A stretch of 64,000 nt of DNA. Origin: Stanieria sp. NIES-3757. GTDB taxonomy: Bacteria; Cyanobacteriota; Cyanobacteriia; Cyanobacteriales; Xenococcaceae. Shown piece after piece: positions 1 to 64,000 of the stretch. Within the stretch, counting starts at the first letter, position 1, and the number at the start of each line of letters is the position of its first letter. Under the pieces are notes generated by a model. The model worked only from the letters and a program-made list of their open reading frames with translations, made no database searches and was not told the DNA's origin. The stretch covers positions 868,001-932,000 of the forward strand of contig AP017375.1 in assembly GCA_002355455.1 (NCBI GenBank), given 5' to 3'. The position numbers were made by a program, and so were the translations under genes.

Positions 1-2187
1 TGGATGCACAGTACTTTCCCAATCTTCGTATCGTAGTGGTTTGCGATTGGGGTCAATGCCATATAAATTGTAATTTTCTTGTGACCAAATCAAAACCTCA
101 GCGTTTAAGTCCCAATCCCACAAACCAGCTTTGGCACTTGAGAGGGCAAACTTGAGTATTCTTTGATTTTCTTGTAGTTGTTTGTCTGCCAGTTTACGAG
201 CGGTAAGATCGCGAAAATAGACTGATAGAGCTTGTTTGGAAGGGTAGGCAGATATTTCCAGCCATTTTGCTAAAGAAGAATCATAATATTCAAATGTAGT
301 CGTAACTTGGTCATGGAAAGCTCGATGATATTCTGAATATAATTCGGTGTCGACCAGAGCAGGAAATTCTGACCAAATACTTTTGCCAATCAGTTCCTGT
401 TTTGATTTTTTAAGTTTTCGTGCTGCTTCCTGATTGATATAAGTAAAATTCCAATTGCGATCGAGAGCATAAAAAGCATCGGTCATACTTTCGAGAATCG
501 TGGTAATTAGTTGATTTGATTCTCGTAGAGCTTTTTCAGCTTGCTTGCGTTGGTTAATATTTTGTAGAGTCCCCATCATGCGTAGAGGCTGATCGTTACG
601 GTCGTAAAAACATTTTCCTTTCGCAACTAACCAATGCACACTGCCATCTGACCAAATAACCCGATACTCTATGTTGTAGTAAGTTTTTTGTTCGATACAC
701 TCTTTAACCGCTATGTCAGTGCGATCGCGGTCTTCTGGATGTAAGGCATTTAAAAATCTTTGGTAGGTGACTGAACTATCGGGAGCAAAGCCAAATAGAG
801 TTTTACAACGATTTGTCCATTCTAATTTGTCATTAACTAAATCCCAAAACCACATCCCCATCTCAGAGGCATCGGTAGCCAGACGTAAGCGTTCTTCACT
901 ATGGCGTAAATTAATTTCGATTTGTTTGCGTTCCGCTTCATGGTGCTTGCGATCGCTAATGTCTTGAGCAATACCTAAAATTTGATGTAGTCTGCCATCA
1001 GTAGTCCGACTCAAAACTCGATCTTGACTTGAAAACCAACGCCATTTTCCATCTCTGTGGCGCATTCGATATTGAAATTCACAAACTTGACCGCTCGCAG
1101 CTTGATTAAGCTCTTGTAAATGCAAGGGTAAACGGGCAAGATCTTCAGGGTGCATAATCCGAACTACAAAATTTTTTTCTTCTTGTAGTTCATGTTCAGG
1201 TGAATAACCTAGTAAAGGTAAAATTTGGGAATTAACGTAGAGATTTTTTTGTTTGAGGGTATCAACTAAATATATGATGCCAGGAATGGCTTCGGTAATT
1301 TGCTCTAATAACTGTTGGTGATGTTTTAATTCAATTAGAGTTTGTTGATGATAATTGCGTAATTTTGAATCTTGAATAGCTCGCTCGACAAACAAGTTTA
1401 ATTTATCTACAGTGATTTGATTTTTAACTAAATAATCAGTAACTCCTTGTTTGAGAAACTGTACTGCTATTCGTTCGTCTCCTTGTCCAGTCAAAACAAT
1501 TACGGGGGGACGAAGATTGTTGGTTTGTTGTTGCCATCGAAATAACCATTCCAACCCATCCATATCAGGCAAAAGATAATCGAGCAAAATCAAATCGGGT
1601 TGACACTGCTGATAGAGTTCTAATCCTTTTACTCCTGACTCAGCTTCATAAAAGCAATAGTTCCAAATTGAATTGGTTTGTAAGTAACGACGGTATAATA
1701 GTCGGTCTTCTTGGCAATCTTCGATCACTAAAACTGTTCGATGAAGTTTAGCTTGAGATGAAAGTGATGAAGTTTTTTTGAGACGATGCTGCTGAAGTTC
1801 CGACTGTTTTTGTTTGCTAATAACTGTAAAAGTTACAATTACTCCGTAGGGTTTAGTTTGATTTTCTGTAAATAAAGGCTGAGAGTTTAATAATAACCAG
1901 ATTAATTTTCCATTGGGTTTATAAAAACCCATCACTACGTCGGTGCAAGGTTGACCTGTTTTCAAAGTAACGATCGCAGGATGAGTTTCGGGTGAAAAAG
2001 CAGCACCATCTTCATGAATTGTCTGCCAAGGTGGTTCAAATGAAGAACTACCGACCAATTGTTTAGCTGTGTAACCCAAAATTTTCTCAGCATCAGCATT
2101 ACAAGCTTGAATACTCCCATCAGCACCATGAAGAACTATTCCTTTTTCTGCTGCTAGATTTAACTTCTGTGATAGTTGAGTATTCAT
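1..2187 (-). CDS. multi-PAS sensor protein with internal receiver domain (3' part missing)
   Basis: The reading frame opens at the ATG at 2187 and runs leftward off the window, giving about 729 residues with no stop. Translation shows a PAS domain (about residues 10-125), a receiver domain (about 150-275) with motifs VLVIEDCQEDR and LLDYLLPDMDG (phospho-acceptor Asp) and TDYLVKNQ (Lys), then at least four further PAS/PAC modules, each closing with a pattern such as QDISDRKH, QNINQRKQ or RDLTARKL. It therefore senses through several PAS pockets, and probably ends in a histidine kinase or GGDEF output beyond the window. A receiver placed between PAS domains is typical of cyanobacterial hybrid sensors. 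The next gene on the same strand (starting at 2904) is a single-domain response regulator, a plausible partner. The domain calls are firm; the output domain is unknown. Confidence 0.85.
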   Translation of the reverse strand, partial: MNTQLSQKLNLAAEKGIVLHGADGSIQACNADAEKILGYTAKQLVGSSSFEPPWQTIHEDGAAFSPETHPAIVTLKTGQPCTDVVMGFYKPNGKLIWLLLNSQPLFTENQTKPYGVIVTFTVISKQKQSELQQHRLKKTSSLSSQAKLHRTVLVIEDCQEDRLLYRRYLQTNSIWNYCFYEAESGVKGLELYQQCQPDLILLDYLLPDMDGLEWLFRWQQQTNNLRPPVIVLTGQGDERIAVQFLKQGVTDYLVKNQITVDKLNLFVERAIQDSKLRNYHQQTLIELKHHQQLLEQITEAIPGIIYLVDTLKQKNLYVNSQILPLLGYSPEHELQEEKNFVVRIMHPEDLARLPLHLQELNQAASGQVCEFQYRMRHRDGKWRWFSSQDRVLSRTTDGRLHQILGIAQDISDRKHHEAERKQIEINLRHSEERLRLATDASEMGMWFWDLVNDKLEWTNRCKTLFGFAPDSSVTYQRFLNALHPEDRDRTDIAVKECIEQKTYYNIEYRVIWSDGSVHWLVAKGKCFYDRNDQPLRMMGTLQNINQRKQAEKALRESNQLITTILESMTDAFYALDRNWNFTYINQEAARKLKKSKQELIGKSIWSEFPALVDTELYSEYHRAFHDQVTTTFEYYDSSLAKWLEISAYPSKQALSVYFRDLTARKLADKQLQENQRILKFALSSAKAGLWDWDLNAEVLIWSQENYNLYGIDPNRKPLRYEDWESTVHP

Positions 2188-2386
2188 CTGGGCAGTTTTG
2201 TTAAAAAATTGTTAGGCAAAGCAAAGATAGTCAAGCTCAAGTATAAGCAATTGATTTGGATCAAGTCTATTTTAATCGAGCAAAAATTATTAATTACTTT
2301 AATCTAAAATCTAAAATTTACTTGAGAAAAAATGGTGTCGTCTCATGATAGGTAAGAAAAATAAATTAATGGGAATGATTATAAGT

Positions 2387-2408
2387 TCTTAAGAGCTAAC
2401 AGCTACCA
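2387..2408. repeat. degenerate heptamer tandem repeat
   Basis: Read on the minus strand this is CTGTTAG followed by CTCTTAA, the same 7-bp unit type found at 26862-26889. It lies in the gap between two minus-strand signalling genes. Similar 7-bp tandem repeats (STRR type) are known to be scattered between cyanobacterial genes. Confidence 0.35.
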
Positions 2409-2463
2409 ACCATATTACTTGCGGTTTCATACTTGCTTATCAGCAACGGCGAAAAAATTATTT

Positions 2464-2904
2464 TTATGCGGTTTTTTGGCAATTGTTCTGATTCTGTTGC
2501 ACTACTTTAGCGATCAATGCAGCTAAATGATCGAGTAGAAAAGGCTTAGAAAGGTAAGCATCAAACCCTGCTGATAAGATTTTCTCGCGGTCTTTGGTTT
2601 TTGCAGCAGCAGTTATTGCGATCGCGGCTAAATGTCTATTTGAGCTTCTTTCTATATTTTTTAACTGATTAATCAACCAAAAACCATTTTCTTCGGGCAT
2701 AAAAATGTCACTAAGAATAATTTCAGGTTGAAAAAATTGTACTTCTTCGAGTGCTACTTTAGCACTAGCAACTGATTTAACTTTTGCTCCAATTTGCTCT
2801 AGATAAAACAACAACAAGTCCCTCGAATCTTTGTCATCATCAACTATCAATACTCGTAATTTACTAATCTGGTCTTCCGCTTGCTTACTTCTTGTTGTCA
2901 TCAT
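2464..2904 (-). CDS. single-domain response regulator (CheY-like)
   Basis: A 146-residue protein made of one receiver domain. The acidic pocket is VLIVDDDKDSR (Asp22-24), the phospho-acceptor is Asp66 in ILSDIFMPEENG, the Thr/Ser switch position is in IAITAAAK, and the conserved Lys is in YLSKPF. No DNA-binding or enzymatic output follows, so it should act by phosphorylation-dependent protein contact. The start could be either Met1 or Met2. It lies on the same strand as, and upstream of, the multi-PAS sensor at 1-2187, which suggests a phosphorelay pair, although the 276-bp gap argues against tight co-transcription. Confidence 0.85.
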   Translation of the reverse strand: MMTTRSKQAEDQISKLRVLIVDDDKDSRDLLLFYLEQIGAKVKSVASAKVALEEVQFFQPEIILSDIFMPEENGFWLINQLKNIERSSNRHLAAIAITAAAKTKDREKILSAGFDAYLSKPFLLDHLAALIAKVVQQNQNNCQKTA

Positions 2905-3252
2905 TGCGATTGCTCCAATCTTTGTTTACCTTAGCACCACCAGTTAAAATTTTTGTTAACAATACTACCCTCTATCCCAATCGTAAAAATGTTCTTTAAT
3001 TTATTATTCATGCTGACATAAATCTTTGTTGAATTTGTGTTAAATCAGCTTCAATAGCTAAAGTACCTTCTAAGTATTTTTGCTTATTAATAAAAATTTA
3101 ATTGACTATAAAAGATAATCATTGCAAGGGGCTGTTTCGCTATCTGCGCTTCACTAGCCTAAGCAGCATCGTCTTGGCAGTTTACCAATGACTTCTTGTA
3201 CTATTTATTTCATTCAATTCATCATAAAAGCAGCGAGTTACTTTAAACTAAG
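2905..3252. other. intergenic region between divergent signalling genes
   Basis: This 348-bp gap lies between the divergently transcribed regulator (minus) and kinase (plus), so both promoters should be here. On the minus strand, codons ending at the TGA at 3010-3008 read as a protein-like tail (QKYLEGTLAIEADL, then TQIQQRF) after an upstream stop. This looks like the last 26 residues of an otherwise lost gene, but it is too short to assign. Positions 3121-3180 are less AT-rich than the surroundings and have no recognisable function. Confidence 0.4.
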
Positions 3253-6051
3253 ATGACTAATAATGCTGGTTTACTCCTTAAACCATCGTCAAAACAAGAT
3301 TTCGCCAGTCAACTCAAGTTTGCTGCCATTATTACCAGTATTCTTGTGATTTGTTTGGGTTGTGCTTCTGTTTTGGGGTGGATGTTCGAGCTAACTATTT
3401 TTAAAAGCATCTTTCCTCAACAAATGACTATGAAAGTAAGTACTGCTCTAGGTTTTATCTTAGGAGGAATTTTGCTTTTACTGTGGCATCAACAACAGAG
3501 CCATTCTCGGAAAAATCATCCTTTAATTCTATTTTTGTGGCAGTATTTATTACCAAGTTTTATCCTTCTGTTCAGTCTGCTAACTTTGGGTGAATATGGC
3601 TTCAATGTAGATTTGGGAACAGATTGGCTTGCATTCCCAGATCTAGACGATCCTAGTTATCCAATCACTAGAGGAAGGATGACTCCCTATACAGCCTTGA
3701 ACTTTTTATTGTTTAATTTTGCTTTTTTACTTTTAATTCAAAAATACTATTCTACTGCTCAATTACTGATTATTTTTGTAATAGCGATCGCGACTGTTAA
3801 TCTAATTGGTCATACCTATAATATTACCATTTTTTACGAAGTCGTTTCTGGGACAGAAATGGCAATTCAGACTGCCCTTAGTTTTATTTTACTAGCTTTT
3901 GCTTTTTTAGCTAGTTGTCCCGAACGAGGTTGGCTCAAAGAGATCGCGACACAAGAAGCTGGCGGGTTAATGGCTCGTTGGTTATTCCCGATTTTAATGT
4001 TCATTCCACCTTTATCAGGTTGGTTTTTTTGGTGGTGGTTACGAGGCAATTGGGAAAACGTTAGGCTAATTATTGCCCTAAGAATTTTATTGGAGATGGT
4101 AATTTTTGGGGTAATTGTTTGGTGGACTGCCAAAAAATTAAATGAATTAGACCGCCAACAACAACAGTTTTCTCAAGCCTTATTAGATACTGAAAAACGA
4201 TTTCGCGCTATTTTTAATCAAACTTTTCAATTTATTGGCTTACTTGCTCCCGATGGTACACTTTTGGAAGCCAATCAGACTAGCTTAGATTTTGGTGGCA
4301 TTAGTCTGTCAGAAGTAGTTGGCAAGCCTTTTTGGCAAACCTATTGGTGGCAAATTTCTGAACAAACTCAATTAGATTTGCAAACAGCGATCGCGCGAGC
4401 CAGACAAGGAGAATTTGTTCGTTACGAAGTAGATCTTCTTGGTGCCAACAGACAAATCATTACCATCGATTTTTCTCTCCGTCCAGTGATCGATGAAACA
4501 GGCGCAGTAATTTTATTAATTCCCGAGGGAAGAGATATCAGCGAACGTAAACAGGCTGAAAAAGCCTTGCAAAAAAGCGAACTAAGATATCGAGCGATCG
4601 TGGAAGATCAAACGGAATTGATCTGTCGTTACTTACCAGATTCAACCATCTTGTTTGTCAATGATGCCTACTGTCGTTATTTTGGTTTAGATAAACATAC
4701 TTTAATTAATCAAAAATATACTCCGGTAATTTATGAAGCAGATCGTCAGCGAATAACTCAACAAGTTGAGTCCCTGAACCCAGATCATCCTAGCACCATG
4801 ATTGAAAATCGGGTTTGGGCAAAAGGAAAGGTACGCTGGACGCAGTGGAATAACAGGATGATTTTCGATCAACAGGGGAAATTTTTAGAATATCAATCAG
4901 TAGGACGAGATATTACGGCACTAAAAGAGGTTGAAGAAAATTTAAGAGAAACGGAAGAACTCTTTCGTCAACTAGCAGAAAATATCAAAGATATCTTTTT
5001 TCTCTACTCTGCGAATGGAAAATTAATTTATGTTAGTCCAGCCTATGAAAAAATTCTGCATCTGTCTTGTAGTAGTTTATACGAACATCCTGAATCGTGG
5101 CTAGCAATGGTTCATCCGAACGATCGCCCGATTGTCCAACAAGCTTTGGCTCAATTAAACCAAGGCGATCAAACGTACGAATACCGAGTTATCGCTCTAA
5201 ATAGTCAAATTCGCTGGATCAGAACCAGAACTTTTGTGATTCGAGATGAGTCTGGCAACATCTATCGCATCGCTGGTATTGGTGAAGATGTAACTAAACA
5301 AAAGCAAGCAGAAGAAAAATTTAATGCTTTGATTCAAGAATTAAAACGTAGTAATGAAGCTTTAGAAGAATTTGCCTCTATAGTTTCTCACGATTTACTT
5401 TCGCCTTTGCACAAACAGCAAATGTTGAGAGAATTACTTGTAGATGAGTACGGTGAGATTTTAGACGAACAAGCTCAAGAATATTTAGACCGGATGGCAC
5501 AGCTAAATCAAAAAATGCAAAATCTGGTTCGAGGTTTACTGGCTTTTGCTCGTGTCACTACTCAAGCACAACCATTTGCACCAGTCGATCTCAATGCGGT
5601 AGTTCGAGAAGTGATAGAAGAATTTGAAGCAGAAATTGCTCAAGTCAACGCACAAATTGAAGTAGGAGAATTACCGACTGTTCAAGGCGATCGCTTGCAA
5701 CTGGAGCAACTATTTCAAAATCTGCTCGAAAATGCGCTTAAGTTTCGTGCTGTAGATCGACAACCAACAATTAAAATTTATCAGTTATTTAATACTCAAA
5801 CAGAATCAGAACCCGGCGAGGCTTGTACGCCCCGTCAAATTGTGATAGAAGACAATGGCATTGGTTTTGAACCTGAAGAAAGTGAGAAAATTTTTGCTCC
5901 TTTTCATCGTTTACATAGTTCTAGTAAATACAAAGGTACGGGTTTAGGTTTAGCAATTTGTCGTAAAATAATCGAACGTCATCAAGGCACAATTATTGCT
6001 CAAAGTCAGCCTCAACAAGGAGCAAGTTTTATGATTGGTTTGCCCTGCTAA
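3253..6051 (+). CDS. membrane-bound PAS-domain sensor histidine kinase
   Basis: A 932-residue protein. Residues about 20-290 hold seven or eight hydrophobic membrane segments (for example FAAIITSILVICLGCASVLG and LLIIFVIAIATVNLIG), forming an integral membrane sensory domain of unknown ligand. Three PAS/PAC modules follow (about 310-435, 440-560, 565-690), ending with motifs such as EGRDISERKQAE and VGRDITALKE. The kinase core has a HisKA-type dimerisation domain with phospho-acceptor His713 in SIVSHDLLSPL, and an ATPase domain with N box (QNLLENALKF), G1 (EDNGIGF) and G2 (GTGLGLAI). The family autophosphorylates on His and passes phosphate to a receiver. The kai operon with its true-receiver KaiA-like protein begins 374 bp downstream, so cross-talk is possible but unproven. 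Confidence 0.9.
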   Translation: MTNNAGLLLKPSSKQDFASQLKFAAIITSILVICLGCASVLGWMFELTIFKSIFPQQMTMKVSTALGFILGGILLLLWHQQQSHSRKNHPLILFLWQYLLPSFILLFSLLTLGEYGFNVDLGTDWLAFPDLDDPSYPITRGRMTPYTALNFLLFNFAFLLLIQKYYSTAQLLIIFVIAIATVNLIGHTYNITIFYEVVSGTEMAIQTALSFILLAFAFLASCPERGWLKEIATQEAGGLMARWLFPILMFIPPLSGWFFWWWLRGNWENVRLIIALRILLEMVIFGVIVWWTAKKLNELDRQQQQFSQALLDTEKRFRAIFNQTFQFIGLLAPDGTLLEANQTSLDFGGISLSEVVGKPFWQTYWWQISEQTQLDLQTAIARARQGEFVRYEVDLLGANRQIITIDFSLRPVIDETGAVILLIPEGRDISERKQAEKALQKSELRYRAIVEDQTELICRYLPDSTILFVNDAYCRYFGLDKHTLINQKYTPVIYEADRQRITQQVESLNPDHPSTMIENRVWAKGKVRWTQWNNRMIFDQQGKFLEYQSVGRDITALKEVEENLRETEELFRQLAENIKDIFFLYSANGKLIYVSPAYEKILHLSCSSLYEHPESWLAMVHPNDRPIVQQALAQLNQGDQTYEYRVIALNSQIRWIRTRTFVIRDESGNIYRIAGIGEDVTKQKQAEEKFNALIQELKRSNEALEEFASIVSHDLLSPLHKQQMLRELLVDEYGEILDEQAQEYLDRMAQLNQKMQNLVRGLLAFARVTTQAQPFAPVDLNAVVREVIEEFEAEIAQVNAQIEVGELPTVQGDRLQLEQLFQNLLENALKFRAVDRQPTIKIYQLFNTQTESEPGEACTPRQIVIEDNGIGFEPEESEKIFAPFHRLHSSSKYKGTGLGLAICRKIIERHQGTIIAQSQPQQGASFMIGLPC

Positions 6052-6424
6052 AATTTTATTTATTATAAATATTAATTTAAAAATAAACTAAGATGACTCA
6101 AACCTAAATTATTAATTGCTTTTGCTCAATAATAATAGTTTTGTTGCGTTTTGTATTTCTGAAAAAAATAAAATTTTCCAATTGTGCTGGTTTAGAAAAA
6201 AGATTTTGAGCAGTTATCTATAATTAGTTAGAGTCAAATATTTTTACACAACTATACAATAAAATTATTGTGGTGTTTCACTTATGAGAAAGTTTTGAAA
6301 TTTTCTCCGTTATTATTGCTGTAATACCATTTTCAAATAGTAGGGTTGTTGGTTATCTAGAATTAAATTTGCCTACATTCTGTTTAAAGCTCTTTTAGTA
6401 AACACTTTCATTTATAGTTTTCTT
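6052..6424. other. AT-rich intergenic region upstream of the kai operon
   Basis: A 373-bp, very AT-rich stretch with no coding signal in either strand. It should contain the promoter of the kaiA3-kaiB3-kaiC3-kinase operon. No clear Shine-Dalgarno sequence is seen before the ATG at 6425, and I could not define -10/-35 boxes with confidence. Confidence 0.4.
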
Positions 6425-7321
6425 ATGTTAAATCATCCCTGTCGAGTTTTATTAGTAGAAGATGAACCAGAAGATCTGAAAAAATTACAAACAATTTTGA
6501 CTAATGCTCATTCTGCATCTTTTCGACGTGGATTTAATTTAACTTGGGCGGAAACTGTAGCTCAAGGTAAACAACTAATTGCTCAAACAGAATTTGATGT
6601 TGTAATCCTCGATTTAATGCTACCAGATAGTCGTGGGCTAAATACTCTGAGAGAAATACAATCAATTATTTCTAAAATACCAATTATTGTTTTAACTTCA
6701 ATAGAAGATGAAATTGTTGCCGTTAAAGTTTTAGAATTAGGGGCTTGTGGTTATTTACCCAAAAATGTTTTGGAGCAAAATTTATTAATTTATGCAATTC
6801 GCACGGCGATCGAGCGTAAACTCCAATTAGCTAAATTTGAAGAGTGGCAAAAACAACAACCAGCCCAAGAAATAGCTTTACTGGAAAATTTTTTAGCAGA
6901 TAAAACTATTAATGAGCAATTAGCAGATTCAGAATCTTTGCAGCAAAAAATGCCCGATATAGTAGCAGAAATCAAAGAACGCTACCACGATTTACTCGAT
7001 CGCTTTGTCGAACAAAGAATTTATAAAGTTCAATACGAAATCAACCGAAATATCGAGGTTTTAGTTGAACAACTAGGATATCTTCAAGCCACACCCAGAG
7101 ATTTAATTGAGATACACACCACAATTTTAAAACAAAAACAAGCAACTCTTGGGCAAAGACAAGCAATGACTTATACGATAGAAGGTCGCTATTTACTATT
7201 AGAAATGATGGGTAAATTAGCAGCTTACTATCGGAAATATTACATGGGATTAAATAAAATTAATCTGGTTCAAAACTATAGTAACGAAATTTTAAAAAAT
7301 AACCAAAGATCGAATAATTAA
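6425..7321 (+). CDS. kaiA3: KaiA3-like clock protein: receiver domain fused to KaiA domain
   Basis: A 298-residue protein. Residues 6-135 form a true receiver domain: acidic pair Glu12/Asp13 (LLVEDEPED), phospho-acceptor Asp63 (VVILDLMLPDS), VLTSIED and the Lys of YLPKN. Residues about 165-285 match the helical C-terminal KaiA domain (KERYHDLLDRFVEQR, ATPRDLIEIHTTILKQK, TYTIEGRYLLLEMMGKLA), the part of KaiA that binds KaiC and dimerises. Canonical KaiA has a pseudo-receiver instead. The arrangement matches KaiA3, the NarL-type-receiver/KaiA fusion reported for the second clock of Synechocystis. It is followed 24 bp later by kaiB and then kaiC. The likely role is to stimulate KaiC3 phosphorylation, possibly gated by Asp63 phosphorylation. 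The assignment to the KaiA3 clade rests on architecture and context. Confidence 0.85.
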   Translation: MLNHPCRVLLVEDEPEDLKKLQTILTNAHSASFRRGFNLTWAETVAQGKQLIAQTEFDVVILDLMLPDSRGLNTLREIQSIISKIPIIVLTSIEDEIVAVKVLELGACGYLPKNVLEQNLLIYAIRTAIERKLQLAKFEEWQKQQPAQEIALLENFLADKTINEQLADSESLQQKMPDIVAEIKERYHDLLDRFVEQRIYKVQYEINRNIEVLVEQLGYLQATPRDLIEIHTTILKQKQATLGQRQAMTYTIEGRYLLLEMMGKLAAYYRKYYMGLNKINLVQNYSNEILKNNQRSNN

Positions 7322-7345
7322 TTTTTTTATTTAATAAATTTTAAA

Positions 7346-7648
7346 ATGTTTTTAATGTGTAAAAGATACTTACTAAAATTATATGTCAGCGGAGATACGG
7401 CTCGAACTCGGAAAGCGATCGCTAATTTACAAGAGTTTTGTCAGCAAGAATTACCTGAACAAACTAAAATTGAAATTATCGATATTTTAAAAAATCCTCC
7501 TGTAGCAGAAGAAAAAAAAATTTTAATTACGCCTACTCTAGTCAAAGAATTTCCTTTGCCTCAAGAGCGAATTATTGGCGATCTTTCTAATAGAGAGGTC
7601 GTTGCTTTTGCTCTTAATATTCAATTAAAATACCCTCAATCTAATTAA
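7346..7648 (+). CDS. kaiB3: KaiB-family clock protein (KaiB3-like)
   Basis: A 100-residue protein of full KaiB length. It shows the thioredoxin-like KaiB fold signatures: KRYLLKLYVSGDTARTRKAI at the N-terminus, the EIIDILKNPPVAEEKKILITPTL core, and RIIGDLSNREVVA. KaiB switches fold to bind the CI ring of KaiC and to sequester KaiA during the clock cycle. It sits 24 bp after the KaiA-like gene and 48 bp before kaiC, on the same strand, so co-transcription is expected. KaiB3 rather than KaiB1 is inferred from the neighbouring receiver-KaiA fusion. The ATG at 7346 is used; the next in-frame ATG lies 9 bp downstream and is equally possible. Confidence 0.88.
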   Translation: MFLMCKRYLLKLYVSGDTARTRKAIANLQEFCQQELPEQTKIEIIDILKNPPVAEEKKILITPTLVKEFPLPQERIIGDLSNREVVAFALNIQLKYPQSN

Positions 7649-7696
7649 TGCTTTAAAAGTAATCAATTATTATCAATTCACAATTGAGAGCGAGGC

Positions 7697-9214
7697 ATGA
7701 ACCAATCAAGGGAACAGGATGTATTAGCCAAAATTGAAACGGGAATTTCTGGTTTTGATGTTTTTTCGGAAGGGGGATTGCCACAAGGAAGAACAACTTT
7801 AGTCACGGGAACTGCTGGTAGTGGTAAAACGATTTTTGCTTGTCAATTTTTAATTGAAGGTATTAAAAGAGGTCAAAACGGAGTTTTTGTTACCTTTGAA
7901 GAATCGCCGAAAATGTTGCGTAAAAATATGCGCGGGTTGGGTTTGGACATTCAAACCTGGGAGCAAAAAGGTAAGTGGAGTTTTGTCGATGCTTCTCCCC
8001 AAGAGCGTAGTCTTCCATTAGTAAGTGGTGAATACGATCTAGATCCTTTAATCACTCGCTTAGTCTATGCCATTGAGCGAGTTAATGCCCAGAGAGTAGC
8101 AATGGATTCTTTGGGAGCAATTTTTAGCTATGTCCCGAATATTGGTCAAGTTCGGGGTGTAATGTTTAAATTGGCTCAAATACTTCGAGAGATGGAAATT
8201 ACTGCCGTATTAACCTCAGAACGTACGGCTGAATACGGGGAAATCAGTCGCTATAGTATTGAAGAATTTGTGGCGGATAACGTCATTATTCTCCGCAATT
8301 CCTTAGTTGAAGAAAAGCGTCGTCGCACTATTGAAATTCTCAAGTTTCGAGGTGTTTCGCACCAAAATGGCGAGTTTCCTTTTACTATCATTTCAGATCG
8401 AGGAATTGTGGTTCTTTCCTTTTCCACAGATGTATCAAAACACAAATCTTCCCGAAAACGGCTCACTTCAGGTAATCGAGAACTTGATGCTATGTGTGGA
8501 GGTGGATGGTTTGAGGGTTCAATGAGTTTGGTATCGGGTGCGACTGGTACAGGTAAGACTCTGATGGTGACAGAATTTATCGACGGGGGTATAAAAAACG
8601 GCGAAAAATGTTTGTTATTTGCTTTTGAAGAAAGTCGAGAACAACTTTTAAATAATGTGTTGGGTTGGGGTGTGGACTTTGAGCAAATGGAAAGAGAAAA
8701 CCAACTCAAAATTGTCTGTTATTATCCAGAAATTACTGGACTTGAATCTCATTTTGTTCAAATGAGAACCCAGATTGAAAAGTTTCAACCTCAAAGAATA
8801 GCCATCGATAGTATTTCTGCACTAGAAAGAGTTTCAACCCTCAAAGGTTTTCGCGAATTTTTGCTAATGTTAAATACAATGCTGAAAGAAAAAGGAATTA
8901 CTACTCTATGTACAGCCAATACTGTGAACTTAATCGGTAGTCCGTCAATTACAGAATCAAGCATTTCTCCTAATACAGATTTGATCGTGTTATTGCGCTA
9001 CGTTGAAGTTTATGGAGAGATTAGGCGAGGACTAACAGTGTTAAAAATGCGTGGTTCTAAACATGATAAAGATATTCGTGAGTTTTCGATTGATGAACGA
9101 GGAATGCATTTAGGAAAACCTTTCCGCAATATTACAGGCATCCTGGTAGGAAATCCAAGTTTAGTAAATACTGATGAATTAGACCGCCTCAACAACTTAT
9201 TTAAAGAAACGTAA
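7697..9214 (+). CDS. kaiC3: KaiC-family clock ATPase/kinase (KaiC3-like)
   Basis: A 505-residue protein with two RecA-like halves. CI has Walker A GTAGSGKT (residues 38-45) and the catalytic EE of FVTFEESP. CII has Walker A GATGTGKT (281-288) and the EE of FAFEESRE. KaiC hexamers hydrolyse ATP and autophosphorylate to keep circadian time. In the phosphorylation loop the residue matching Ser431 of S. elongatus KaiC is present (Ser424), and Thr426 is matched by Thr419, but the Thr432 position is Pro425 (ESSISPNTD). Dual-site phosphorylation in its usual form is therefore not possible at that pair. The C-terminal tail is short, ending NNLFKET. A GAGCGAGG stretch just before the ATG can serve as ribosome binding site. 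The gene lies between kaiB3 and a histidine kinase, all co-oriented. Confidence 0.93.
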   Translation: MNQSREQDVLAKIETGISGFDVFSEGGLPQGRTTLVTGTAGSGKTIFACQFLIEGIKRGQNGVFVTFEESPKMLRKNMRGLGLDIQTWEQKGKWSFVDASPQERSLPLVSGEYDLDPLITRLVYAIERVNAQRVAMDSLGAIFSYVPNIGQVRGVMFKLAQILREMEITAVLTSERTAEYGEISRYSIEEFVADNVIILRNSLVEEKRRRTIEILKFRGVSHQNGEFPFTIISDRGIVVLSFSTDVSKHKSSRKRLTSGNRELDAMCGGGWFEGSMSLVSGATGTGKTLMVTEFIDGGIKNGEKCLLFAFEESREQLLNNVLGWGVDFEQMERENQLKIVCYYPEITGLESHFVQMRTQIEKFQPQRIAIDSISALERVSTLKGFREFLLMLNTMLKEKGITTLCTANTVNLIGSPSITESSISPNTDLIVLLRYVEVYGEIRRGLTVLKMRGSKHDKDIREFSIDERGMHLGKPFRNITGILVGNPSLVNTDELDRLNNLFKET

Positions 9215-9238
9215 TAATTTGATGAGGGATTAATAAAA

Positions 9239-10726
9239 ATGAAATCACCAAAATCGGCTTTTGAGAAAATCAAACTTTTAATTGTCCAAGATTGTTACTC
9301 CGCAGCAGCAACTGTATCTTTACTAATTGAGGCTGGATTTGAACTCAATTGGCAACAAGTAAGCACTGAAGCTGATTATCTTGCCCATCTAAATGCTAAT
9401 CTCGATTTGATTTTGGTTGATGATTATCAGACTCAATTAACCACTACAGAAGCATTAAAATTATGGATAAAACACAAATTAACCATACCTGTCTTAATCA
9501 TCAATGGGGAAGCCAACATTTCCAAAGCAGTAACAGCAATTAAAGCAGGAGCTAGTAATTATTTAACTACCGCAGAAATGGAGCGATTGCCTCTAGTAGT
9601 CGAGCAAGTCTTACAAGAGCAATTTAATTTTTGTGTTCAATTACGAAGATGTATTCACGAAAGTGAGCAACAATTACAAAAGCTAATTACTGAAAATCCT
9701 GATGGCATTATCGTAGTTGATGAACAAGGAGTTGTTCAATTTGTTAATCCCGCAGCTCTAAAACTTTTACAAAAATCAACTACTCAACTGCTTGGTGAGT
9801 CTCTTGGTTTTCCTGTAGTTAATGGAGACTATTTAGAAGTAGATATTCCTCAAAGTCAAGGACAAATTGTAATTGCTCAAATGCGTGTGAGTCAAATTTT
9901 CTGGCAGGGGATGACTGCTTATCTTGTTTCTCTACGAGATATTACCAAACTCAAACAAGCAGAGGAAGAAAGAGTCAAACTGTTGGAAGAAACTCAAGCA
10001 GCTAATCGAGCCAAAGACGAATTTTTAGCAGTTTTGTCTCATGAACTGCGAACTCCTTTAAATCCCATTGTAGGATGGTCACAGCTTATTAGTGGTGGAA
10101 CTCTCAATCAAACTCAAATTCAGCAAGGGATAGAAATTATTCAGCGCAACGCTATGTTGCAAGCTCAATTAATTGAAGACATTTTAGAGCTTTCTCGCAT
10201 CATTCGTGGCAAGCTGCAATTGGAAGTATCGAAGGTAGATTTGAGCAAAATTGTCGATAATGCACTTGGAAATTTGCATCTGGCAGCCCAAGCTAAATCT
10301 ATTGAAATTATTACTCATTGTGATCGCAATGTTGGTCTAGTTTACGGTGATGCTACTCGTCTACAACAAATAATTTGGAATTTATTATCCAATGCAGTTA
10401 AATTTACTCCCGATCGCGGTAGGGTAGAAGTAACTCTCAAGAAGAGCGATCGCACTGTTCAACTTCAAGTTAAAGATAACGGCAAGGGCATTGAACCAGA
10501 ATTCCTTTCTCACGTGTTTGATTATTTTTGTCAGGCAGAAAATGTTACCAGCCGAGCTTTTGGGGGATTAGGATTAGGACTCGCGATTGTTCGTCACCTA
10601 GTTGAACTCCACGGAGGTAGCGTAACCGCTCACAGTGATGGAATTGGGCAAGGTGCAACTTTTATTATTTCTCTTCCGACAAATAATAGTTTTGATGACT
10701 CAAGTTCAGAGGAAAGTTTGTCTTAA
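9239..10726 (+). CDS. histidine kinase with degenerate receiver and PAS domain, in the kai operon
   Basis: A 495-residue protein that starts 24 bp after kaiC3 with a GAGGG ribosome binding site. Residues about 8-125 have the receiver fold, with LLIVQDC in place of the usual acidic pair and YLTTAEM in place of the conserved Lys. The Asp of LILVDDY is kept, so it is probably a pseudo-receiver or weakly active. A PAS domain follows (about 140-240, ending SLRDITKLKQAEE), then HisKA with His268 in VLSHELRTPLNP, and a HATPase with N box (WNLLSNAVKFTP), G1 (KDNGKGIE) and G2 (GLGLGLAI). Its place in the kai operon suggests an input or output kinase of the KaiABC3 clock, analogous in role to SasA or CikA but with a different architecture. 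That role is inference; the domain calls are firm. Confidence 0.9.
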   Translation: MKSPKSAFEKIKLLIVQDCYSAAATVSLLIEAGFELNWQQVSTEADYLAHLNANLDLILVDDYQTQLTTTEALKLWIKHKLTIPVLIINGEANISKAVTAIKAGASNYLTTAEMERLPLVVEQVLQEQFNFCVQLRRCIHESEQQLQKLITENPDGIIVVDEQGVVQFVNPAALKLLQKSTTQLLGESLGFPVVNGDYLEVDIPQSQGQIVIAQMRVSQIFWQGMTAYLVSLRDITKLKQAEEERVKLLEETQAANRAKDEFLAVLSHELRTPLNPIVGWSQLISGGTLNQTQIQQGIEIIQRNAMLQAQLIEDILELSRIIRGKLQLEVSKVDLSKIVDNALGNLHLAAQAKSIEIITHCDRNVGLVYGDATRLQQIIWNLLSNAVKFTPDRGRVEVTLKKSDRTVQLQVKDNGKGIEPEFLSHVFDYFCQAENVTSRAFGGLGLGLAIVRHLVELHGGSVTAHSDGIGQGATFIISLPTNNSFDDSSSEESLS

Positions 10727-10755
10727 TCTTTGCTCGTGAGAGAGAATCAAAAAAA

Positions 10756-10780
10756 GTAATAGGTAATAGATAATAGGTAA
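10756..10780. repeat. heptamer tandem repeat (GTAATAG type)
   Basis: About three and a half copies of a 7-bp unit (GTAATAG, GTAATAG, ATAATAG, GTAA) lie in the short gap between the convergent kai-operon kinase and the HtrA gene. This fits the short tandem heptamer repeats common between cyanobacterial genes. Confidence 0.5.
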
Positions 10781-10819
10781 AAACTGACTTCTGACTCCTG
10801 AATTCTCATTGATTGAGTA

Positions 10820-12043
10820 TTATCCTGGGAAAGCGGGATTGAGCGGTAAAGATTGAGGAATAACGCTTACTGGCATTTTTTTTCCTTCTCTATCTAGATC
10901 TAATTGCATTTTCTGACCAATTCCGTTGCGGTTTAGTAATTGTTGCAGCATCTCAGGCTTAGTAATAGATTGACCATCAATTCCTACAATGACATCTCCG
11001 ACGTGGAGTCCTGCTGCTGATGCGGGAGAATCAGGTTGGACTGTGACAATGAGAAGTCCACGATCTTGACTGACTTGTTGTTTACGATTGGGGATTTGAT
11101 TTAATCTTTTTTTGATTTCTGGAGTTAAGGCAACCATTTCAATTCCAATATAAGGATGTTCTACTTTTCCATTAGCAATCAATTGTCGAGCAATATTTTG
11201 AGCCGTATTGATCGGAATCGCAAAACCCAGTCCTTGAGTTCCACCAATAATTGCCGTATTTACGCCAATCACTTCTCCTTGGACATTGAGTAAAGGACCT
11301 CCAGAATTACCTGGATTGATTGCTGCATCAGTTTGCAGAAAACCAATTCGTTTATCTGCAATGCCAATATCACGACTGAAACGATGAGTAGCACTGATCA
11401 CACCAACTGTAACGGTTTCTTGTAAACCCAAAGGATTCCCAATTGCGATCGCCCATTGTCCTTGTTCAACGCGATCGCTATCTCCAATTCTTACGGCAGG
11501 TAAATTCTGTGCCTGTACCTTAACTACAGCTATATCGGTAACAGGATCTTTTCCTAACACTTCACCATCTAAAAGACGACCATCTTGAAACGAAACTGTC
11601 ACTTCATCAGCTTGGTTAACTACATGAGCGTTAGTTAAAATTAGACCGTTAGGATCGATGACAAAACCAGAACCCAGTCCGCGTAAAGTTGGTTGAGAAG
11701 GCAAGTTTCCTGGTTGTCTGCCAAACAGAGGCGGTAAAAAGACACCATCTAAAGCACGAGAAACATTAACTTGAACTACAGCAGGTTCAACTGCTTTACT
11801 GACGGTAGTTACAAAATTAGTTGGTTGGGTTGGAGATGGAATTGAATTTTGATCGAGAATAATTTCTGGTGTGACTTCTTTAATTGATTCCAATTGTTTT
11901 GATGATGGTGATTCGGCTCTTGCTGTTGGGGCATTAAGAATAACTAAACCCAGACTAATAGTTATAGTTAATAAATAAATAGTTAAATAACGATGCCAGT
12001 CATTGAGATAGGCGATCAAGTTTTTTGGCGCAATTCTCATCAA
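10820..12043 (-). CDS. HtrA/Deg-family serine protease
   Basis: A 407-residue periplasmic or lumenal protease. The N-terminus has a hydrophobic export segment (YLLTITISLGLVILNAPTA) followed by an ARAES-type cleavage site. The trypsin-like domain carries the full triad: His in LTNAHVV, Asp in DPVTDIAVVKV and Ser in NPGNSGGPLL. One PDZ domain follows (about 300-395, LIVTVQPDSPASAAGLHVGDVIVGIDG split over two motifs). Cyanobacteria usually carry three paralogues, HtrA, HhoA and HhoB, which degrade or refold damaged envelope and thylakoid proteins. With a single PDZ all three remain possible, so no specific gene symbol is given. It is convergent with the kai operon and preceded by an AT-rich promoter region. 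Confidence 0.92.
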   Translation of the reverse strand: MMRIAPKNLIAYLNDWHRYLTIYLLTITISLGLVILNAPTARAESPSSKQLESIKEVTPEIILDQNSIPSPTQPTNFVTTVSKAVEPAVVQVNVSRALDGVFLPPLFGRQPGNLPSQPTLRGLGSGFVIDPNGLILTNAHVVNQADEVTVSFQDGRLLDGEVLGKDPVTDIAVVKVQAQNLPAVRIGDSDRVEQGQWAIAIGNPLGLQETVTVGVISATHRFSRDIGIADKRIGFLQTDAAINPGNSGGPLLNVQGEVIGVNTAIIGGTQGLGFAIPINTAQNIARQLIANGKVEHPYIGIEMVALTPEIKKRLNQIPNRKQQVSQDRGLLIVTVQPDSPASAAGLHVGDVIVGIDGQSITKPEMLQQLLNRNGIGQKMQLDLDREGKKMPVSVIPQSLPLNPAFPG

Positions 12044-12474
12044 CTAAATTTTTCCTCTCAAGTTTGTAGTTTTTTATCTGCACTCACACTATCCAGCCTG
12101 ACAAAGATTTTTATTTAATTAATCTTGCTAGAGTTAGAAATTTTTGACCTGAATTTAAAAAAAATATAAAGTTTTTGTTTGTAAAGAAATATCAATATTA
12201 TTGAGCGGACTAATAATAACCTTGCGAAACATATATTTTATTCGTTTTGATTGGCTAATATTTAGCACTTAATTTAAGATTAAAACTTAAGTTTTTTAAG
12301 TAAATCATCAGTTCTTAAAACAATTATTAAAAATTTTTAGTATTTATTGATACAAATTAATCTATAAAATTCAACAATTTAATTGTTAATTTAATTCTAA
12401 CTTTTGGCAGAGATTCTTCAATTAAAAATTAAATAAGATCACTATTAAATATTAAATCTGAGGAATAATGAATA
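12044..12474. other. AT-rich intergenic region
   Basis: A 431-bp divergent gap between htrA (minus) and a small unknown gene (plus). It is strongly AT-rich and I see no coding potential, repeat or stable hairpin. Both promoters must lie here. The right end carries an AGGA ribosome binding site at 12461-12464 for the next gene. Confidence 0.4.
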
Positions 12475-12741
12475 ATGAAAGGACAAATGTGTTGGCTTCC
12501 CGCTCAAAACAATAATACTAAAATAATGCTTCATTTACGTGAATATCCTTATCAACCTTGGCGACCTTATACATCATATTCTCAATATTCAGCACCAGAC
12601 TATCCAGTTCCTGGTGGTTCAAAAGGATGGGCAACTTATCAAAAATTGCGAGAAGCAGGTTGGACTTTAGTTAGTACCAACTGTGCTTATTCTAATTCTG
12701 AATGTACCACAGCAGCTTCAAATAAAAGCCAAGTTATCTAA
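12475..12741 (+). CDS. small protein of unknown function
   Basis: An 88-residue protein with AGGA ten bases before the ATG. It is rich in Tyr, Pro and Trp (YPYQPWRPYTSYSQYSAPDY), followed by a short segment WATYQKLREAGWTLVSTNCA. The second half looks like a compact helix-strand unit of the kind that ends many small cyanobacterial proteins. There is no signal peptide or membrane segment. I do not recognise the family. Good ribosome binding site and ordinary codon use support it as a real gene. Confidence 0.55.
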   Translation: MKGQMCWLPAQNNNTKIMLHLREYPYQPWRPYTSYSQYSAPDYPVPGGSKGWATYQKLREAGWTLVSTNCAYSNSECTTAASNKSQVI

Positions 12742-13046
12742 TAATTAACAATCTCGATCTATGGTGGCAAAGTAATTTAAATTGTTAGCCTATAAATCAA
12801 GATCGGTTGAGATTGAGCTTAGACTAAAAATTAACTGTATCTTAATTAAATTTAATCAATAAAGACCCAAAAAAGGAGTCAAAGTTTTATTGTAATTCGA
12901 GAAAAAAATACCTTGGAGAAATTTGTAACGTCTCACCAAAAAAATTATCCTAAACTTGCTGTTGTAATCACCCATTATTTATTTACTAAAACACGATTCA
13001 ACTAGGTAAAACTTTATTTTTTCTAGTAATTATTATTAAAATTAGG
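12742..13046. other. intergenic region, nothing recognised
   Basis: A 305-bp gap between two small co-oriented genes. No open frame of useful length, repeat or terminator-like hairpin with a T-run was found. It probably carries the promoter of the next small gene. Confidence 0.35.
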
Positions 13047-13283
13047 ATGAGAGTTATGCTAATTAATTGTCTTAATCAACCAAAATTTGACCAAGATCAA
13101 ACCGTTTGTTTTCTCGGTGGGACGGGAACAATTAAAAGTCGCCATCAAGAAGCTAATATGTGGACTTATACTGTTGAGATGAGTATGGGTTTAGAACCAG
13201 ATTTTGGTCGAATCGGTGCTGAAACTAGGATTGTTTTAGATGAAATAGATATTCATGAAATATTGACCAACAAGTATTATTAA
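13047..13283 (+). CDS. small conserved-looking protein of unknown function
   Basis: A 78-residue soluble protein with a beta-rich pattern: FLGGTGTIKSRHQEANMWTY and VEMSMGLEPDFGRIG, ending EIDIHEIL. The style resembles short cyanobacterial SH3-like or barrel proteins that begin with a Gly-rich turn, but I cannot name the family. Its start is supported by AGGATG-rich sequence just upstream. A MITE-like element follows immediately. Confidence 0.55.
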   Translation: MRVMLINCLNQPKFDQDQTVCFLGGTGTIKSRHQEANMWTYTVEMSMGLEPDFGRIGAETRIVLDEIDIHEILTNKYY

Positions 13284-13298
13284 AATACATCAACCAAG

Positions 13299-13428
13299 AG
13301 CGTTGCTGATTTAAACTATGAAACCGAAAGTAAGATAGGATCTTGTCTTAAGTTTTTAACTTTGCGCGAACTTAGACAACAGACCGATACACTACGGTAT
13401 TTTTCATATCTTGATTCAGCAACGTCTA
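13299..13428. mobile_element. MITE-like element with inverted ends
   Basis: The left end (from 13302, CGTTGCTGATTTAAACTATG) and the reverse complement of the right end (from 13426, CGTTGCTGAATCAAGATATG) match at roughly 19 of 23 positions, bounding about 125 bp with no coding capacity. Short non-coding DNA with such ends is what a miniature inverted-repeat element looks like, here parked between convergent genes. No target duplication could be defined, and the parent IS is not in this window. Confidence 0.55.
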
Positions 13429-13453
13429 CAATTAATAAAAATTGAACCTCAAA

Positions 13454-15895
13454 TTAAGACCGCTTTAGTAACAGTGCTTGACTAATACCTAATTGAAAGC
13501 AACTTAAATCAGATAAATCTTTTTCTCGATCTAATCCTGGTGAGGTTAAAGCTATTTCCCACTCTTTTAAGTCTAGTTGTAACCAATCTGCTAGAGTAAC
13601 AGTTGTTGCTTCTCCTTCCATATTAGCAACAAAGGCAATAGCTTCAGTCGGATGATTTGGATTAGTCCGAACTCCATAAAAAATAGTATTTTCTTCAGAA
13701 CTAATTTTATTAAAACGGTCTTGAGAAGTCAGATTTTCTCGTAACCAAAGATGTTGCTGTCGAAAACGGCGGAGTGCTAGATTAAACTTCGTTTGTTCGC
13801 GATTGAGGTGGGTTTCGTAATGGGAAACATTGCAGACATGATAGCAATCTTCCATAAACATGAGAGCAAAGGTTTTTAACCGCTCTACATCTAATTTTTT
13901 GAGAAATCTAACCATATTTGCCCGACGCAGTTCAGTTAAAGGAGCAATATCAGTAAGGCAATGACTATCTGCACAAGTTTTAATCCCTTCAACTACATCA
14001 TCCAAATTGTAATCGTATTGAATCATCAGCAAATTCAAGGCTTTACCAAATTCTTGTAGTTGCTTGAGTTGTTTAAATCCTAGCGATTTGAGTTTAGTAA
14101 AAAACTGAGGTTGCTGATAAATTTGGGGTGTAATACTCCAGTTTAAAAAACCAATTTCTTCTGAAACTACTTTAACCCCATATCGCTCATCAGTATTACG
14201 AAAAAACATCCAGGGGGCGTGCATGGTAGCATTGATAAAATCCATCGGTAATCCTGGACTAAAACCATAAACCCAGAGAGTTACCGCAGGATTATCGTAG
14301 GCATTTTGTAATACTTCTGATAAAGTTTTGCCCAAATTCCAATTAATAGCTTGTTCTAAATCTACTTGATTGCCTCGACGCACAGTATCATGATTAGCAC
14401 AACCAGTAATCCAGCGATCGCCTATTTGCATTACTTCACAAACTCGACTCCATTTTCGTTCCCAAAATCCTTTTAAAGCAGGGGTATTATGAGCAAAAAT
14501 CAGGGGTCCCCATTGATAAGATTCGGGTTTGAGTTCGATTAATTCTCGATAACGGGAGGTTTCTTCCCAACCTTCTTCGGGCCAAGGACGACCATCTTCA
14601 AAGATAGTAAATAATAATCGTTGATTGCCATTGATTTCCTGGACAACATCGCTCATTGCCAGTAGATAACCATCATCCTGTTCTACTCTGCCCGAAAGAG
14701 GATTAAAAAAGCGAAAATCTTGTCCACCATCAATCCTAATTCCATCAGCCCCAGTATTTATTTTGCGTCGCTGCATTTCCAGTAAAATGGCTCTTACGAT
14801 GGGTAACTGGTGGTTTAAATCTTGACCATACATATTCGGCCCTTTAAGAAACTGACGAGAAATCAGTAACTCCGATTGATTATCCGCATGACCATAAACT
14901 AGATCGTAAATAACTTGAATTGCCCCTGTAGGAAAATTATGAACTGTAGCCAAAAAATCTACTAATTCATCGGGACGCAAACTACCCAATAAAGTCGAAT
15001 TAGTTGCACTAGAACCCAGAATAGGAACATCATAACCCCAGTCTTGCGTGTGGGGTTTACTCAATTCAATTTGAACTAAATCTTCTTCCTCTTCTTCACA
15101 AACAAAAGAGAAAAATTCACTTTCAGGACTATACTCATCACGAAATTCAATAGTCGGTTCAATCGGTAAAAATTGAATGGCATCGTAACCAACATAATTT
15201 TCTTCTGCTGGAGTCAGAGGTTGATTATTAGTGATTTTTTCAGCAATACGCTGATAAATTCGAGTTAATCCCTCAAAAGTACCTTCAGGTGAAGCCGTAC
15301 CAAGATGAATTTGTAAAATATTACTCGGCTCGCCAACCCGAGGCACATTTCCATCTCCTTGAATGCCCGTTCGTTCAAAATACTCCAAATCTAAGCGATG
15401 AGCTTGTAAACTATGGAGATCGTAGAGTTCGGCAGGGGCAAAAATTCCGTAGGGTAAAGAATAGGGAACAATATCTCTAATCGTTTGTAAGCGATCGTTA
15501 CGGTCAATGTAGCGCAACCAATAAAAAGAACCAGCTTGTTCTCGATTACCTGCCCGCATTCCCGAGACTACGCCCCAAAGAAATTCTCCTTGTTGGTGCA
15601 GATTAACGCGATCGCGTCTAAACGCAATTCTTTGTTCTTTAGCACGCCAATCAATCTGTTCTAAGGGAGTTAAAACTTCTAGATATACTTCTACTACTTC
15701 TCCCGTTAAAGAAGGAGTCCAAAAACCAATTTCTGTTAAACCATTGCCTAAATAATGCGCTCCTAATTTTTTAACGAGTGCTTGTGCTTTTTCTAAATAT
15801 GTAGCAGATGAGGCTGCAATTTCTGCTGCCCAATCTAGCAGTTGTTGGGTCTTTTCTTCAACTAGACTGATTGATTTTTCGCTGTTGCTGATCAC
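13454..15895 (-). CDS. gghA: glucosylglycerol hydrolase
   Basis: An 813-residue cytoplasmic protein. It resembles the cyanobacterial glucosylglycerol hydrolase family (GghA, Slr1670-like), which degrades the osmolyte glucosylglycerol to glucose and glycerol when salt falls. A GH13-like acidic motif appears as GADGIRIDGGQDFRF, where the Asp is the likely nucleophile, along with GYDAIQFLPIEPTIE and the late ITGCANHDTVRRG (paired His/Asp of alpha-amylase-like folds). No signal peptide is present. It is transcribed away from ggpS, sharing a 559-bp divergent regulatory region, which puts synthesis and breakdown of the same solute side by side. The function is assigned from family resemblance plus this context. 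Confidence 0.85.
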   Translation of the reverse strand: MISNSEKSISLVEEKTQQLLDWAAEIAASSATYLEKAQALVKKLGAHYLGNGLTEIGFWTPSLTGEVVEVYLEVLTPLEQIDWRAKEQRIAFRRDRVNLHQQGEFLWGVVSGMRAGNREQAGSFYWLRYIDRNDRLQTIRDIVPYSLPYGIFAPAELYDLHSLQAHRLDLEYFERTGIQGDGNVPRVGEPSNILQIHLGTASPEGTFEGLTRIYQRIAEKITNNQPLTPAEENYVGYDAIQFLPIEPTIEFRDEYSPESEFFSFVCEEEEEDLVQIELSKPHTQDWGYDVPILGSSATNSTLLGSLRPDELVDFLATVHNFPTGAIQVIYDLVYGHADNQSELLISRQFLKGPNMYGQDLNHQLPIVRAILLEMQRRKINTGADGIRIDGGQDFRFFNPLSGRVEQDDGYLLAMSDVVQEINGNQRLLFTIFEDGRPWPEEGWEETSRYRELIELKPESYQWGPLIFAHNTPALKGFWERKWSRVCEVMQIGDRWITGCANHDTVRRGNQVDLEQAINWNLGKTLSEVLQNAYDNPAVTLWVYGFSPGLPMDFINATMHAPWMFFRNTDERYGVKVVSEEIGFLNWSITPQIYQQPQFFTKLKSLGFKQLKQLQEFGKALNLLMIQYDYNLDDVVEGIKTCADSHCLTDIAPLTELRRANMVRFLKKLDVERLKTFALMFMEDCYHVCNVSHYETHLNREQTKFNLALRRFRQQHLWLRENLTSQDRFNKISSEENTIFYGVRTNPNHPTEAIAFVANMEGEATTVTLADWLQLDLKEWEIALTSPGLDREKDLSDLSCFQLGISQALLLKRS

Positions 15896-16454
15896 AGATA
15901 CTAAATCTTAATTACTTGTGTTTGATTGATTATCAGTTTTACATATTTGTCAAGATCGTGTTAATATACCCAAAGTTTTATGTGGAGTGTATTAAGCAAA
16001 TTTTTTTTACGCATAAAACATTTTGCAAGTTCTTAGAGCGTACATATTTATTGTTTTTACTCAAGGTTAGTTAACTCATTGAGCAGGTTAAAACTTGGGG
16101 AAAATAAGCTTACTATTGCTGATTTCAAAGGGATCGACTTTGTTTTTTAAAAATTGCCAATTTCCTTTAATTAAAGATCGACTAAGCGAAAAATTATGGT
16201 TTGCTTATCATCAATTTAATCTGAAGCAAATTCCTATAGCCATCAAAATTGATTAGCGAAATTCTGCCGTGTCTTTCTTGAATCAAAATGGAGTTTAACT
16301 AAACTATTGCTCTGAATCAATCAAAGCAATTATGTTGCTAATCAAGCAATCTCAAGTATAGTCAAATCTAATCAAAAAAAGATGAGCTATACCCAAACAC
16401 CATCGTTGGTTTAATTACTCAAATCAATCCTTACACATATCTGACTAATTAATT
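15896..16454. promoter_or_regulatory. divergent gghA/ggpS control region
   Basis: This 559-bp stretch separates the starts of gghA (minus) and ggpS (plus). It should hold the salt-responsive promoters. I looked for a small GgpR-like open frame upstream of ggpS, known from Synechocystis, and found none: ATG-initiated frames on either strand are at most about 17 codons. Imperfect repeats of GATCGACT occur near 16131 and 16181. No box could be assigned with certainty. Confidence 0.45.
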
Positions 16455-17963
16455 ATGAAATCTTCACTAGTTATCCTCTATCACCGCGAACCCTACGATG
16501 AAGTTGTGAAAGATGGAAAAGTACAATACCTACCCAAAAAAAGCCCCAATGGGATTTTACCTACCCTGAAAAGTTTTTTTGCTGATGTCAATCAAGGAAC
16601 TTGGGTAGCGTGGAAACAAGTGAGTGCTAAACAAAAAGCAGATTTTCAATCCTTAGTCAACATCGAAGGAGAAGGGAACTATAACGTCAGACGCATTCCC
16701 CTAAGCGCAGATCAAGTTAAACATTTTTATCACATCACCTCTAAAGAAGCTTTTTGGCCGATTCTGCACTCTTTTCCCTATCATTTTGCCTACGAATCTT
16801 CTGATTGGGCAAATTTTCACACGATTAACCGTCTATTTGCCGAAGCTGCCTGTGAAGAAGCTGCCGATGACGCTTTAATCTGGATTCATGATTACAATCT
16901 TTGGTTAGTTCCCTACTATATTCGCCAAATCAAACCAAACGCAAGAATTGCCTTTTTCCATCACACACCCTTCCCTTCAGTAGATATTTTCAATATTCTG
17001 CCTTGGCGCGAAGAAATTGTTGAAAGTCTACTTTGTTGCGATGTGGTTGGCTTCCATATTCCTCGTTATTCAGAAAACTTTGTCAATGTCGCCCGCAGTC
17101 TCAAACCAGTAGAAATTGTGCAAAAAGAAGCGGTATCTGGACATTTGACCCCAGTTGGTACAGCTTTAGCTGAACCAGAAGTAGTTACCCAACTACGCTA
17201 CAAAGAACAACTAGTTAAGATTGATGCTTTTCCTGTCGGGACTAACCCTCAGCATATTCTATCCGTTTTAAAACAACCAGAAGCTGAAAAACGGCTTACC
17301 GAAATCAAAGCGGAATTACAAGGACGCAAGTTAATTATTGCAGCAGGAAGAGTAGACTATGTTAAAGGTAACAAAGAAAAACTAGAAGCCTTTGGTCGTC
17401 TTTTAGATCGTCGTCCCGACTTACACGGCAAAATTCATTTAGTGATGACTTGCGTACAAGCTGCTGACGGAATGCGAGTGTATAAAAATGCTCAATCTCA
17501 GATCGAACAGCTAGTAGGTAAAATTAATGGACGCTATGCCAAACTCAACTGGACACCAATTCTGCTCTTTACTCAACCAATACCTTTAACAGAGCTATTG
17601 TGCTATTACAAAGCAGCCGATATTTGTTGGACTACGCCTCTACGAGATGGATTAAACTTAGTAGCTAAAGAATATATTGTGGCTCAAGAAGGCAATGGTG
17701 GGGCTTTGATCTTATCAGAGTTCGTTGGTGCAGCCGTAGAATTACCTGAAGCTATTTTAACTAATCCTTATTCTCTTGATCGCATGGATGAAGCCTTAGA
17801 CCGAGCTTTAGCTATGTCGCCAGAGGAAAAACAAGCACGGATGCAGAAGATGTATCAAACTGTAACTCAGTACGATGTGAAATATTGGGCAGATCGTTTG
17901 TTAGACCAATTCAAGCATCTCAAACACGAAACCGTTGCCGAGAAAGAACCAATCTTGGTTTAA
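16455..17963 (+). CDS. ggpS: glucosylglycerol-phosphate synthase
   Basis: A 502-residue GT20-family enzyme, close to the usual GgpS length of about 500. It joins ADP-glucose and glycerol 3-phosphate to give glucosylglycerol phosphate, the first step of the main salt-stress osmolyte of moderately halotolerant cyanobacteria. Family signatures include KSFFADVNQGTWVAWK, DALIWIHDYNLWLVP, FFHHTPFPSVDIFNILPWR, GRVDYVKGNKEKLEAF and TPLRDGLNLVAKEY. It differs from trehalose-phosphate synthase in these substrate-pocket segments. A strong terminator lies about 40 bp after the stop. glpD follows, and gghA is divergent upstream. The phosphatase GgpP is not in the window. Confidence 0.94.
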   Translation: MKSSLVILYHREPYDEVVKDGKVQYLPKKSPNGILPTLKSFFADVNQGTWVAWKQVSAKQKADFQSLVNIEGEGNYNVRRIPLSADQVKHFYHITSKEAFWPILHSFPYHFAYESSDWANFHTINRLFAEAACEEAADDALIWIHDYNLWLVPYYIRQIKPNARIAFFHHTPFPSVDIFNILPWREEIVESLLCCDVVGFHIPRYSENFVNVARSLKPVEIVQKEAVSGHLTPVGTALAEPEVVTQLRYKEQLVKIDAFPVGTNPQHILSVLKQPEAEKRLTEIKAELQGRKLIIAAGRVDYVKGNKEKLEAFGRLLDRRPDLHGKIHLVMTCVQAADGMRVYKNAQSQIEQLVGKINGRYAKLNWTPILLFTQPIPLTELLCYYKAADICWTTPLRDGLNLVAKEYIVAQEGNGGALILSEFVGAAVELPEAILTNPYSLDRMDEALDRALAMSPEEKQARMQKMYQTVTQYDVKYWADRLLDQFKHLKHETVAEKEPILV

Positions 17964-17999
17964 TTTATTAAGATAATTGTATAACTGATAACTGATTAG

Positions 18000-18035
18000 G
18001 TGCGTTAGAAAGAAATTGATAACGCGCTTTTTTTT
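18000..18035 (+). terminator. rho-independent terminator after ggpS
   Basis: An 8-bp stem pairs GTGCGTTA (18000-18007) with TAACGCGC (18020-18027, including one T-G pair), with a 12-base loop followed by eight T residues (18028-18035). It lies 37 bp after the ggpS stop and would separate ggpS from glpD transcription. Confidence 0.8.
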
Positions 18036-18148
18036 AAGGATTTTTCTGAATCAAGATAGATGACGGAAGCAAAAGCTTTTGCAAAGATAAGGAAATCAGC
18101 AGCAACAGATTTCAAAAATTTATAAATGATTCATCATAACTAACAATT

Positions 18149-19813
18149 ATGCGAAATTTTAATCAAATTCAATCAACCAAATACGATCTTATTATTATTG
18201 GTGGCGGAATTAATGGTGCTGGAGTTGCTAGAGATGCTGCCTTACGAGGCTTAAAAACTATTTTGATTGAAAAAGGCGATTTTGCTGGTGGTACTTCTAG
18301 TTGGTCAACTCGCTTAATTCATGGAGGTTTGCGCTATCTGGAATATTTTGAATTTCCTTTAGTCAGAGAATCTCTAAAAGAAAGAGAAATTTTATTACGC
18401 ACTGCACCTCATTTAGTTCACCCTTTATTATTGACTATTCCTATTTATCGCGATCGCTCTCGTCCTTATTGGAAGATTTGGGCAGGAATGATCCTTTACG
18501 ATATCTTCAGTTTTGATAAAACTTTACCTCTCCATCGAATGTTACCCAAGGTTCAGTTTGAACAGTTATTTCGTCATGTAGACCGTGATGATCTTGCTGG
18601 TGGGGCGCAGTATTATGATGGTCAAGTAGCTTTAGCAGAAAGATTGTGTCTGGAAAACATTTTAGCAGCCCAGGAAGCAGGAGCAACGGTTCTAAATTAT
18701 GTCGAAGTAACTGAACTGCCAATTGAAGACAACCGTATTAATCAGTTAATTTGTCAAGATAAATTAACAGGCGAAGAATTTACCGTTACAGGTAATCAAA
18801 ATGCAGTAGTTATCAATACTTCTGGACCTTGGGTAGACCGAGTTTGTCAGTTAGATAATGGTAAAAGTGCGCTCTCCAAAACTCGGAAAATGGGTGGCAC
18901 TAAAGGCAGCCATATTGTTGTTCCTCCCTTCCCTGGCGCACCAGAAACTACTTTATACGTCGAGGCAAAATCTGATGGTCGTCCTTTCTTTATTGTGCCT
19001 TGGTTGGGAATGTATTTGATCGGAACTACAGATATTCCTTTTGAGGGAGATTTAGACCGTATTAAGGCAGAAGACGAGGAAATTGATTATTTAATTCAGG
19101 AAACTAACAATATCATTCCCACGGCCAATTTAGCTCGTAAGGATATTAAATTTACCTATTCGGGAGTGCGTCCTTTACCCAATGAAGAAGGGAAGAAACC
19201 AGGCAGTATTACTCGTAAACATATTCTGTTCGATCACAGTAGGGAGGGAGTGAACAATCTTATTTCCTTGATTGGTGGTAAGTTAACTACCTATCGTCAT
19301 GTGGGAGAAGAAATGGTTAATGCTGCCTTCAAGAAAATGAAACAACCAACAAAACCCTGTCAGACCGGTAAAATACCTTTACCAGGGTGTATTTTTCCTA
19401 ACGATCCTAGGATTTCTGAAGCAATCCAAGATTATCGTTATATTTTACCTGTCAACACTATTAATCATCTATTTACGGTTTATGGTGCTAAAGCCATTGA
19501 AGTCTTAGCTTTAATCGATGAAGACTCGGAATTAGCCCAACCTCTGACACCAGAATTACCCGATATAAAAGCCCAAATTGTTTATGCAGTACGTTCTGAA
19601 TTAGCCCATACTTTAGTAGATATCGCTCGTCGTCGCACCACGTTAGCAATGGAAGGCAATTATGGATTAAAGTTATTACCCATCATGACAGAGACTTTAA
19701 AGAAATACTGTGGTTGGAGTCAAACCAAATGCGATCGCTCTTGTCAAGAATATCGGATTTATATGGAGGAGAATTGTATTCCTGATTTTGAGTTGTCTCT
19801 AGCAATGAAGTGA
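18149..19813 (+). CDS. glpD: glycerol-3-phosphate dehydrogenase (FAD, aerobic type)
   Basis: A 554-residue flavoenzyme. It has the N-terminal dinucleotide-binding motif IIIGGGINGAGVARDAALRG, the GlpD signatures GGTSSWSTRLIHGGLRYLE and LIGTTDIPFEGDLD, and a C-terminal alpha-helical domain (VYAVRSELAHTLVDIARRRT). It oxidises glycerol 3-phosphate to dihydroxyacetone phosphate and passes electrons to quinone at the membrane. Next to ggpS and gghA, it probably balances glycerol 3-phosphate between osmolyte synthesis and recycling of glycerol released by GghA. Genes of this kind are clustered with ggpS in several cyanobacteria. It probably has its own promoter in the 186-bp gap, since a terminator intervenes. 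Confidence 0.94.
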   Translation: MRNFNQIQSTKYDLIIIGGGINGAGVARDAALRGLKTILIEKGDFAGGTSSWSTRLIHGGLRYLEYFEFPLVRESLKEREILLRTAPHLVHPLLLTIPIYRDRSRPYWKIWAGMILYDIFSFDKTLPLHRMLPKVQFEQLFRHVDRDDLAGGAQYYDGQVALAERLCLENILAAQEAGATVLNYVEVTELPIEDNRINQLICQDKLTGEEFTVTGNQNAVVINTSGPWVDRVCQLDNGKSALSKTRKMGGTKGSHIVVPPFPGAPETTLYVEAKSDGRPFFIVPWLGMYLIGTTDIPFEGDLDRIKAEDEEIDYLIQETNNIIPTANLARKDIKFTYSGVRPLPNEEGKKPGSITRKHILFDHSREGVNNLISLIGGKLTTYRHVGEEMVNAAFKKMKQPTKPCQTGKIPLPGCIFPNDPRISEAIQDYRYILPVNTINHLFTVYGAKAIEVLALIDEDSELAQPLTPELPDIKAQIVYAVRSELAHTLVDIARRRTTLAMEGNYGLKLLPIMTETLKKYCGWSQTKCDRSCQEYRIYMEENCIPDFELSLAMK

Positions 19814-19852
19814 TAGCATCAAAATTAATTGAAAAAATAACTTCTTATAGTG

Positions 19853-20110
19853 ATGCCAGATTCAATCATGTATCAAGAGGACGGCTTTATCGTCCTCGAA
19901 CCGGATCGAAGCGAACAATTTCTTTCCCCAGAAGAATTAAAAAATAAACTCAAACAAATTTTTCAATCAGAAGGATTTGAATTACCTAGAGAGTTAAACA
20001 AATTTGATTCGGTAGATTCCCAAGTCGAATATTTAATGAATAATTATTTTGAATTAGATCTGGGAGCAGGTCAATATTTGCAATGGTATGTAATCAGACT
20101 TAAAAAGTAA
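19853..20110 (+). CDS. CRR7-like small protein (chlororespiratory reduction 7 family)
   Basis: About 85 residues; the ATG at 19853 is preferred, with an in-frame GTG directly before it. The sequence (MYQEDGFIVLEPDRSEQFL, SPEELKNKLKQI, LGAGQYLQWYVIRLKK) matches my recollection of the CRR7/DUF3571 family, which in plants is needed for assembly of the chloroplast NDH-1 complex and is widespread in cyanobacteria. The C-terminal GxGQYLQWYVVRL-type motif is the most telling part. It follows glpD by 40 bp and may be co-transcribed with it. The link to osmolyte metabolism is probably fortuitous. Confidence 0.7.
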   Translation: MPDSIMYQEDGFIVLEPDRSEQFLSPEELKNKLKQIFQSEGFELPRELNKFDSVDSQVEYLMNNYFELDLGAGQYLQWYVIRLKK

Positions 20111-20257
20111 TGACTAGCTATAAAAACGAAATTGGGAAGTTAGCGAGAAATTGAGCAGTTCAATCTTAACTGTACTGCGATCGCTAAACTAACAACCCAA
20201 CCATAAAAATTAAAAATTATTTTTGCTCTTACTGTTAGTTGGCAGTCTGGAAATTAT

Positions 20258-20461
20258 TTATTTGGTTATTAGATTATTGAATGTGTCCCAATTCAAATTG
20301 GGTTTTTGCTCAATTGTTTTGATAATTCCAGCCTGATTAAAAGAAAAATAATTAGATTGCTTTGATAGTTGAACTTGTGCTTCGTGCGTTTTTTCTGAAT
20401 AAAAAGCCAATAAAGTTAAACCAAAGACGACACTCATAATCATTTTAGTTATGCGTGTCAA
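20258..20461 (-). CDS. small membrane-anchored or exported protein of unknown function
   Basis: A 67-residue protein starting at a TTG preceded, nine bases upstream, by the excellent ribosome binding site GGGAGG (20471-20476 read on the minus strand), which decides the start. Residues 7-20 are hydrophobic (MIMSVVFGLTLLAFY), giving a signal or anchor, followed by a polar tail. I know no family. The strong ribosome binding site is the main reason to accept it. Confidence 0.5.
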   Translation of the reverse strand: MTRITKMIMSVVFGLTLLAFYSEKTHEAQVQLSKQSNYFSFNQAGIIKTIEQKPNLNWDTFNNLITK

Positions 20462-21106
20462 AAAAACACACCTCCCGAATTTATTGCTCTACCATTCCAA
20501 CCTACACAAAAAAAGTGTTCGTTTTTATCCTCTTTAAGGTAGATTCGTAAATATATCAAAAGTAAGAAATCAGAAAAATTTAATTAAGTGTCATCTATTT
20601 TAAATAGCAAAATTTAAAATTCAAAATTAATAATGTGATTTAAGGTTTTAAAAATTGAATCAAAAAACATTCCCCTATTTAAACGCAGTTATTCGTCACT
20701 TAACTTATCACAAATTTTGAAAAGGCTTTCGTTCTGCCACTTGTTGTACAGAGCTATTGTCTTGAAGAAGTTTGACGTAATCATGATTCTTGCTCTAGGC
20801 ATTTGAGTAGCAATTGTACAAAAAACAACCTTAAAGCTGTAAGTCTTCTACAGCAAACGTTTCAAAAATTATAACTGCGATCGCTCTAAATTGGTCAATA
20901 CGAGCATCAACCTAAACAGCATCATAAAAATGAATCGAGAATAATTCGAGATATTAAATTAAATTATTTCTCATTAAACAAAAGTATAAGCAATAACGGT
21001 AAATTCAGGTTAGTAATAACTAATGACAGATGACAAACAAAAAAAAAACAATAAATCTTAAAATATAAACTCTTACTTTTGTCTGTCTTATCACCTCATT
21101 AAAACT
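20462..21106. other. intergenic region containing a gene relic
   Basis: A 645-bp gap. Its centre holds the decayed DinB-family fragment listed at 20614-20802. A 6-bp hairpin (GCTGTA/TACAGC, 20836-20854) has no T-run. The right part is AT-rich and leads to the GTG start of the kinase at 21107. Nothing else recognisable. Confidence 0.4.
20614..20802 (-). pseudogene. truncated DinB-family gene relic
   Basis: On the minus strand from the ATG at 20802 (or 20784) the translation reads MITSNFFKTIALYNKWQNES, then LFKICDKLSDE, then a TAA (20691-20689), then LRLNRGMFFDSIFKTLNHII and a second stop at 20616-20614. This is the N-terminal pattern of DinB/YfiT-like four-helix proteins (SxFFxTxAxYNxWQNxxL, RGxFFxSIxxTLNHxL, with the metal-binding His of NH). 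The rest of the roughly 160-residue domain is missing. The internal stop and the truncation mark it as dead. Confidence 0.65.
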
Positions 21107-22444
21107 GTGTTTACCAAACAAAAAATATTACAAACAAAATATCAACTACAACAACAGTTAGGACATACCTCAGCAGGACATCAAACTTGGCTAGCAAAAG
21201 ATTTAAACACTAACGAAAAAGTAACTATTAAACTGTTAGCTTTCAGTTCTCAAATGCACTCAAAAGAATTAAAACTATTTCAAAGAGAAGCACAAATATT
21301 ACAAAGTTTAAAGCATCCTCGTATTCCCAAATATAGAGATTATTTCACTCTCAATCGGCAATTAGATAACGGTGTGATTTGGTTTGCATTAGTACAAGAT
21401 TATATTCCTGGTTTTTCTCTACAAGAATTATTAGAACAGCATCAAGTTTTTGATGAAGAAAAAATTAGAGCAATTGCCCAAGAAATTCTTAAAATTTTGA
21501 TTTATCTTCATCAATTAAATCCTCCCGTACTTCATCGCGATCTCAAACCCAGTAATTTAATTTTGGGAGAAGACAAACAAATTTATTTAATTGATTTTGG
21601 TGCAGTACAAGTACAGACAACAGCAACAGGAGCAACTTTTACTATTGTTGGAACTGCTGGTTATGCGCCTTTAGAACAGTTTTGGGGACGTGCAGTTGCT
21701 GCTTCCGATTTATACGCTTTGGGAGTGACTTTGATTCATTTACTAACGGGAATCTCACCTGCTAATTTACCTTATCAAGATTCTCGTATTCAGTTTCGAG
21801 ACCTCGTTAATCTTAAACCAGATTTGATTAATTGGTTGGAAATAATTACAGAATTATCTGTAGAAAAACGTTTTCCTAGCGCAACAATTGCTTTAGAGGC
21901 TTTAAGTTCGGTTCAAAAAGTTGATACCTCAAGAAGTAGAGAATCACCGAATCAAAAATCTGTAAAACTCAAACCTGAAAAAAGTTTGATTGAACTCGAA
22001 CAAGAACAAAGGCGATTAAATATTAAAATTCCAGCAGGGGGATTAGCCAGATTTAATGAAATTTTAAATGCTGGTTGTGGAGGATTAATTGTTTATTTTT
22101 TATTATTTGCTTTGAGTTTGTTAATTAGTATTTTTCTCCCTTATATTGGCTCTTTTTTAATCTCGTTAGCTTTGATTTATATTGTTATTTTATGCGGGAC
22201 TAAAACAGAAATTAATTTTGAATTTAATAATTTTCAGATTCAGAGAAAGTTTTTAATTAAAAAATATAGTAAGCAAAGCTGCCCTAACTCTATAATTGTA
22301 GATATTTTTATTCAGCGTACTGGCTCTATTTTTCAAGTAAATATTCGGACAACCAATCATACTTATAATCTTGGTGGTGCTTTGAGTCAAGACGAAGCTA
22401 TTTGGCTAGTACAGGAAATTAAACAATGGTTAGTTGATAGTTAA
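21107..22444 (+). CDS. Ser/Thr protein kinase with C-terminal membrane domain
   Basis: A 445-residue protein starting at GTG. The Hanks-type kinase domain (about 10-265) has Lys in KVTIKLLAF, the catalytic loop HRDLKPSN, the metal site DFGAVQ and the APLEQFWG activation segment typical of cyanobacterial kinases. A linker leads to two closely spaced membrane helices (about 322-370, LIVYFLLFALSLLISIFL and SFLISLALIYIVILCG), then a small C-terminal beta-rich cytoplasmic domain. It is likely a membrane-anchored kinase with an unusual, small sensory or membrane-proximal domain. Its substrate is unknown. Heptamer repeats lie just after the stop. Confidence 0.88.
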   Translation: MFTKQKILQTKYQLQQQLGHTSAGHQTWLAKDLNTNEKVTIKLLAFSSQMHSKELKLFQREAQILQSLKHPRIPKYRDYFTLNRQLDNGVIWFALVQDYIPGFSLQELLEQHQVFDEEKIRAIAQEILKILIYLHQLNPPVLHRDLKPSNLILGEDKQIYLIDFGAVQVQTTATGATFTIVGTAGYAPLEQFWGRAVAASDLYALGVTLIHLLTGISPANLPYQDSRIQFRDLVNLKPDLINWLEIITELSVEKRFPSATIALEALSSVQKVDTSRSRESPNQKSVKLKPEKSLIELEQEQRRLNIKIPAGGLARFNEILNAGCGGLIVYFLLFALSLLISIFLPYIGSFLISLALIYIVILCGTKTEINFEFNNFQIQRKFLIKKYSKQSCPNSIIVDIFIQRTGSIFQVNIRTTNHTYNLGGALSQDEAIWLVQEIKQWLVDS

Positions 22445-22509
22445 TTGTTGATAGTTGATAGTTGATTATTCATCCCTCATAATTAGTAATTAGTAATTAG
22501 TAATTACTA
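22445..22509. repeat. two heptamer tandem repeats
   Basis: Positions 22447-22466 hold three copies of GTTGATA-type units, and 22482-22506 hold three and a half copies of ATTAGTA. Both have a 7-bp period, like the repeats at 10756 and 26862. They follow the kinase stop in a convergent gap. Confidence 0.6.
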
Positions 22510-22604
22510 ACTGATATCAGACTCAACCTATTAAAATTTGAGCCAGAGCGGAATTATCTTAATAATCTTTAGTTGATCAAATATTTAATCATCAAATCTT
22601 TTAA

Positions 22605-23576
22605 CTAAGAAGATTTTTTCTGAGATTTAATTCGCTCGATTTCTTGCTGTAATTCTTCTAATTGACGCTGTAATTGTTCTACTTCAGTTTGAGTTTCTTC
22701 AACTTTGACTTCTACTGAACCTTCTGCCCCAACTCTTTGATAATTACCTTGTTTGATTTGTTGATATTCTGAAGAGGTTGCCCATTGTTGCAGATAATGC
22801 AATCTTTCGACGGGAAAAGGATGACTTAAAAAACTACCATTTCCGCCATTATAAATTAAAAATTTATAAATTTGATTCAAACTATCCCGGTCTAATTCTT
22901 GATAATTTTCTGCTTGTTTTTTGAATTCTTTTAAACTAATTTCATGGGCATATTTTTTACTTCCTCCTGCCAACTTCATCATGGTTTTAATGATAGGTTC
23001 AAGATCGTCCATGACTAATAAAGCAGCGCGATCAGCAGAAAGTTCAGCTTTTCTGCGCCATTCATAAAAGGCATAAATTAGACCACTACTAATTAAATTA
23101 CCAAATCCTAACGTTAATTCTCCCAGTAACGAAGCAGCCCCCATCACCCAAATTGCCATCTGAATTAAAATAGTATGGTCACATTTGATATGTCCTAATT
23201 CATGGGCTAAAACAGTTCGTAATTCTGCCTCATCCATTAAGTCTAGAATTTCACTATTGACCACAATATAAGGTTCGTTACGTCCTAAAGCGTAACTATT
23301 AGCTAAGGGATTTTGATCGACATAAACAATTGGTTCAGGCGAAATATCTAAGTCTCGAACACATTCCCGAAAAATACCGTAAAGAGTAGAGTATTGCCTG
23401 ACACCAGCCTGGATGCAATTACCTAGAAGATAGATATTTTGTGGACGTTCGTAAAAATATTTGACAAAATTACTTGCTACCAAATCAAATCCAGGCACAC
23501 CGCGTAAGGTTTGTTCAGCTTGATAGTCAAGAGGATGGCGAAAAGCTTCACTAGATATTCCAGTATAGGTAGGCAT
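22605..23576 (-). CDS. M48-family zinc metalloprotease
   Basis: A 323-residue protein with the zinc motif HELGHIKCDH and the downstream Glu of RRKAELSADRAALL, as in HtpX/Ste24-type M48 peptidases. A hydrophobic pair of segments lies between (LIQMAIWVMGAASLLGELTL and following), so it is probably anchored in the membrane. The C-terminal 35 residues form a charged coiled coil (VEQLQRQLEELQQEIERI). Members act in membrane protein quality control. It is convergent with the kinase at 21107 and divergent from the kinase-GTPase cluster. Confidence 0.9.
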   Translation of the reverse strand: MPTYTGISSEAFRHPLDYQAEQTLRGVPGFDLVASNFVKYFYERPQNIYLLGNCIQAGVRQYSTLYGIFRECVRDLDISPEPIVYVDQNPLANSYALGRNEPYIVVNSEILDLMDEAELRTVLAHELGHIKCDHTILIQMAIWVMGAASLLGELTLGFGNLISSGLIYAFYEWRRKAELSADRAALLVMDDLEPIIKTMMKLAGGSKKYAHEISLKEFKKQAENYQELDRDSLNQIYKFLIYNGGNGSFLSHPFPVERLHYLQQWATSSEYQQIKQGNYQRVGAEGSVEVKVEETQTEVEQLQRQLEELQQEIERIKSQKKSS

Positions 23577-23854
23577 AAAATTAACGCGATCGCGAATGAG
23601 ATAATCAGTGTATATTGTTAAGTAGAAATACGGAATTTTTATTTTTAATTATTTCCGATGTCTGAGTGAAAATTAGGTATCATTATCTAAACTATTTTTA
23701 AAAAATTTATTTTCAATGTAAATGTTTCTTAATTCAACTTTAGCGCAATCGCGCCGACCTTTTGTCCTAGACAAGAGTATCAATGTTCTCATAGCTTCAC
23801 TTATTTATAACTGAAGCTACCTAGTTTAACGCAGTGGTCTAAATTGCAACAGTT

Positions 23855-24868
23855 GTGGTTCACCAGATGACTACTTCTAGTAAAATTACTGGAGTTCTCT
23901 CCCGTGGAACAGAGCTTTTAAGCGGTGTTTATCAAATCAGACAAGTTTTAGGACAAGGCGGATTTGGTATTACCTACCAGGGTGTAGATACTAGATTAAA
24001 TCGACCTGTAGCTCTGAAAGAGTTTTTCCCCGAAGGTTGTTGGCGACAGGGTACAACTGTAATTTCCGCAGGAAGATGGACGGTGGACACCTATAGTAAT
24101 GCGAAACAGAAGTTTCTTCAAGAAGGGCAAACTTTAGGACAATTCAACCATCCAGGGATAGTTAGAGTTTTTTATTACTTTGAAGAAAACAATACCGCCT
24201 ACATGGTAATGGAATATCTTCACGGTCGCACCTTGGCGGAGTTACTCACTCAACGCGGTGGGAAAATGTCAGAAACGGAAGCTTTACAATACATGGAAAA
24301 GATTGGTAAAGCCCTAGAAATTATACATCAAGCTCAGTTTCTACATCGGGATCTCAAGCCTGATAACATCATGTTAACGAATGATGGCAGGGTGGTTTTG
24401 ATTGATTTTGGAGCAGCAAGGGATTTTACTGCTCGTAATACTCAAAGATTTACGGCTATGTTTACTCCTGGATATGCGCCGTTAGAACAATATGGTCAAG
24501 CCTTGAAAATGGGAGCTTATACGGATATTTATGCTCTCGGTGCTACTTTATACCATTTACTTACGGGAGTAGTTCCGCTCTCGGCGGTAGAAAGAGCAGC
24601 AGGAATGGAGTTGAAAACAGCCCGACAACTTAATCCTGAGATTAAACCCCATATTTCTCAAGCAATTAGCACAGCCATGGCGATGGAAGTTCAAGCGCGA
24701 TCGCAATCAGTAGGAGAATTTCTTCATCTGTTGCGCGGTAATCAAGCTAATTCTTTTGAAGCAGAACCATTAAATTTTTATCAATCTTTTCAAGATCCTT
24801 GGACTCCCTTTAATTCATGTCCAAGAATTAATCCCAAACCGACTAATTCTTCTGACTCTTGGTTTTAA
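23855..24868 (+). CDS. Ser/Thr protein kinase (first gene of kinase-GTPase cluster)
   Basis: A 337-residue cytoplasmic Hanks-type kinase; GTG at 23855 or ATG at 23867 may start it. It shows the Gly loop LGQGGFGITYQG, Lys in RPVALKEFFP, catalytic HRDLKPDNIML, DFGAAR, and TPGYAPLEQYG. The kinase domain fills residues about 25-290. A short Pro/Asn-rich tail ends NPKPTNSSDSWF. It lacks membrane segments. It is followed 23 bp later by a GTPase-like gene and then by an unknown gene that overlaps it, so the three probably form an operon. The tail resembles that of the third protein, which ends PERDWF. Confidence 0.9.
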   Translation: MVHQMTTSSKITGVLSRGTELLSGVYQIRQVLGQGGFGITYQGVDTRLNRPVALKEFFPEGCWRQGTTVISAGRWTVDTYSNAKQKFLQEGQTLGQFNHPGIVRVFYYFEENNTAYMVMEYLHGRTLAELLTQRGGKMSETEALQYMEKIGKALEIIHQAQFLHRDLKPDNIMLTNDGRVVLIDFGAARDFTARNTQRFTAMFTPGYAPLEQYGQALKMGAYTDIYALGATLYHLLTGVVPLSAVERAAGMELKTARQLNPEIKPHISQAISTAMAMEVQARSQSVGEFLHLLRGNQANSFEAEPLNFYQSFQDPWTPFNSCPRINPKPTNSSDSWF

Positions 24869-24891
24869 ATTTTGTATTAACAATTAAGGTC

Positions 24892-25869
24892 ATGATTTTA
24901 AAAGATATCAAGATTACGATGTTAGGTACGAGTGGAGCAGGTAAAACTAGTTATCTACTCGGAATGTATGCGGTTATGCAGACAGGAGTACAGGGTTTTA
25001 CTATCTCCGCTAGGGATATGGATATTGATTTAGACTTGACTGAAAAATGGGAAAAATTAATCAACGTTCAGGGTGAAGATCGTTGGCCAACTCCTAATGC
25101 AGGAGCGATGGAAAATTATAACTTTGATTTTAGTTATGGTTTTCGCCCGATTATGGGGTTTGAATGGATGGATTATCGGGGTTTAGCTTTAAGCGATCGC
25201 TCTGGAGAACAAGATGTTCAACAATTGAGTAGTTATTTAGCCGATTCCGACTGTTTATTTTTGTGTGTTTCAGGGGAACATTTAGGCGATCAAATTACTC
25301 CCACAACTGTCAGAGAAATTAAAAGCGATCGCATGAATCAGTTTATTCAGCAAGTTATTAGTAAACAAAAGCAACCTAGTCCTGAGCATCCCTTTCCTGT
25401 AGTCATTGCGATTACTAAATATGACCTGTGTTTTCATCGGGAAAAACAAGCGGTGATTGAAGATATCAAAAGATTGTTTCAGGCGTTGTTTACACCCAAT
25501 TCTGGTTGGTTGGTGATGATTTGTCCTGTCAGTTTAGGCAAAGAACTTTGTCAAGACCCAGAACATGGTAACATCGTCCCTGTTAATGTTCATCTTCCGA
25601 TTGTCTTTTCAATTTATTCCCAGTTAAGAGCTTATGGTTTGAAACTGAAAAACAATCGCGATCGTGCTTACGAAGAAATAGATCGTCTTAAACAAGCTAG
25701 CCCGCTCATTCAATGGCTAAAAAGATGGGAATTTCGCGAAAAAGCAGACAGATTACAGGATTTAGAAGCTCAAATTACTACTTTAGAAAAAAATATGAAC
25801 TTACTTGCCCAAGAATTACGGCAAGTTTCGATGTTTTTTAGTGGTAGCGAGGTAACCGCCGATGTCTGA
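24892..25869 (+). CDS. P-loop GTPase-like protein
   Basis: About 325 residues from the ATG at 24892 (an upstream in-frame TTG at 24859 overlaps the kinase gene and is less likely). It has a P-loop GTSGAGKTS near the N-terminus, a G3-like WMDYRG followed by LSSYLADSDCLFLCVSGEHL, and a G4-like ITKYD, so it is a TRAFAC-type GTPase. The last 60 residues form a coiled coil (DRLQDLEAQITTLEKNMNLL). It is sandwiched between a Ser/Thr kinase and an unknown protein whose ATG overlaps this stop by eight bases. It is likely a molecular switch, possibly a kinase target. The exact subfamily, perhaps the double-GTPase group, I cannot fix. Confidence 0.8.
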   Translation: MILKDIKITMLGTSGAGKTSYLLGMYAVMQTGVQGFTISARDMDIDLDLTEKWEKLINVQGEDRWPTPNAGAMENYNFDFSYGFRPIMGFEWMDYRGLALSDRSGEQDVQQLSSYLADSDCLFLCVSGEHLGDQITPTTVREIKSDRMNQFIQQVISKQKQPSPEHPFPVVIAITKYDLCFHREKQAVIEDIKRLFQALFTPNSGWLVMICPVSLGKELCQDPEHGNIVPVNVHLPIVFSIYSQLRAYGLKLKNNRDRAYEEIDRLKQASPLIQWLKRWEFREKADRLQDLEAQITTLEKNMNLLAQELRQVSMFFSGSEVTADV

Positions 25870-26845
25870 ACCCAAATGGGCTGCGATTGTGTACGGACGT
25901 AGTTATTACTTGGATTTTCGCTTGATTGCTGTTCCCAAAGACTTTAATAACCGAAAAATTAATTGGGCTTTAGAACATATTATTGCAACCACTCGAACTG
26001 CGGATAAATTATCTGCTCATCCTCGTTGGTCTTTGTTTAAAGATAAATCCCATTGCATCATTGGTGTTACTTGTATGGTGCGAGATTTACTTGGCAATTT
26101 GACTAGTCAAGCAGGACAAGATTTAACCCAAGACAATTGTGGTCGACCTCTTTATGTTTTTGTTGGTTATAGTACAAAATTAGAAAATCAACCAAAATCA
26201 ACTAATTATTTTCCTTATATGGGCAATAATTTAAAGATTTTTCAGCCTCTTTATGATTATGTTCAACAACAATGGCAAGTCAAAAAATATGACCGAGATC
26301 ATAATCAAGCAATTGTAACAGATTATAGCAATTTAATCATAGAAAACTCGTTAAACAATTGTTTAACCAACGATAAAAACTTAACAATTAATCATCAATA
26401 TTGCGTTCCTAATCGAATTTTTCTTTGGCAAGATTTAGAAATTTGGCGACAAAAATTATGGTCTAAAGCTGCTGATTGTCAACAGCCTTTATCTCTTTGT
26501 TTGGGTGCTAATAGACAAAAAGATTTGATTACTAGTCCTTTTAATAATGGAACCGTTGAAGATATTAACGGGTTTACTGTTCAAGAGAAAATTAGTTTAG
26601 GTAATCAATTAAAATCTAGTTCTCTATCTCAAAAAATTTCTAAAAAGATTAAAACAGATCTCAAAGTTACCCGCCAAAATGCAGAAAAAGCTGCAATTGT
26701 AGGACAAGAAATAATCAATAATCTTGGTACAAAAGTCAATCAAAAATCCACTTCAAATTCTACTGAAATTCAAAATCAGGAATCAGCAACCGAAAATTTT
26801 GGCTTTAAACCCAAAAATTCTAATCCAGAGCGAGATTGGTTTTAA
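25862..26845 (+). CDS. unknown protein coupled to GTPase, third gene of cluster
   Basis: A 327-residue protein whose ATG lies inside the end of the GTPase gene (eight-base overlap), implying translational coupling. Residues 1-150 look folded (WAAIVYGRSYYLDFRLIAVP, CIIGVTCMVRDLLGN, GRPLYVFVGYSTK), with an alpha/beta pattern. Residues about 190-240 form a second segment, and the last 100 are polar and low complexity. The extreme C-terminus, NPERDWF, resembles the DSWF end of the kinase two genes upstream. I do not recognise the family. By context it is an effector or adaptor of the GTPase. Confidence 0.75.
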   Translation: MSEPKWAAIVYGRSYYLDFRLIAVPKDFNNRKINWALEHIIATTRTADKLSAHPRWSLFKDKSHCIIGVTCMVRDLLGNLTSQAGQDLTQDNCGRPLYVFVGYSTKLENQPKSTNYFPYMGNNLKIFQPLYDYVQQQWQVKKYDRDHNQAIVTDYSNLIIENSLNNCLTNDKNLTINHQYCVPNRIFLWQDLEIWRQKLWSKAADCQQPLSLCLGANRQKDLITSPFNNGTVEDINGFTVQEKISLGNQLKSSSLSQKISKKIKTDLKVTRQNAEKAAIVGQEIINNLGTKVNQKSTSNSTEIQNQESATENFGFKPKNSNPERDWF

Positions 26846-26861
26846 ATTTTTTATTAATAAG

Positions 26862-26889
26862 CTTTTGGCTTTTAGCTCTTAGCTGTTAG
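26862..26889. repeat. heptamer tandem repeat (CTNTTAG type)
   Basis: Four consecutive 7-bp units (CTTTTGG, CTTTTAG, CTCTTAG, CTGTTAG) follow the kinase-GTPase cluster. A reversed copy of the same unit is at 2387-2408. Confidence 0.55.
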
Positions 26890-26962
26890 TTAAATCTTTA
26901 ATTAATTAAAATTTTTGCTACAAGTTGGAGAAGAGAGTTTTTAGAAAATAACAAGCTTATTA

Positions 26963-29164
26963 ATGAATCGTCGAATTTTTTTAACCTGGCTCTGGTTAAG
27001 TTTTTTAGCGAGTAGTTCTCCTAGAGCGATCGCGCAGTGCCTCGCCCATGGCGAGATCGCTAGTTTCATTGACCAAGATAAGCATCACTCAAACTCTAAT
27101 TCTTCATCAAAAGCCTTAACACCAGTCTTTTTTTATGTAGCCTCAACTGGTAGCGATCGCTGGTCAGGAAAACAACCAAGAGAGAATTACACAAAGCAAG
27201 ATGGCCCTTTTGCGACTCTTGAGCGAGCGCGAGATGCGATCCGAGAACTCAAACGTCAGCAAGGTGGAACTCTCCAGCAACCTGTAACTGTATTCTTGCG
27301 CGGTGGAACTTATTATTTATCAAAACCGCTGATCTTTACTCCCGAAGATTCTGGTACGACAGATTGTCCGATTACTTATAGAGCATATCCCAAGGAAAAA
27401 CCAATTATTAGTGGTGGAAAACCTATCACTAATTGGCAACAACAAGGCAATCTCTGGGTTGCTAACTTACCCGAAGTAAAACAAGGACAATGGTATTTTC
27501 GCTTGCTTCGGGTTAACGAGCATTGGGCAATTCGCGCCCGTTATCCTAACTTTGATCCCGATCATCCCTTTATACGAGGTTGGCTGTATGTAAATCAAGC
27601 AGAGACTTTTTCTGAGCCATCTTTACGCGATCGCCTTCCTGTCTCTCCTGACAAGTTTCCGAATTGGCAAAACTGGGAAGGCGCAGAAGTCCATGTCTTT
27701 ATGAAGCGCAATTATGGCAATGCCATTTTTTCAGTTTCCGATGTAGATCGAGTCAATCATACCCTGTTAGGTAATTTCATCAACGCTGATTATCCGATTG
27801 ATTTTGGTAATCGCTTTTTGATTGAAAATGTTCGTGAAGCCTTAGACAGTCCTGGTGAGTGGTATTTAGACACCAAAACTGGTGAGTTATTGTATTGGTC
27901 GACAGAGCCTGATTTTCCCAACCATGTAGATGTGGTCGCACCTACCATGAGTAAACTAATCGTATTACAGGGAGAAAGTCAAACAGAAAGCTTTGTCGAA
28001 CACCTTAATTTTCAAGAATTAACTTTTACAGATACTAACTACAATCTGAGCAATGATTACTTTTCTCTCTTAGATGCAGCTATGTGGTTTTCAACAACGC
28101 GACAGTGTTTGGTTGAAAACTGCGATTTTGTTCGGCTTGGAGGATATAGCATCAAGTTAGAACAAAACAGTCACGAAAATCGAATTATCAGCAACACCAT
28201 GTCCCACTTAGGTCAAGGTGGTGTATTACTTTTAGGAGACAAAACAACTCAACCTTGTAATAACTCAATTGTGGCTAATGAGATTCATGACTGCGGAAAA
28301 GTTTACAAGCACGTGGCAGGAGTCTATGTTACTACGGGTAGCGGAAATTATATTGCTCACAATTATATCTATAATATGCCTCGTTACGGTATCTCACTCA
28401 AATCCTTTGACAGCGATCGCTATTCCCATAACAACACTGTAGAATTTAATGAGATTATCGATACAAATTTAGAAACCAACGATACAGGAGCAATAGAAAC
28501 CCTAGGACGAGACAAACAAGCCAGTGACAATATTATTCGTTTTAACTTCATTCGTAATGTAGTTGGGATGGGAACAACAGAGGGAGGGCAAATTCTTTCA
28601 CCTTATAACAGTTGGGGAATTTATCTCGATGACTACAGCAGTAACACCATTGTTTATGGAAACATTATTGTTGGTACGGTGCTAGGGGCAATTAGGATTA
28701 ACGGCGGGAAAGATAATCTTGTGGATAATAATATTTTTGTAGACGGAGCGAAAAATCAAATTCAACTGTCGCCCAAAGAAGAATTGATGACGGGAAATTT
28801 TTTCTACCGTAACATCATTATTAGCCAGCAGCCCCAGGCAAAAGTTTGGGATAGCAATACCCAATGGCAGCCCAATATTGTTAAAAATAGTGATTTTAAT
28901 TTATATTGGCACACTGGCGGTTTAAACATCGAAAAGACTAAACAAGCCATTACACCAGAAGGAAATTTCAAACAATGGCAAGCTGCTGGCTTTGATACTC
29001 ATTCCCTAGTTACCGAACCACCATTTCTTACTCCGCTCAAACAGGACAATAACCAAATTTGCAAAGAAGATTTTAGACTCGATCGCCATTCAGACGTATT
29101 TAAACAACTGGGTTTAAAACCAATTCCGATTGAACGTATTGGTATTAAGGGTTTTCAATTGTAA
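26963..29164 (+). CDS. secreted right-handed beta-helix protein (polysaccharide-active candidate)
   Basis: A 733-residue protein with an N-terminal signal peptide (RRIFLTWLWLSFLASSSPRA, then IAQC). The early motif FYVASTGSDRWSGKQP, followed by GPFATLERARDAIRELK and VTVFLRGGTYYL, is typical of beta-helix proteins of the pectate lyase/GH120 superfamily. Residues about 350-620 show repeated NxIxxNxI-like coils (NRIISNTMSHLGQGGVLLLG, NYIAHNYIYNMPRYGISLK). It sits directly upstream of the exopolysaccharide genes and could trim, epimerise or cleave that polymer. Enzyme activity is not proven by visible residues. The signal region contains a 15-bp palindrome at 27041-27055. Confidence 0.8.
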   Translation: MNRRIFLTWLWLSFLASSSPRAIAQCLAHGEIASFIDQDKHHSNSNSSSKALTPVFFYVASTGSDRWSGKQPRENYTKQDGPFATLERARDAIRELKRQQGGTLQQPVTVFLRGGTYYLSKPLIFTPEDSGTTDCPITYRAYPKEKPIISGGKPITNWQQQGNLWVANLPEVKQGQWYFRLLRVNEHWAIRARYPNFDPDHPFIRGWLYVNQAETFSEPSLRDRLPVSPDKFPNWQNWEGAEVHVFMKRNYGNAIFSVSDVDRVNHTLLGNFINADYPIDFGNRFLIENVREALDSPGEWYLDTKTGELLYWSTEPDFPNHVDVVAPTMSKLIVLQGESQTESFVEHLNFQELTFTDTNYNLSNDYFSLLDAAMWFSTTRQCLVENCDFVRLGGYSIKLEQNSHENRIISNTMSHLGQGGVLLLGDKTTQPCNNSIVANEIHDCGKVYKHVAGVYVTTGSGNYIAHNYIYNMPRYGISLKSFDSDRYSHNNTVEFNEIIDTNLETNDTGAIETLGRDKQASDNIIRFNFIRNVVGMGTTEGGQILSPYNSWGIYLDDYSSNTIVYGNIIVGTVLGAIRINGGKDNLVDNNIFVDGAKNQIQLSPKEELMTGNFFYRNIIISQQPQAKVWDSNTQWQPNIVKNSDFNLYWHTGGLNIEKTKQAITPEGNFKQWQAAGFDTHSLVTEPPFLTPLKQDNNQICKEDFRLDRHSDVFKQLGLKPIPIERIGIKGFQL

Positions 29165-29226
29165 ATTTGGCAAAGCCTGTCTATTATATTCGTTAATCTT
29201 TTCAATATCCTTAACTTTAACTTTGG

Positions 29227-30141
29227 ATGAAAACTCCTGTTGTTTTGCTAATTTTCAATCGACCCAATACAACTGAAAAAGTCTTTGAAACTATCCGTCA
29301 GGCAAAACCACTCAAACTTTTGGTAGTTGCTGATGGAGCTAGAAGCGATCGCTTTGGTGAAGCAGAAAAATGTCATGCAGCTAGAAAAATTATTGATCGC
29401 GTTGATTGGGATTGTGAAGTTTTGACGAATTACTCTGAGGTCAACTTAGGCTGTAAAGTAAGGGTTTCTAGTGGCTTAAATTGGGTATTTGATCGGGTTG
29501 AGGAGGCAATTATTCTTGAAGATGACTGTCTGCCTCACCCTAGCTTTTTCCGTTTCTGTGAGGAATTGCTTGATTATTATCGAGATGACCAACGCATCAT
29601 GGTAATTTCTGGTGATAACTTTCAATTGGGGCGTAAGCGGACTAACTATAGCTACTATTTCTCTCGCTACAATCACTGCTGGGGTTGGGCAACTTGGAAA
29701 AGAGCGTGGCAACACTATGATATTGACATGAAACTCTGGCAACAAATTCGGGATGGTGGCTGGCTGCAATCGATTTTAGAAGAACCTCACACAGTAAAAT
29801 ACTGGCAGAAAATTTTTCAAAATGTTCATGAGGAAAAAGTTAATAGCTGGGCATTTCGCTGGACATTTGCTTGTTGGCTTCAAAGTGGTTTAACTGTTCT
29901 TCCTAATGTCAACTTGGTAAGCAATATTGGTTTTGGGACAGAAAGTACTCACACCACCAAAACTAAAAACATTTTTGCCAATCTTCCTGTAGAAGAGATG
30001 GATTTTCCTCTTCAACATCCACCCTTTGTCATGCGAGATGTTCAAGCAGATCGCTTTACCCAAAAGTACAATTATACTCTTCCCTTTACTAAACGTTTAA
30101 TCAATAAAACTCAAAAGATATTTAGTCGGTATTTTGCCTAA
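29227..30141 (+). CDS. glycosyltransferase (GT-A fold, GNT-I/HlpA-like)
   Basis: A 304-residue protein. VVLLIFNRPNTTEKVFETI, then KLLVVADGAR and EEAIILEDDCLPHPSFFRFC (EDD as DxD metal site), are typical of the sugar transferase group annotated as hemolytic-protein HlpA-like or GNT-I-like. It should transfer a nucleotide-sugar residue to a growing glycan in the cytoplasm. It begins 62 bp after the secreted beta-helix gene and is the first of a run of polysaccharide genes on this strand. Confidence 0.82.
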   Translation: MKTPVVLLIFNRPNTTEKVFETIRQAKPLKLLVVADGARSDRFGEAEKCHAARKIIDRVDWDCEVLTNYSEVNLGCKVRVSSGLNWVFDRVEEAIILEDDCLPHPSFFRFCEELLDYYRDDQRIMVISGDNFQLGRKRTNYSYYFSRYNHCWGWATWKRAWQHYDIDMKLWQQIRDGGWLQSILEEPHTVKYWQKIFQNVHEEKVNSWAFRWTFACWLQSGLTVLPNVNLVSNIGFGTESTHTTKTKNIFANLPVEEMDFPLQHPPFVMRDVQADRFTQKYNYTLPFTKRLINKTQKIFSRYFA

Positions 30142-30212
30142 AGTGTATTAGGATTAATACTATTTTTACTGTCGCCAACGATTTAAACCTGCACAAGCTT
30201 AGAGATCGACCA

Positions 30213-31067
30213 ATGACCATCAATCTCAACGAACTCATGCTCAATGATAAATATGTTTGTACTGAAGCGCAAATCCAAGAAATGCAGCAATTACTCTCAT
30301 CCTGCCCTAATAATTCACCATCAGTAGAACAAATGTGGCAAATGATGGATCAAGTTTGGGATCGACTCGGTTGTGATAATGAAAATCTTGATTGGGACAA
30401 AATTTCTGCCTTCTACAATCATCCAGTCTGGATTTTAAATGGTTTATTTATCGAACAGCATGAGCTATCAAAACAGCATCGTCAGTGCATATCTAACTGG
30501 ATCAATCTTCATAGTGAAAAAATTCAATCTGTTGTCGATTATGGTGGAGGGATGGGAACTCTAGCTAAATTAATTGCAGACAATAATCCCAATCTTAGTA
30601 TAGATATCTACGAACCCTATCCCAGTCAAGTAGCCATTGAGCGATTAAGTACTTATCCTGCTGTTCAATTCATTGACAAGCTAAACAGCAACGCCTATGA
30701 TTGCCTCGTCAGTACCGATGTCTTAGAACACGTTGTCGATCCTCTTAATCTATTTGCTCAGATGATCGATTCTGTAAAATTAGGTGGATATTTAATTATT
30801 GTTAATTGTTTCGATCCAATCATTAAATGCCATCTTCCGAGAACTTTTCATTTACGTTATACATTTAAAATCTTCGCGAACTTAATGGGACTCAAATCGA
30901 TTGGAATTTGTCAGGGAAATCGTCATGCGAAAGTGTACCTTAAAGCAACCGAAAAACCACTCAATTGGCAGCAAATCAGAAGAGTAGAAACATTATCAAA
31001 ATCTGTTTACCCATTACTAAACTTGCTGGATCAAAGCTATAGGGGTTTAAAAAAATACGCAAAATGA
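30213..31067 (+). CDS. class I SAM-dependent methyltransferase
   Basis: A 284-residue protein with motif I VVDYGGGMGTLAKLIADNNP, acidic SIDIYEPYP, and post-I CLVSTDVLEHVVDP. It follows a glycosyltransferase and overlaps the next one by four bases (ATGA), so it is translationally coupled to it. The likely role is O-methylation of a sugar in the surface polysaccharide. The acceptor cannot be read from sequence. Confidence 0.85.
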   Translation: MTINLNELMLNDKYVCTEAQIQEMQQLLSSCPNNSPSVEQMWQMMDQVWDRLGCDNENLDWDKISAFYNHPVWILNGLFIEQHELSKQHRQCISNWINLHSEKIQSVVDYGGGMGTLAKLIADNNPNLSIDIYEPYPSQVAIERLSTYPAVQFIDKLNSNAYDCLVSTDVLEHVVDPLNLFAQMIDSVKLGGYLIIVNCFDPIIKCHLPRTFHLRYTFKIFANLMGLKSIGICQGNRHAKVYLKATEKPLNWQQIRRVETLSKSVYPLLNLLDQSYRGLKKYAK

Positions 31068-32332
31068 AAGTAACCCATGTAAATAGATCGGATACTGGTG
31101 GAGGAGCAGCAATAGCAGCTTATCGATTACATAAAAAAATGCTGGAGCTAGGGATTGACTCCCAAATGGTGGTTGATGATAAAAACAGCGACGACTATAC
31201 CGTAATCGGTTCATCCAACCTGTTTGGCAAAGGATGGGGTAAGATTCAATCAACTCTAAATAATCTACCTTTGCGTTTTTATCAACATCGCGATCGCGTG
31301 CATTTTTCTCTGCAATGGTTACCCAGTAACATTAATGCTCGACTAGATGCGATCGCTCCAGATTTAATTCATCTACATTGGATTGGTGGTGGTTATTTTC
31401 CTGTCGAAAAAATCGCTCAATTTAACCGTCCGCTTGTTTGGACGTTACATGATATGTGGGCGTTTACTGGAGGTTGTCATTATAGCCAACAATGCGATCG
31501 CTATAAGCAATCTTGTGGTCAATGTCCCATCCTCAAAAGTAACCAAAATTGGGATTTTTCTCGCTGGTTGTGGCGACGTAAAGCTAAAGCATGGCAGGAT
31601 ATCGATCTAACGATTGTTACCCCTAGTAAATGGTTAGCTCAGTGTGCTAGTGCTAGTTCTTTATTTAAAGGTTTACGAATTGAAGTCATTCCCAACGGTT
31701 TGAATAGTAAAAAATATAAGCCTATTGATAAACAGCTAGCCAAATCTTTATTGGACTTACCCCAAGATAAACAAATCATTTTATTTGGTGCAATTAATGC
31801 CACTGGCGATCCTAGAAAAGGCTTTCATTTACTCATGCCAGCTTTGCAAAAACTTAAAAGTTATTCTACAAGCGATCACATAGAATTAGTCGTTTTTGGT
31901 GCTTCTCAACCAAGAAATCCACCAGATTTTGGCTTTAAAGTTAATTATCAAGGAAAATTAAATGATGATGTTTCAATAGCATTACTCTATGCTGCTGCAG
32001 ATATTTTTGTTGCTCCTTCTGTTCAAGATAATTTACCCAATACAGTGATGGAAGCATTGGCTTGTGGGACTCCTTGTGCTGCTTTTAAGATCGGCGGTAT
32101 GCCCGATCTGATTGACCATCAACAAAATGGCTATTTAGCAACAGCATACGAGCCTGAAGATTTAGCGCGGGGAATTGCTTGGATACTAGAAAACCCAGAA
32201 CGTTGGCAACATTTATCAATTGGTGCCAGAGCCAAAGTAGAACGGGAATATACTATTGAAAGACAAGCCCAGACATACCTCAAACTTTATGAAGATATTT
32301 TAGAAGAGCGTAATGCAACTAAATTTAACTAA
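31064..32332 (+). CDS. GT4-family glycosyltransferase
   Basis: A 422-residue GT-B enzyme. The N-terminal half begins KVTHVNRSDTGGGAAIAAYR and has LIHLHWIGGG and LVWTLHDMWAFTGGCHY. The C-terminal Rossmann half has IPNGLNSKKY, FGAINATGDPRKGFH and the EX7E-like stretch PSVQDNLPNTVMEALACGTP. It resembles WcaC/colanic-acid-type transferases. It overlaps the methyltransferase by 4 bp and the polymerase by 20 bp, within a polysaccharide operon. Confidence 0.92.
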   Translation: MKVTHVNRSDTGGGAAIAAYRLHKKMLELGIDSQMVVDDKNSDDYTVIGSSNLFGKGWGKIQSTLNNLPLRFYQHRDRVHFSLQWLPSNINARLDAIAPDLIHLHWIGGGYFPVEKIAQFNRPLVWTLHDMWAFTGGCHYSQQCDRYKQSCGQCPILKSNQNWDFSRWLWRRKAKAWQDIDLTIVTPSKWLAQCASASSLFKGLRIEVIPNGLNSKKYKPIDKQLAKSLLDLPQDKQIILFGAINATGDPRKGFHLLMPALQKLKSYSTSDHIELVVFGASQPRNPPDFGFKVNYQGKLNDDVSIALLYAAADIFVAPSVQDNLPNTVMEALACGTPCAAFKIGGMPDLIDHQQNGYLATAYEPEDLARGIAWILENPERWQHLSIGARAKVEREYTIERQAQTYLKLYEDILEERNATKFN

Positions 32333-33605
32333 CAACTATAAACAGAAGATTTTAACTAATAAAAATGATAAAGCTATTTTCCTTTTTTTTGGTTTAGCTT
32401 TATGGGTTTTTATTCCTATTTTAGGAATTTTTCCCTTAATCTTTTTTATTCATCTTAATCAAAAAGAAAAAAGTAAACTAAATTTCGTCATTTCCTTAAT
32501 AGTAATTCTGACAATTACTATTTTTGTTTCTTCTTTAGATATTATTTCTGATCTTGCGGTTTATGTTAATAATTACCGTAACTTAGGAACTCAAAATCCT
32601 TTTGAAATTTCTGGAGCGCAACAGCTTGAATTTGTTTTATGGTTGATTAGTTATCCAGTGTTTTTACTATCTGATGGTTCTAATTATGCTTTTATCTTTT
32701 TCTGGTCTTTTATATTTAATTCCCTTACTTTTTGGGTGATTGCTAAGGGATTTTCTTATAAAAATCATGGATTACTTTTATTATTTATTGTTTCCAATCC
32801 TATTTTTATTAACTTTCAAGGTTTTTTGGTTAGACAATATTTTGCAACTTTGCTTTTCTTAATTGCCATTGTTCACATAGACAAAAAATTGATTAGTTGG
32901 GGACTTTATTTTCTCAGTTTAGTTACCCATCTCACAAATATTATTTATCTTCCTATCTTATTGCTTTACGATAAAAATCGTTTATTTAAAAACAAAATTG
33001 TAATGATTTTAATCATTATGATAGCGGTAATCTTGCCTTTTAGTAGCACTATAATAATAGATTTAGCCGATCGCCTAGCTGGATTTTTACCAGCCCAATA
33101 TGGTGCAATCATTCTGTCTAAAACTGCTTATTATGGTAGAGAAGAAACTACTGAAGCTCAAATTATTGTTCCTTTGCTAGAAAATCTCTTGATTTTTCTA
33201 CTTATTTTTGTTTTTGTAAAAACTAAAAAGATTAAAACTGCTCAAGAAAAATTTCTTTATTTTTTATATCCTGCTTTAATCTTTCTCATGTATATAGGTA
33301 AAGATATTCATATGTTTTCCAATCGAGTAGCCTTTTTACTTTTTCCTTTAAGTGGAATTTTTTATTATTTTCTGATCGAACACAAGTGGATAATGTTAAA
33401 GAAGTTTATCCTAACATTTCTGATTGTTGTTAAAATTATGTATTTTAACTATTATTTATACAATATTAGTATAGGCAACAATGTTTTTCATTTTTTAGAT
33501 GACAAAGTATATAGTTCTAGTGTTTTTGACTATATAGAAAATGTATCTAATAATTTTGCTAAAGACGTTAAAATTAAAGAACTTCCTAATCGTAGTTTTA
33601 TTTAA
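32313..33605 (+). CDS. EpsG/Wzy-like polysaccharide polymerase, multi-pass membrane protein
   Basis: A 430-residue protein with about 11 hydrophobic segments (for example FFGLALWVFIPILGIFPLIF, and LLFIVSNPIFINFQGFLVRQ containing the family-typical R-Q pair). EpsG family members link repeat units of exopolysaccharide at the membrane. It overlaps the preceding glycosyltransferase by 20 bp. Codon use is AT-rich even for this genome, as is usual for polymerase and flippase genes in such loci. Confidence 0.8.
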   Translation: MQLNLTNNYKQKILTNKNDKAIFLFFGLALWVFIPILGIFPLIFFIHLNQKEKSKLNFVISLIVILTITIFVSSLDIISDLAVYVNNYRNLGTQNPFEISGAQQLEFVLWLISYPVFLLSDGSNYAFIFFWSFIFNSLTFWVIAKGFSYKNHGLLLLFIVSNPIFINFQGFLVRQYFATLLFLIAIVHIDKKLISWGLYFLSLVTHLTNIIYLPILLLYDKNRLFKNKIVMILIIMIAVILPFSSTIIIDLADRLAGFLPAQYGAIILSKTAYYGREETTEAQIIVPLLENLLIFLLIFVFVKTKKIKTAQEKFLYFLYPALIFLMYIGKDIHMFSNRVAFLLFPLSGIFYYFLIEHKWIMLKKFILTFLIVVKIMYFNYYLYNISIGNNVFHFLDDKVYSSSVFDYIENVSNNFAKDVKIKELPNRSFI

Positions 33606-33752
33606 ATATGTTTACAACTAAGCTGATATGTATTTAGATTGAAATTTTTAAAATTTAAACTTTTAGAGCTTCTGGTGATTTAATTTAAGAGAAAATTAAG
33701 CCGTTATCTATTTGACTATTTTTGATAATTGGTATTATTTGAGAGCGATGAA

Positions 33753-34586
33753 ATGGATAATTTTTTAGTTTCAATAATTACTGTGGTTTTTAATGGAAAA
33801 AAATATCTAGAACAAGCTATACAATCAGTAATTAATCAATCTTACAAAAACATAGAATATATTATTATCGATGGTGGTTCAACAGATGGAACAATAGAGA
33901 TTATCAAAAGATATGAGGGGAACATTGACCATTGGATTAGCGAAAGCGATCGCGGTCTTTATGATGCGATGAATAAGGGAATTGCTTTGGCTAATGGAGA
34001 AATTATCGGCATTTTAAATAGTGACGATTTATATTTTCAAGACACAGTTTTAGAAGTAGTAAAAGCCTATCAAAATTATCAGCATCCCTGTGTTATTTAC
34101 GGTAATATGCTTAAGTTTAATGACGAACAGGGAAAAGTATCTTGGCATCGAGGAGATTTAACCGCTCATGCTTTTAAAACAGCCAGAATTGCTATCAATC
34201 ATCCTACCTGTTTTGTCCAGCGATCTCTTTATAAAAAATTCGGTGGATTTAAACCTGAATATGAAGTAGGTGCAGATCGAGAATTAATGATGAGATTCCA
34301 CAGTCAAGGTGTGACTTTTATTAATACTAATAAAACTCTCGCTAAATTTCGACTAGGAGGCACAACTTCGTATCAAAGTTTAGTAAGTATTTTTAAACGC
34401 GAAATCATTCAAGAATATAAATTATTAAATTCCTACGCCATCAATGAAAAAATAATTGCACTTGTCTTATTTAAAAAAGTAATTCAAGCATCAAGAAAAT
34501 GGTTATTATATAAACTTTTGGGAGAAAAATTAACTAATCAAATTATTATGTTTTACGTTAGCAAAAAATTTACTCTTCCCAGTTAA
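33753..34586 (+). CDS. GT2-family glycosyltransferase
   Basis: A 277-residue protein. The start at 33753 (MDNFLVSIITVVFNG) is chosen because a GAGAG ribosome binding site sits seven bases upstream; an in-frame TTG at 33729 is less likely. The GT-A signatures are SIITVVFNGKKYLEQAI, YIIIDGGSTDGT, the DxD-like GILNSDD, and DRELMMRFHSQG. It resembles WcaA/WcaE-type transferases. It is part of the exopolysaccharide run, with a 147-bp gap after the polymerase. Confidence 0.9.
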   Translation: MDNFLVSIITVVFNGKKYLEQAIQSVINQSYKNIEYIIIDGGSTDGTIEIIKRYEGNIDHWISESDRGLYDAMNKGIALANGEIIGILNSDDLYFQDTVLEVVKAYQNYQHPCVIYGNMLKFNDEQGKVSWHRGDLTAHAFKTARIAINHPTCFVQRSLYKKFGGFKPEYEVGADRELMMRFHSQGVTFINTNKTLAKFRLGGTTSYQSLVSIFKREIIQEYKLLNSYAINEKIIALVLFKKVIQASRKWLLYKLLGEKLTNQIIMFYVSKKFTLPS

Positions 34587-34697
34587 TCATTTATCCTTCT
34601 TCTGTAAAAGTGGATTAAAATCTAGATTTTTCGAGAGTGATATAAGAGAGATAATTATACACACTTATAGTCAAAGCGTAAAATTTAAAAATTAACC

Positions 34698-35810
34698 ATG
34701 AAACTGGCTTTTTTAGCAGGGCAAAATTCAATCCATACGGTACGCTGGGTAAATGCAATGGTAGAGAAAGTGAGTGAATTACACTTGCTGACAATGCACC
34801 AACCTAATGATCCTATCGATCAAAGAGTTAAAATCCATCAATTACCTTACCAAGCTCCTCATGGCTATTTTTTTAACCGCAAGCACCTCAAAAAAATCTT
34901 AGCCAACCTTCAACCAGATTTATTACACGTTCATTACGCCAGTGGTTATGGAACTTTAGGTCGTCTTACTGGTTATCATCCCTTAATCTTATCGGTTTGG
35001 GGTAGTGATGTTTATGATTTTCCTGCAACCAGTTTCCTACACCGTGCTATAGTCGCAGCTAATCTTCGTCAAGCCGACTGGGTATGTTCTACTAGTGAAG
35101 TAATGGCAAAACAAACCCAGTCTATTTGTCCCGATCTTCCCAATCTAAGTATGACACCCTTTGGGATCGATATTGAAAAGTTTAGTCCCGTCCCTACATT
35201 ACGGGATGACAATTATTTAACCGTGGGGACAGTGAAAAGATTAACACCCAAATATGGGATCGATATTTTACTCAAAGCCTTTGCTCAAGCTAAAACAATG
35301 GCAGCTATTGATCATCCCGCAATTGCTAATAAACTTAGATTAATGATTGTGGGTGATGGTTCCCAAAAAAAAGAGCTAGAATCTTTAGCACAACAACTCA
35401 AGATACAAGATATTACAAATTTTGTGGGTGCAGTCCCACACGAACAAGTTCCCCATTATCTTAATCAAATGGATATCTATGTCGCAGCTAGTCGTTTAGA
35501 TAGCGAAAGTTTTGGGGTAGCAGTGTTAGAAGCTTCAGCTTGTGGTTTACCCGTCGTTGTTTCCGATGCAGGAGGTTTACCAGAAGTTGTAGAAGATCGA
35601 GTAACGGGTTATATTACTCCTAAAGAAAATGTTGAGGCTACAGCCAAAGCCATCTTACGACTGATTCAAAACGAGCAAGACCGCACTTTAATGGGTTTAG
35701 CAGGAAGAAAACTAGTTTGCGATCGCTATGTTTGGCAAGATAACGTAGAGCTTATGGGACAAATTTATCAGGAACTGTTACATAAAACCCAAAATATTCT
35801 CAATAATTAA
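34698..35810 (+). CDS. GT4-family glycosyltransferase
   Basis: A 370-residue GT-B enzyme. It shows FLAGQNSIHTVRWVNAM, LLHVHYASGYGTLGRL, SVWGSDVYDFP, then the donor-site half with FGIDIEKFSP, VGTVKRLTPKYGIDILL and the EX7E element ESFGVAVLEASACGLPVV. It should add one sugar to the exopolysaccharide repeat unit from a nucleotide donor. Spacing of 111 and 133 bp to its neighbours allows a shared or a separate promoter. Confidence 0.92.
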   Translation: MKLAFLAGQNSIHTVRWVNAMVEKVSELHLLTMHQPNDPIDQRVKIHQLPYQAPHGYFFNRKHLKKILANLQPDLLHVHYASGYGTLGRLTGYHPLILSVWGSDVYDFPATSFLHRAIVAANLRQADWVCSTSEVMAKQTQSICPDLPNLSMTPFGIDIEKFSPVPTLRDDNYLTVGTVKRLTPKYGIDILLKAFAQAKTMAAIDHPAIANKLRLMIVGDGSQKKELESLAQQLKIQDITNFVGAVPHEQVPHYLNQMDIYVAASRLDSESFGVAVLEASACGLPVVVSDAGGLPEVVEDRVTGYITPKENVEATAKAILRLIQNEQDRTLMGLAGRKLVCDRYVWQDNVELMGQIYQELLHKTQNILNN

Positions 35811-35943
35811 GTCATTTCTGAATTTCCTTACCCAAAAAATTAAGAGGAATATCTAAGCTCGACTTTATCAACTTGAAATTTAGAAACTTTGATAGTTGAT
35901 TAGGAACAACTATTAAATCTCATCTACTAAACAATTGTAATTT

Positions 35944-37050
35944 ATGGTTATTTCACCTGACTCATTTGCCAACGATTTACCTTCAGTAACAGTTGCTATT
36001 CCTACCTATAACGAAGAAGCCTATATAGAAAAAGTTGTTCAAGAATTTTTGGCTAGTAAATATCCCAGACTAATCGAAATTATAATTGCCGATGGCAACA
36101 GTAGCGATCGCACTCAGGAAATAGTTAAAAAAATTTCCTTATTAGACAAACGAGTCAAGCTCATAATTAATCCACACAAAATTCAATCCTACGCTCTTAA
36201 TTTAATCTTGCAGCAAGCCAAAGGAGACATTTTTTTGCGTGCAGATGCTCATTGTGAATATGCCTCTGATTATGTAGAAAAATGTATCAAAGCTTTGCTA
36301 GAAACTAAAGCCGACAATGCAGGTGGCGCACAGCGTTTTGTTGCTGCTGGTGCTTTTCAAGCAGGAGTAGCCATAGCTGCTAATAGTATTTTAGGTAATG
36401 GTGGTGCAAAATATAGAAATATTAATTATAACGGTTATGCCGATACTGTATATCTAGGGTGTTTTTGGCGTAAAGCATTATTAGAAGTAGATAACAACTC
36501 TGATTTAGAAGAGATTAATGTTTTTGACACCTCTCAAATCACGAATCAAGATGCAGAATTAAATCAAAAATTACTCAATCACAATCCCGAAGCTATCTAT
36601 GTAAGCTCAGATATTAAAGTGTGGTACTATCCAAGAAAAACTTGGAAATCTTTATGGATTCAATATTTTAAATATGGTAGAGGACGCTATCTTACTAGTG
36701 TAAAACATCCAGATAGAATGCAACTTCGAGGTAAATTACCCTTTTTATTTATCTTGACTCTAATTTTACTGTTATTGCTTGATTTGTTTTTTTCTAATCT
36801 TAATTTACATATACGGGAAATAATTCTAGCTGGTTTATCGATCCCTTTTCTCGAAAGTTTACGTGTCAATTGGAAGCTAAAAAATCGATTTGCTAATGAG
36901 ATCTGGCGAGGAAAACCTGAACTAATACCATCTTTATTAACTCGTTGGTTTTACACTGGAATTGTCATCTTAACAATGCCTTTGGCTCATTTTTTTGGTT
37001 ATGGTTTTCAACTATGTAAAAATACAATTTTACAGATTAGGGGTTGGTAA
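35944..37050 (+). CDS. GT2-family glycosyltransferase, ExoA-like, membrane-anchored
   Basis: A 368-residue protein. VTVAIPTYNEEAYIEKVV, IIIADGNSSDRT and FLRADAHCEYASDYV (DxD-like DAH) are like succinoglycan transferase ExoA. Two or three C-terminal hydrophobic segments (about 265-290, 335-355) tether it to the inner face of the membrane. It is the last plus-strand gene of the exopolysaccharide run and converges with the FkbM methyltransferase gene. Confidence 0.88.
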   Translation: MVISPDSFANDLPSVTVAIPTYNEEAYIEKVVQEFLASKYPRLIEIIIADGNSSDRTQEIVKKISLLDKRVKLIINPHKIQSYALNLILQQAKGDIFLRADAHCEYASDYVEKCIKALLETKADNAGGAQRFVAAGAFQAGVAIAANSILGNGGAKYRNINYNGYADTVYLGCFWRKALLEVDNNSDLEEINVFDTSQITNQDAELNQKLLNHNPEAIYVSSDIKVWYYPRKTWKSLWIQYFKYGRGRYLTSVKHPDRMQLRGKLPFLFILTLILLLLLDLFFSNLNLHIREIILAGLSIPFLESLRVNWKLKNRFANEIWRGKPELIPSLLTRWFYTGIVILTMPLAHFFGYGFQLCKNTILQIRGW

Positions 37051-37338
37051 TCTGATTGATTCTATAGGTCAATTTTGGAGTTTGAGTGCTTAGATGAAAT
37101 ATTTAAATGTTTACTACAGTTGGAGCTTTTTTAGCTGTTAGCTGAGATCTTGACTCAAATTACAAACTATTTGTATATAGCCTTATTTATTCTATTTCAT
37201 CTTAGAGATCAAGTATTTTTACTAAAGATATAGTCATTTCAATTTAGATTGAGACAATCTATTCTTGCTATGAAAGGTTTTCAGCTGAAAAAATGTTTCA
37301 TTCTTATTTAAAACAACTATATCTTCAAGCTATTTTAA
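37051..37338. other. convergent intergenic gap
   Basis: A 288-bp AT-rich gap between convergent polysaccharide genes. A single TTAGCTGTTAGCTGAG stretch near 37130 resembles the heptamer repeat family seen elsewhere. No stable terminator hairpin with a T-run is obvious. Confidence 0.3.
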
Positions 37339-38148
37339 TCAAAATAAATTAGAACCTTTTTTGACACAGATAATATTTTGATAGACAAAAATTTCGTGAG
37401 TAGTTGGGTTATATTGCCCTAATGGTAATAAACCTGTCGGTAACAAACGATAAAAATTATAATTTTCTCCCAAAAGGTCGACAAAATCTTTCATAAATAC
37501 TCTAGAAACAGTATTTATATGAGTAAATTCAAATTGAATTATTTCAATTTTTCCTTGTTGAATGGCTTCTTTAGCTCCAGCTAATACTTTTAATTCATGT
37601 CCTTCAACATCAATTTTTAAAAGCTCGATTTTCTCAAGATTATAATTTTGAATTACTGTATCCACGGTTGAAACTTCCACTTCTACAGTAGTACTTTCTG
37701 AACGATGAATTGTTTCGATCACACCTTTAAATAAGGTTGCATGAGTAGAGCCATTATTATTTTTATAATCATAAAGAACTAGCTTACCTTCTTGTTCCGA
37801 TAAAGCTTGATTAAACAAAACAATATTTGGTGATTTTATTTGCTCTTTTAAACAAGAAAAATTCTGAGGATGAGGTTCAAAACAAAATATTTTTGAGTTA
37901 GGATTTAATTGTTGACAAATAAGACTATATTTACCTCGATTAGCTCCAACATCAAAAATGACAGGATTAGTAATTTGAGTTAAGTATCTTTTTAAGAAAA
38001 ATAATTCTCCAGTAATCGATAAATCTTGGTAATTGCGTAAACCCAATCCTTTTGAACCCAAAGTAAAAAATAATCTATTTAATTTAACAAATTGAGGTTT
38101 GGCAAAAATTCGAGCATACCAATAAGTAAGTTTTTCAGCTAAATTCAT
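37339..38148 (-). CDS. FkbM-family methyltransferase
   Basis: A 269-residue protein with the FkbM pattern VIFDVGANRGKYSLICQQL, FCFEPHPQNFSCLK and LLKIDVEGHELKVLAGA. FkbM enzymes methylate sugar hydroxyls in surface glycans and antibiotics. It lies 24 bp after the flippase gene on the same strand, making a two-gene minus-strand unit of the exopolysaccharide locus. Confidence 0.9.
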   Translation of the reverse strand: MNLAEKLTYWYARIFAKPQFVKLNRLFFTLGSKGLGLRNYQDLSITGELFFLKRYLTQITNPVIFDVGANRGKYSLICQQLNPNSKIFCFEPHPQNFSCLKEQIKSPNIVLFNQALSEQEGKLVLYDYKNNNGSTHATLFKGVIETIHRSESTTVEVEVSTVDTVIQNYNLEKIELLKIDVEGHELKVLAGAKEAIQQGKIEIIQFEFTHINTVSRVFMKDFVDLLGENYNFYRLLPTGLLPLGQYNPTTHEIFVYQNIICVKKGSNLF

Positions 38149-38171
38149 ATTCTTTAAATAATTAAAATTAA

Positions 38172-39527
38172 TTACAATATCTTAGTTTTAATTGCCTGAA
38201 AATAAACTAAATTTTGGCGAAATCTGAAGGGTATACAGAGAGCTTTAGTTAACATCCAACCAGTTTTAAACATTGGGGGATAAAAAATACAAGCAAAATA
38301 GGCAGCAATAGCATAAGAAATTACAGTTGCGATCGCAGCACCGTTGCCTTGATAAGTAGGAATTAGGCAAAAATTCAAGACTACATTAGTTAATGCACCT
38401 ATACTGGTAGTCGCAAAACTAAATACCGTAAAATTTTCTACCATTAACCATTTGCTACGAGCTACGCCTAAAAAGACGAAAACTCCAGCCCAAATGTGCC
38501 ATGATAAAATTTCTCCTGCTTCAGCATATTCTGCACCTAGTAATCTAATCATTAAAGGTTTTGCTACAAAAGTCATCGGAATAGCAATTGCTAACGCTAT
38601 CCAAACCATAAAATCATATAATTGTTGTAATTTAGAGTAGTATTCTTGCTCACTTCTTTGTTTGGCTTGAATAATTGCAGGATAAACTGAAGAACAAATT
38701 GCGATTGGGATAAAATACCAAATTTCGGAAAATCTCACCGCAGCAGCATAATTTCCTACGGCTTGATCATTAGCTAGATTACCCAACATTACTTGATCGA
38801 TTTTCATGTAAATAGCAACCATCACCCCAGATAAAATTAGGGGACAAGAATCTTTCAGTAATCTACTTGCTTGTAACCAATTAAACCGCCAATTAAAAAC
38901 AGAATAATGATGTTGCCAATACACACAAATTTTAGCGATCGCTTTAGCCAAGTAGTCAAATAGTACTAACCAAACAAAAGCAATCAAAGGAAATTGCCAA
39001 ATCACAAAAATTAATTTGGTTAAAGAACTTAAAATTAATTGTACACTTCTAAAAATGACGATCGCTCCTGATTTAACTTGAGATTGAAACCAATAATCAA
39101 TCACATCAAAAGAAGTAAAAACCAAACCAAAAGCAATAATTAAAGTCATCCAGCGAGTTTGCCAGTCATCATTAAAAGTCAGAATGCTAACCCCGATCAA
39201 ACTGCAAGCAGCTAACGAACCAATTAATTTTAAAACAAAAGATGAACCGAGAATAGTATTAGTATGTTCTTTGTCTCGAACTAAATTACGAACGACAATA
39301 TCATCTAATCCTAATTTGGCAATAGCTTCAAATAAACCTACAAAGCTGATGCAATAGCTTAGTTTGCCAAAGTTCGCCGAACCTAAATATCTAACTACAT
39401 AAATAACTACCACAAAGTTGATTACCATACCCAAGAGCCGTTCACCAACCAACCAACTTATATTACTAATAATCTTGAGTTTTTCGGGACTAAATTTTTG
39501 GTTAATTTTAGATAATCGTTTTAGCAT
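38172..39527 (-). CDS. Wzx-like polysaccharide flippase (MATE/MOP superfamily)
   Basis: A 451-residue protein with about 12-14 hydrophobic segments. The start motif NISWLVGERLLGMVINFVVV and the segment YLGSANFGKLSYCISFVGLF are typical of the polysaccharide biosynthesis protein family that moves lipid-linked repeat units across the membrane. With the EpsG-like polymerase (32313-33605) it gives the two membrane steps of a Wzx/Wzy-type pathway. It is followed by FkbM 24 bp downstream. Confidence 0.9.
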   Translation of the reverse strand: MLKRLSKINQKFSPEKLKIISNISWLVGERLLGMVINFVVVIYVVRYLGSANFGKLSYCISFVGLFEAIAKLGLDDIVVRNLVRDKEHTNTILGSSFVLKLIGSLAACSLIGVSILTFNDDWQTRWMTLIIAFGLVFTSFDVIDYWFQSQVKSGAIVIFRSVQLILSSLTKLIFVIWQFPLIAFVWLVLFDYLAKAIAKICVYWQHHYSVFNWRFNWLQASRLLKDSCPLILSGVMVAIYMKIDQVMLGNLANDQAVGNYAAAVRFSEIWYFIPIAICSSVYPAIIQAKQRSEQEYYSKLQQLYDFMVWIALAIAIPMTFVAKPLMIRLLGAEYAEAGEILSWHIWAGVFVFLGVARSKWLMVENFTVFSFATTSIGALTNVVLNFCLIPTYQGNGAAIATVISYAIAAYFACIFYPPMFKTGWMLTKALCIPFRFRQNLVYFQAIKTKIL

Positions 39528-39748
39528 TCAAGTATTTTAACGACGGCTATAGCGAACTTCCAAACAAATAGTAATTTTAAAAATGATTAAACATCCTTAA
39601 AAATAAAAAATAGATAGCTGTTTAAATTTAACTCAATCTGAGCGATAATTATGTCTTATCCCATGAGTAATAGCGATCACGAAACAGGGAAACTAGAAGA
39701 CTGAGATAAAATATGCTTTTAATACTTCAAAGTTAGGAGTGGTCGAAA

Positions 39749-39994
39749 TTGAATTCTCAATCAGAAACTAATTCATTTAACATTTGGAATTATAAGCCTT
39801 GGTGGTGTCAACCTTGGTCAATTATCTTGACGGGAATTACTATAGTTAGCGGTTGTTGGTTTTTGACCAAAATATTGTGGCTCACCATCGCATTATCTGT
39901 TTTGATTAGTTTATGGTGGGGTTATTTTCTGATTCTTTATCCTCGTGCGATCAAACAGCTTTATGCCAATTCTTCTGTGGAAGAAAAGGTTTAA
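39749..39994 (+). CDS. DUF6737-like small membrane protein
   Basis: An 81-residue protein with a TTG start set by an AGGAG ribosome binding site at 39735-39739, nine bases upstream. The sequence NIWNYKPWWCQPWSIILTG followed by two membrane segments and YFLILYPRAIK matches a short, conserved cyanobacterial two-helix family (DUF6737) of unknown function. It is probably in the thylakoid or plasma membrane. It converges with the minus-strand unknown gene 23 bp later. Confidence 0.7.
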   Translation: MNSQSETNSFNIWNYKPWWCQPWSIILTGITIVSGCWFLTKILWLTIALSVLISLWWGYFLILYPRAIKQLYANSSVEEKV

Positions 39995-40017
39995 CGTTTA
40001 TAAAGGCTTTTTCAAAA

Positions 40018-40701
40018 CTAAAGATTAATATCTACAATGCCATGAGATCGCATCCAAGTTTTAATCTCTTGGATTAAATTTTGATAACTTAAAATAAAAA
40101 TTTTCCATGATTTGAAAGCAGATGGATTTTTATATTGAATTTGATGATTGAGGAAATTGGATACGTTGTAAATTTGAGAAGGTTGGGTTTGTTGTTCTGC
40201 AATAATTACACAAGAGTTTGGAGTAATTGTTTTTAAAGTAATTCCAACAACCTGTATATCAGGCAGATGAATCCAAAATGCAGTTAAATGTTCAGCGATC
40301 GCTTTGGGTAATAGAGGATTACATTCACAATTAGCTATTCTTTGAAAGAATTCAAGGTCACTTATTGAAATCCACATATCTTCAAAATTGCTATAACTAA
40401 CATATTTAACAGTCGAAGCTCTTTGTCCAAAATTTGCTAATGTAAACAAATTAAATTCTGATGAAAAATTAAGCTGCATTCCTTGATTATTAATAAATTG
40501 AATATTAAAATTTTTAGTCCTGAGTATTTCTATTAAGTCAAGAATTGCTTTTAATTGCTCCTGTTGTAATTTATCTCTGACAATACTTTTGTAAGCCAAT
40601 ATTGCTACTACTAAGGTTGCAAATGTGCAAAGTAATGAAAAAAAATTAATACAAGCACTTACTACACTCATTTGTGTTTGAATAAGTTCAGATTCGTTCA
40701 T
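40018..40701 (-). CDS. unknown protein with N-terminal membrane segment
   Basis: A 227-residue protein. Residues about 12-38 (VVSACINFFSLLCTFATLVV) form a membrane anchor; the remainder is a soluble domain with no motif I recognise. It sits 24 bp after the giant beta-helix gene on the same strand and may be co-transcribed with it. Confidence 0.6.
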   Translation of the reverse strand: MNESELIQTQMSVVSACINFFSLLCTFATLVVAILAYKSIVRDKLQQEQLKAILDLIEILRTKNFNIQFINNQGMQLNFSSEFNLFTLANFGQRASTVKYVSYSNFEDMWISISDLEFFQRIANCECNPLLPKAIAEHLTAFWIHLPDIQVVGITLKTITPNSCVIIAEQQTQPSQIYNVSNFLNHQIQYKNPSAFKSWKIFILSYQNLIQEIKTWMRSHGIVDINL

Positions 40702-40725
40702 ATTTGTCTGTATAATTAAAAAAGT

Positions 40726-43700
40726 TTAAATCAATAACGGTACTGTACTATCAACTCCATAATTAAAACCAATTTGATCCTGTTCAAAATCCCATAAGTT
40801 AACTGTTTTTTCTGCTACAGAAGCATTATATTCGTAAGCACCCAAATCTACAGTTTGATTAATAATGCGTTGATTACCATCTAAATCAATTTTACTAGTG
40901 ACAAATTCATTATTTCCGCGATCAATACCAGGAGAATTAGCTTGAAGACGAAAATTTCCTGCTTTACCATCAATAAATAAAGGATCGCTATCAATATTGC
41001 CTATTCCTGAATAACCATCTTCAACCAGACTGTAACTGACAATAGTATTCGCATCTTGATTGACAATCAGATCGGAATCGATTGGACTTTGATTGCTCCA
41101 AAAAATGCTGTTACTAAGAGCGGGATCGATTTTACCTTGATTCTTCCAAAAAATACTGTTACTAAAAACAGGTTGAGTCTCTTCATCTCCTTCACTATAA
41201 ACAGCAGCACCACTTTGAGCGTAGTTATTGATGAAAGTATTGTTACTACCTGAAGAATTACTATAGTAGTTATAAATCGCTCCACCGAAATGGCTGTTGT
41301 TATTATCAAAAATACTATTGAAATACTTGGCATCTACTGTCGTGCCGTAATTAAAGATTGCACCACCAGAAGCAATGGCAGCATTAGCATGGAAAATACT
41401 ATTAAAAATAGCAGGATTACTTTGATAGTCGTTAAAAATTGCCCCGCCTTCGTCAGCAGCAGTGTTATTACTAAAGTCAATTTTAGTCAGGATGGGATTA
41501 CTATTGTAGTTAAATAATGCTCCACCATCACCTTCGGCGTGATTTTGACCAAAACTAGAGTCACTAATAATTAAATGACTGTTATTAGTGTAAATTCCAC
41601 CACCATTTTGATTGGCTTGATTATCAACAAAGTTTACGTTATATAACTGATTGAGACTGTCACTACTATACAATCCTCCACCATCGAGAGCGTAGTTTTG
41701 TTGGACAATTAAATTAGCAAAAATAGCTTGACTTTGCTTGCTATAAATTCCGCCACCAGAATTATGGGAAGAGTGATTAGCATTTCCGCCGATGATGGTA
41801 AAACCGTCTAAGACTGTACTGTTGGTAATGTTACTAGCATCAACGACATGGTAACTATTATCAGTTTGATTGTTAAGATTGCCAATATCACCACTGAGGA
41901 TCGTAGAATTTTTGTGCCAATCTCTTTGTTCTAATTTAGTTTCATCTCCTGTAAAACCGCCGTAAATAGCAACCCCATTTTTGAGTTGAAAACTAATTTC
42001 GCGCTTGCTTTGACTGGGTTTATATGTACCTGCTGCTACCCAAATTTGACTATTAAATTTAGCTGAGGCAAGTGCATCTTGTAAACTAGTGTAAGCATTT
42101 GCCCAAGAAGTCCCGTTATTATTTCCTTTGGCATTAGCATTAACATAAATAATCGTAGGATTAGTTTCAATTGTTGGCTGGGGTGGTAACTCTATTCCTT
42201 CATAAGCTCCTAAGTCGACGACATCATTGATAATACGGGGATTTACTGCTAAATCTGGAATATCTTGATTAATTAAGTCATTATTACCTTGATTAAGAGC
42301 AGGAGAGTTAGCACTTAATCGAAAATCAAAATTATTGGTATTCACAAATAACGGATCTTGATGAAGAATGTTAACTCCTGGATAGCTTCCTTCTATCAAA
42401 CTGTAACTAATCAGCGTATTTTGATTAAGATCTCCGATTGGATTATTTCCTACCAAACTGGGATTATGCCAAATAATATTATTATTTAGATTCGTAGTGG
42501 TCGATTCATTGCCTTCGCTTTCGATTGCTGCGCCGTATCTACCAAGGTTATCAGCTATGGTGCTGTTGGTTAGACGTAAGGAATTATGATCGTTATAAAT
42601 AACTCCACCAAATTGACTGATATTTTTAGTAAAAAGACTATTAATTACAGAAAGATCGACGGTTGCGCCATTGTTGTAGATACTACCACCAGCTACATTA
42701 GCAATATTTCCTTTAAAAATACTATTCTCGATAATTGGACTACTATGATAACTATTAAAGACTGCTCCTCCATAATTAATTGCAGTGTTATTGAGGAAAA
42801 GCATCTTGGTTAAATGAGGATTGCTGAGATAATTGTAAATCGCTCCTCCGTCTTCTCCAGAATGATTACTCCGCAACTCTACTTTGTTTAACACAGGACT
42901 ACTGTTGTAATGATAAATAGCTCCACCGCCATCGCTGGCATAATTATTATTAAAGACAATTTGTTCTAAGATTGAGTTACTATTATTGCTGTATAATCCA
43001 CCCCCGTCATGAGCAGCAGAATTTTCTTCAAAAACAAGATTTTTAATATCAAGCTGACTTTCATTGACATACATTCCACCGCCGTAACTAGCAGCATTAT
43101 CTTGAATAATTAAATTAGTTAAAACTGCTTTAGAGCGATCGCTTATAATTCCACCTCCAGATGTAACTGGATTTTCATTGGCATTGCCACCAGTAATAAC
43201 AAATCCATCTAGCACTGAATCGTTACTAATATTACTAACATCAACGACGTGATAGCTATTGTCACTTTTATCATTGATTTTCCCAATCTCACCACTGAGG
43301 ATGGTAGAATTTTTTTGCCAATCTCTGTGTTCTAATCTAGTTTCATTTCCTGTAAAACCGCCGTAGAGTCTAACCCCATTAGGAATTTTAAAAGTAAAAT
43401 TACGATCTGTTTCCGTTGTAGGACGATAAGTACCATCAGCTACCCAAATTTCATCCCCTGGTTGAGCTACTGCGATCGCATCTTGTAAATCTTGATAGGC
43501 ATTTACCCAAGAATTACCATTATTTTTTCCTGTAGCGTTAACATCAACATAAATAATTCCTGTTTGTTCAATTGATAACTTTTCACCTGCGATCTCTACT
43601 GTAGCGCGATCGTCTTGGGTTTTTAGGAGAGTTAATTGATTCACATCCAACTCTTTTCCTGTTACCAATGCTGCAAAGATATTTCCTTCATCTCCTGGTG

Positions 43701-44070
43701 TATCTTCAAGATTAATCTGCCAATCAAGATAATGACCAATTTCTGCAATTAAAACTTGAGCAACCGCATCTATATTATCAACATTATTAATTAAAAATTC
43801 TTGAGATAAATAAATAGTATTATTGTTAAATGAATAAGCTCCGTGAGCATAATTAATAGCTTCACCAGCAATAATTTCTAGGTGAGGAAGCTGACTAAAA
43901 TCCTGAGCGATTAAAGATTGTAATAATGATAAACCTTGAGAGCGGTTAAGATTCTCACCAAATGTTAAAAGTAAATCTTGATTAAACTCTGGTTGATTTA
44001 AAAAGTCTGTTAAATACTCCTTGGTTAAGGCTACACTTTTACCAAGAATTTGATTAACTTTTGGATTCAT
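40726..44070 (-). CDS. giant beta-helix surface protein with internal duplication
   Basis: An 1,114-residue protein. Residues about 1-170 are a domain found at the N-terminus of many large cyanobacterial secreted proteins, with IAEIGHYLDWQINLEDTPGD resembling a metalloprotease helix that has lost HEXXH. Two homologous halves follow. Each starts IYVxxNAxGxNNGxSWxNAY and has LYGGFTGNET-like and STILSGxIG motifs, then many GGAIYN/GGGIYS coils like the polymorphic outer membrane (Pmp) repeat. No classical signal peptide or C-terminal RTX/PEP-CTERM motif is visible; it ends FNYGVDSTVPLLI. It is probably a cell-surface or released adhesin-like protein. Confidence 0.8.
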   Translation of the reverse strand: MNPKVNQILGKSVALTKEYLTDFLNQPEFNQDLLLTFGENLNRSQGLSLLQSLIAQDFSQLPHLEIIAGEAINYAHGAYSFNNNTIYLSQEFLINNVDNIDAVAQVLIAEIGHYLDWQINLEDTPGDEGNIFAALVTGKELDVNQLTLLKTQDDRATVEIAGEKLSIEQTGIIYVDVNATGKNNGNSWVNAYQDLQDAIAVAQPGDEIWVADGTYRPTTETDRNFTFKIPNGVRLYGGFTGNETRLEHRDWQKNSTILSGEIGKINDKSDNSYHVVDVSNISNDSVLDGFVITGGNANENPVTSGGGIISDRSKAVLTNLIIQDNAASYGGGMYVNESQLDIKNLVFEENSAAHDGGGLYSNNSNSILEQIVFNNNYASDGGGAIYHYNSSPVLNKVELRSNHSGEDGGAIYNYLSNPHLTKMLFLNNTAINYGGAVFNSYHSSPIIENSIFKGNIANVAGGSIYNNGATVDLSVINSLFTKNISQFGGVIYNDHNSLRLTNSTIADNLGRYGAAIESEGNESTTTNLNNNIIWHNPSLVGNNPIGDLNQNTLISYSLIEGSYPGVNILHQDPLFVNTNNFDFRLSANSPALNQGNNDLINQDIPDLAVNPRIINDVVDLGAYEGIELPPQPTIETNPTIIYVNANAKGNNNGTSWANAYTSLQDALASAKFNSQIWVAAGTYKPSQSKREISFQLKNGVAIYGGFTGDETKLEQRDWHKNSTILSGDIGNLNNQTDNSYHVVDASNITNSTVLDGFTIIGGNANHSSHNSGGGIYSKQSQAIFANLIVQQNYALDGGGLYSSDSLNQLYNVNFVDNQANQNGGGIYTNNSHLIISDSSFGQNHAEGDGGALFNYNSNPILTKIDFSNNTAADEGGAIFNDYQSNPAIFNSIFHANAAIASGGAIFNYGTTVDAKYFNSIFDNNNSHFGGAIYNYYSNSSGSNNTFINNYAQSGAAVYSEGDEETQPVFSNSIFWKNQGKIDPALSNSIFWSNQSPIDSDLIVNQDANTIVSYSLVEDGYSGIGNIDSDPLFIDGKAGNFRLQANSPGIDRGNNEFVTSKIDLDGNQRIINQTVDLGAYEYNASVAEKTVNLWDFEQDQIGFNYGVDSTVPLLI

Positions 44071-44314
44071 TGTTTTAGTAACTTATCGAATTAAGTTTAA
44101 ATTTTTCTAGAGCGACTTTTAAACTCAATTTTACTAGTTAAATTGAATTACATTACGGTTATATGAGTATTTTTCTTTACCTGCCCAAATTTCAACTAAA
44201 AGCAATGAATCTTAATCTAAAATAACAAAACAAAATAAATATTAATACTAAGCTAAAAGCTTACTGATAAAAACTGCTGTAAAAGCGATCGCTTTGGTTA
44301 TGGGTTGAGATTAT

Positions 44315-45595
44315 TTAAACAAACTCACAAAGATATTTAAGATTTACTTGTTCGGTACTATAAACAATACTTTCTTGATTAATTACACCAGTTATTCCAG
44401 GAGTAACATAAGTACTGTCATAACCCTTTTTAGGTAAATTTTGACTCCAATTACGGGGATGATATTCTTTACCCATCGCAAACTCGCATAACAACATAAA
44501 AACTCTTTGCTCGTTATCTCCCGATTGATTCCAATAGTTAGTAGCATAGTTAAGAGCTTTAGTAGATTGTTGAGAACCATAAATCCCATTTCCAAACATT
44601 CTTCCTGTACATTGAATTGCATCAGCAGGAGGAATAATTAAACCTTGTTTGAGAATACTCAATAAGTTACTAGCTTTTGTGCCATGCCAGTGGAGTTTGA
44701 CATTACCAATTTCTGCTGCTTTCTTACTAAAGATACGACGCATCGAGGGAATATCTATTTCATACACTCGTCGTAGTTGATATTGAGAAGCAAGATGATG
44801 GGTATTGAGAGTACTTTTATATAGTTGGCGTAACCAACGAAAAGTATTTTTTCCTTCTGTAGTACTACCTGGTACTCTAGTTAAAGTGCATTCAAAGATT
44901 TTTTCCTCAATTGATGGTTGAGAAGTTGCTAAAGCTGCATCAAGAGCGTTTAAAATTTCATATTGCCGTTGTAATTCTTGAGGCGAACGAAAAACTGACT
45001 GATCTAACTTTTTCCCAAAGTTTTGGGGAATTAAACGCAGATATTGACTAATTAACTGCCCAAAGGTACGACTATTATTTCTCTTCATTGCTGCAATTTG
45101 TAAGAGATAATCTCTAGCAAGAGCGATCGCATTTGGGGTAATTAAACCCAAAGGTGTACTAAAGGTTCCTGTGGATACATCGTAATTAATATTAGTTTGA
45201 GCGATAATCTCATGAATATTAACTGAAACTAAATAACGAATTAGTTGTTTAGATCGCACATCGCCACCATGATGAATTTGTTTAGCAGCAATGGTTTCTA
45301 AATCTTCTGAAGAGATGGTAGTAATCTGTGGTTGCTGGTTAGAAATTAGCTGCGCCTCAGTATAACCCTTTCTCAGTTTTTCTCTTTTCATGCGTTCAAA
45401 CTTATTTTTCGCTAAAAGCACCGAACTAAACTGATAGGTTTTGCTTTGCAGCTTACTCCCGACTCTACCCCATTGTGCCGTGAAGCAACTATCATCCGTC
45501 ACTTTTCCTTGCCAAACTTTATTAGAATTTTGGTCAATTTCGACATAAATTAACGTACAACAATTTAATACGCCAGCAGTAACCGCCGTACTCAT
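44315..45595 (-). CDS. PARP-like ADP-ribosyltransferase with WGR domain
   Basis: A 426-residue protein. Residues 1-85 form a WGR domain (CFTAQWGRVGSKLQSKTYQF), which in eukaryotic PARPs binds nucleic-acid ends. Residues about 120-230 resemble the helical PARP regulatory domain. The catalytic domain (about 240-426) shows the H-Y-E set: LHWHGTKASNLLSIL, FGNGIYGSQQSTKALNYA, and NQESIVYSTEQVNLKYL, equivalent to PARP1 His862, Tyr896 and Glu988. Poly-ADP-ribosylation is therefore chemically possible. PARP1-like proteins are rare in bacteria. The gene stands alone, so a role in DNA-damage signalling is inference. Confidence 0.87.
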   Translation of the reverse strand: MSTAVTAGVLNCCTLIYVEIDQNSNKVWQGKVTDDSCFTAQWGRVGSKLQSKTYQFSSVLLAKNKFERMKREKLRKGYTEAQLISNQQPQITTISSEDLETIAAKQIHHGGDVRSKQLIRYLVSVNIHEIIAQTNINYDVSTGTFSTPLGLITPNAIALARDYLLQIAAMKRNNSRTFGQLISQYLRLIPQNFGKKLDQSVFRSPQELQRQYEILNALDAALATSQPSIEEKIFECTLTRVPGSTTEGKNTFRWLRQLYKSTLNTHHLASQYQLRRVYEIDIPSMRRIFSKKAAEIGNVKLHWHGTKASNLLSILKQGLIIPPADAIQCTGRMFGNGIYGSQQSTKALNYATNYWNQSGDNEQRVFMLLCEFAMGKEYHPRNWSQNLPKKGYDSTYVTPGITGVINQESIVYSTEQVNLKYLCEFV

Positions 45596-45838
45596 ATTTA
45601 TTTACCTTTAGTACTAAAATCTTTGCTTTTCTAATTAATTTGAGGAGTTCCTCTTATTCAATAATGTATCGTAATTTGATTTTTTAGTCAACAAAAAAAC
45701 TGAAACAAAGCGATCGCCTTCAAATAAGCTCAAATTATAACTAAATAAATTTGTAAATACTCAAAAAATTGTCTATAGAACTTAAAAATTATACGGTATG
45801 TTAATAAATATGGTATTTATTTAAATATAATTTGATCA

Positions 45839-46615
45839 ATGAATTTTCCTGACATTCTTGCTCTTGACTTCGATGGAGTAATTTGTAACGGTTTACCTGA
45901 ATATTTCGCTACTACTAAAAAAACTTATCTTCAAATTTGGCAATCAGATATTACAGAAAATTTAGATGTATTTGCTTCTAGTTTTTATCAATTACGTCCT
46001 GTAATTGAAATTGGTTGGGAAATGCCCATTCTTTTGAGGGCTTTAAGAGTGGGAATTAATGAAATAGAAATTTTAAAAAATTGGGCTTTAGTAGCTAAAA
46101 CAATTATTGAAAATGAAAATTTAAATCCTCTAAAAATTAGTACCCAACTTGATGACAACCGAGATAACTGGATCAATAATGATTTAGATAGCTGGTTAGC
46201 ATTACATCAGTTTTATCCTGGGATTTTATTAGTTTTAGAACAAATAAATAATTTATCAATTGATTTATATATTATTACTACTAAAGAAGGACGTTTCGCT
46301 CAAAAATTGTTAGAACAACAAGGAATTCAATTACCAGAAGAGCGTATTATCGGCAAAGAATATCAACGTCCTAAATATCAAACCTTAAAATTATTATTAC
46401 AAGCAAGTAATTCTCCAAAAGATACGACAATTTGGTTTGTAGAAGATCGATTAAAAACTTTGGAAGTGGTTCAACAACAACTAGAGTTATCAACAGTAAA
46501 ATTGTTTTTAGCTGACTGGGGTTATAATACTGAAATCGAACGAGTAGCAGCACGAAATCATCCCAAAATTGAAGTTTTATCTTTAGAACAATTTCAAGAC
46601 AAATTTATCAATTAA
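45839..46615 (+). CDS. HAD-superfamily hydrolase
   Basis: A 258-residue protein with motif I LALDFDGVICNG, motif II in LYIITTKEGRF, Lys near GKEYQRPK, and motif III/IV WFVEDRLKTLE. This gives a complete HAD phosphatase site with a cap domain (about 20-125). The substrate is unknown. The context (PARP gene divergent, palindromic element downstream) gives no clue. Confidence 0.8.
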   Translation: MNFPDILALDFDGVICNGLPEYFATTKKTYLQIWQSDITENLDVFASSFYQLRPVIEIGWEMPILLRALRVGINEIEILKNWALVAKTIIENENLNPLKISTQLDDNRDNWINNDLDSWLALHQFYPGILLVLEQINNLSIDLYIITTKEGRFAQKLLEQQGIQLPEERIIGKEYQRPKYQTLKLLLQASNSPKDTTIWFVEDRLKTLEVVQQQLELSTVKLFLADWGYNTEIERVAARNHPKIEVLSLEQFQDKFIN

Positions 46616-46694
46616 TTAACAAATAAAACTTAGTTACTAATTTACTTAAAAGATTTTTAGAAAAGATCAAATATTAATTAAGTTAATTTAAGTG

Positions 46695-46783
46695 TAGATG
46701 CGTACGCGTACGCGCCAGGCGAAGCCTGACCGCTGCGCGCCTCGGCTCTGCCGAGAGAGGTTCGCTCGTACAAGAGCGATCGC
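46695..46783. repeat. GC-rich multi-palindrome element
   Basis: About 90 bp of strongly GC-rich sequence in very AT-rich surroundings. It holds a self-complementary GCGTACGCGTACGC (46700-46713), the hairpin CAGGCGAAGCCTG (46716-46728), the hairpin CTCGGCTCTGCCGAG (46741-46755), and GAGCGATCGC at the end. Such composite palindromes are a known class of dispersed repeats in cyanobacteria and may act as a small mobile or processing element. Confidence 0.65.
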
Positions 46784-46857
46784 AATTAACTTTGGATTCG
46801 GTATATTTATATTTAGTAGAATTTTTTTTAGAATAAGCTGATCAGGAGCAAATAACA

Positions 46858-47049
46858 ATGGGTTTGCGCTATCGAAAAACAGTTAAACTTTTACCAGGAC
46901 TTAAGTTGAACCTTACTCAGCATGGTTTGGCTAGCGTTTCTATTGGTAGCAGAAAGATTAATATCAATATTAGTCGTAATGGAATTCGAGCTAATTTAGG
47001 TTTTTTTAAAAAAAGGTTTTCTGACAACAATAGAAAAAAAATCAATTAA
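46858..47049 (+). CDS. DUF4236-family small protein
   Basis: A 63-residue basic protein with the DUF4236 pattern: MGLRYRKTVKLLPGLKLNLT, then GLASVSIGSRK and NGIRANLGF. An AGGAG site lies about 10 bases before the ATG. The family is widespread in bacteria and has no established function. It is flanked by the palindromic element upstream. Confidence 0.8.
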   Translation: MGLRYRKTVKLLPGLKLNLTQHGLASVSIGSRKININISRNGIRANLGFFKKRFSDNNRKKIN

Positions 47050-47422
47050 CAAACTACTACTATTGTTATTTAAACCTTAAACTAAGGTAGGGTTTAACCT
47101 TCTAATTTTTGTTAATTGTTACCTATTAAGCCAATTCAAATTAAAATTGCATCTTAGGTTTTTTTATTCCTGCCTCTTCCTTATCTCGATTAGCAAACTA
47201 AATGTTGACCAGCTTATCTATTCTCTATAATTTACATAATTTAAAAATTCAAAACGCTTAACCGCACTGAGTTTGATTCTTTTTTCCCCGTTCCCTCAAA
47301 CCTTAAGGGTTTCATTTCAGTGCCTAAATTCTAGATTTTTTTCACCTATATTTATTAAATTGGAGCATTATTTCTTATAATTTCTTAATATTATAGTAAA
47401 GAAGATACCAAAATAAGATCCT
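47050..47422. other. intergenic region before ferredoxin-psbM
   Basis: A 373-bp gap. AAACC-TTAA-GGGTTT near 47299 could form a short hairpin, and TAAACC/GGTTTA near 47071-47096 another; neither has a following T-run. The right part should carry the promoter of the ferredoxin gene, with AT-rich TATAAT-like sequences that I could not assign firmly. Confidence 0.35.
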
Positions 47423-47719
47423 ATGACTAGCATTAAATTCGTCAAGGAAGACAAAGAGATAATTGCTGCCAATGGAGCTAATCTGAGAGAAAAAGCTCTA
47501 CAAAATGGTATTGATATTTATACTCTCAGAGGTAAATTAGTCAATTGCGGTGGCTATGGTCAATGTGGAACTTGTATTGTGGAAATAGTTGAAGGAATGG
47601 AGCATTTGTCGCCTAAAACTCCCTTTGAAGCTCGAAAACTAAAAAGGAAACCAGATAGCTATCGTTTAGCTTGTCAGACTTTAGTTAACGGAGAAATCAG
47701 CGTTAAAACCAAACCGTAA
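47423..47719 (+). CDS. [2Fe-2S] ferredoxin-like protein
   Basis: A 98-residue protein with a plant-type ferredoxin cluster motif: [15 protein letters not shown] supplies three Cys and [11 protein letters not shown] the fourth. It is an electron carrier of the cytosol or stroma-like compartment. The ligand spacing (CX5CX2C) and long C-terminal segment differ from photosynthetic PetF (CX4CX2C), so it belongs to one of the alternative ferredoxins. It is followed 87 bp later by psbM on the same strand. Confidence 0.88.
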
Positions 47720-47806
47720 CTATACATACAACCAATGCAGTGATTAGCTAAGTAATGATATCCTAAGAGATGATTAATCACAATCTTACTCAGGGGCTGC
47801 TATATT

Positions 47807-47917
47807 ATGCAAGTTAATGATCTTGGTTTTATAGCTAGCATTTTATTCGTGCTAGTTCCTACCGTTTTTCTGCTCATTCTTTACATTCAAACTGGAAGAA
47901 GAGAAAGCAACGGTTAA
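47807..47917 (+). CDS. psbM: photosystem II reaction centre protein M
   Basis: A 36-residue protein: [20 protein letters not shown], then [16 protein letters not shown]. This is the single-helix PsbM subunit, located at the dimer interface of photosystem II. The length and N-terminus match the family exactly. A possible ribosome binding site (AGGGG at 47791-47796) lies upstream. It shares its strand with the ferredoxin gene just before it. Confidence 0.97.
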
Positions 47918-48021
47918 TAAAACTAACTTTAATCATAAAAAGTTTAGTTATCAAAGCAATTCTTAATTGATTAAAAGGCTGTTCGTTCAACAAACCAGGA
48001 GAATTTTGCTCACAATGTTTT

Positions 48022-48039
48022 GACTGGTAGTCTTTTTTT
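48022..48039 (+). terminator. possible weak terminator after psbM
   Basis: A 4-bp stem GACT/AGTC with a GGT loop (48022-48032) is followed by seven T residues (48033-48039). The short stem makes it a weak candidate. It lies about 105 bp after the psbM stop. Confidence 0.3.
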
Positions 48040-48563
48040 CAACCGAGAGTTGCTTTTTCACTGATAAATTTCAAAATTATTTGAAAATCTTCTTGAATTA
48101 TTGCTAAATTATGAGGATTCAAGACAGGAACATGAACAAAAATACACGGTAAAACAAACTTAATTGTTCGACAATATTCCAAGACTCGAAAATACAAACC
48201 TTCGCAAACAAATCTACCAGCATCATGACTGATAGAAGTATTTGACAGTTGGGATATCAAAGCGGATAAATCTACAGGAGTGGTTATTTTTGTTTCTTGA
48301 TAATTAGCATTAGATTCAATAGTTAATTGCTGTCGAGATTCTGCCATCCCACAACAAATAATTCCATGAGGTTGAATAGCTTCAATTTTATTAATTACTA
48401 CCTCAGCAGCTTGTTCGATATTAACAGGAAGTTTTCTAATCAAAGTTAACTGTGCATAATCAATTTGATTTGGTTGAATTGTTTTTAAAAGTTCGTCTGA
48501 AGAGTTAAATTCTTGATGAGGAAGCCAAGTTTGAAATGAAGTAAGTAAGATTTGAGGTTGCAT
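48039..48563 (-). CDS. peptidase C15-like protein (pyroglutamyl peptidase family)
   Basis: A 174-residue protein. ILLTSFQTWLPHQEFNSSDE corresponds to the Pcp start (ILLTGFEPF..NxS). GIICCGMAESR supplies the catalytic Glu, AGRFVCEGLYF the Cys and CIFVHVPV the His, so all three catalytic residues appear kept. Pcp enzymes remove N-terminal pyroglutamate. The protein is shorter than typical Pcp (about 210 residues), so specificity may differ. It converges with psbM and is divergent from the vWA/tubulin/channel locus. Confidence 0.75.
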   Translation of the reverse strand: MQPQILLTSFQTWLPHQEFNSSDELLKTIQPNQIDYAQLTLIRKLPVNIEQAAEVVINKIEAIQPHGIICCGMAESRQQLTIESNANYQETKITTPVDLSALISQLSNTSISHDAGRFVCEGLYFRVLEYCRTIKFVLPCIFVHVPVLNPHNLAIIQEDFQIILKFISEKATLG

Positions 48564-48809
48564 AAATAGATGTCAATTGCTCATGAATTATTTTTAACTG
48601 ATTATTTCTTGTTTAGTATTAAAAATTTAATACTTATAAAGTTTGTATTTTTGTTATTTAGTATTGCGATCGCTATTTATTAAATACAACTTTCAATTCT
48701 TTTTAAAATTCACAGAAATTCAATTTAAGTAAATTTTCAGTAGCAGTTTGTTCAAAGGGAAGAATAGGATATAAGACAATCTAATCTTATCAACTAAGTC
48801 TTAATTCTT

Positions 48810-49920
48810 TTGTCTAACAATTGCACTACAGTTGCTCCTGGACAAACACTAAAACCTTGGCAACAATTGGGTTTAAAGTTAGTTTCCCGTATTTATGGCG
48901 GACGAGATGTAGCGATCGCGATCGATCTTACCGAAAGTGTTGGTTTAAATGCTGAAGGTCGTTTGCGTCTGACTCAAATTATACAGGATAGTTTGCAGTC
49001 TGGGGATACGGTTTATGTCGTTCCTTTTGCGTCTGAAATTAATCCTCTCCAACCAGAGGTTAATCCAATTAATCTCCAAAATGGAATCGAGTTTCGTGGG
49101 AAACCAGAGGATATTGAGAAGATTTTAAATACTCTGCCTTTTGAGTCGAAAATCAATCTCAATAATACCGATATCCAAAATGCGGAGTTGTTTGTTTATC
49201 GGGAATTGGCGCAATTAAATCAATGTCGTCTTACCGATAGTTTGGTTAACCGACGCACCTTTACTTACTCCTGCTGGAATTACTTCCGATACTTGGATCG
49301 AAACTCCTACTAATAGACCTTTTCGCCAAAAAGATTCTCAAGCCAGTCGGGATAGACAGAGTTGGTTACAGGCTTTACCTATTAAAGAGCGATCGCAAAC
49401 TATTACCACTAAAGACAATCGTAGCTATCAGCTTTCTGTGGTCGATCTTGCTCCTACCGTCCAAGAATTTTGCACCCCTGCACCAGGAGGAAAAGAAACC
49501 TGTTTAGTAACGCCCTACCTCGCAAAATTGTTATGGTTCCCCACCATAATGGGAATTATTTTATTAGTTGCAGGAGGTTGGTGGACGAGGTATTTAATAA
49601 CTCTTAATAAAAAGTGGAAAATCAAGATTAATTTTGAATCCGATGACACCAAAGAACCACAAACTTGCTATCTCAAACATAATCAAAAAATTGCCATTGG
49701 CGGTAATAATTTAACTGCCATTCCTTGTCCTGGTGAAGATATTAGAGGAGAGCTAATTAGAAAAGGAAATAAATTATATTTAAAACCGACAAATAGCTTA
49801 TCTATTATTTATCGCGATCGCGAATTAAAGACAGAAGAACAAATTACAAGCGATCGCTTTAGTATTAATTGTCCTTTTGAAGGAAAAGATTTTGATATTA
49901 CTATCAAATTAACTAGATAA
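48810..49920 (+). pseudogene. vWA-TM-FHA-like membrane protein, frameshifted
   Basis: The first frame starts at a TTG at 48810 (an in-frame TAA lies just upstream) and encodes a vWA domain with MIDAS-like DLTESVG in RDVAIAIDLTESVG and the strand TVYVVPFAS. At about 49218-49225 coding continuity moves to another frame, where VVLPIVWLTDAPLLTPAG continues the same vWA domain. The old frame stops at 49313. The second frame continues to 49920 with a membrane helix (LLWFPTIMGIILLVAGGWW) and a beta-sandwich of FHA-like pattern (IRGELIRKGNKLYLKP, SLSIIYRDRELKTEEQI). Joined, the protein would be about 370 residues. The stop is 2 bp from the tubulin-like gene start, so they form an operon. A sequencing error is possible. 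Confidence 0.75.
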
Positions 49921-49922
49921 AT

Positions 49923-52388
49923 ATGATTAATTCTAAATTTGAAGAAACTCAATCCCAAAAAATCAACCGCACTATCTGTATTGGTTTAGGAGGAACTGGA
50001 AGAGATGTTTTGATGCAAATTCGCAGATTAATAGTTGATCGTTATGGAGATTTTAAACAACTTCCTGTAGTAAGTTTTGTTCATATTGATACCGATAAAG
50101 CGACCAGTAATATTACGGGATTGCGAACGGGAAATACTTATCATGGTGTCGATTTACGTTTTAGCGATGCGGAAAAAGTAGCAGCAACAATGACGCGGTC
50201 AGAAGTTGATAATTTGACGAAAGAATTATCGAGAAAGGCGAGTAATTTTGATGGTTCACCTGGGGTTTATAGTAATATTTCTAGTTGGTTTCCGCCACAG
50301 TTATTAAAAAATTTAAAAGCGATCGATGAAGGCGCACAGGTAATTCGTCCTGTCGGTAGATTGGCATTTTTTCATAACTATAGAAAAATTAAAGCTGCAA
50401 TTGAATCCGCCGAACAAAGAACGCGGGGACATGAAAGTTTTATGATTCGTCACAACTGGAGTGTAGAAAATAAATTAAATATTTTCGTAGTTGGTTCTTT
50501 ATGCGGTGGTACTGGTAGTGGTGTATTTTTAGACGTAGCTTATTGTTTGCGTCAAATGTATGGCAATGACGGCGCACAAATTGTAGGTTATTTGATTATT
50601 AGTCCCGAACTTTATGGCAATGCTCCTGATAAAAATGCTAATGCCTACGCAGCATTAAAAGAGTTAAATTATTATGCTACTGCGGGAACAACTTTTAAAG
50701 CAGAATACGATCTACAAAATTTAGAATTTGTGGAAGAATCTAGACCACCTTTTGAATATGTTTATTTAGTTTCTAATCGTACTGCTAAAGATTATCGAAT
50801 TTTGGAAAAGAGCAAGCTATGTAATATTATTGCCCATAAAATTACTTTAGATTTTGCAGGAGAATTAGCACCAATAGTCACAGCACAACGGGATAATTTT
50901 CTCCAGCATCTAATTCAAACAGATGAACATCCCCGTCCGAATGTACAGCGTTATTTAACATTTGGTTTAGCAGAAATTTATTTTCCTCGCGATATCGCCG
51001 TACAGGTATCTCTTAATCGGATCAAAATAAAATTAGTTAACTTTTGGTTGGAGGGTAAAGGACAAAGTGCCGATCCGAATAATTTATTAGCAGGTTTTTT
51101 AGATCGCTGGTACGAACGAGGAAGAAATGAAAACGGATTTGTTAATAAATTACAGCAAGCTACTACTGACGGTAGCAAAAGTTTTACCAATGCTTTAAGT
51201 AGTTGGAAAAATCGCCTGGAAACTAATATCGCAGAAATTCAAAACCGAGATGAAAGACAAGAAGTCATTTCCCAGTTAGGTAGAGAAATTCGCACTGAAT
51301 TTCGGAAAGTACAACCAGGAGAAACCGAGAGTAGTAGGGGATTATGGTTTACTAGTTTACAACAACAACGCGATCGCATTATCACAGAATATATTAAAGA
51401 TATCGATCGCTATTTAACGGAATTACTTACCCCAAATAATTTTAATTTTTCCTTGACAAATAGTCGTGCTTGGTTAGAAGCTTTAACCACCGAATTAAAT
51501 AAATCTTACCGAGAGTTAGAAGATCGTATCAATAGTATGGGACAAATTCACAGTATCGAAGCTGTTGAAAGAAAATGGAAAGATACACAACAAACTATCG
51601 AAGATATTGAAAGTAAAAAGGGATTATTCCCTAGAGATAAACAAAAAACTAACAGCGTTCAAGAAGAAGCAAACAGAATAGTCGGACAAGTTAGCAAACT
51701 CATCCAAGATAACTATGAATTTTCTCTCTATCGCGAAGCATTAACTATAGTCAAAGCATTACAATATCATCTTGCCGAACTAACTACTAAAGCCAGTGAA
51801 TTGAATTATATATTGAGTAAAGTCAAAGAATATTATGACAAAGAAGAAAAGAATTTCAAATTAAGAAACGTCGATGATATGAGTGGAGAGGCGATCTTTA
51901 CCGATGCTGATACCGATGATTGCTATAACAATCTTTTACCCGATCGCGACCGTACTGCTCAATTAGCTTTAGTTAGTAGTAAAATTACTGAAAAGATTGG
52001 CTTGGGAGAATCTCTAACAAGCTGTCTAGATCGTGGTGTAGTAGACGAACACAACTTACAAGAAGAAATTAGTTTAGTAGTAGATGGGATGTTCGGTTCC
52101 CGCAGTATTTCAACAGTACAGTCTGCGGTAAAACGTTTCTTAGAAAGTTATTCCTTAAGCGATCGCGCTATACGCTTAGAACAAATTATACGCGAATCCG
52201 AACCTCTTCTACCCCTCAATCTTAGCGATCCTTATTTCTACAATGATACAGGTAAGACTCTCAACATCATCGGGTTTAAAGACACCGACAAACCAGAAAT
52301 TACCCAGTTTAAAAATATTCTCTTCAAAGACTTGGGTATTCCCGACAGCGATTTATCCCTCTTTTATGACTATAGGGTGATAAAATAA
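49923..52388 (+). pseudogene. tubulin-like GTPase, 5' part (interrupted by IS)
   Basis: Genuine coding runs from the ATG at 49923 to about 52355 (811 codons); the last codons to 52388 are IS sequence. It belongs to the large bacterial tubulin-like family (Tubulin_2 type), with an N-terminal nucleotide-binding loop ICIGLGGTGRDVLMQIRRL and the tubulin signature GGTGSG at residues 195-200 (VGSLCGGTGSGVFLDVAYCL). Residues about 400-700 are helical and coiled-coil-rich. These proteins are not FtsZ; their partners are poorly known. Fusing this part to the frame after the IS gives a 1,122-residue protein. It starts two bases after the vWA gene and is followed by the channel genes. Confidence 0.82.
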
Positions 52389-53802
52389 TTGAAAATAAAA
52401 ACCCAATGAAAAATGGTGACACCACGAAGAGAAGCATCATCAACAGTGAGTTTTATCGATCACTATTGTCAAGCCTACCAAGAGCTATTCTCTGATGTGA
52501 GAAATTATGAAGCATTCAAATTAATACATTTAGGAATGCTATCAGAAATACCTAGAAAGTCGCTACCAAAGATAGCAAGAGCGGTAGGATTAAAAGATAG
52601 TCAAGGATTAAATTATTTTCTATCTGAAGCTCATTGGAATGTAGAAAAAATACGAGAAATTAGATTATGGTTGACTAAATTATTGATTGGAGAAAGAAAA
52701 ATAACTCTTTGTATTGATGAAACAGGAGATGTCAAGAAAGGAAAAACAACTGATTATGTAGCCAGACAGTATATTGGTAATTTAGGAAAGACAAAAAATG
52801 GAATTGTGTCGGTTAATGCTTATGCAGTAGTAGAGGGAATAACATACCCTTTACTTTTTAAAATATTTAAGCCGAACAAATGCCTCAAAGCAGAAGATAC
52901 ATATAAAACCAAACCACAACTAGCTGTAGAAATAATCAAGGAATTACAAAAATGGAACTTTAACATCAAGTTAATATTAGCTGATAGTTTGTATGGAGAA
53001 AGTGGAGATGTAATTACAGTTTTGGAGCAATTGAATCTGGAGTATATTGTGGCAATTCGCTCTAACCATAAGGTTTGGATGTTCGGCGATGAGAAAAAAA
53101 AATATAATCGATGGCAAGCTTATCAACAAAAATTATCTCGAAAGAAGAGCGAAACTAGATACATTAGAGAAATTATTTTTGGCACAAGAAAACATATTCG
53201 TTTCTATCAAATAAGTAAACAAGACGACAAAAACCCTGAACCAAAAGATACTTGGTTTATTATGACGAATAAAAAAGGCAAAATTGCCACCACAATTGCT
53301 TCAGAATATAGTTTGAGAAACTGGATTGAATATGCGTTTAAACAAGTCAAAAATGAACTTGGTTGGGCAGATTTTCGAGTTACAGATTATCACGGTATAG
53401 AACGCTGGTGGGAATTAATTATGAGTACTTATTTTTTAGTAAGTCTTCAAGCTAATTATTTTCAATTAGAGACGATTGTTCCCGATGCCAATTCTCAAGT
53501 CTCTACTCTTAAATCAGTTTCTTCTTTTCCTTTCTCTAATCATCAGGCGTGGGATTCTGGTGCTGGTTGGAAAAGTTCTTTAAATAACTTGCGCTTAATT
53601 ATTCAACCATTAATCTTTTTCTCTCTTATTCAACCTTGGCTATCCGTATTTCCTAATCAACATCTTCAACTTGGTTTTTCTAAGTTAATCAACATTATGA
53701 ATCGCTTTCGTGGTTCTCCTTTTCCTCAAAGTCAATTTTTAGAGTATTCGTTCTCTGTTGCTTGCTAATTCAATATTTTTCCCCATAGTCATAAAAGAGG
53801 GA
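52356..53802 (+). mobile_element. IS701-family insertion sequence
   Basis: About 1,447 bp bounded by near-perfect inverted repeats: TCCCTCTTTTATGACTAT at the left end (52356) and its reverse complement ending at 53802, matching at 21 of 22 positions. A short direct repeat TTA (52353-52355 and 53803-53805) flanks it. The IS carries one transposase gene. Removing the IS and one TTA joins GAT-TTA to AAA-CCC and restores the tubulin-like reading frame. Family members usually make 4-bp duplications, so the 3-bp repeat is either a variant or a boundary ambiguity. Confidence 0.88.
52413..53768 (+). CDS. IS701-family transposase
   Basis: A 451-residue DDE transposase. The first Asp is in ITLCIDETGDVKKGK, the second in LILADSLYGESGD, and the Glu region in LRNWIEYAFKQVKNELGWAD, which with FRVTDYHGIERWWELIMS is highly typical of IS701. 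The N-terminal RKSLPKIARAVGLKDSQGLN is helix-turn-helix-like. The frame looks intact, so the IS may be active. It overlaps the artificial start of the following frame by 11 bases. Confidence 0.93.
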   Translation: MVTPRREASSTVSFIDHYCQAYQELFSDVRNYEAFKLIHLGMLSEIPRKSLPKIARAVGLKDSQGLNYFLSEAHWNVEKIREIRLWLTKLLIGERKITLCIDETGDVKKGKTTDYVARQYIGNLGKTKNGIVSVNAYAVVEGITYPLLFKIFKPNKCLKAEDTYKTKPQLAVEIIKELQKWNFNIKLILADSLYGESGDVITVLEQLNLEYIVAIRSNHKVWMFGDEKKKYNRWQAYQQKLSRKKSETRYIREIIFGTRKHIRFYQISKQDDKNPEPKDTWFIMTNKKGKIATTIASEYSLRNWIEYAFKQVKNELGWADFRVTDYHGIERWWELIMSTYFLVSLQANYFQLETIVPDANSQVSTLKSVSSFPFSNHQAWDSGAGWKSSLNNLRLIIQPLIFFSLIQPWLSVFPNQHLQLGFSKLINIMNRFRGSPFPQSQFLEYSFSVAC

Positions 53803-53805
53803 TTA

Positions 53806-54741
53806 AAACCCATCCAAGCAGAAGATGAAATTATTCTCGTTAGCGAATACGCTGCTTTTCCTCTCAGATTAATTCGAGGTTTAGAACAAATGCGGGGACA
53901 TTATCAGCGACAGAAAACCTATGGGAAAGGTTTCCTACATAACGATTATCGTACCCAGTTTATCGATCTCATTCCTCCCGATGGATGGGAGATGAAACGA
54001 CTACAAGATATCTTTTATCCGGCTTTAGCCTTTGAATTACTTCCTTACAATAGCGACACTCAAGAATATGAATTTCGATATTATGACAAATTTCGGGATG
54101 CTTACGAAGTCACTTCTTTAAGTTATGTCTGGGATGAAGCATTAGAAAAACTCGCCAGCATTCAGGATATGGTAACAGCCCTAGACAAAAAATTGAAAGA
54201 AACGATTCCAGACTTAACTCAAAATCCCCAAAAATGGAATAATGACTATTTACCCAAGTTAAGGGAGTTTGTCACTACAGTAGATAATTTACCAGAAAAC
54301 GATCCTAATTATCTTTACAAAGAAATAGTTGTAGGTACTAGAGCGAGTGTAGATCGCCGACAACAAGACGGTATTATTAATCGTTTTTGGCAAAACATGC
54401 TGACTGAAGTAGAAAAAGTCATGTCAGAACAAAAACAAAAACCAGCAGGAATATTAACACCAGATACTAAAAGCGATACTGCATTACTAGAAACTAATAT
54501 ATCAGGAAATAGCAATCTAAGTAACTCTACTAGCAACACAAATGAAGCAATAAATACTCAACAGCAAAACAATAATTCTGTTCTCGATGCTGAATTTACA
54601 GATAGTAATAATAGTAAGGAAAATTCTTCAATTATAGAAACTGAAGTAACAGAGTTAGAAAAGTTAGTTCAAATGAAAAAAGAAGGTTTTTTATCTGATG
54701 CACAGTTTGAAGCAGCCAAAAACAAAATTCTCGGTATTTAA
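53806..54741 (+). pseudogene. tubulin-like GTPase, 3' part with SHOCT tail
   Basis: Continuation of the tubulin-like gene after the IS: KPIQAEDEIILVSEYAAFPL, then RLIRGLEQMRGHYQRQKTYG. A frame beginning at TTG 53758 exists but its first 16 codons are IS DNA, so it is not a native start. The C-terminal third (about 54430-54650) is Asn/Ser-rich and disordered, and the last 30 residues (ELEKLVQMKKEGFLSDAQFE, AAKNKILGI) are a SHOCT domain, a short helical-pair oligomerisation tail. The 312 codons complete a protein of about 1,122 residues. The fragment itself is unlikely to be translated from its own start. Confidence 0.78.
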
Positions 54742-54867
54742 TACACAACTAACTTAAATTTTAATTCTCGTAAAGAAGCAAAGGCACAAAGATTATTCAC
54801 AAATTAATTATTTTTCTCTATTCTTTCTTTCCTCTTGTCTGTTAACTCTTGCCTAATTGCAAAAACT

Positions 54868-57216
54868 ATGCTTAACATCCTAACAATTTTACCTCCTTCC
54901 CTAATCTTCCCAACTTTAATTCTGGTAATATTACCAACTTTCATCGCTATATTCTTACGCCACTCTTTATATACATAATATACATATTTAATTAAGTCTG
55001 CTAAAGAAGTATCCAGGTTAATTAAAGAGGGAAGGTGTAATAAAAAGCTAGAAATTGTCGAGCGATTAAAAGCAAGATTTAGCCAAGCAAGTCAAAAACT
55101 AGAACAGATAAATACAATTGCTTTAATTGATGGCTTATATAGTCAGGAAAAATTCGAGTTTTTAGGAAGAAAACTTCTTTGTGAACAGTGGGATTATTTT
55201 TGTCAGACCCTACCTAATTTATTATTAGCTTTTGGCTTACTCGGAACTTTTGTGGGAATCAGTTTTAATTTATATGAACTTAGTCAAACTATTAATCAAA
55301 ATGCAACAGATGTTAATAACTTAATATCTCAATTACAAAAACCATTACAAAATATGGGGATTGCTTTTATTACCAGTCTAGCTGCGATCGCCTGTAGTTC
55401 GCTCTTAATTGTAGTTAATCTACGCTACAATACTAACTTTGCTAAAACTTTATTAATTAGTTCGCTAGAAGATTATCTCGATAACATTTTTAAAATTGAA
55501 ATTGATGGTTACAGTCGTTTAGACAAAGCCGTTGATCGCATAGTAAAACAACAACAAGAATTTTTAACTCGCTTTCATGAAAAAGTCGGACAGGTATTAG
55601 AAACAACTATCGGAGATGCAGCGAATAAAATGGTTGCTGCTAATCAAGGTTTTCAAAACAATGTAGATAGTATGGTTAGCCGATTTAATGATATATCCAG
55701 TTCGATGGCTGTCAGTACCGATAGCTTTCAAGAATCAGCATTTAGTTTAAAAGAACAAATTCAAACAGTAACCAACATAGTACCTAAGTTTGAATCTTCA
55801 GCTAATAAAATCGAATCTAGTTCTAAATTATATTTACTAGGGGCGAAAAAAATTGAAGAAAGTAAGTTTTCTGAAAATCTAGAAACTCTTACCCAAGATT
55901 TAGCTAATACTCAAAAATCATTTTCTATCTCAACAAAATCGTTAGGAAATCACGTCGAACAATTAATCGTAAATCATAATCATATATCTAGTTCTCTGGC
56001 TGTCAGTAGCGATAGCTTTAAAGAATCAGCATTTAGTTTAAAAGAACAAATCCAAACTGTCACTAACATAGTACCCAAGTTTGAAACTTTGGCTAATAAA
56101 ATCGAATTTGGTTCTAAATTATATTTACAAGGTGCAAAAAAAATAGAAGCCAGTAAGTTTTCCGAAAACCTAGAAAATCTTACCCAAGATTTAGCTAATA
56201 CTCAAAAATCATTTTCTCAATCTACAGCTTTCTTAGGCGATCAAGTACATAAGATCACTGAAATTCATCAACAAGCAGTTCAATTAGCAGAACAAGTTTA
56301 TACTCAACTGCAAACAGCTTCTAACAAATTACAAGATAGTTCAATAGGTTTTATGGACGCAGCAGAAACATTTCAACAAAGTGACTTCGCTGATAAACTA
56401 AATACTGCTACCCAAAAACTAATAACTATTCCAAAACAATTTAACGAATCAACCGCCATTTTACATCAATCGACTGATGCTTTAGGTAAAGCGATCGATA
56501 ATATATATGTTTCCACTCAAGAAACCAATAACTTAATTCAAAAAGTAAATAATTTAAATGAACACTCAGCTAAACTTTTAGAAACAAGCGAGTGTAATAT
56601 TCAACGAGAAGTCGAAAGCTTTAACAAAATTAAATCTGAACTAGAACGTATTGCAACTACTTTAGACAAACACAAAGAACAAATAAATCTTAGCATTGCT
56701 AGCTTTGGCGAAAAAATTCTGAAAAGCTTTGAACAACAAACAAGTAATAACGTTATCGAATTACAAAAAATAGCCACTGAAATAAATAATCAATCTAATT
56801 CTCTCAAAAACACTCAAACAGAAACATCAAAATTAATAGCTGTTTTAGAAAATTATATAAATCACTTCAATTCAATTAACTCGCAATTAGCTCAATTAAT
56901 TACTAACTCAGAACAACAAGGAAAACAAATAAACTCAAGTTTAAGTGGAATTGGGAGTATGAGCGATCGCTTGCTAAATAGTTTTGAACAACGCTCCCAA
57001 AACAATACTCAAGAAATTACTAAACTAATAGAAGAATTTAAACAAATAATAAATCAACTCAATACTATACCAACAGAAATTGGCAAAGTAATCGGAGCGA
57101 TCAAGCAACACGAAAAACAAATTAACTCCGATCTCAACGAGCTAGGAAATAACATAACCAACCAAGCGAATCAACAAATCCAAAACATGACGGAAAAATT
57201 TAATAAATTTTTTTGA
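54868..57216 (+). pseudogene. MotA/ExbB/ZorA-like channel protein with long helical tail, internal stop
   Basis: From the ATG at 54868 the frame reads a membrane helix (LIFPTLILVILPTFIAIFLR), meets TAA at 54976-54978 (codon 37), and then continues open and convincing: AKEVSRLIKEGRCNKKLEI, and FCQTLPNLLLAFGLLGTFVG at the second helix, IAFITSLAAIACSSLLIVVN at the third. The LGLLGTFVGI and AFITSLAAI elements are those of the MotA/TolQ/ExbB proton channel. The last ~520 residues are a long helical tail, as in ZorA of Zorya. No ATG, GTG or TTG exists between the stop and the GTG at 55252, which lies inside the second helix, so a functional restart is unlikely. It precedes the MotB-like partner. 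Confidence 0.78.
55693..56217 (+). repeat. tandem 291-bp duplication in the channel protein tail
   Basis: Two copies with a period of exactly 291 bp (97 codons): ISSSMAVSTDSFQESAFSLK at 55693 and ISSSLAVSSDSFKESAFSLK at 55984, with near-identical downstream SKLYL..GAKKIE and LTQDLANTQKSFS segments. The second copy runs to about 56217. The in-frame period keeps the coiled-coil phase. Confidence 0.85.
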
Positions 57217-57273
57217 ACTCTAAATTCAATTAATAACCTGATATTTACTTTATTACCTATTACTTAATTTTTG

Positions 57274-57918
57274 ATGTCTAGACGTTCTCTATACACATCT
57301 CCAAAAGAAATAGAATCAAGCAGCATTTTTCAATCATTCACCGATTTAATGTCCAATGCCTTCATGATTTTATGCTTATTTTTATTATTAGTATTATTTC
57401 AATCTCACAAACTCAACCAAGACCTTAAAGAAGCCAATAAACGCTTACAGTCAGCCTCGCCTATTGTAATTGATGAAAGTTCTGGTAATTTTAAATTTAA
57501 GTCGGGCAGTGCCGAACTAAACCCTCAACTCAAAAACTATATCCTAACTAAAATAACTCCCGAAATAAAAAGGATTTTGCAAGAAAGAGAAATTGATTTT
57601 ATTCAAGTAATTGGGCATACAGATGGAGAAGGAATAAAACAAAATAGTAATCTAGATAAAACTTTAGAAATAGTTGCTCAAGGAACACAACCAGTCAACA
57701 AATTATCAGCAGGATCGAACGCTGACTTAGGACTAATGAGAGCCTTAGCAGTAGTACAAGAACTACAAAAAACTGGATTAAAAAATGTCAATTTTCGGGC
57801 TTATTCTGCTGCACAATTATATTTGCCCGATGGCAACTTAGCACCAATAAATAGACAACCAGACGAAACCAGACGTAGAATTGAAATTCGCTTTATTCCG
57901 CCAGGACAAGCAAATTAA
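57274..57918 (+). CDS. MotB/OmpA/ZorB-like stator protein
   Basis: A 214-residue protein from the ATG at 57274 (a TTG three bases upstream is also in frame). The N-terminal helix has Asp24 in SFTDLMSNAFMILCLFLLLV, the position of the proton-binding Asp of MotB and ZorB. The C-terminal OmpA-like peptidoglycan-binding domain has VIGHTDGEG, NADLGLMRALAVVQEL and RRRIEIRF. It should pair with the ZorA-like protein just upstream (57 bp gap), anchoring the complex to the cell wall. This gene is intact, unlike the three before it. Confidence 0.87.
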   Translation: MSRRSLYTSPKEIESSSIFQSFTDLMSNAFMILCLFLLLVLFQSHKLNQDLKEANKRLQSASPIVIDESSGNFKFKSGSAELNPQLKNYILTKITPEIKRILQEREIDFIQVIGHTDGEGIKQNSNLDKTLEIVAQGTQPVNKLSAGSNADLGLMRALAVVQELQKTGLKNVNFRAYSAAQLYLPDGNLAPINRQPDETRRRIEIRFIPPGQAN

Positions 57919-58172
57919 GAAATAACATAATTATAAATTGTTACTTATATAATAAATTTTTTTCCTAATTTTAAAATTATAAGAAAAACAAGTTATAGAA
58001 AGTCTTTTTCTTAAACACTTCAAATTAGCCTTGTTTGCGATCTCGCAAAGCCTGGGTATACGCGATCGCTACAATAGAGATTGACGATCCCTTTGAGTTT
58101 TACCTCGTAATGCCTTAAAGTGAGAAATTGCCAGGTTAATCACGGTTGAATCGGTTGGATCGAAAATAAACT

Positions 58173-60191
58173 ATGTCTGCGCTTACTACTGCCCCTGTAA
58201 ATATCAATTTTCCTCTGACAGCAATTATCGGACAAGAAGCGATTAAATTAGCCTTGCTGTTAGCAGCAATCGATCCAGAATTAGGTGGTGTTGCGATCGC
58301 AGGAAGGCGAGGAACGGCTAAATCAGTCATGGCGAGAGGCATTCATAGTCTACTGCCACCAATTGAAATCATTAAGGGTTCTTTATACAATTGCGATCCA
58401 ACTAAACCCCAAGAGTGGGATGACGATACTATAGAACTCTATGGCAATAAAAATTTAGAAGAGATTCCTACAGAAGTTATTCCTGCACCTTTTGTACAAA
58501 TTCCTTTGGGTGTAACTGAAGATCGTTTATTGGGTTCGGTAGATGTGGAAGAGTCAGTTAAACAAGGCGAAGCAGTCTTTCAACCAGGATTATTGGCACA
58601 GGCGCATCGAGGAGTGTTGTATATTGATGAGATTAATCTCCTTGACGATCAAATTGCTAATCAACTATTAACCGTTTTAACCGAAGGGCGTAATCAGATC
58701 GAACGAGAAGGGATTTCTTTTCAACATCCCTGTAAACCAATCTTAATCGCTACTTATAACCCAGAAGAAGGCAATCTAAGAGAACATTTATTAGACCGTA
58801 TTGCGATCGCTCTTTCTGCCGACGGAGTTTTATCTTTGGATCAAAGGGTGCAAGCAGTCGATCAAGTTATTGATTATGCCAGTTCTCCTCAAAATTTCAT
58901 TAATCAATATAGTGAAGATATCGATACCCTCAAAACGGATATTATTTTGGCAAGGGAGTGGTTAAAGGAAGTCCAAATTAGCCACGATCAAATTCTTTAT
59001 TTGGTACAAGAAGCAATTAGAGGAGGAGTAGAGGGACATCGGGCGGAGTTATTTGCTGTGAGAGTCGCTAAAGCAGCAGCAGCTTTGGAAGGAAGAAATA
59101 ATGTCATTGCCGATGACCTTAAAAAAGCGGTCGAATTGGTAATTGTTCCCCGCGCCACGACAGTAGAAATGCCTCCCGAAGATGCACCACCACCGCCACC
59201 CCCACCGCCTCAAGAACAACCCCAAGACGAATCTAATCAAGACCAAGACGAACAGGAAGAACAAGAAGAGGAAGAAGATAAAGAACAAGAACCACCAGGC
59301 ATTCCTGAAGAGTTTATCTTTGATATCGAAGGTGTAATTTTAGACCCCAGCGTACTTTACTTTGCCCAAATGACCAAACGGCAAGGAAAATCTGGTAATC
59401 GCAGTCTGATCTTTTCAGAAGACAGGGGCAGATATATTAAACCGATGTTTCCCAAGGGTAAGGTAAGAAGAATTGCGGTTGATGCAACTCTACGGAGTGC
59501 TGCACCCTATCAAAAAGCTAGAAGGGAACGCTACCCAAATCGCAAGGTAATTGTCGAACAAGGCGATATTCGGGCAAAACGATTAGCTAGAAAAGCAGGT
59601 TCTTTAATTGTTTTCGTGGTAGATGCTTCGGGTTCGATGGCACTGAATCGAATGCAGTCAGCAAAAGGTGCGGTGATGCGCTTGTTAACCGAAGCTTATG
59701 AAAATCGCGATCAAGTTTCCCTGATTCCCTTTCGTGGTGAACGGGCAGATGTGCTGTTACCTCCCACTCGTTCGATTACTATGGCGCGTGGACGTTTAGA
59801 AAGTCTTCCCTGTGGTGGAGGTTCTCCCCTAGCACACGGTTTAACCCAAGCGGTTCATGTAGGCATGAATGCTCAAATGTCGGGAGATATTGGGCAGGTA
59901 GTTATTGTTGCCATTACCGATGGTAGAGGAAATATACCTTTAGCTCGTTCTTTAGGAGAAACTTTAGTAGAAGGAGAAAAACCAGATATTAAAGGAGAAT
60001 TACTGGAAATTGCGGGAAAAATCCGAGCTTTAGGCATGAAATTGCTGGTAATCGATACCGAAAGTAAATTTGTGACTACTGGTTTTGCCAAAGAACTTGC
60101 CAAACAAGCTGGTGGAACATACTATCATCTACCCAAAGCCACCGATAGAGCGATCGCAGATATGGCAAGAGGCGCAATTTCCAACCTCTAA
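58173..60191 (+). CDS. chlD: magnesium chelatase subunit D
   Basis: A 672-residue protein, full length for ChlD. It has an AAA+ domain (about 10-330, Walker A-like [22 protein letters not shown]), a Pro-rich then strongly acidic linker (about 335-375), and a C-terminal vWA domain with [16 protein letters not shown] and the later AITDGRG. With ChlI and ChlH it inserts Mg into protoporphyrin IX, the committed step of chlorophyll synthesis. A hairpin TTTGCG/CGCAAA at 58034-58049 lies upstream. It stands alone here and is not linked to the preceding locus. Confidence 0.96.
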
Positions 60192-60362
60192 TCATACTAA
60201 ATTCGATTGATCAAGGTATCTTTTAACTTGGATAGCTAAATATTTTTGAATACTTTTGCCTCCTGCCTTACCTGCATGAACAGGATTTAATATTAATTCA
60301 GAAGTTTTAGCTCTAGCTTTCGTTAGATGTAAACTTGATAGGCTTGTGGCTAGAATACACAA
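60192..60362 (-). CDS. possible small basic protein (or gene relic), antisense to intergenic gap
   Basis: A 56-residue frame on the minus strand, from a TTG at 60362 to the TGA at 60192-60194: ATSLSSLHLTKARAKTSELI, LNPVHAGKAGGKSIQKYL, AIQVKRYLD. The amino-acid make-up and codon choice look protein-like, which is unusual for an intergenic gap here. There is no clear ribosome binding site, and I know no family. It could be the end of a lost gene. Confidence 0.3.
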   Translation of the reverse strand: MCILATSLSSLHLTKARAKTSELILNPVHAGKAGGKSIQKYLAIQVKRYLDQSNLV

Positions 60363-60401
60363 GTTGATAATGATACTGCTACAAATATCAGGTACATTTT
60401 A

Positions 60402-61070
60402 ATGATTAAAGCTGTAATTTTCGATCTTGATGGTACCTTAGTTGATTCAGTCGATCTTCATGCCCAAGCTTGGGTTAAAGCTTTTCAAAACTATGGTTAT
60501 GAATTTTCTTTTGAAAAGTTACGTCAGCAAATTGGCAAAGGTGGTTCTTATATTATTAAAGATTTATTACCACAAGCTGAGGATGAAAAATTATGTTCAG
60601 CTATTTCCGATTATCGTAAAGAATACTATCAAAAAAACCTTCTAAAACAAGTCCGTCCTTTTCCTAAAGTTAAAGAATTATTTGAAAAGATTAAAGCAGA
60701 CGGCATGAAAATTGTTCTGGCTTCTTCGGCACGAACAAAAACCATTGCTCACTATAAACAATTATTAGAAATTGAAGATTTAATTGATGGTGCAACTTCT
60801 ACGGATGATGTAGAAAAATCTAAACCAGAACCCGATATTTTTCTGGCTGCTTTAGACAAAGTTAATGGTGTGACAACTAGCGAAGCAATGGTAATTGGTG
60901 ATAGTCCCTATGATGTAGAAGCAGCAAATAAAGCTTCTTTACCAACCATTTGTTTTCTTTGCGGTGGTTTTCCTAAAGAAACATTAATAGAAGCAGGTTG
61001 TATAGCTATTTATCAAGATGCTGCTGATTTACTGGCTAATTATGATCAATCTCCGCTAAAAAGTTGTTAA
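60402..61070 (+). CDS. HAD-IA family phosphatase (phosphoglycolate/beta-PGM type)
   Basis: A 222-residue protein with motif I AVIFDLDGTLVDSVDLHAQA, motif II IVLASSARTKT, Lys in VEKSKPEPDIFLAAL, and the acidic motif MVIGDSPYDVEAANKASL. A helical cap lies between residues 20 and 80. The family includes phosphoglycolate phosphatase and sugar-phosphate phosphatases; the substrate cannot be fixed from sequence. It may share transcription with the small following frame. Confidence 0.85.
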   Translation: MIKAVIFDLDGTLVDSVDLHAQAWVKAFQNYGYEFSFEKLRQQIGKGGSYIIKDLLPQAEDEKLCSAISDYRKEYYQKNLLKQVRPFPKVKELFEKIKADGMKIVLASSARTKTIAHYKQLLEIEDLIDGATSTDDVEKSKPEPDIFLAALDKVNGVTTSEAMVIGDSPYDVEAANKASLPTICFLCGGFPKETLIEAGCIAIYQDAADLLANYDQSPLKSC

Positions 61071-61137
61071 AAATTGCCAAGAAAAACTATTGTCTTTCAA
61101 AGGATTTTTCTTTATTTTAAATATTTTTAAAATAAAG

Positions 61138-61278
61138 ATGTTAGCAATCACAATTATAACAATAACTTCCAGAATGATTTTCATAGAAGAAAGAAGAGGA
61201 TTATTACAAAGGTTGATTAAGTTTTTCGGCGATATTTTATTAAAGTTGTTTCGATGGTTACAACCTCGTCGCTATTAA
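61138..61278 (+). CDS. possible small hydrophobic/basic protein
   Basis: A 46-residue frame from the ATG at 61138 (an in-frame TTG at 61090 would give 62). MLAITIITITSRMIFIEERR, then GLLQRLIKFFGDILLKLFRW. The alternating hydrophobic/basic helix could be membrane-active. No ribosome binding site or family is recognised; it may be spurious. Confidence 0.3.
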   Translation: MLAITIITITSRMIFIEERRGLLQRLIKFFGDILLKLFRWLQPRRY

Positions 61279-61692
61279 ATTTTAAATTAAAGTAAATTGC
61301 TGAATTAATCATACAAATACTGCTCTCAAAATAATTTCATCAACGAAAATAGTTTTTTAGATTATCAACAATAAAAAATTTAAAATTTTTGTTTTGTTAT
61401 TAGGATATTCTGACCAATAATCCTAGACAATCCAAGGGTTAATTTGTACCTCGTCAGGAACAAAATAGGAAATAAAAATTTTACTTGATTCTGCTATTTT
61501 GCTCATTAATACTTACTAAAAATAAGTGATTTTTACTCTCAGTTTTTATTTCTTAAATAAAAAAATTAAAAAATTATTTCTTTTGGTAGAGATATTAATT
61601 GGATTTAAAAATGAAACTTAAAGTATGTAAGGACTAAAAAATAAAGTTTAACAGCTTAAGTAATTATTAAATGTTGTCCTAATAAAAAGAAA
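61279..61692. other. AT-rich intergenic region upstream of the repeat stress protein
   Basis: A 414-bp gap, very AT-rich. An imperfect hairpin pairs TAGGATATT (61401-61409) with AATAATCCTA (61417-61426), without a T-run. The stress-gene promoter is presumably in the right-hand half. No coding signal was found. Confidence 0.35.
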
Positions 61693-64000
61693 ATGAGTAT
61701 GACACAATATCAAAAAGCAATAGGCGTTTTCCGCCACCGCGCAGAAGCTGAAGCAGCACTGAGAGAACTTCAGCATTCGGGTTATCCCATGGATCGAGTT
61801 TCTGTAATCGCCCAAAACGCTGAACAAACTCAGGGTCTGCCAGGAGCGGATGTTCGTGAAGATGTTGGCAATAAAGCAGACGAAGGGGCTACTACTGGAG
61901 CAGTTACTGGTGGGGCTTTAGGTGGTCTGACTGGTTTATTGGTAGGTCTTGGTACGTTAGCAATTCCAGGTGTGGGACCAATTTTATTAGCAGGTACTGC
62001 TGCAACTGCACTCGCAACAACCCTGGCTGGAGGTGCAATTGGTGCTGCTGCTGGCGGTTTAGTTGGTGGACTGATTGGCTTGGGAATTCCCGAAGAAAGA
62101 GCTAGAGTTTATAACGATCGCGTCAAACAAGGATACTACTTAGTAATCATCGAAGGAACTCCAGTAGAAGTTGAGCGCGCTGAAGCAATCTTACGTCGTC
62201 ATGGTATCCAAGATTGGGATGTATATGGACAGCCAGAGCGTCAGGTAGCCCCCACCAATGTAGCTCCTACTAATATAGCTCCCCCTCATGTAACCCGTAC
62301 TAATGTAGCCCCTACTACTAATGTAGCTACCCCAATAACCTCTAATCAACCCGTAAATCGTTTAGGTCGTCGTTTACGTGCAGTTGGGTTATTTGCTCAC
62401 CATCGAGATGCTGAAGCAGCCTTAAGAGATTTAGACAATGCCCATTTTTCTAAAAATCAGATTTCCTTAGTTGGCAGACAAGGCTCAGTTGGCGATCGCA
62501 CTGAGGGTGATTTAACTGACCGCACTAAAACTGATGAAGGTGCCAAAGCTGGAGCAGCTACAGGTGGTCTTCTCGGTGGTTTAGGTGGCTTACTGGTTGG
62601 CTTGGGTGCTTTAGCGATTCCTGGAATTGGCCCTGTGATTGCTGGTGGTGCGTTAGCTACTGCCTTAACAACTGCGGTTGCTGGTGGTGCAATTGGTGCT
62701 GCTGCTGGTGGTTTGACAGGAGCATTAGTTGGTTTAGGTATTCCTGACGAGCGCGCTAATTTCTATAATGAGCGAGTCAGTCGGGGTGATTATCTAGTCA
62801 TGGTTGATGGCACAGAAGAGGAAATCAGGCAGGCTGAAGCAATTTTACGTCATCGTGGGATCCAAGATTGGGATGTTTTTGAACAACCACAACGTCAGGT
62901 TGGTTCTACTAACGTAGCTCATACTGATGTAACTCCTGCTACTAACGTGACTCGTACTAATGTAACTCCTCCCCCTCATGTAACTCATACTAATGTAGCT
63001 CCTACTACTAATGTAGCTACCCCAATAACCTCTAATCAACCCGTAAATCGTTTAGGTCGTCGTCTCCGTGCGGTTGGTTTATTTGCTCACCGTCGAGATG
63101 CGGAAGCAGCCTTAAGAGATTTAGACAATGCCCATTTTTCTAAAAATCAGATTTCCTTAGTTGGCAGACAAGGCTCAGTTGGCGATCGCACTGAGGGTGA
63201 TTTAACTGACCGCACTAAAACTGATGAAGGTGCTAAAGCTGGAGCAGCTACAGGTGGTCTTCTCGGTGGTTTAGGTGGCTTACTGGTTGGCTTGGGTGCT
63301 TTAGCGATTCCTGGAATTGGCCCTGTGATTGCTGGTGGTGCGTTAGCTACTGCCTTAACAACTGCGGTTGCTGGTGGTGCAATTGGTGCTGCTGCTGGTG
63401 GTTTGACAGGAGCATTAGTTGGTTTAGGTATTCCTGACGAGCGCGCTAATTTCTATAATGAGCGAGTCAGTCGGGGTGATTATCTAGTCATGGTTGATGG
63501 CACAGAAGAGGAAATCAGACAAGCTGAAGCAATTTTACGTCATCGTGGGATCCAAGATTGGGATGTTTTTGATGCCGATCGCGATCGCCCTTCCCAATCA
63601 ATCTCATCTAATCGAGAAAGCATTAATAGTAGACCAGTAACAGAATTAAATCCAGATGTACCTACTACCAGAGTTAATTCTACTGATTATGTAACGACTA
63701 CAACCAGACCAACTACTAATAGAACTATTAATGCTCGTAAACACGCAATTGCAGTTTTTCCTCATCGGCAAGAGGCAGAATTGGCAGTGAGGGACTTGAG
63801 AGAAGCTGGTTTTCCTCTAGAACAAGTTTCTGTAGTGGCGACAGAAACAAGCACCGATCGCCCTTTTAGTGGTATAAGAACTCACAATCGCATTGATAAT
63901 TATGAAAGCTTGGGAATTTTAGAACCAGCAGCTAATACTTATCGCGATCGCCTTAACCGTGGTCAATATTTAGTCATGCTCGACGGTACAGATGAAGAAC
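61693..64000 (+). CDS. repeat-rich general stress protein with glycine-zipper modules (3' end missing)
   Basis: An open frame from the ATG at 61693 to the window edge (at least 769 residues). It contains four copies of a module of the general-stress-protein 17M/YflT type. Each begins like AIGVFRHRAEAEAALRELQ or AVGLFAHRRDAEAALRDLD and ends YLVxxxGTxEExxxAEAIL, then IQDWDV. Copies 1-3 carry a long Gly/Ala zipper (GGLLGGLGGLLVGLGALAIP, AGGAIGAAAGG), suggesting membrane insertion. Linkers between modules contain short TNVAPT-type repeats. Copy 4 (from about 63740) lacks the zipper. Copies 2 and 3 are almost identical at DNA level. The role is probably stress-related membrane association, by family. 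Confidence 0.8.
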   Translation, partial: MSMTQYQKAIGVFRHRAEAEAALRELQHSGYPMDRVSVIAQNAEQTQGLPGADVREDVGNKADEGATTGAVTGGALGGLTGLLVGLGTLAIPGVGPILLAGTAATALATTLAGGAIGAAAGGLVGGLIGLGIPEERARVYNDRVKQGYYLVIIEGTPVEVERAEAILRRHGIQDWDVYGQPERQVAPTNVAPTNIAPPHVTRTNVAPTTNVATPITSNQPVNRLGRRLRAVGLFAHHRDAEAALRDLDNAHFSKNQISLVGRQGSVGDRTEGDLTDRTKTDEGAKAGAATGGLLGGLGGLLVGLGALAIPGIGPVIAGGALATALTTAVAGGAIGAAAGGLTGALVGLGIPDERANFYNERVSRGDYLVMVDGTEEEIRQAEAILRHRGIQDWDVFEQPQRQVGSTNVAHTDVTPATNVTRTNVTPPPHVTHTNVAPTTNVATPITSNQPVNRLGRRLRAVGLFAHRRDAEAALRDLDNAHFSKNQISLVGRQGSVGDRTEGDLTDRTKTDEGAKAGAATGGLLGGLGGLLVGLGALAIPGIGPVIAGGALATALTTAVAGGAIGAAAGGLTGALVGLGIPDERANFYNERVSRGDYLVMVDGTEEEIRQAEAILRHRGIQDWDVFDADRDRPSQSISSNRESINSRPVTELNPDVPTTRVNSTDYVTTTTRPTTNRTINARKHAIAVFPHRQEAELAVRDLREAGFPLEQVSVVATETSTDRPFSGIRTHNRIDNYESLGILEPAANTYRDRLNRGQYLVMLDGTDEE
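62311..63570 (+). repeat. 690-bp near-identical tandem units within the stress gene
   Basis: Two units with a period of 690 bp (for example TCTAATCAACCCGTAAATCG at 62341 and 63031). From about 62311-62890 and 63001-63570 they differ at only a handful of positions, far less than module 1 differs from them. This shows a recent duplication or gene conversion. Confidence 0.9.

Follow-up and report, generated by a model that had tools for sequence, protein, structure and literature searches.

A kai locus between two kinase genes

Which histidine kinase addresses the receiver domain of KaiA3? According to the available parts of Kobler et al. 2024 (PMC11372060), it 'has not yet been identified'; likewise, a review of July 2026 (PMC13421787), as far as its available text goes, considers such a cognate kinase possible but not identified. 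The question is posed directly by a locus of Stanieria sp. NIES-3757, lying in the 64,000-nucleotide stretch analysed here (the window), in which a kinase gene, HK, follows kaiA3, kaiB3 and kaiC3. According to the original prediction, HK may directly set the KaiA3 receiver.

ORF calling and Pfam bore out the predicted receiver–KaiA fusion, KaiB, KaiC and kinase, separated by gaps of 24, 48 and 24 bp, with all four genes on the + strand and their frames open. A second kinase gene, HKup, had been overlooked; also on the + strand, it ends 373 bp before kaiA3 and, given this distance, may be transcribed separately. More receiver and kinase genes are found to the left of the kai module. The features of the locus are as follows.

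2464..2904, − strand: stand-alone receiver, 146 aa; a possible partner only
3253..6051, + strand: HKup, 932-aa kinase, proposed KaiA3 input kinase (ORF, Pfam, reciprocal best match with the Calothrix kinase adjoining kaiA3)
6425..7321, + strand: kaiA3, receiver–KaiA fusion, 298 aa (ORF, Pfam, KaiA tree, profile and structure comparison)
6611..6613, + strand: codon of Asp63, phospho-acceptor of the KaiA3 receiver (receiver active-site alignment)
6923..7258, + strand: KaiA-like C-terminal domain of KaiA3, aa 167-278 (profile and predicted-structure comparison)
7346..7648, + strand: kaiB3, 100 aa (ORF, Pfam)
7697..9214, + strand: kaiC3, 505 aa, two KaiC domains (ORF, Pfam, KaiC trees)
8966..8971, + strand: codons TCT CCT of Ser424-Pro425, at the place of the Ser-Thr phosphosite of other KaiC3 (KaiC alignments)
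9239..10726, + strand: HK, 495-aa kinase with receiver-like N-terminus, PAS, HisKA and HATPase; proposed KaiB/KaiC reader
9239..9613, + strand: receiver-like N-terminal domain of HK (alignment read by eye, receiver matches)
10040..10042, + strand: codon of His268 (SHELRTP), expected phosphorylated His of HK (invariant in the HK alignment)

The sister genome (G086) carries the same gene order, its proteins being 80-93% identical, and dN/dS against it was 0.12-0.25 across all five genes (kaiC3 0.12, kaiA3 0.13, HK 0.25). The conserved order and the low dN/dS place the kai–HK neighbourhood beyond chance. It is highly improbable that these are plain neighbours, the kinases being unconnected to the clock in a region where signalling genes cluster: the receiver and kinase genes left of the module and the many kinases of this genome (112 matches to the Calothrix upstream kinase) would fit such a view, but two families (coded f1 and f33) share these five genes in identical order, with KaiC of a single clade, described below.

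KaiA3 retains an intact receiver

The N-terminal receiver of KaiA3 was recognized by Pfam (70 bits, aa 8-121), and its active site is intact (E12, D13, D63, T91 and K113), with Asp63 at the acceptor position, as had been predicted. The same five residues are preserved in all seven KaiA3 checked from the kinase-linked branch. The C-terminal half gave no Pfam match. A first hhalign comparison with full-length KaiA1 returned nothing, as did a profile search of the PDB at E 0.1; aligned with 12 canonical KaiA C-termini, this half reached E 7.5e-4 over 93 columns (control, 0.32), with a probability of only 25%. For structure comparison, a single-sequence model (pLDDT 43) was discarded and a three-sequence model (pLDDT 70) used. 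Foldseek found no match to it at E 0.001 and placed receiver proteins such as PorX in the first rows, the KaiA C-terminus 1v2z appearing in row 20 (E 0.038, prob 1.00). In a second structure alignment (VIA), rows 1-8 were all KaiA entries (Z 10.3-11.2; next, 8.8), two of the eight being whole-chain fits with an rmsd of 17. The protein thus combines a receiver with its acceptor Asp, a KaiA-like C-terminal four-helix domain and a gene position upstream of kaiB3, three marks of KaiA3 (a fourth would be stimulation of KaiC3 phosphorylation), and it falls in the A3 group of the KaiA tree.

KaiC3 has lost its second phosphosite

KaiB3 scored 78.7 bits against Pfam KaiB (cut-off 27) and stayed under the NCBIfam KaiB equivalog cut-offs (84.3 versus 110 and 78.5 versus 145.3), and KaiC3 scored 390.9 bits against Pfam KaiC. 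Phylogenies were built for KaiA and KaiC after removal of near-duplicate, fragmentary and some other rows. The window KaiC groups with the KaiC proteins whose genes adjoin kaiA3-kaiB3 and separates from KaiC1 and KaiC2, with support 98 in trees of both 28 and 33 rows; class names follow gene order and similarity, the trees being without a named Synechocystis sequence. The four KaiC2-like copies that served as outgroup, in trees holding no Rhodobacter sequence, exclude the window protein, which sets the locus apart from KaiC2-KaiB2-PAS/HK operons. Twenty KaiC rows with an adjacent HK form one clade inside KaiC3 (SH-aLRT 100), which reaches from the family of the window as far as Calothrix and Rivularia; the position of HK beside KaiC3 is therefore no accident. 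With KaiA in the A3 group, KaiC in the C3 group and HK conserved at related loci, the original prediction withstood the two findings that could have overturned it.

A two-site oscillator of the KaiC1/KaiC3 type was taken to have Ser-Thr, Ser-Ser or Ser-Tyr at positions 431/432 of S. elongatus. In the window KaiC3 the pair is Ser424-Pro425; at its second position, Ile occurs in four distant members of the HK-linked clade, within which the Thr432 position was lost twice. These replacements make a canonical two-site cycle doubtful. The predicted 'complete' oscillator is thus complete in its genes, but doubtful in this strain for want of the second phosphosite.

HK appears tied to KaiB and KaiC

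Besides PAS, HisKA and HATPase domains, HK gave an N-terminal receiver match in Pfam that was weak (22.5 bits, below the 30.2 cut-off). By eye, the active-site Lys is missing from this domain in nine of ten aligned sequences, the window's included; Rivularia MS3 has Lys, so not every HK begins with a pseudo-receiver. Of seven aligned HK, five end in a receiver of their own, which is missing in the window and in G244. The stand-alone receiver at 2464-2904 was considered as the receiver that HK had lost and was rejected, ranking only ninth among the matches of the sister HK receiver.

In the core cyanobacterial clock, the kinases SasA and CikA read Kai complexes. HK differs from SasA in lacking its KaiB-like N-terminal domain (no KaiB match at E 0.001; receiver-like matches instead) and in being encoded within the kai cluster. 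CikA has a GAF domain and a C-terminal pseudo-receiver, whereas HK has PAS, no GAF and nothing after HATPase, its receiver-like domain being N-terminal.

The neighbourhood of KaiA3 was surveyed within the order at 65 loci (64 fetched plus the window; the genomes of L239-L251 were left out), 'no kinase' being called from BLAST comparison with the kinases of the window and from inspection of sequence starts. HK follows kaiC3 in four of the 65, and the idea that it is general to kaiC3 loci was rejected for KaiA3 loci on this count; the predicted conservation of the kinase holds at related loci only. A different kinase follows kaiB3 in G117, G184, G146 and G083, and the other loci have no kinase directly after, except that the contigs of G254, G223 and G344 end too early to tell. 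An intact KaiA3 receiver was found at 10/10 loci with an adjacent kinase versus 9/54 others (Fisher 6e-7), an association that we dropped because the tree holds only two independent pairs.

HK also persists without kaiA3, in three separate KaiC branches. It lies beside kaiB-kaiC in 13 fetched loci that lack kaiA3, and in two loci beside kaiB with no kaiC nearby. At Richelia SL_2_1, HK remains with no adjoining kaiB-kaiC. This persistence without kaiA3, and twice without kaiC, makes HK look tied to KaiB/KaiC, perhaps as an output; that it binds either protein is a guess.

Ser-Pro in KaiC3, the missing C-terminal receiver of HK and a broken kaiC3 in G254 could together suggest that the window system is decaying, having shed a phosphosite and a receiver. 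We regard this as very unlikely: every reading frame is open, and the dN/dS values of kaiC3, kaiA3 and HK are low, although such averages could still hide a recent loss.

HKup is the better candidate for the KaiA3 kinase

HKup begins with ~300 residues lacking a Pfam match, with membrane segments discernible by eye, followed by PAS domains, HisKA and HATPase; no PHY domain was found by Pfam. With the Calothrix upstream kinase as query, HKup was the best of the 112 matches in this genome (292 bits versus 198), and the reverse best matches adjoin kaiA3 in both Calothrix (280 versus 209 bits) and Rivularia MS3 (273 versus 233). HKup adjoins kaiA3 in 5/6 testable loci and is present in 1/17 without kaiA3 (Fisher 0.001, kinship ignored). 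There are exceptions on either side: G244 has kaiA3 without an adjoining HKup, its best HKup-like kinase (224 bits) being on another contig, and Rivularia T60 has no kaiA3, yet an HKup-like kinase of 217 bits elsewhere in the genome.

The receivers of this genome give a second line of evidence. Among the 42 others, three come closest to that of KaiA3 (67-73 bits, against 50 for the next), and these lie 491-953 bp downstream of HKup-like kinases ranking 1, 3 and 4 of 83. The KaiA3-like receiver of these operons is preceded by an Rcp1-like receiver, which may instead be the one that the kinases serve. Co-occurrence with kaiA3 and the HKup-like kinases near KaiA3-like receivers make HKup a better candidate than HK for the KaiA3 kinase.

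It is accordingly fairly unlikely that HK is the cognate kinase phosphorylating Asp63, as originally predicted. The 24 bp gap, the conserved adjacency, the intact KaiA3 receiver and the lack of an own C-terminal receiver in the window and G244, which would leave HK free for another receiver, are all consistent with that role; but HK is retained where kaiA3 is missing, most aligned HK carry their own receiver, and it is HKup that follows the presence and absence of kaiA3.

G759 has HKup next to a broken HK, without any intervening kai gene, so the two kinases may serve each other. HKup and HK could then belong to a single phosphorelay from which KaiA3 branches off, and the Kai proteins would tune a two-kinase sensor without timekeeping. 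The Richelia locus and the two losses of the Thr432 position would agree with this. We consider it unlikely, however, as G759, with its broken kinase, and Richelia SL_2_1 are single cases, of the 23 loci counted for HKup and kaiA3, 21 have at least kaiB adjoining HK, and kaiC3 is under purifying selection.

A proposed kinase-wired Kai system

From the observed gene content, order, conservation, clade, loss patterns and residues we infer, as an evenly balanced proposition, a kinase-wired branch of KaiA3-KaiB3-KaiC3 systems, with HKup as input, HK as output and probably a timer or switch between them; its phosphotransfer, binding and timing steps are put forward on that basis. HKup, which has PAS domains and is related to phytochrome kinases, would sense a signal and phosphorylate Asp63 of KaiA3, and the phosphorylated receiver would change the stimulation of KaiC3 by the KaiA-like half. 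KaiB3 and KaiC3 would turn this signal into a slow state, which HK would read, probably via its receiver-like N-terminal domain. The output would be phosphate, passed in most aligned relatives via HK's own C-terminal receiver, the one missing in the window. As one KaiC3 phosphosite is left, a damped timer or switch seems likelier than a free-running two-site oscillator.

The locus resembles the KaiA3-KaiB3-KaiC3 system of Synechocystis PCC 6803, as described in the available parts of PMC11372060, in its receiver–KaiA fusion upstream of kaiB3, usually with kaiC3 next, and in the kept acceptor Asp. It differs in its two linked kinases and in Ser-Pro in place of Ser423 and Thr424, on which, by the same account, Synechocystis KaiC3 is phosphorylated. 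From what is accessible of PMC4794148 and PMC5520375, the kaiC-kaiB-PAS/HK operons of Rhodopseudomonas palustris and Rhodobacter sphaeroides likewise join a PAS histidine kinase to kaiB and kaiC, and many relatives of the window system also lack kaiA3. The Rhodobacter genes are classed as KaiC2/KaiB2 in the discussion of PMC11372060, at least in its available portion; the window, by contrast, has a KaiC of the KaiC3 group plus KaiA3. By description only, HK is also like the 'Nt_HK' kinases of a 2011 Ramlibacter paper (PMC3164672), which, in the sections available, directly follow kaiC, have a receiver-like N-terminus and were proposed as SasA-like KaiC partners. Those loci are described there without kaiB, whereas the window has kaiB3, and cyanobacteria are stated to be an exception to such kinase neighbours of kaiC.

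Close relatives of HKup and of the KaiA3 receiver occur in this genome in phytochrome-type operons of a kinase, an Rcp1-like receiver and a receiver-kinase or receiver-GGDEF protein. Compared with these, the kai locus lacks the Rcp1-like gene, its receiver forms one protein with a KaiA domain, and HKup is without PHY. A tentative and rather doubtful extension is that KaiA3 arose by fusion of a KaiA domain to the receiver of such an operon (kinase, Rcp1-like receiver, receiver-kinase), whereby a light or redox phosphorelay would directly drive a KaiC timer, with HKup as the cognate KaiA3 kinase and HK docking on KaiB or KaiC via its receiver-like domain, and several members running one-site and without KaiA3.

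The window thus carries a second clock gene set flanked by two sensor-kinase genes, an arrangement common to several related bacteria. It offers a candidate input kinase (HKup) and a separate candidate output kinase (HK) for the KaiA3 clock, whose input is the question left open in the available parts of Kobler 2024 (PMC11372060) and of the review (PMC13421787). Because KaiA3, KaiC and the second phosphosite have each been lost naturally within one clade, it can be asked what role each clock part plays.

Layout of the kai locus

Five open reading frames make up the kai locus of Stanieria sp. NIES-3757.

Open reading frames at the kai locus (window positions)
3253-6051, + strand: HKup, PAS-domain histidine kinase upstream of kaiA3
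6425-7321, + strand: kaiA3
7346-7648, + strand: kaiB3
7697-9214, + strand: kaiC3
9239-10726, + strand: HK, histidine kinase downstream of kaiC3

The successive gaps are 373, 24, 48 and 24 bp. ORF calls and receiver alignment bore out the coordinates, gaps and Asp63 acceptor of the original prediction; its operon, kaiA3-kaiB3-kaiC3-HK, stood but left out the upstream kinase HKup. A pattern scan of 5900-10900 returned fewer promoter-like sites than expected (11 against 17.1) and more terminator-like sites (6 against 3.1), one of the latter close to the kaiB3 end and none in the gaps between genes. Elsewhere in the genome lie canonical kaiC (825 bits), with canonical kaiA and kaiB immediately upstream, and a kaiC2-like copy (277 bits).

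A stand-alone receiver of 146 aa (2464-2904, − strand) has 50% identity to the receiver adjoining HK in genome G244; in both strains HK is without a C-terminal receiver. Positions 1-2187 (− strand) hold the start of a 1179-aa PAS/receiver/kinase/receiver protein extending beyond the window, parts of which are 45-53% similar to the Myxosarcina kinase occupying the kaiA3 place. Canonical kaiA, viewed by eye, is adjoined by a large divergent ORF in 10 of 12 genomes (loci L176, L177, L178, L180-L183, L185, L186 and L188), at least some of these ORFs being kinase-like.

Identity and conservation of the Kai proteins

The window KaiC scored 641.5 bits against NCBIfam PRK09302 (cut-off 408) and 534.4 bits, slightly under the cut-off of 546.25, against circ_KaiC; KaiB matched Pfam KaiB with 78.7 bits. 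In phylogenies run for KaiA and KaiC, the predicted affiliation was upheld: both KaiC trees place the window protein inside the group encoded beside kaiA3-kaiB3 (28 rows, SH-aLRT 98; 33 rows, 98), separate from KaiC1 and KaiC2, and a KaiA3 tree of 42 of the 67 sequences groups the window KaiA3 with those of the sister genome G086, G254, G244, G196, Calothrix and Rivularia MS3 (7 rows, 99).

The C-terminal half of KaiA3 is KaiA-like as judged by sequence profile and predicted structure, two mutually supporting lines of which neither alone is sufficient. Profile comparison with 12 canonical KaiA gave E 7.5e-4 over 93 columns (control against the receiver-like domain of HK, E 0.32). For the predicted structure, KaiA entries fill the first eight places among the 50 listed (Z 10.3-11.2, followed by 8.8). 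This line does not stand alone, because helical bundles can reach such Z by chance and the model was built from three sequences (pLDDT 70.4, with block means of 80-92 over 171-270).

At the pair of phosphosites the window KaiC3 reads Ser424-Pro425 (codons TCT CCT, the Pro425 codon being known from one assembly) where G086 has Ser-Thr; the Thr equivalent to T426 is retained. Ser-Thr is found in all 33 readable kinase-free loci and in 15 of 20 of the kinase clade, that is, KaiC3 whose loci carry HK; the remainder have Pro (window) or Ile (L242, L243, L247 and L248). On the tree the Thr was lost twice, separately, once to Pro in the window and once to Ile in the four related loci. From these residues, a canonical two-site KaiC3 cycle is unlikely in the window strain. 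Passages of PMC4794148 and PMC5520375 describe a Tyr second site in some KaiC3.

Against G086, dN/dS was 0.15 for HKup, 0.13 for kaiA3, 0.18 for kaiB3, 0.12 for kaiC3 and 0.25 for HK, compared with 0.04 for KaiC1, 0.03 for KaiB1 and 0.22 for KaiA1. These values indicate purifying selection on all five genes, and therefore the system is kept.

Distribution and gene order of HK

Of 388 genomes of the order, 65 encode full-length KaiA3 (E <1e-44), the window's genome among them, and the other 64 loci were retrieved for neighbourhood reading. HK was kept at relatives but follows kaiC3 in only 4 of the 65 KaiA3 loci: the window, G086 (80% identity), G244 (52%) and G196, where a contig end cuts HK. 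In G254, a fifth close relative, kaiC3 is broken and the contig ends. The G196 kinase, at the end of locus L038, terminates in VSYTHLTLP at the contig end, which we take to be an adapter artefact.

With HK as query, eight carriers were taken among 388 genomes of the order (G000, G086, G019, G162, G244, G196, G258 and G305), G258 and G305 being accepted on longer alignments and G196 on pieces from two contigs. Among 388 genomes of the class, G000 and G019 alone stand out (<=1e-117; next 2e-37). A named-contig scan gave one chance match and seven relatives (Myxosarcina, Calothrix, Coleofasciculus, Richelia, Plectonema and two Rivularia), several of them the same records as the numbered genomes, and HK was found in 18 of 217 genomes of the family of G305 (E 1e-40).

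Gene order was compared across 17 loci from that family and the loci retrieved before. The order HKup-kaiA3-kaiB-kaiC-HK is shared by the window, G086, Calothrix parasitica NIES-267, Rivularia MS3 and G846; G244 has the same order without HKup. Without kaiA3, kaiB-kaiC-HK occurs in G019, G162, Plectonema, Rivularia T60 (G305) and nine more loci (L240-L248), and two loci of one genus (L249, L250) have kaiB-HK with no kaiC near. HK stands by itself in Richelia SL_2_1, and in G759 (L251), where kai genes are absent at the locus, an HKup-like kinase overlaps a broken HK. A PAS hybrid kinase of 1029/1162 aa takes the kaiA3 place in G019 and G162; genome searches found no full-length KaiA3 elsewhere in G162, G258, Myxosarcina (G716), Rivularia T60 (G717) or Plectonema (G718).

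All 20 kinase-adjacent KaiC used form one clade (support 100), whose purity is partly by choice because 16 of the 20 were found through the HK search; among KaiA3-found loci, the kinase-linked KaiC fell in the clade in 4 of 4 testable cases, window counted.

Four loci (L059, L064, L076 and L080) carry a different kinase (HisKA-HATPase) directly after kaiB3, with kaiC3 missing, a second and separate kinase association; that of L059, the sole one scanned, has a weak GAF match. In five others (L051, L056, L060, L065 and L079) the second gene upstream of kaiA3 encodes a protein of 635-660 aa, which in L051 (the sole one scanned) is a PAS-GGDEF-EAL protein.

HK and the KaiB/KaiC pair

HK begins with a receiver-like domain. 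In an alignment of ten sequences, read by eye, Rivularia MS3 alone retains the active-site Lys of this domain, whereas nine retain the Asp position. PAS, HisKA and HATPase domains come next. A C-terminal receiver is present in 5 of 7 aligned HK and absent in the window and G244, the stretch being missing from the window in a DNA alignment with the sister genome. HK persists after kaiA3 loss in three separate branches of the KaiC tree (G019/G162; G305/Plectonema; L240-L248) and is also kept beside kaiB without kaiC near. From this persistence we infer that HK belongs to KaiB/KaiC rather than KaiA3. It may work like SasA or CikA, although by the features examined it is a member of neither. According to passages of PMC3164672, kaiC commonly has kinase neighbours, cyanobacteria excepted; kaiC-B-PAS/HK operons of purple bacteria are described in passages of PMC4794148 and PMC5520375.

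Integrity of the KaiA3 receiver

The E-D-D-T-K site is intact in all seven KaiA3 checked from the kinase branch, and the site is also intact in the four KaiA3 beside the other kinase (L059, L064, L076, L080 type). Across the 64 of 67 sequences with readable neighbour or receiver, the receiver is intact in 10/10 with an adjacent kinase versus 9/54 without (Fisher 6e-7). The tree leaves only two independent pairs, in which the traits go in the same direction or show no difference. These sequences hint that an adjacent kinase goes with an intact KaiA3 receiver. In this set, 44 of the 66 sequences that could be read have Asp as acceptor; Kobler 2024 (PMC11372060) describes the Asp as conserved, with Pleurocapsa and Microcystis as the exceptions.

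HKup as candidate input kinase of KaiA3

Passages of Kobler 2024 (PMC11372060) and of a 2026 review (PMC13421787) state that the cognate kinase of KaiA3 is not identified. A search of the open-access literature, with bioRxiv and most subscription journals outside its scope, found no link of HK or HKup to the KaiA3 system. The original prediction had HK perhaps setting the KaiA3 receiver; four results, on orthology, co-occurrence with kaiA3, kinase type and receiver kinship, favour HKup instead.

When the Calothrix upstream kinase was compared with this genome, HKup was the best of 112 matches (292 bits; next 198). Reciprocally, the best match of the HKup kinase part adjoins kaiA3 in both Calothrix (280 versus 209 bits) and Rivularia MS3 (273 versus 233 bits).

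By our own count, which sets aside G196, G254 and G258, where contigs end, HKup adjoins kaiA3 in 5 of 6 loci and is found in 1 of 17 without kaiA3 (Fisher 0.001; the 17 include nine close relatives). Two observations run against this link: an HKup-like kinase (217 bits) lies elsewhere in Rivularia T60, which has no kaiA3, and that of G244 (224 bits) lies on another contig.

Kinase type was compared in 20 of the 112 matches, taken by rank after PAS-only matches, HK and one other had been set aside. Ranked by the Calothrix upstream kinase, a separate receiver lies downstream in 5 of the 7 top kinases and 1 of the next 13, seven of these 13 being hybrids by frame. When reranked by the HKup kinase part, a separate receiver follows 4 of the 6 closest, and one of the earlier five falls far down.

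The nearest 3 of 42 other receivers in this genome to that of KaiA3 (72.7, 68.1 and 67.0 bits; next 49.9) sit 953, 491 and 552 bp downstream of the kinases ranked 4, 1 and 3 of 83 by HKup similarity, a pairing with a random-rank chance of 9e-5 in a test devised after the pattern was seen. These three operons run kinase, Rcp1-like receiver, then receiver-kinase or receiver-GGDEF, an order also found in G086, Calothrix and Rivularia MS3; one of the kinases is a phytochrome (PHY 210 bits), and the kai locus is without an Rcp1-like gene. The three receiver operons are probably copies of one. Taken together, these four comparisons point to HKup as the candidate kinase feeding KaiA3.
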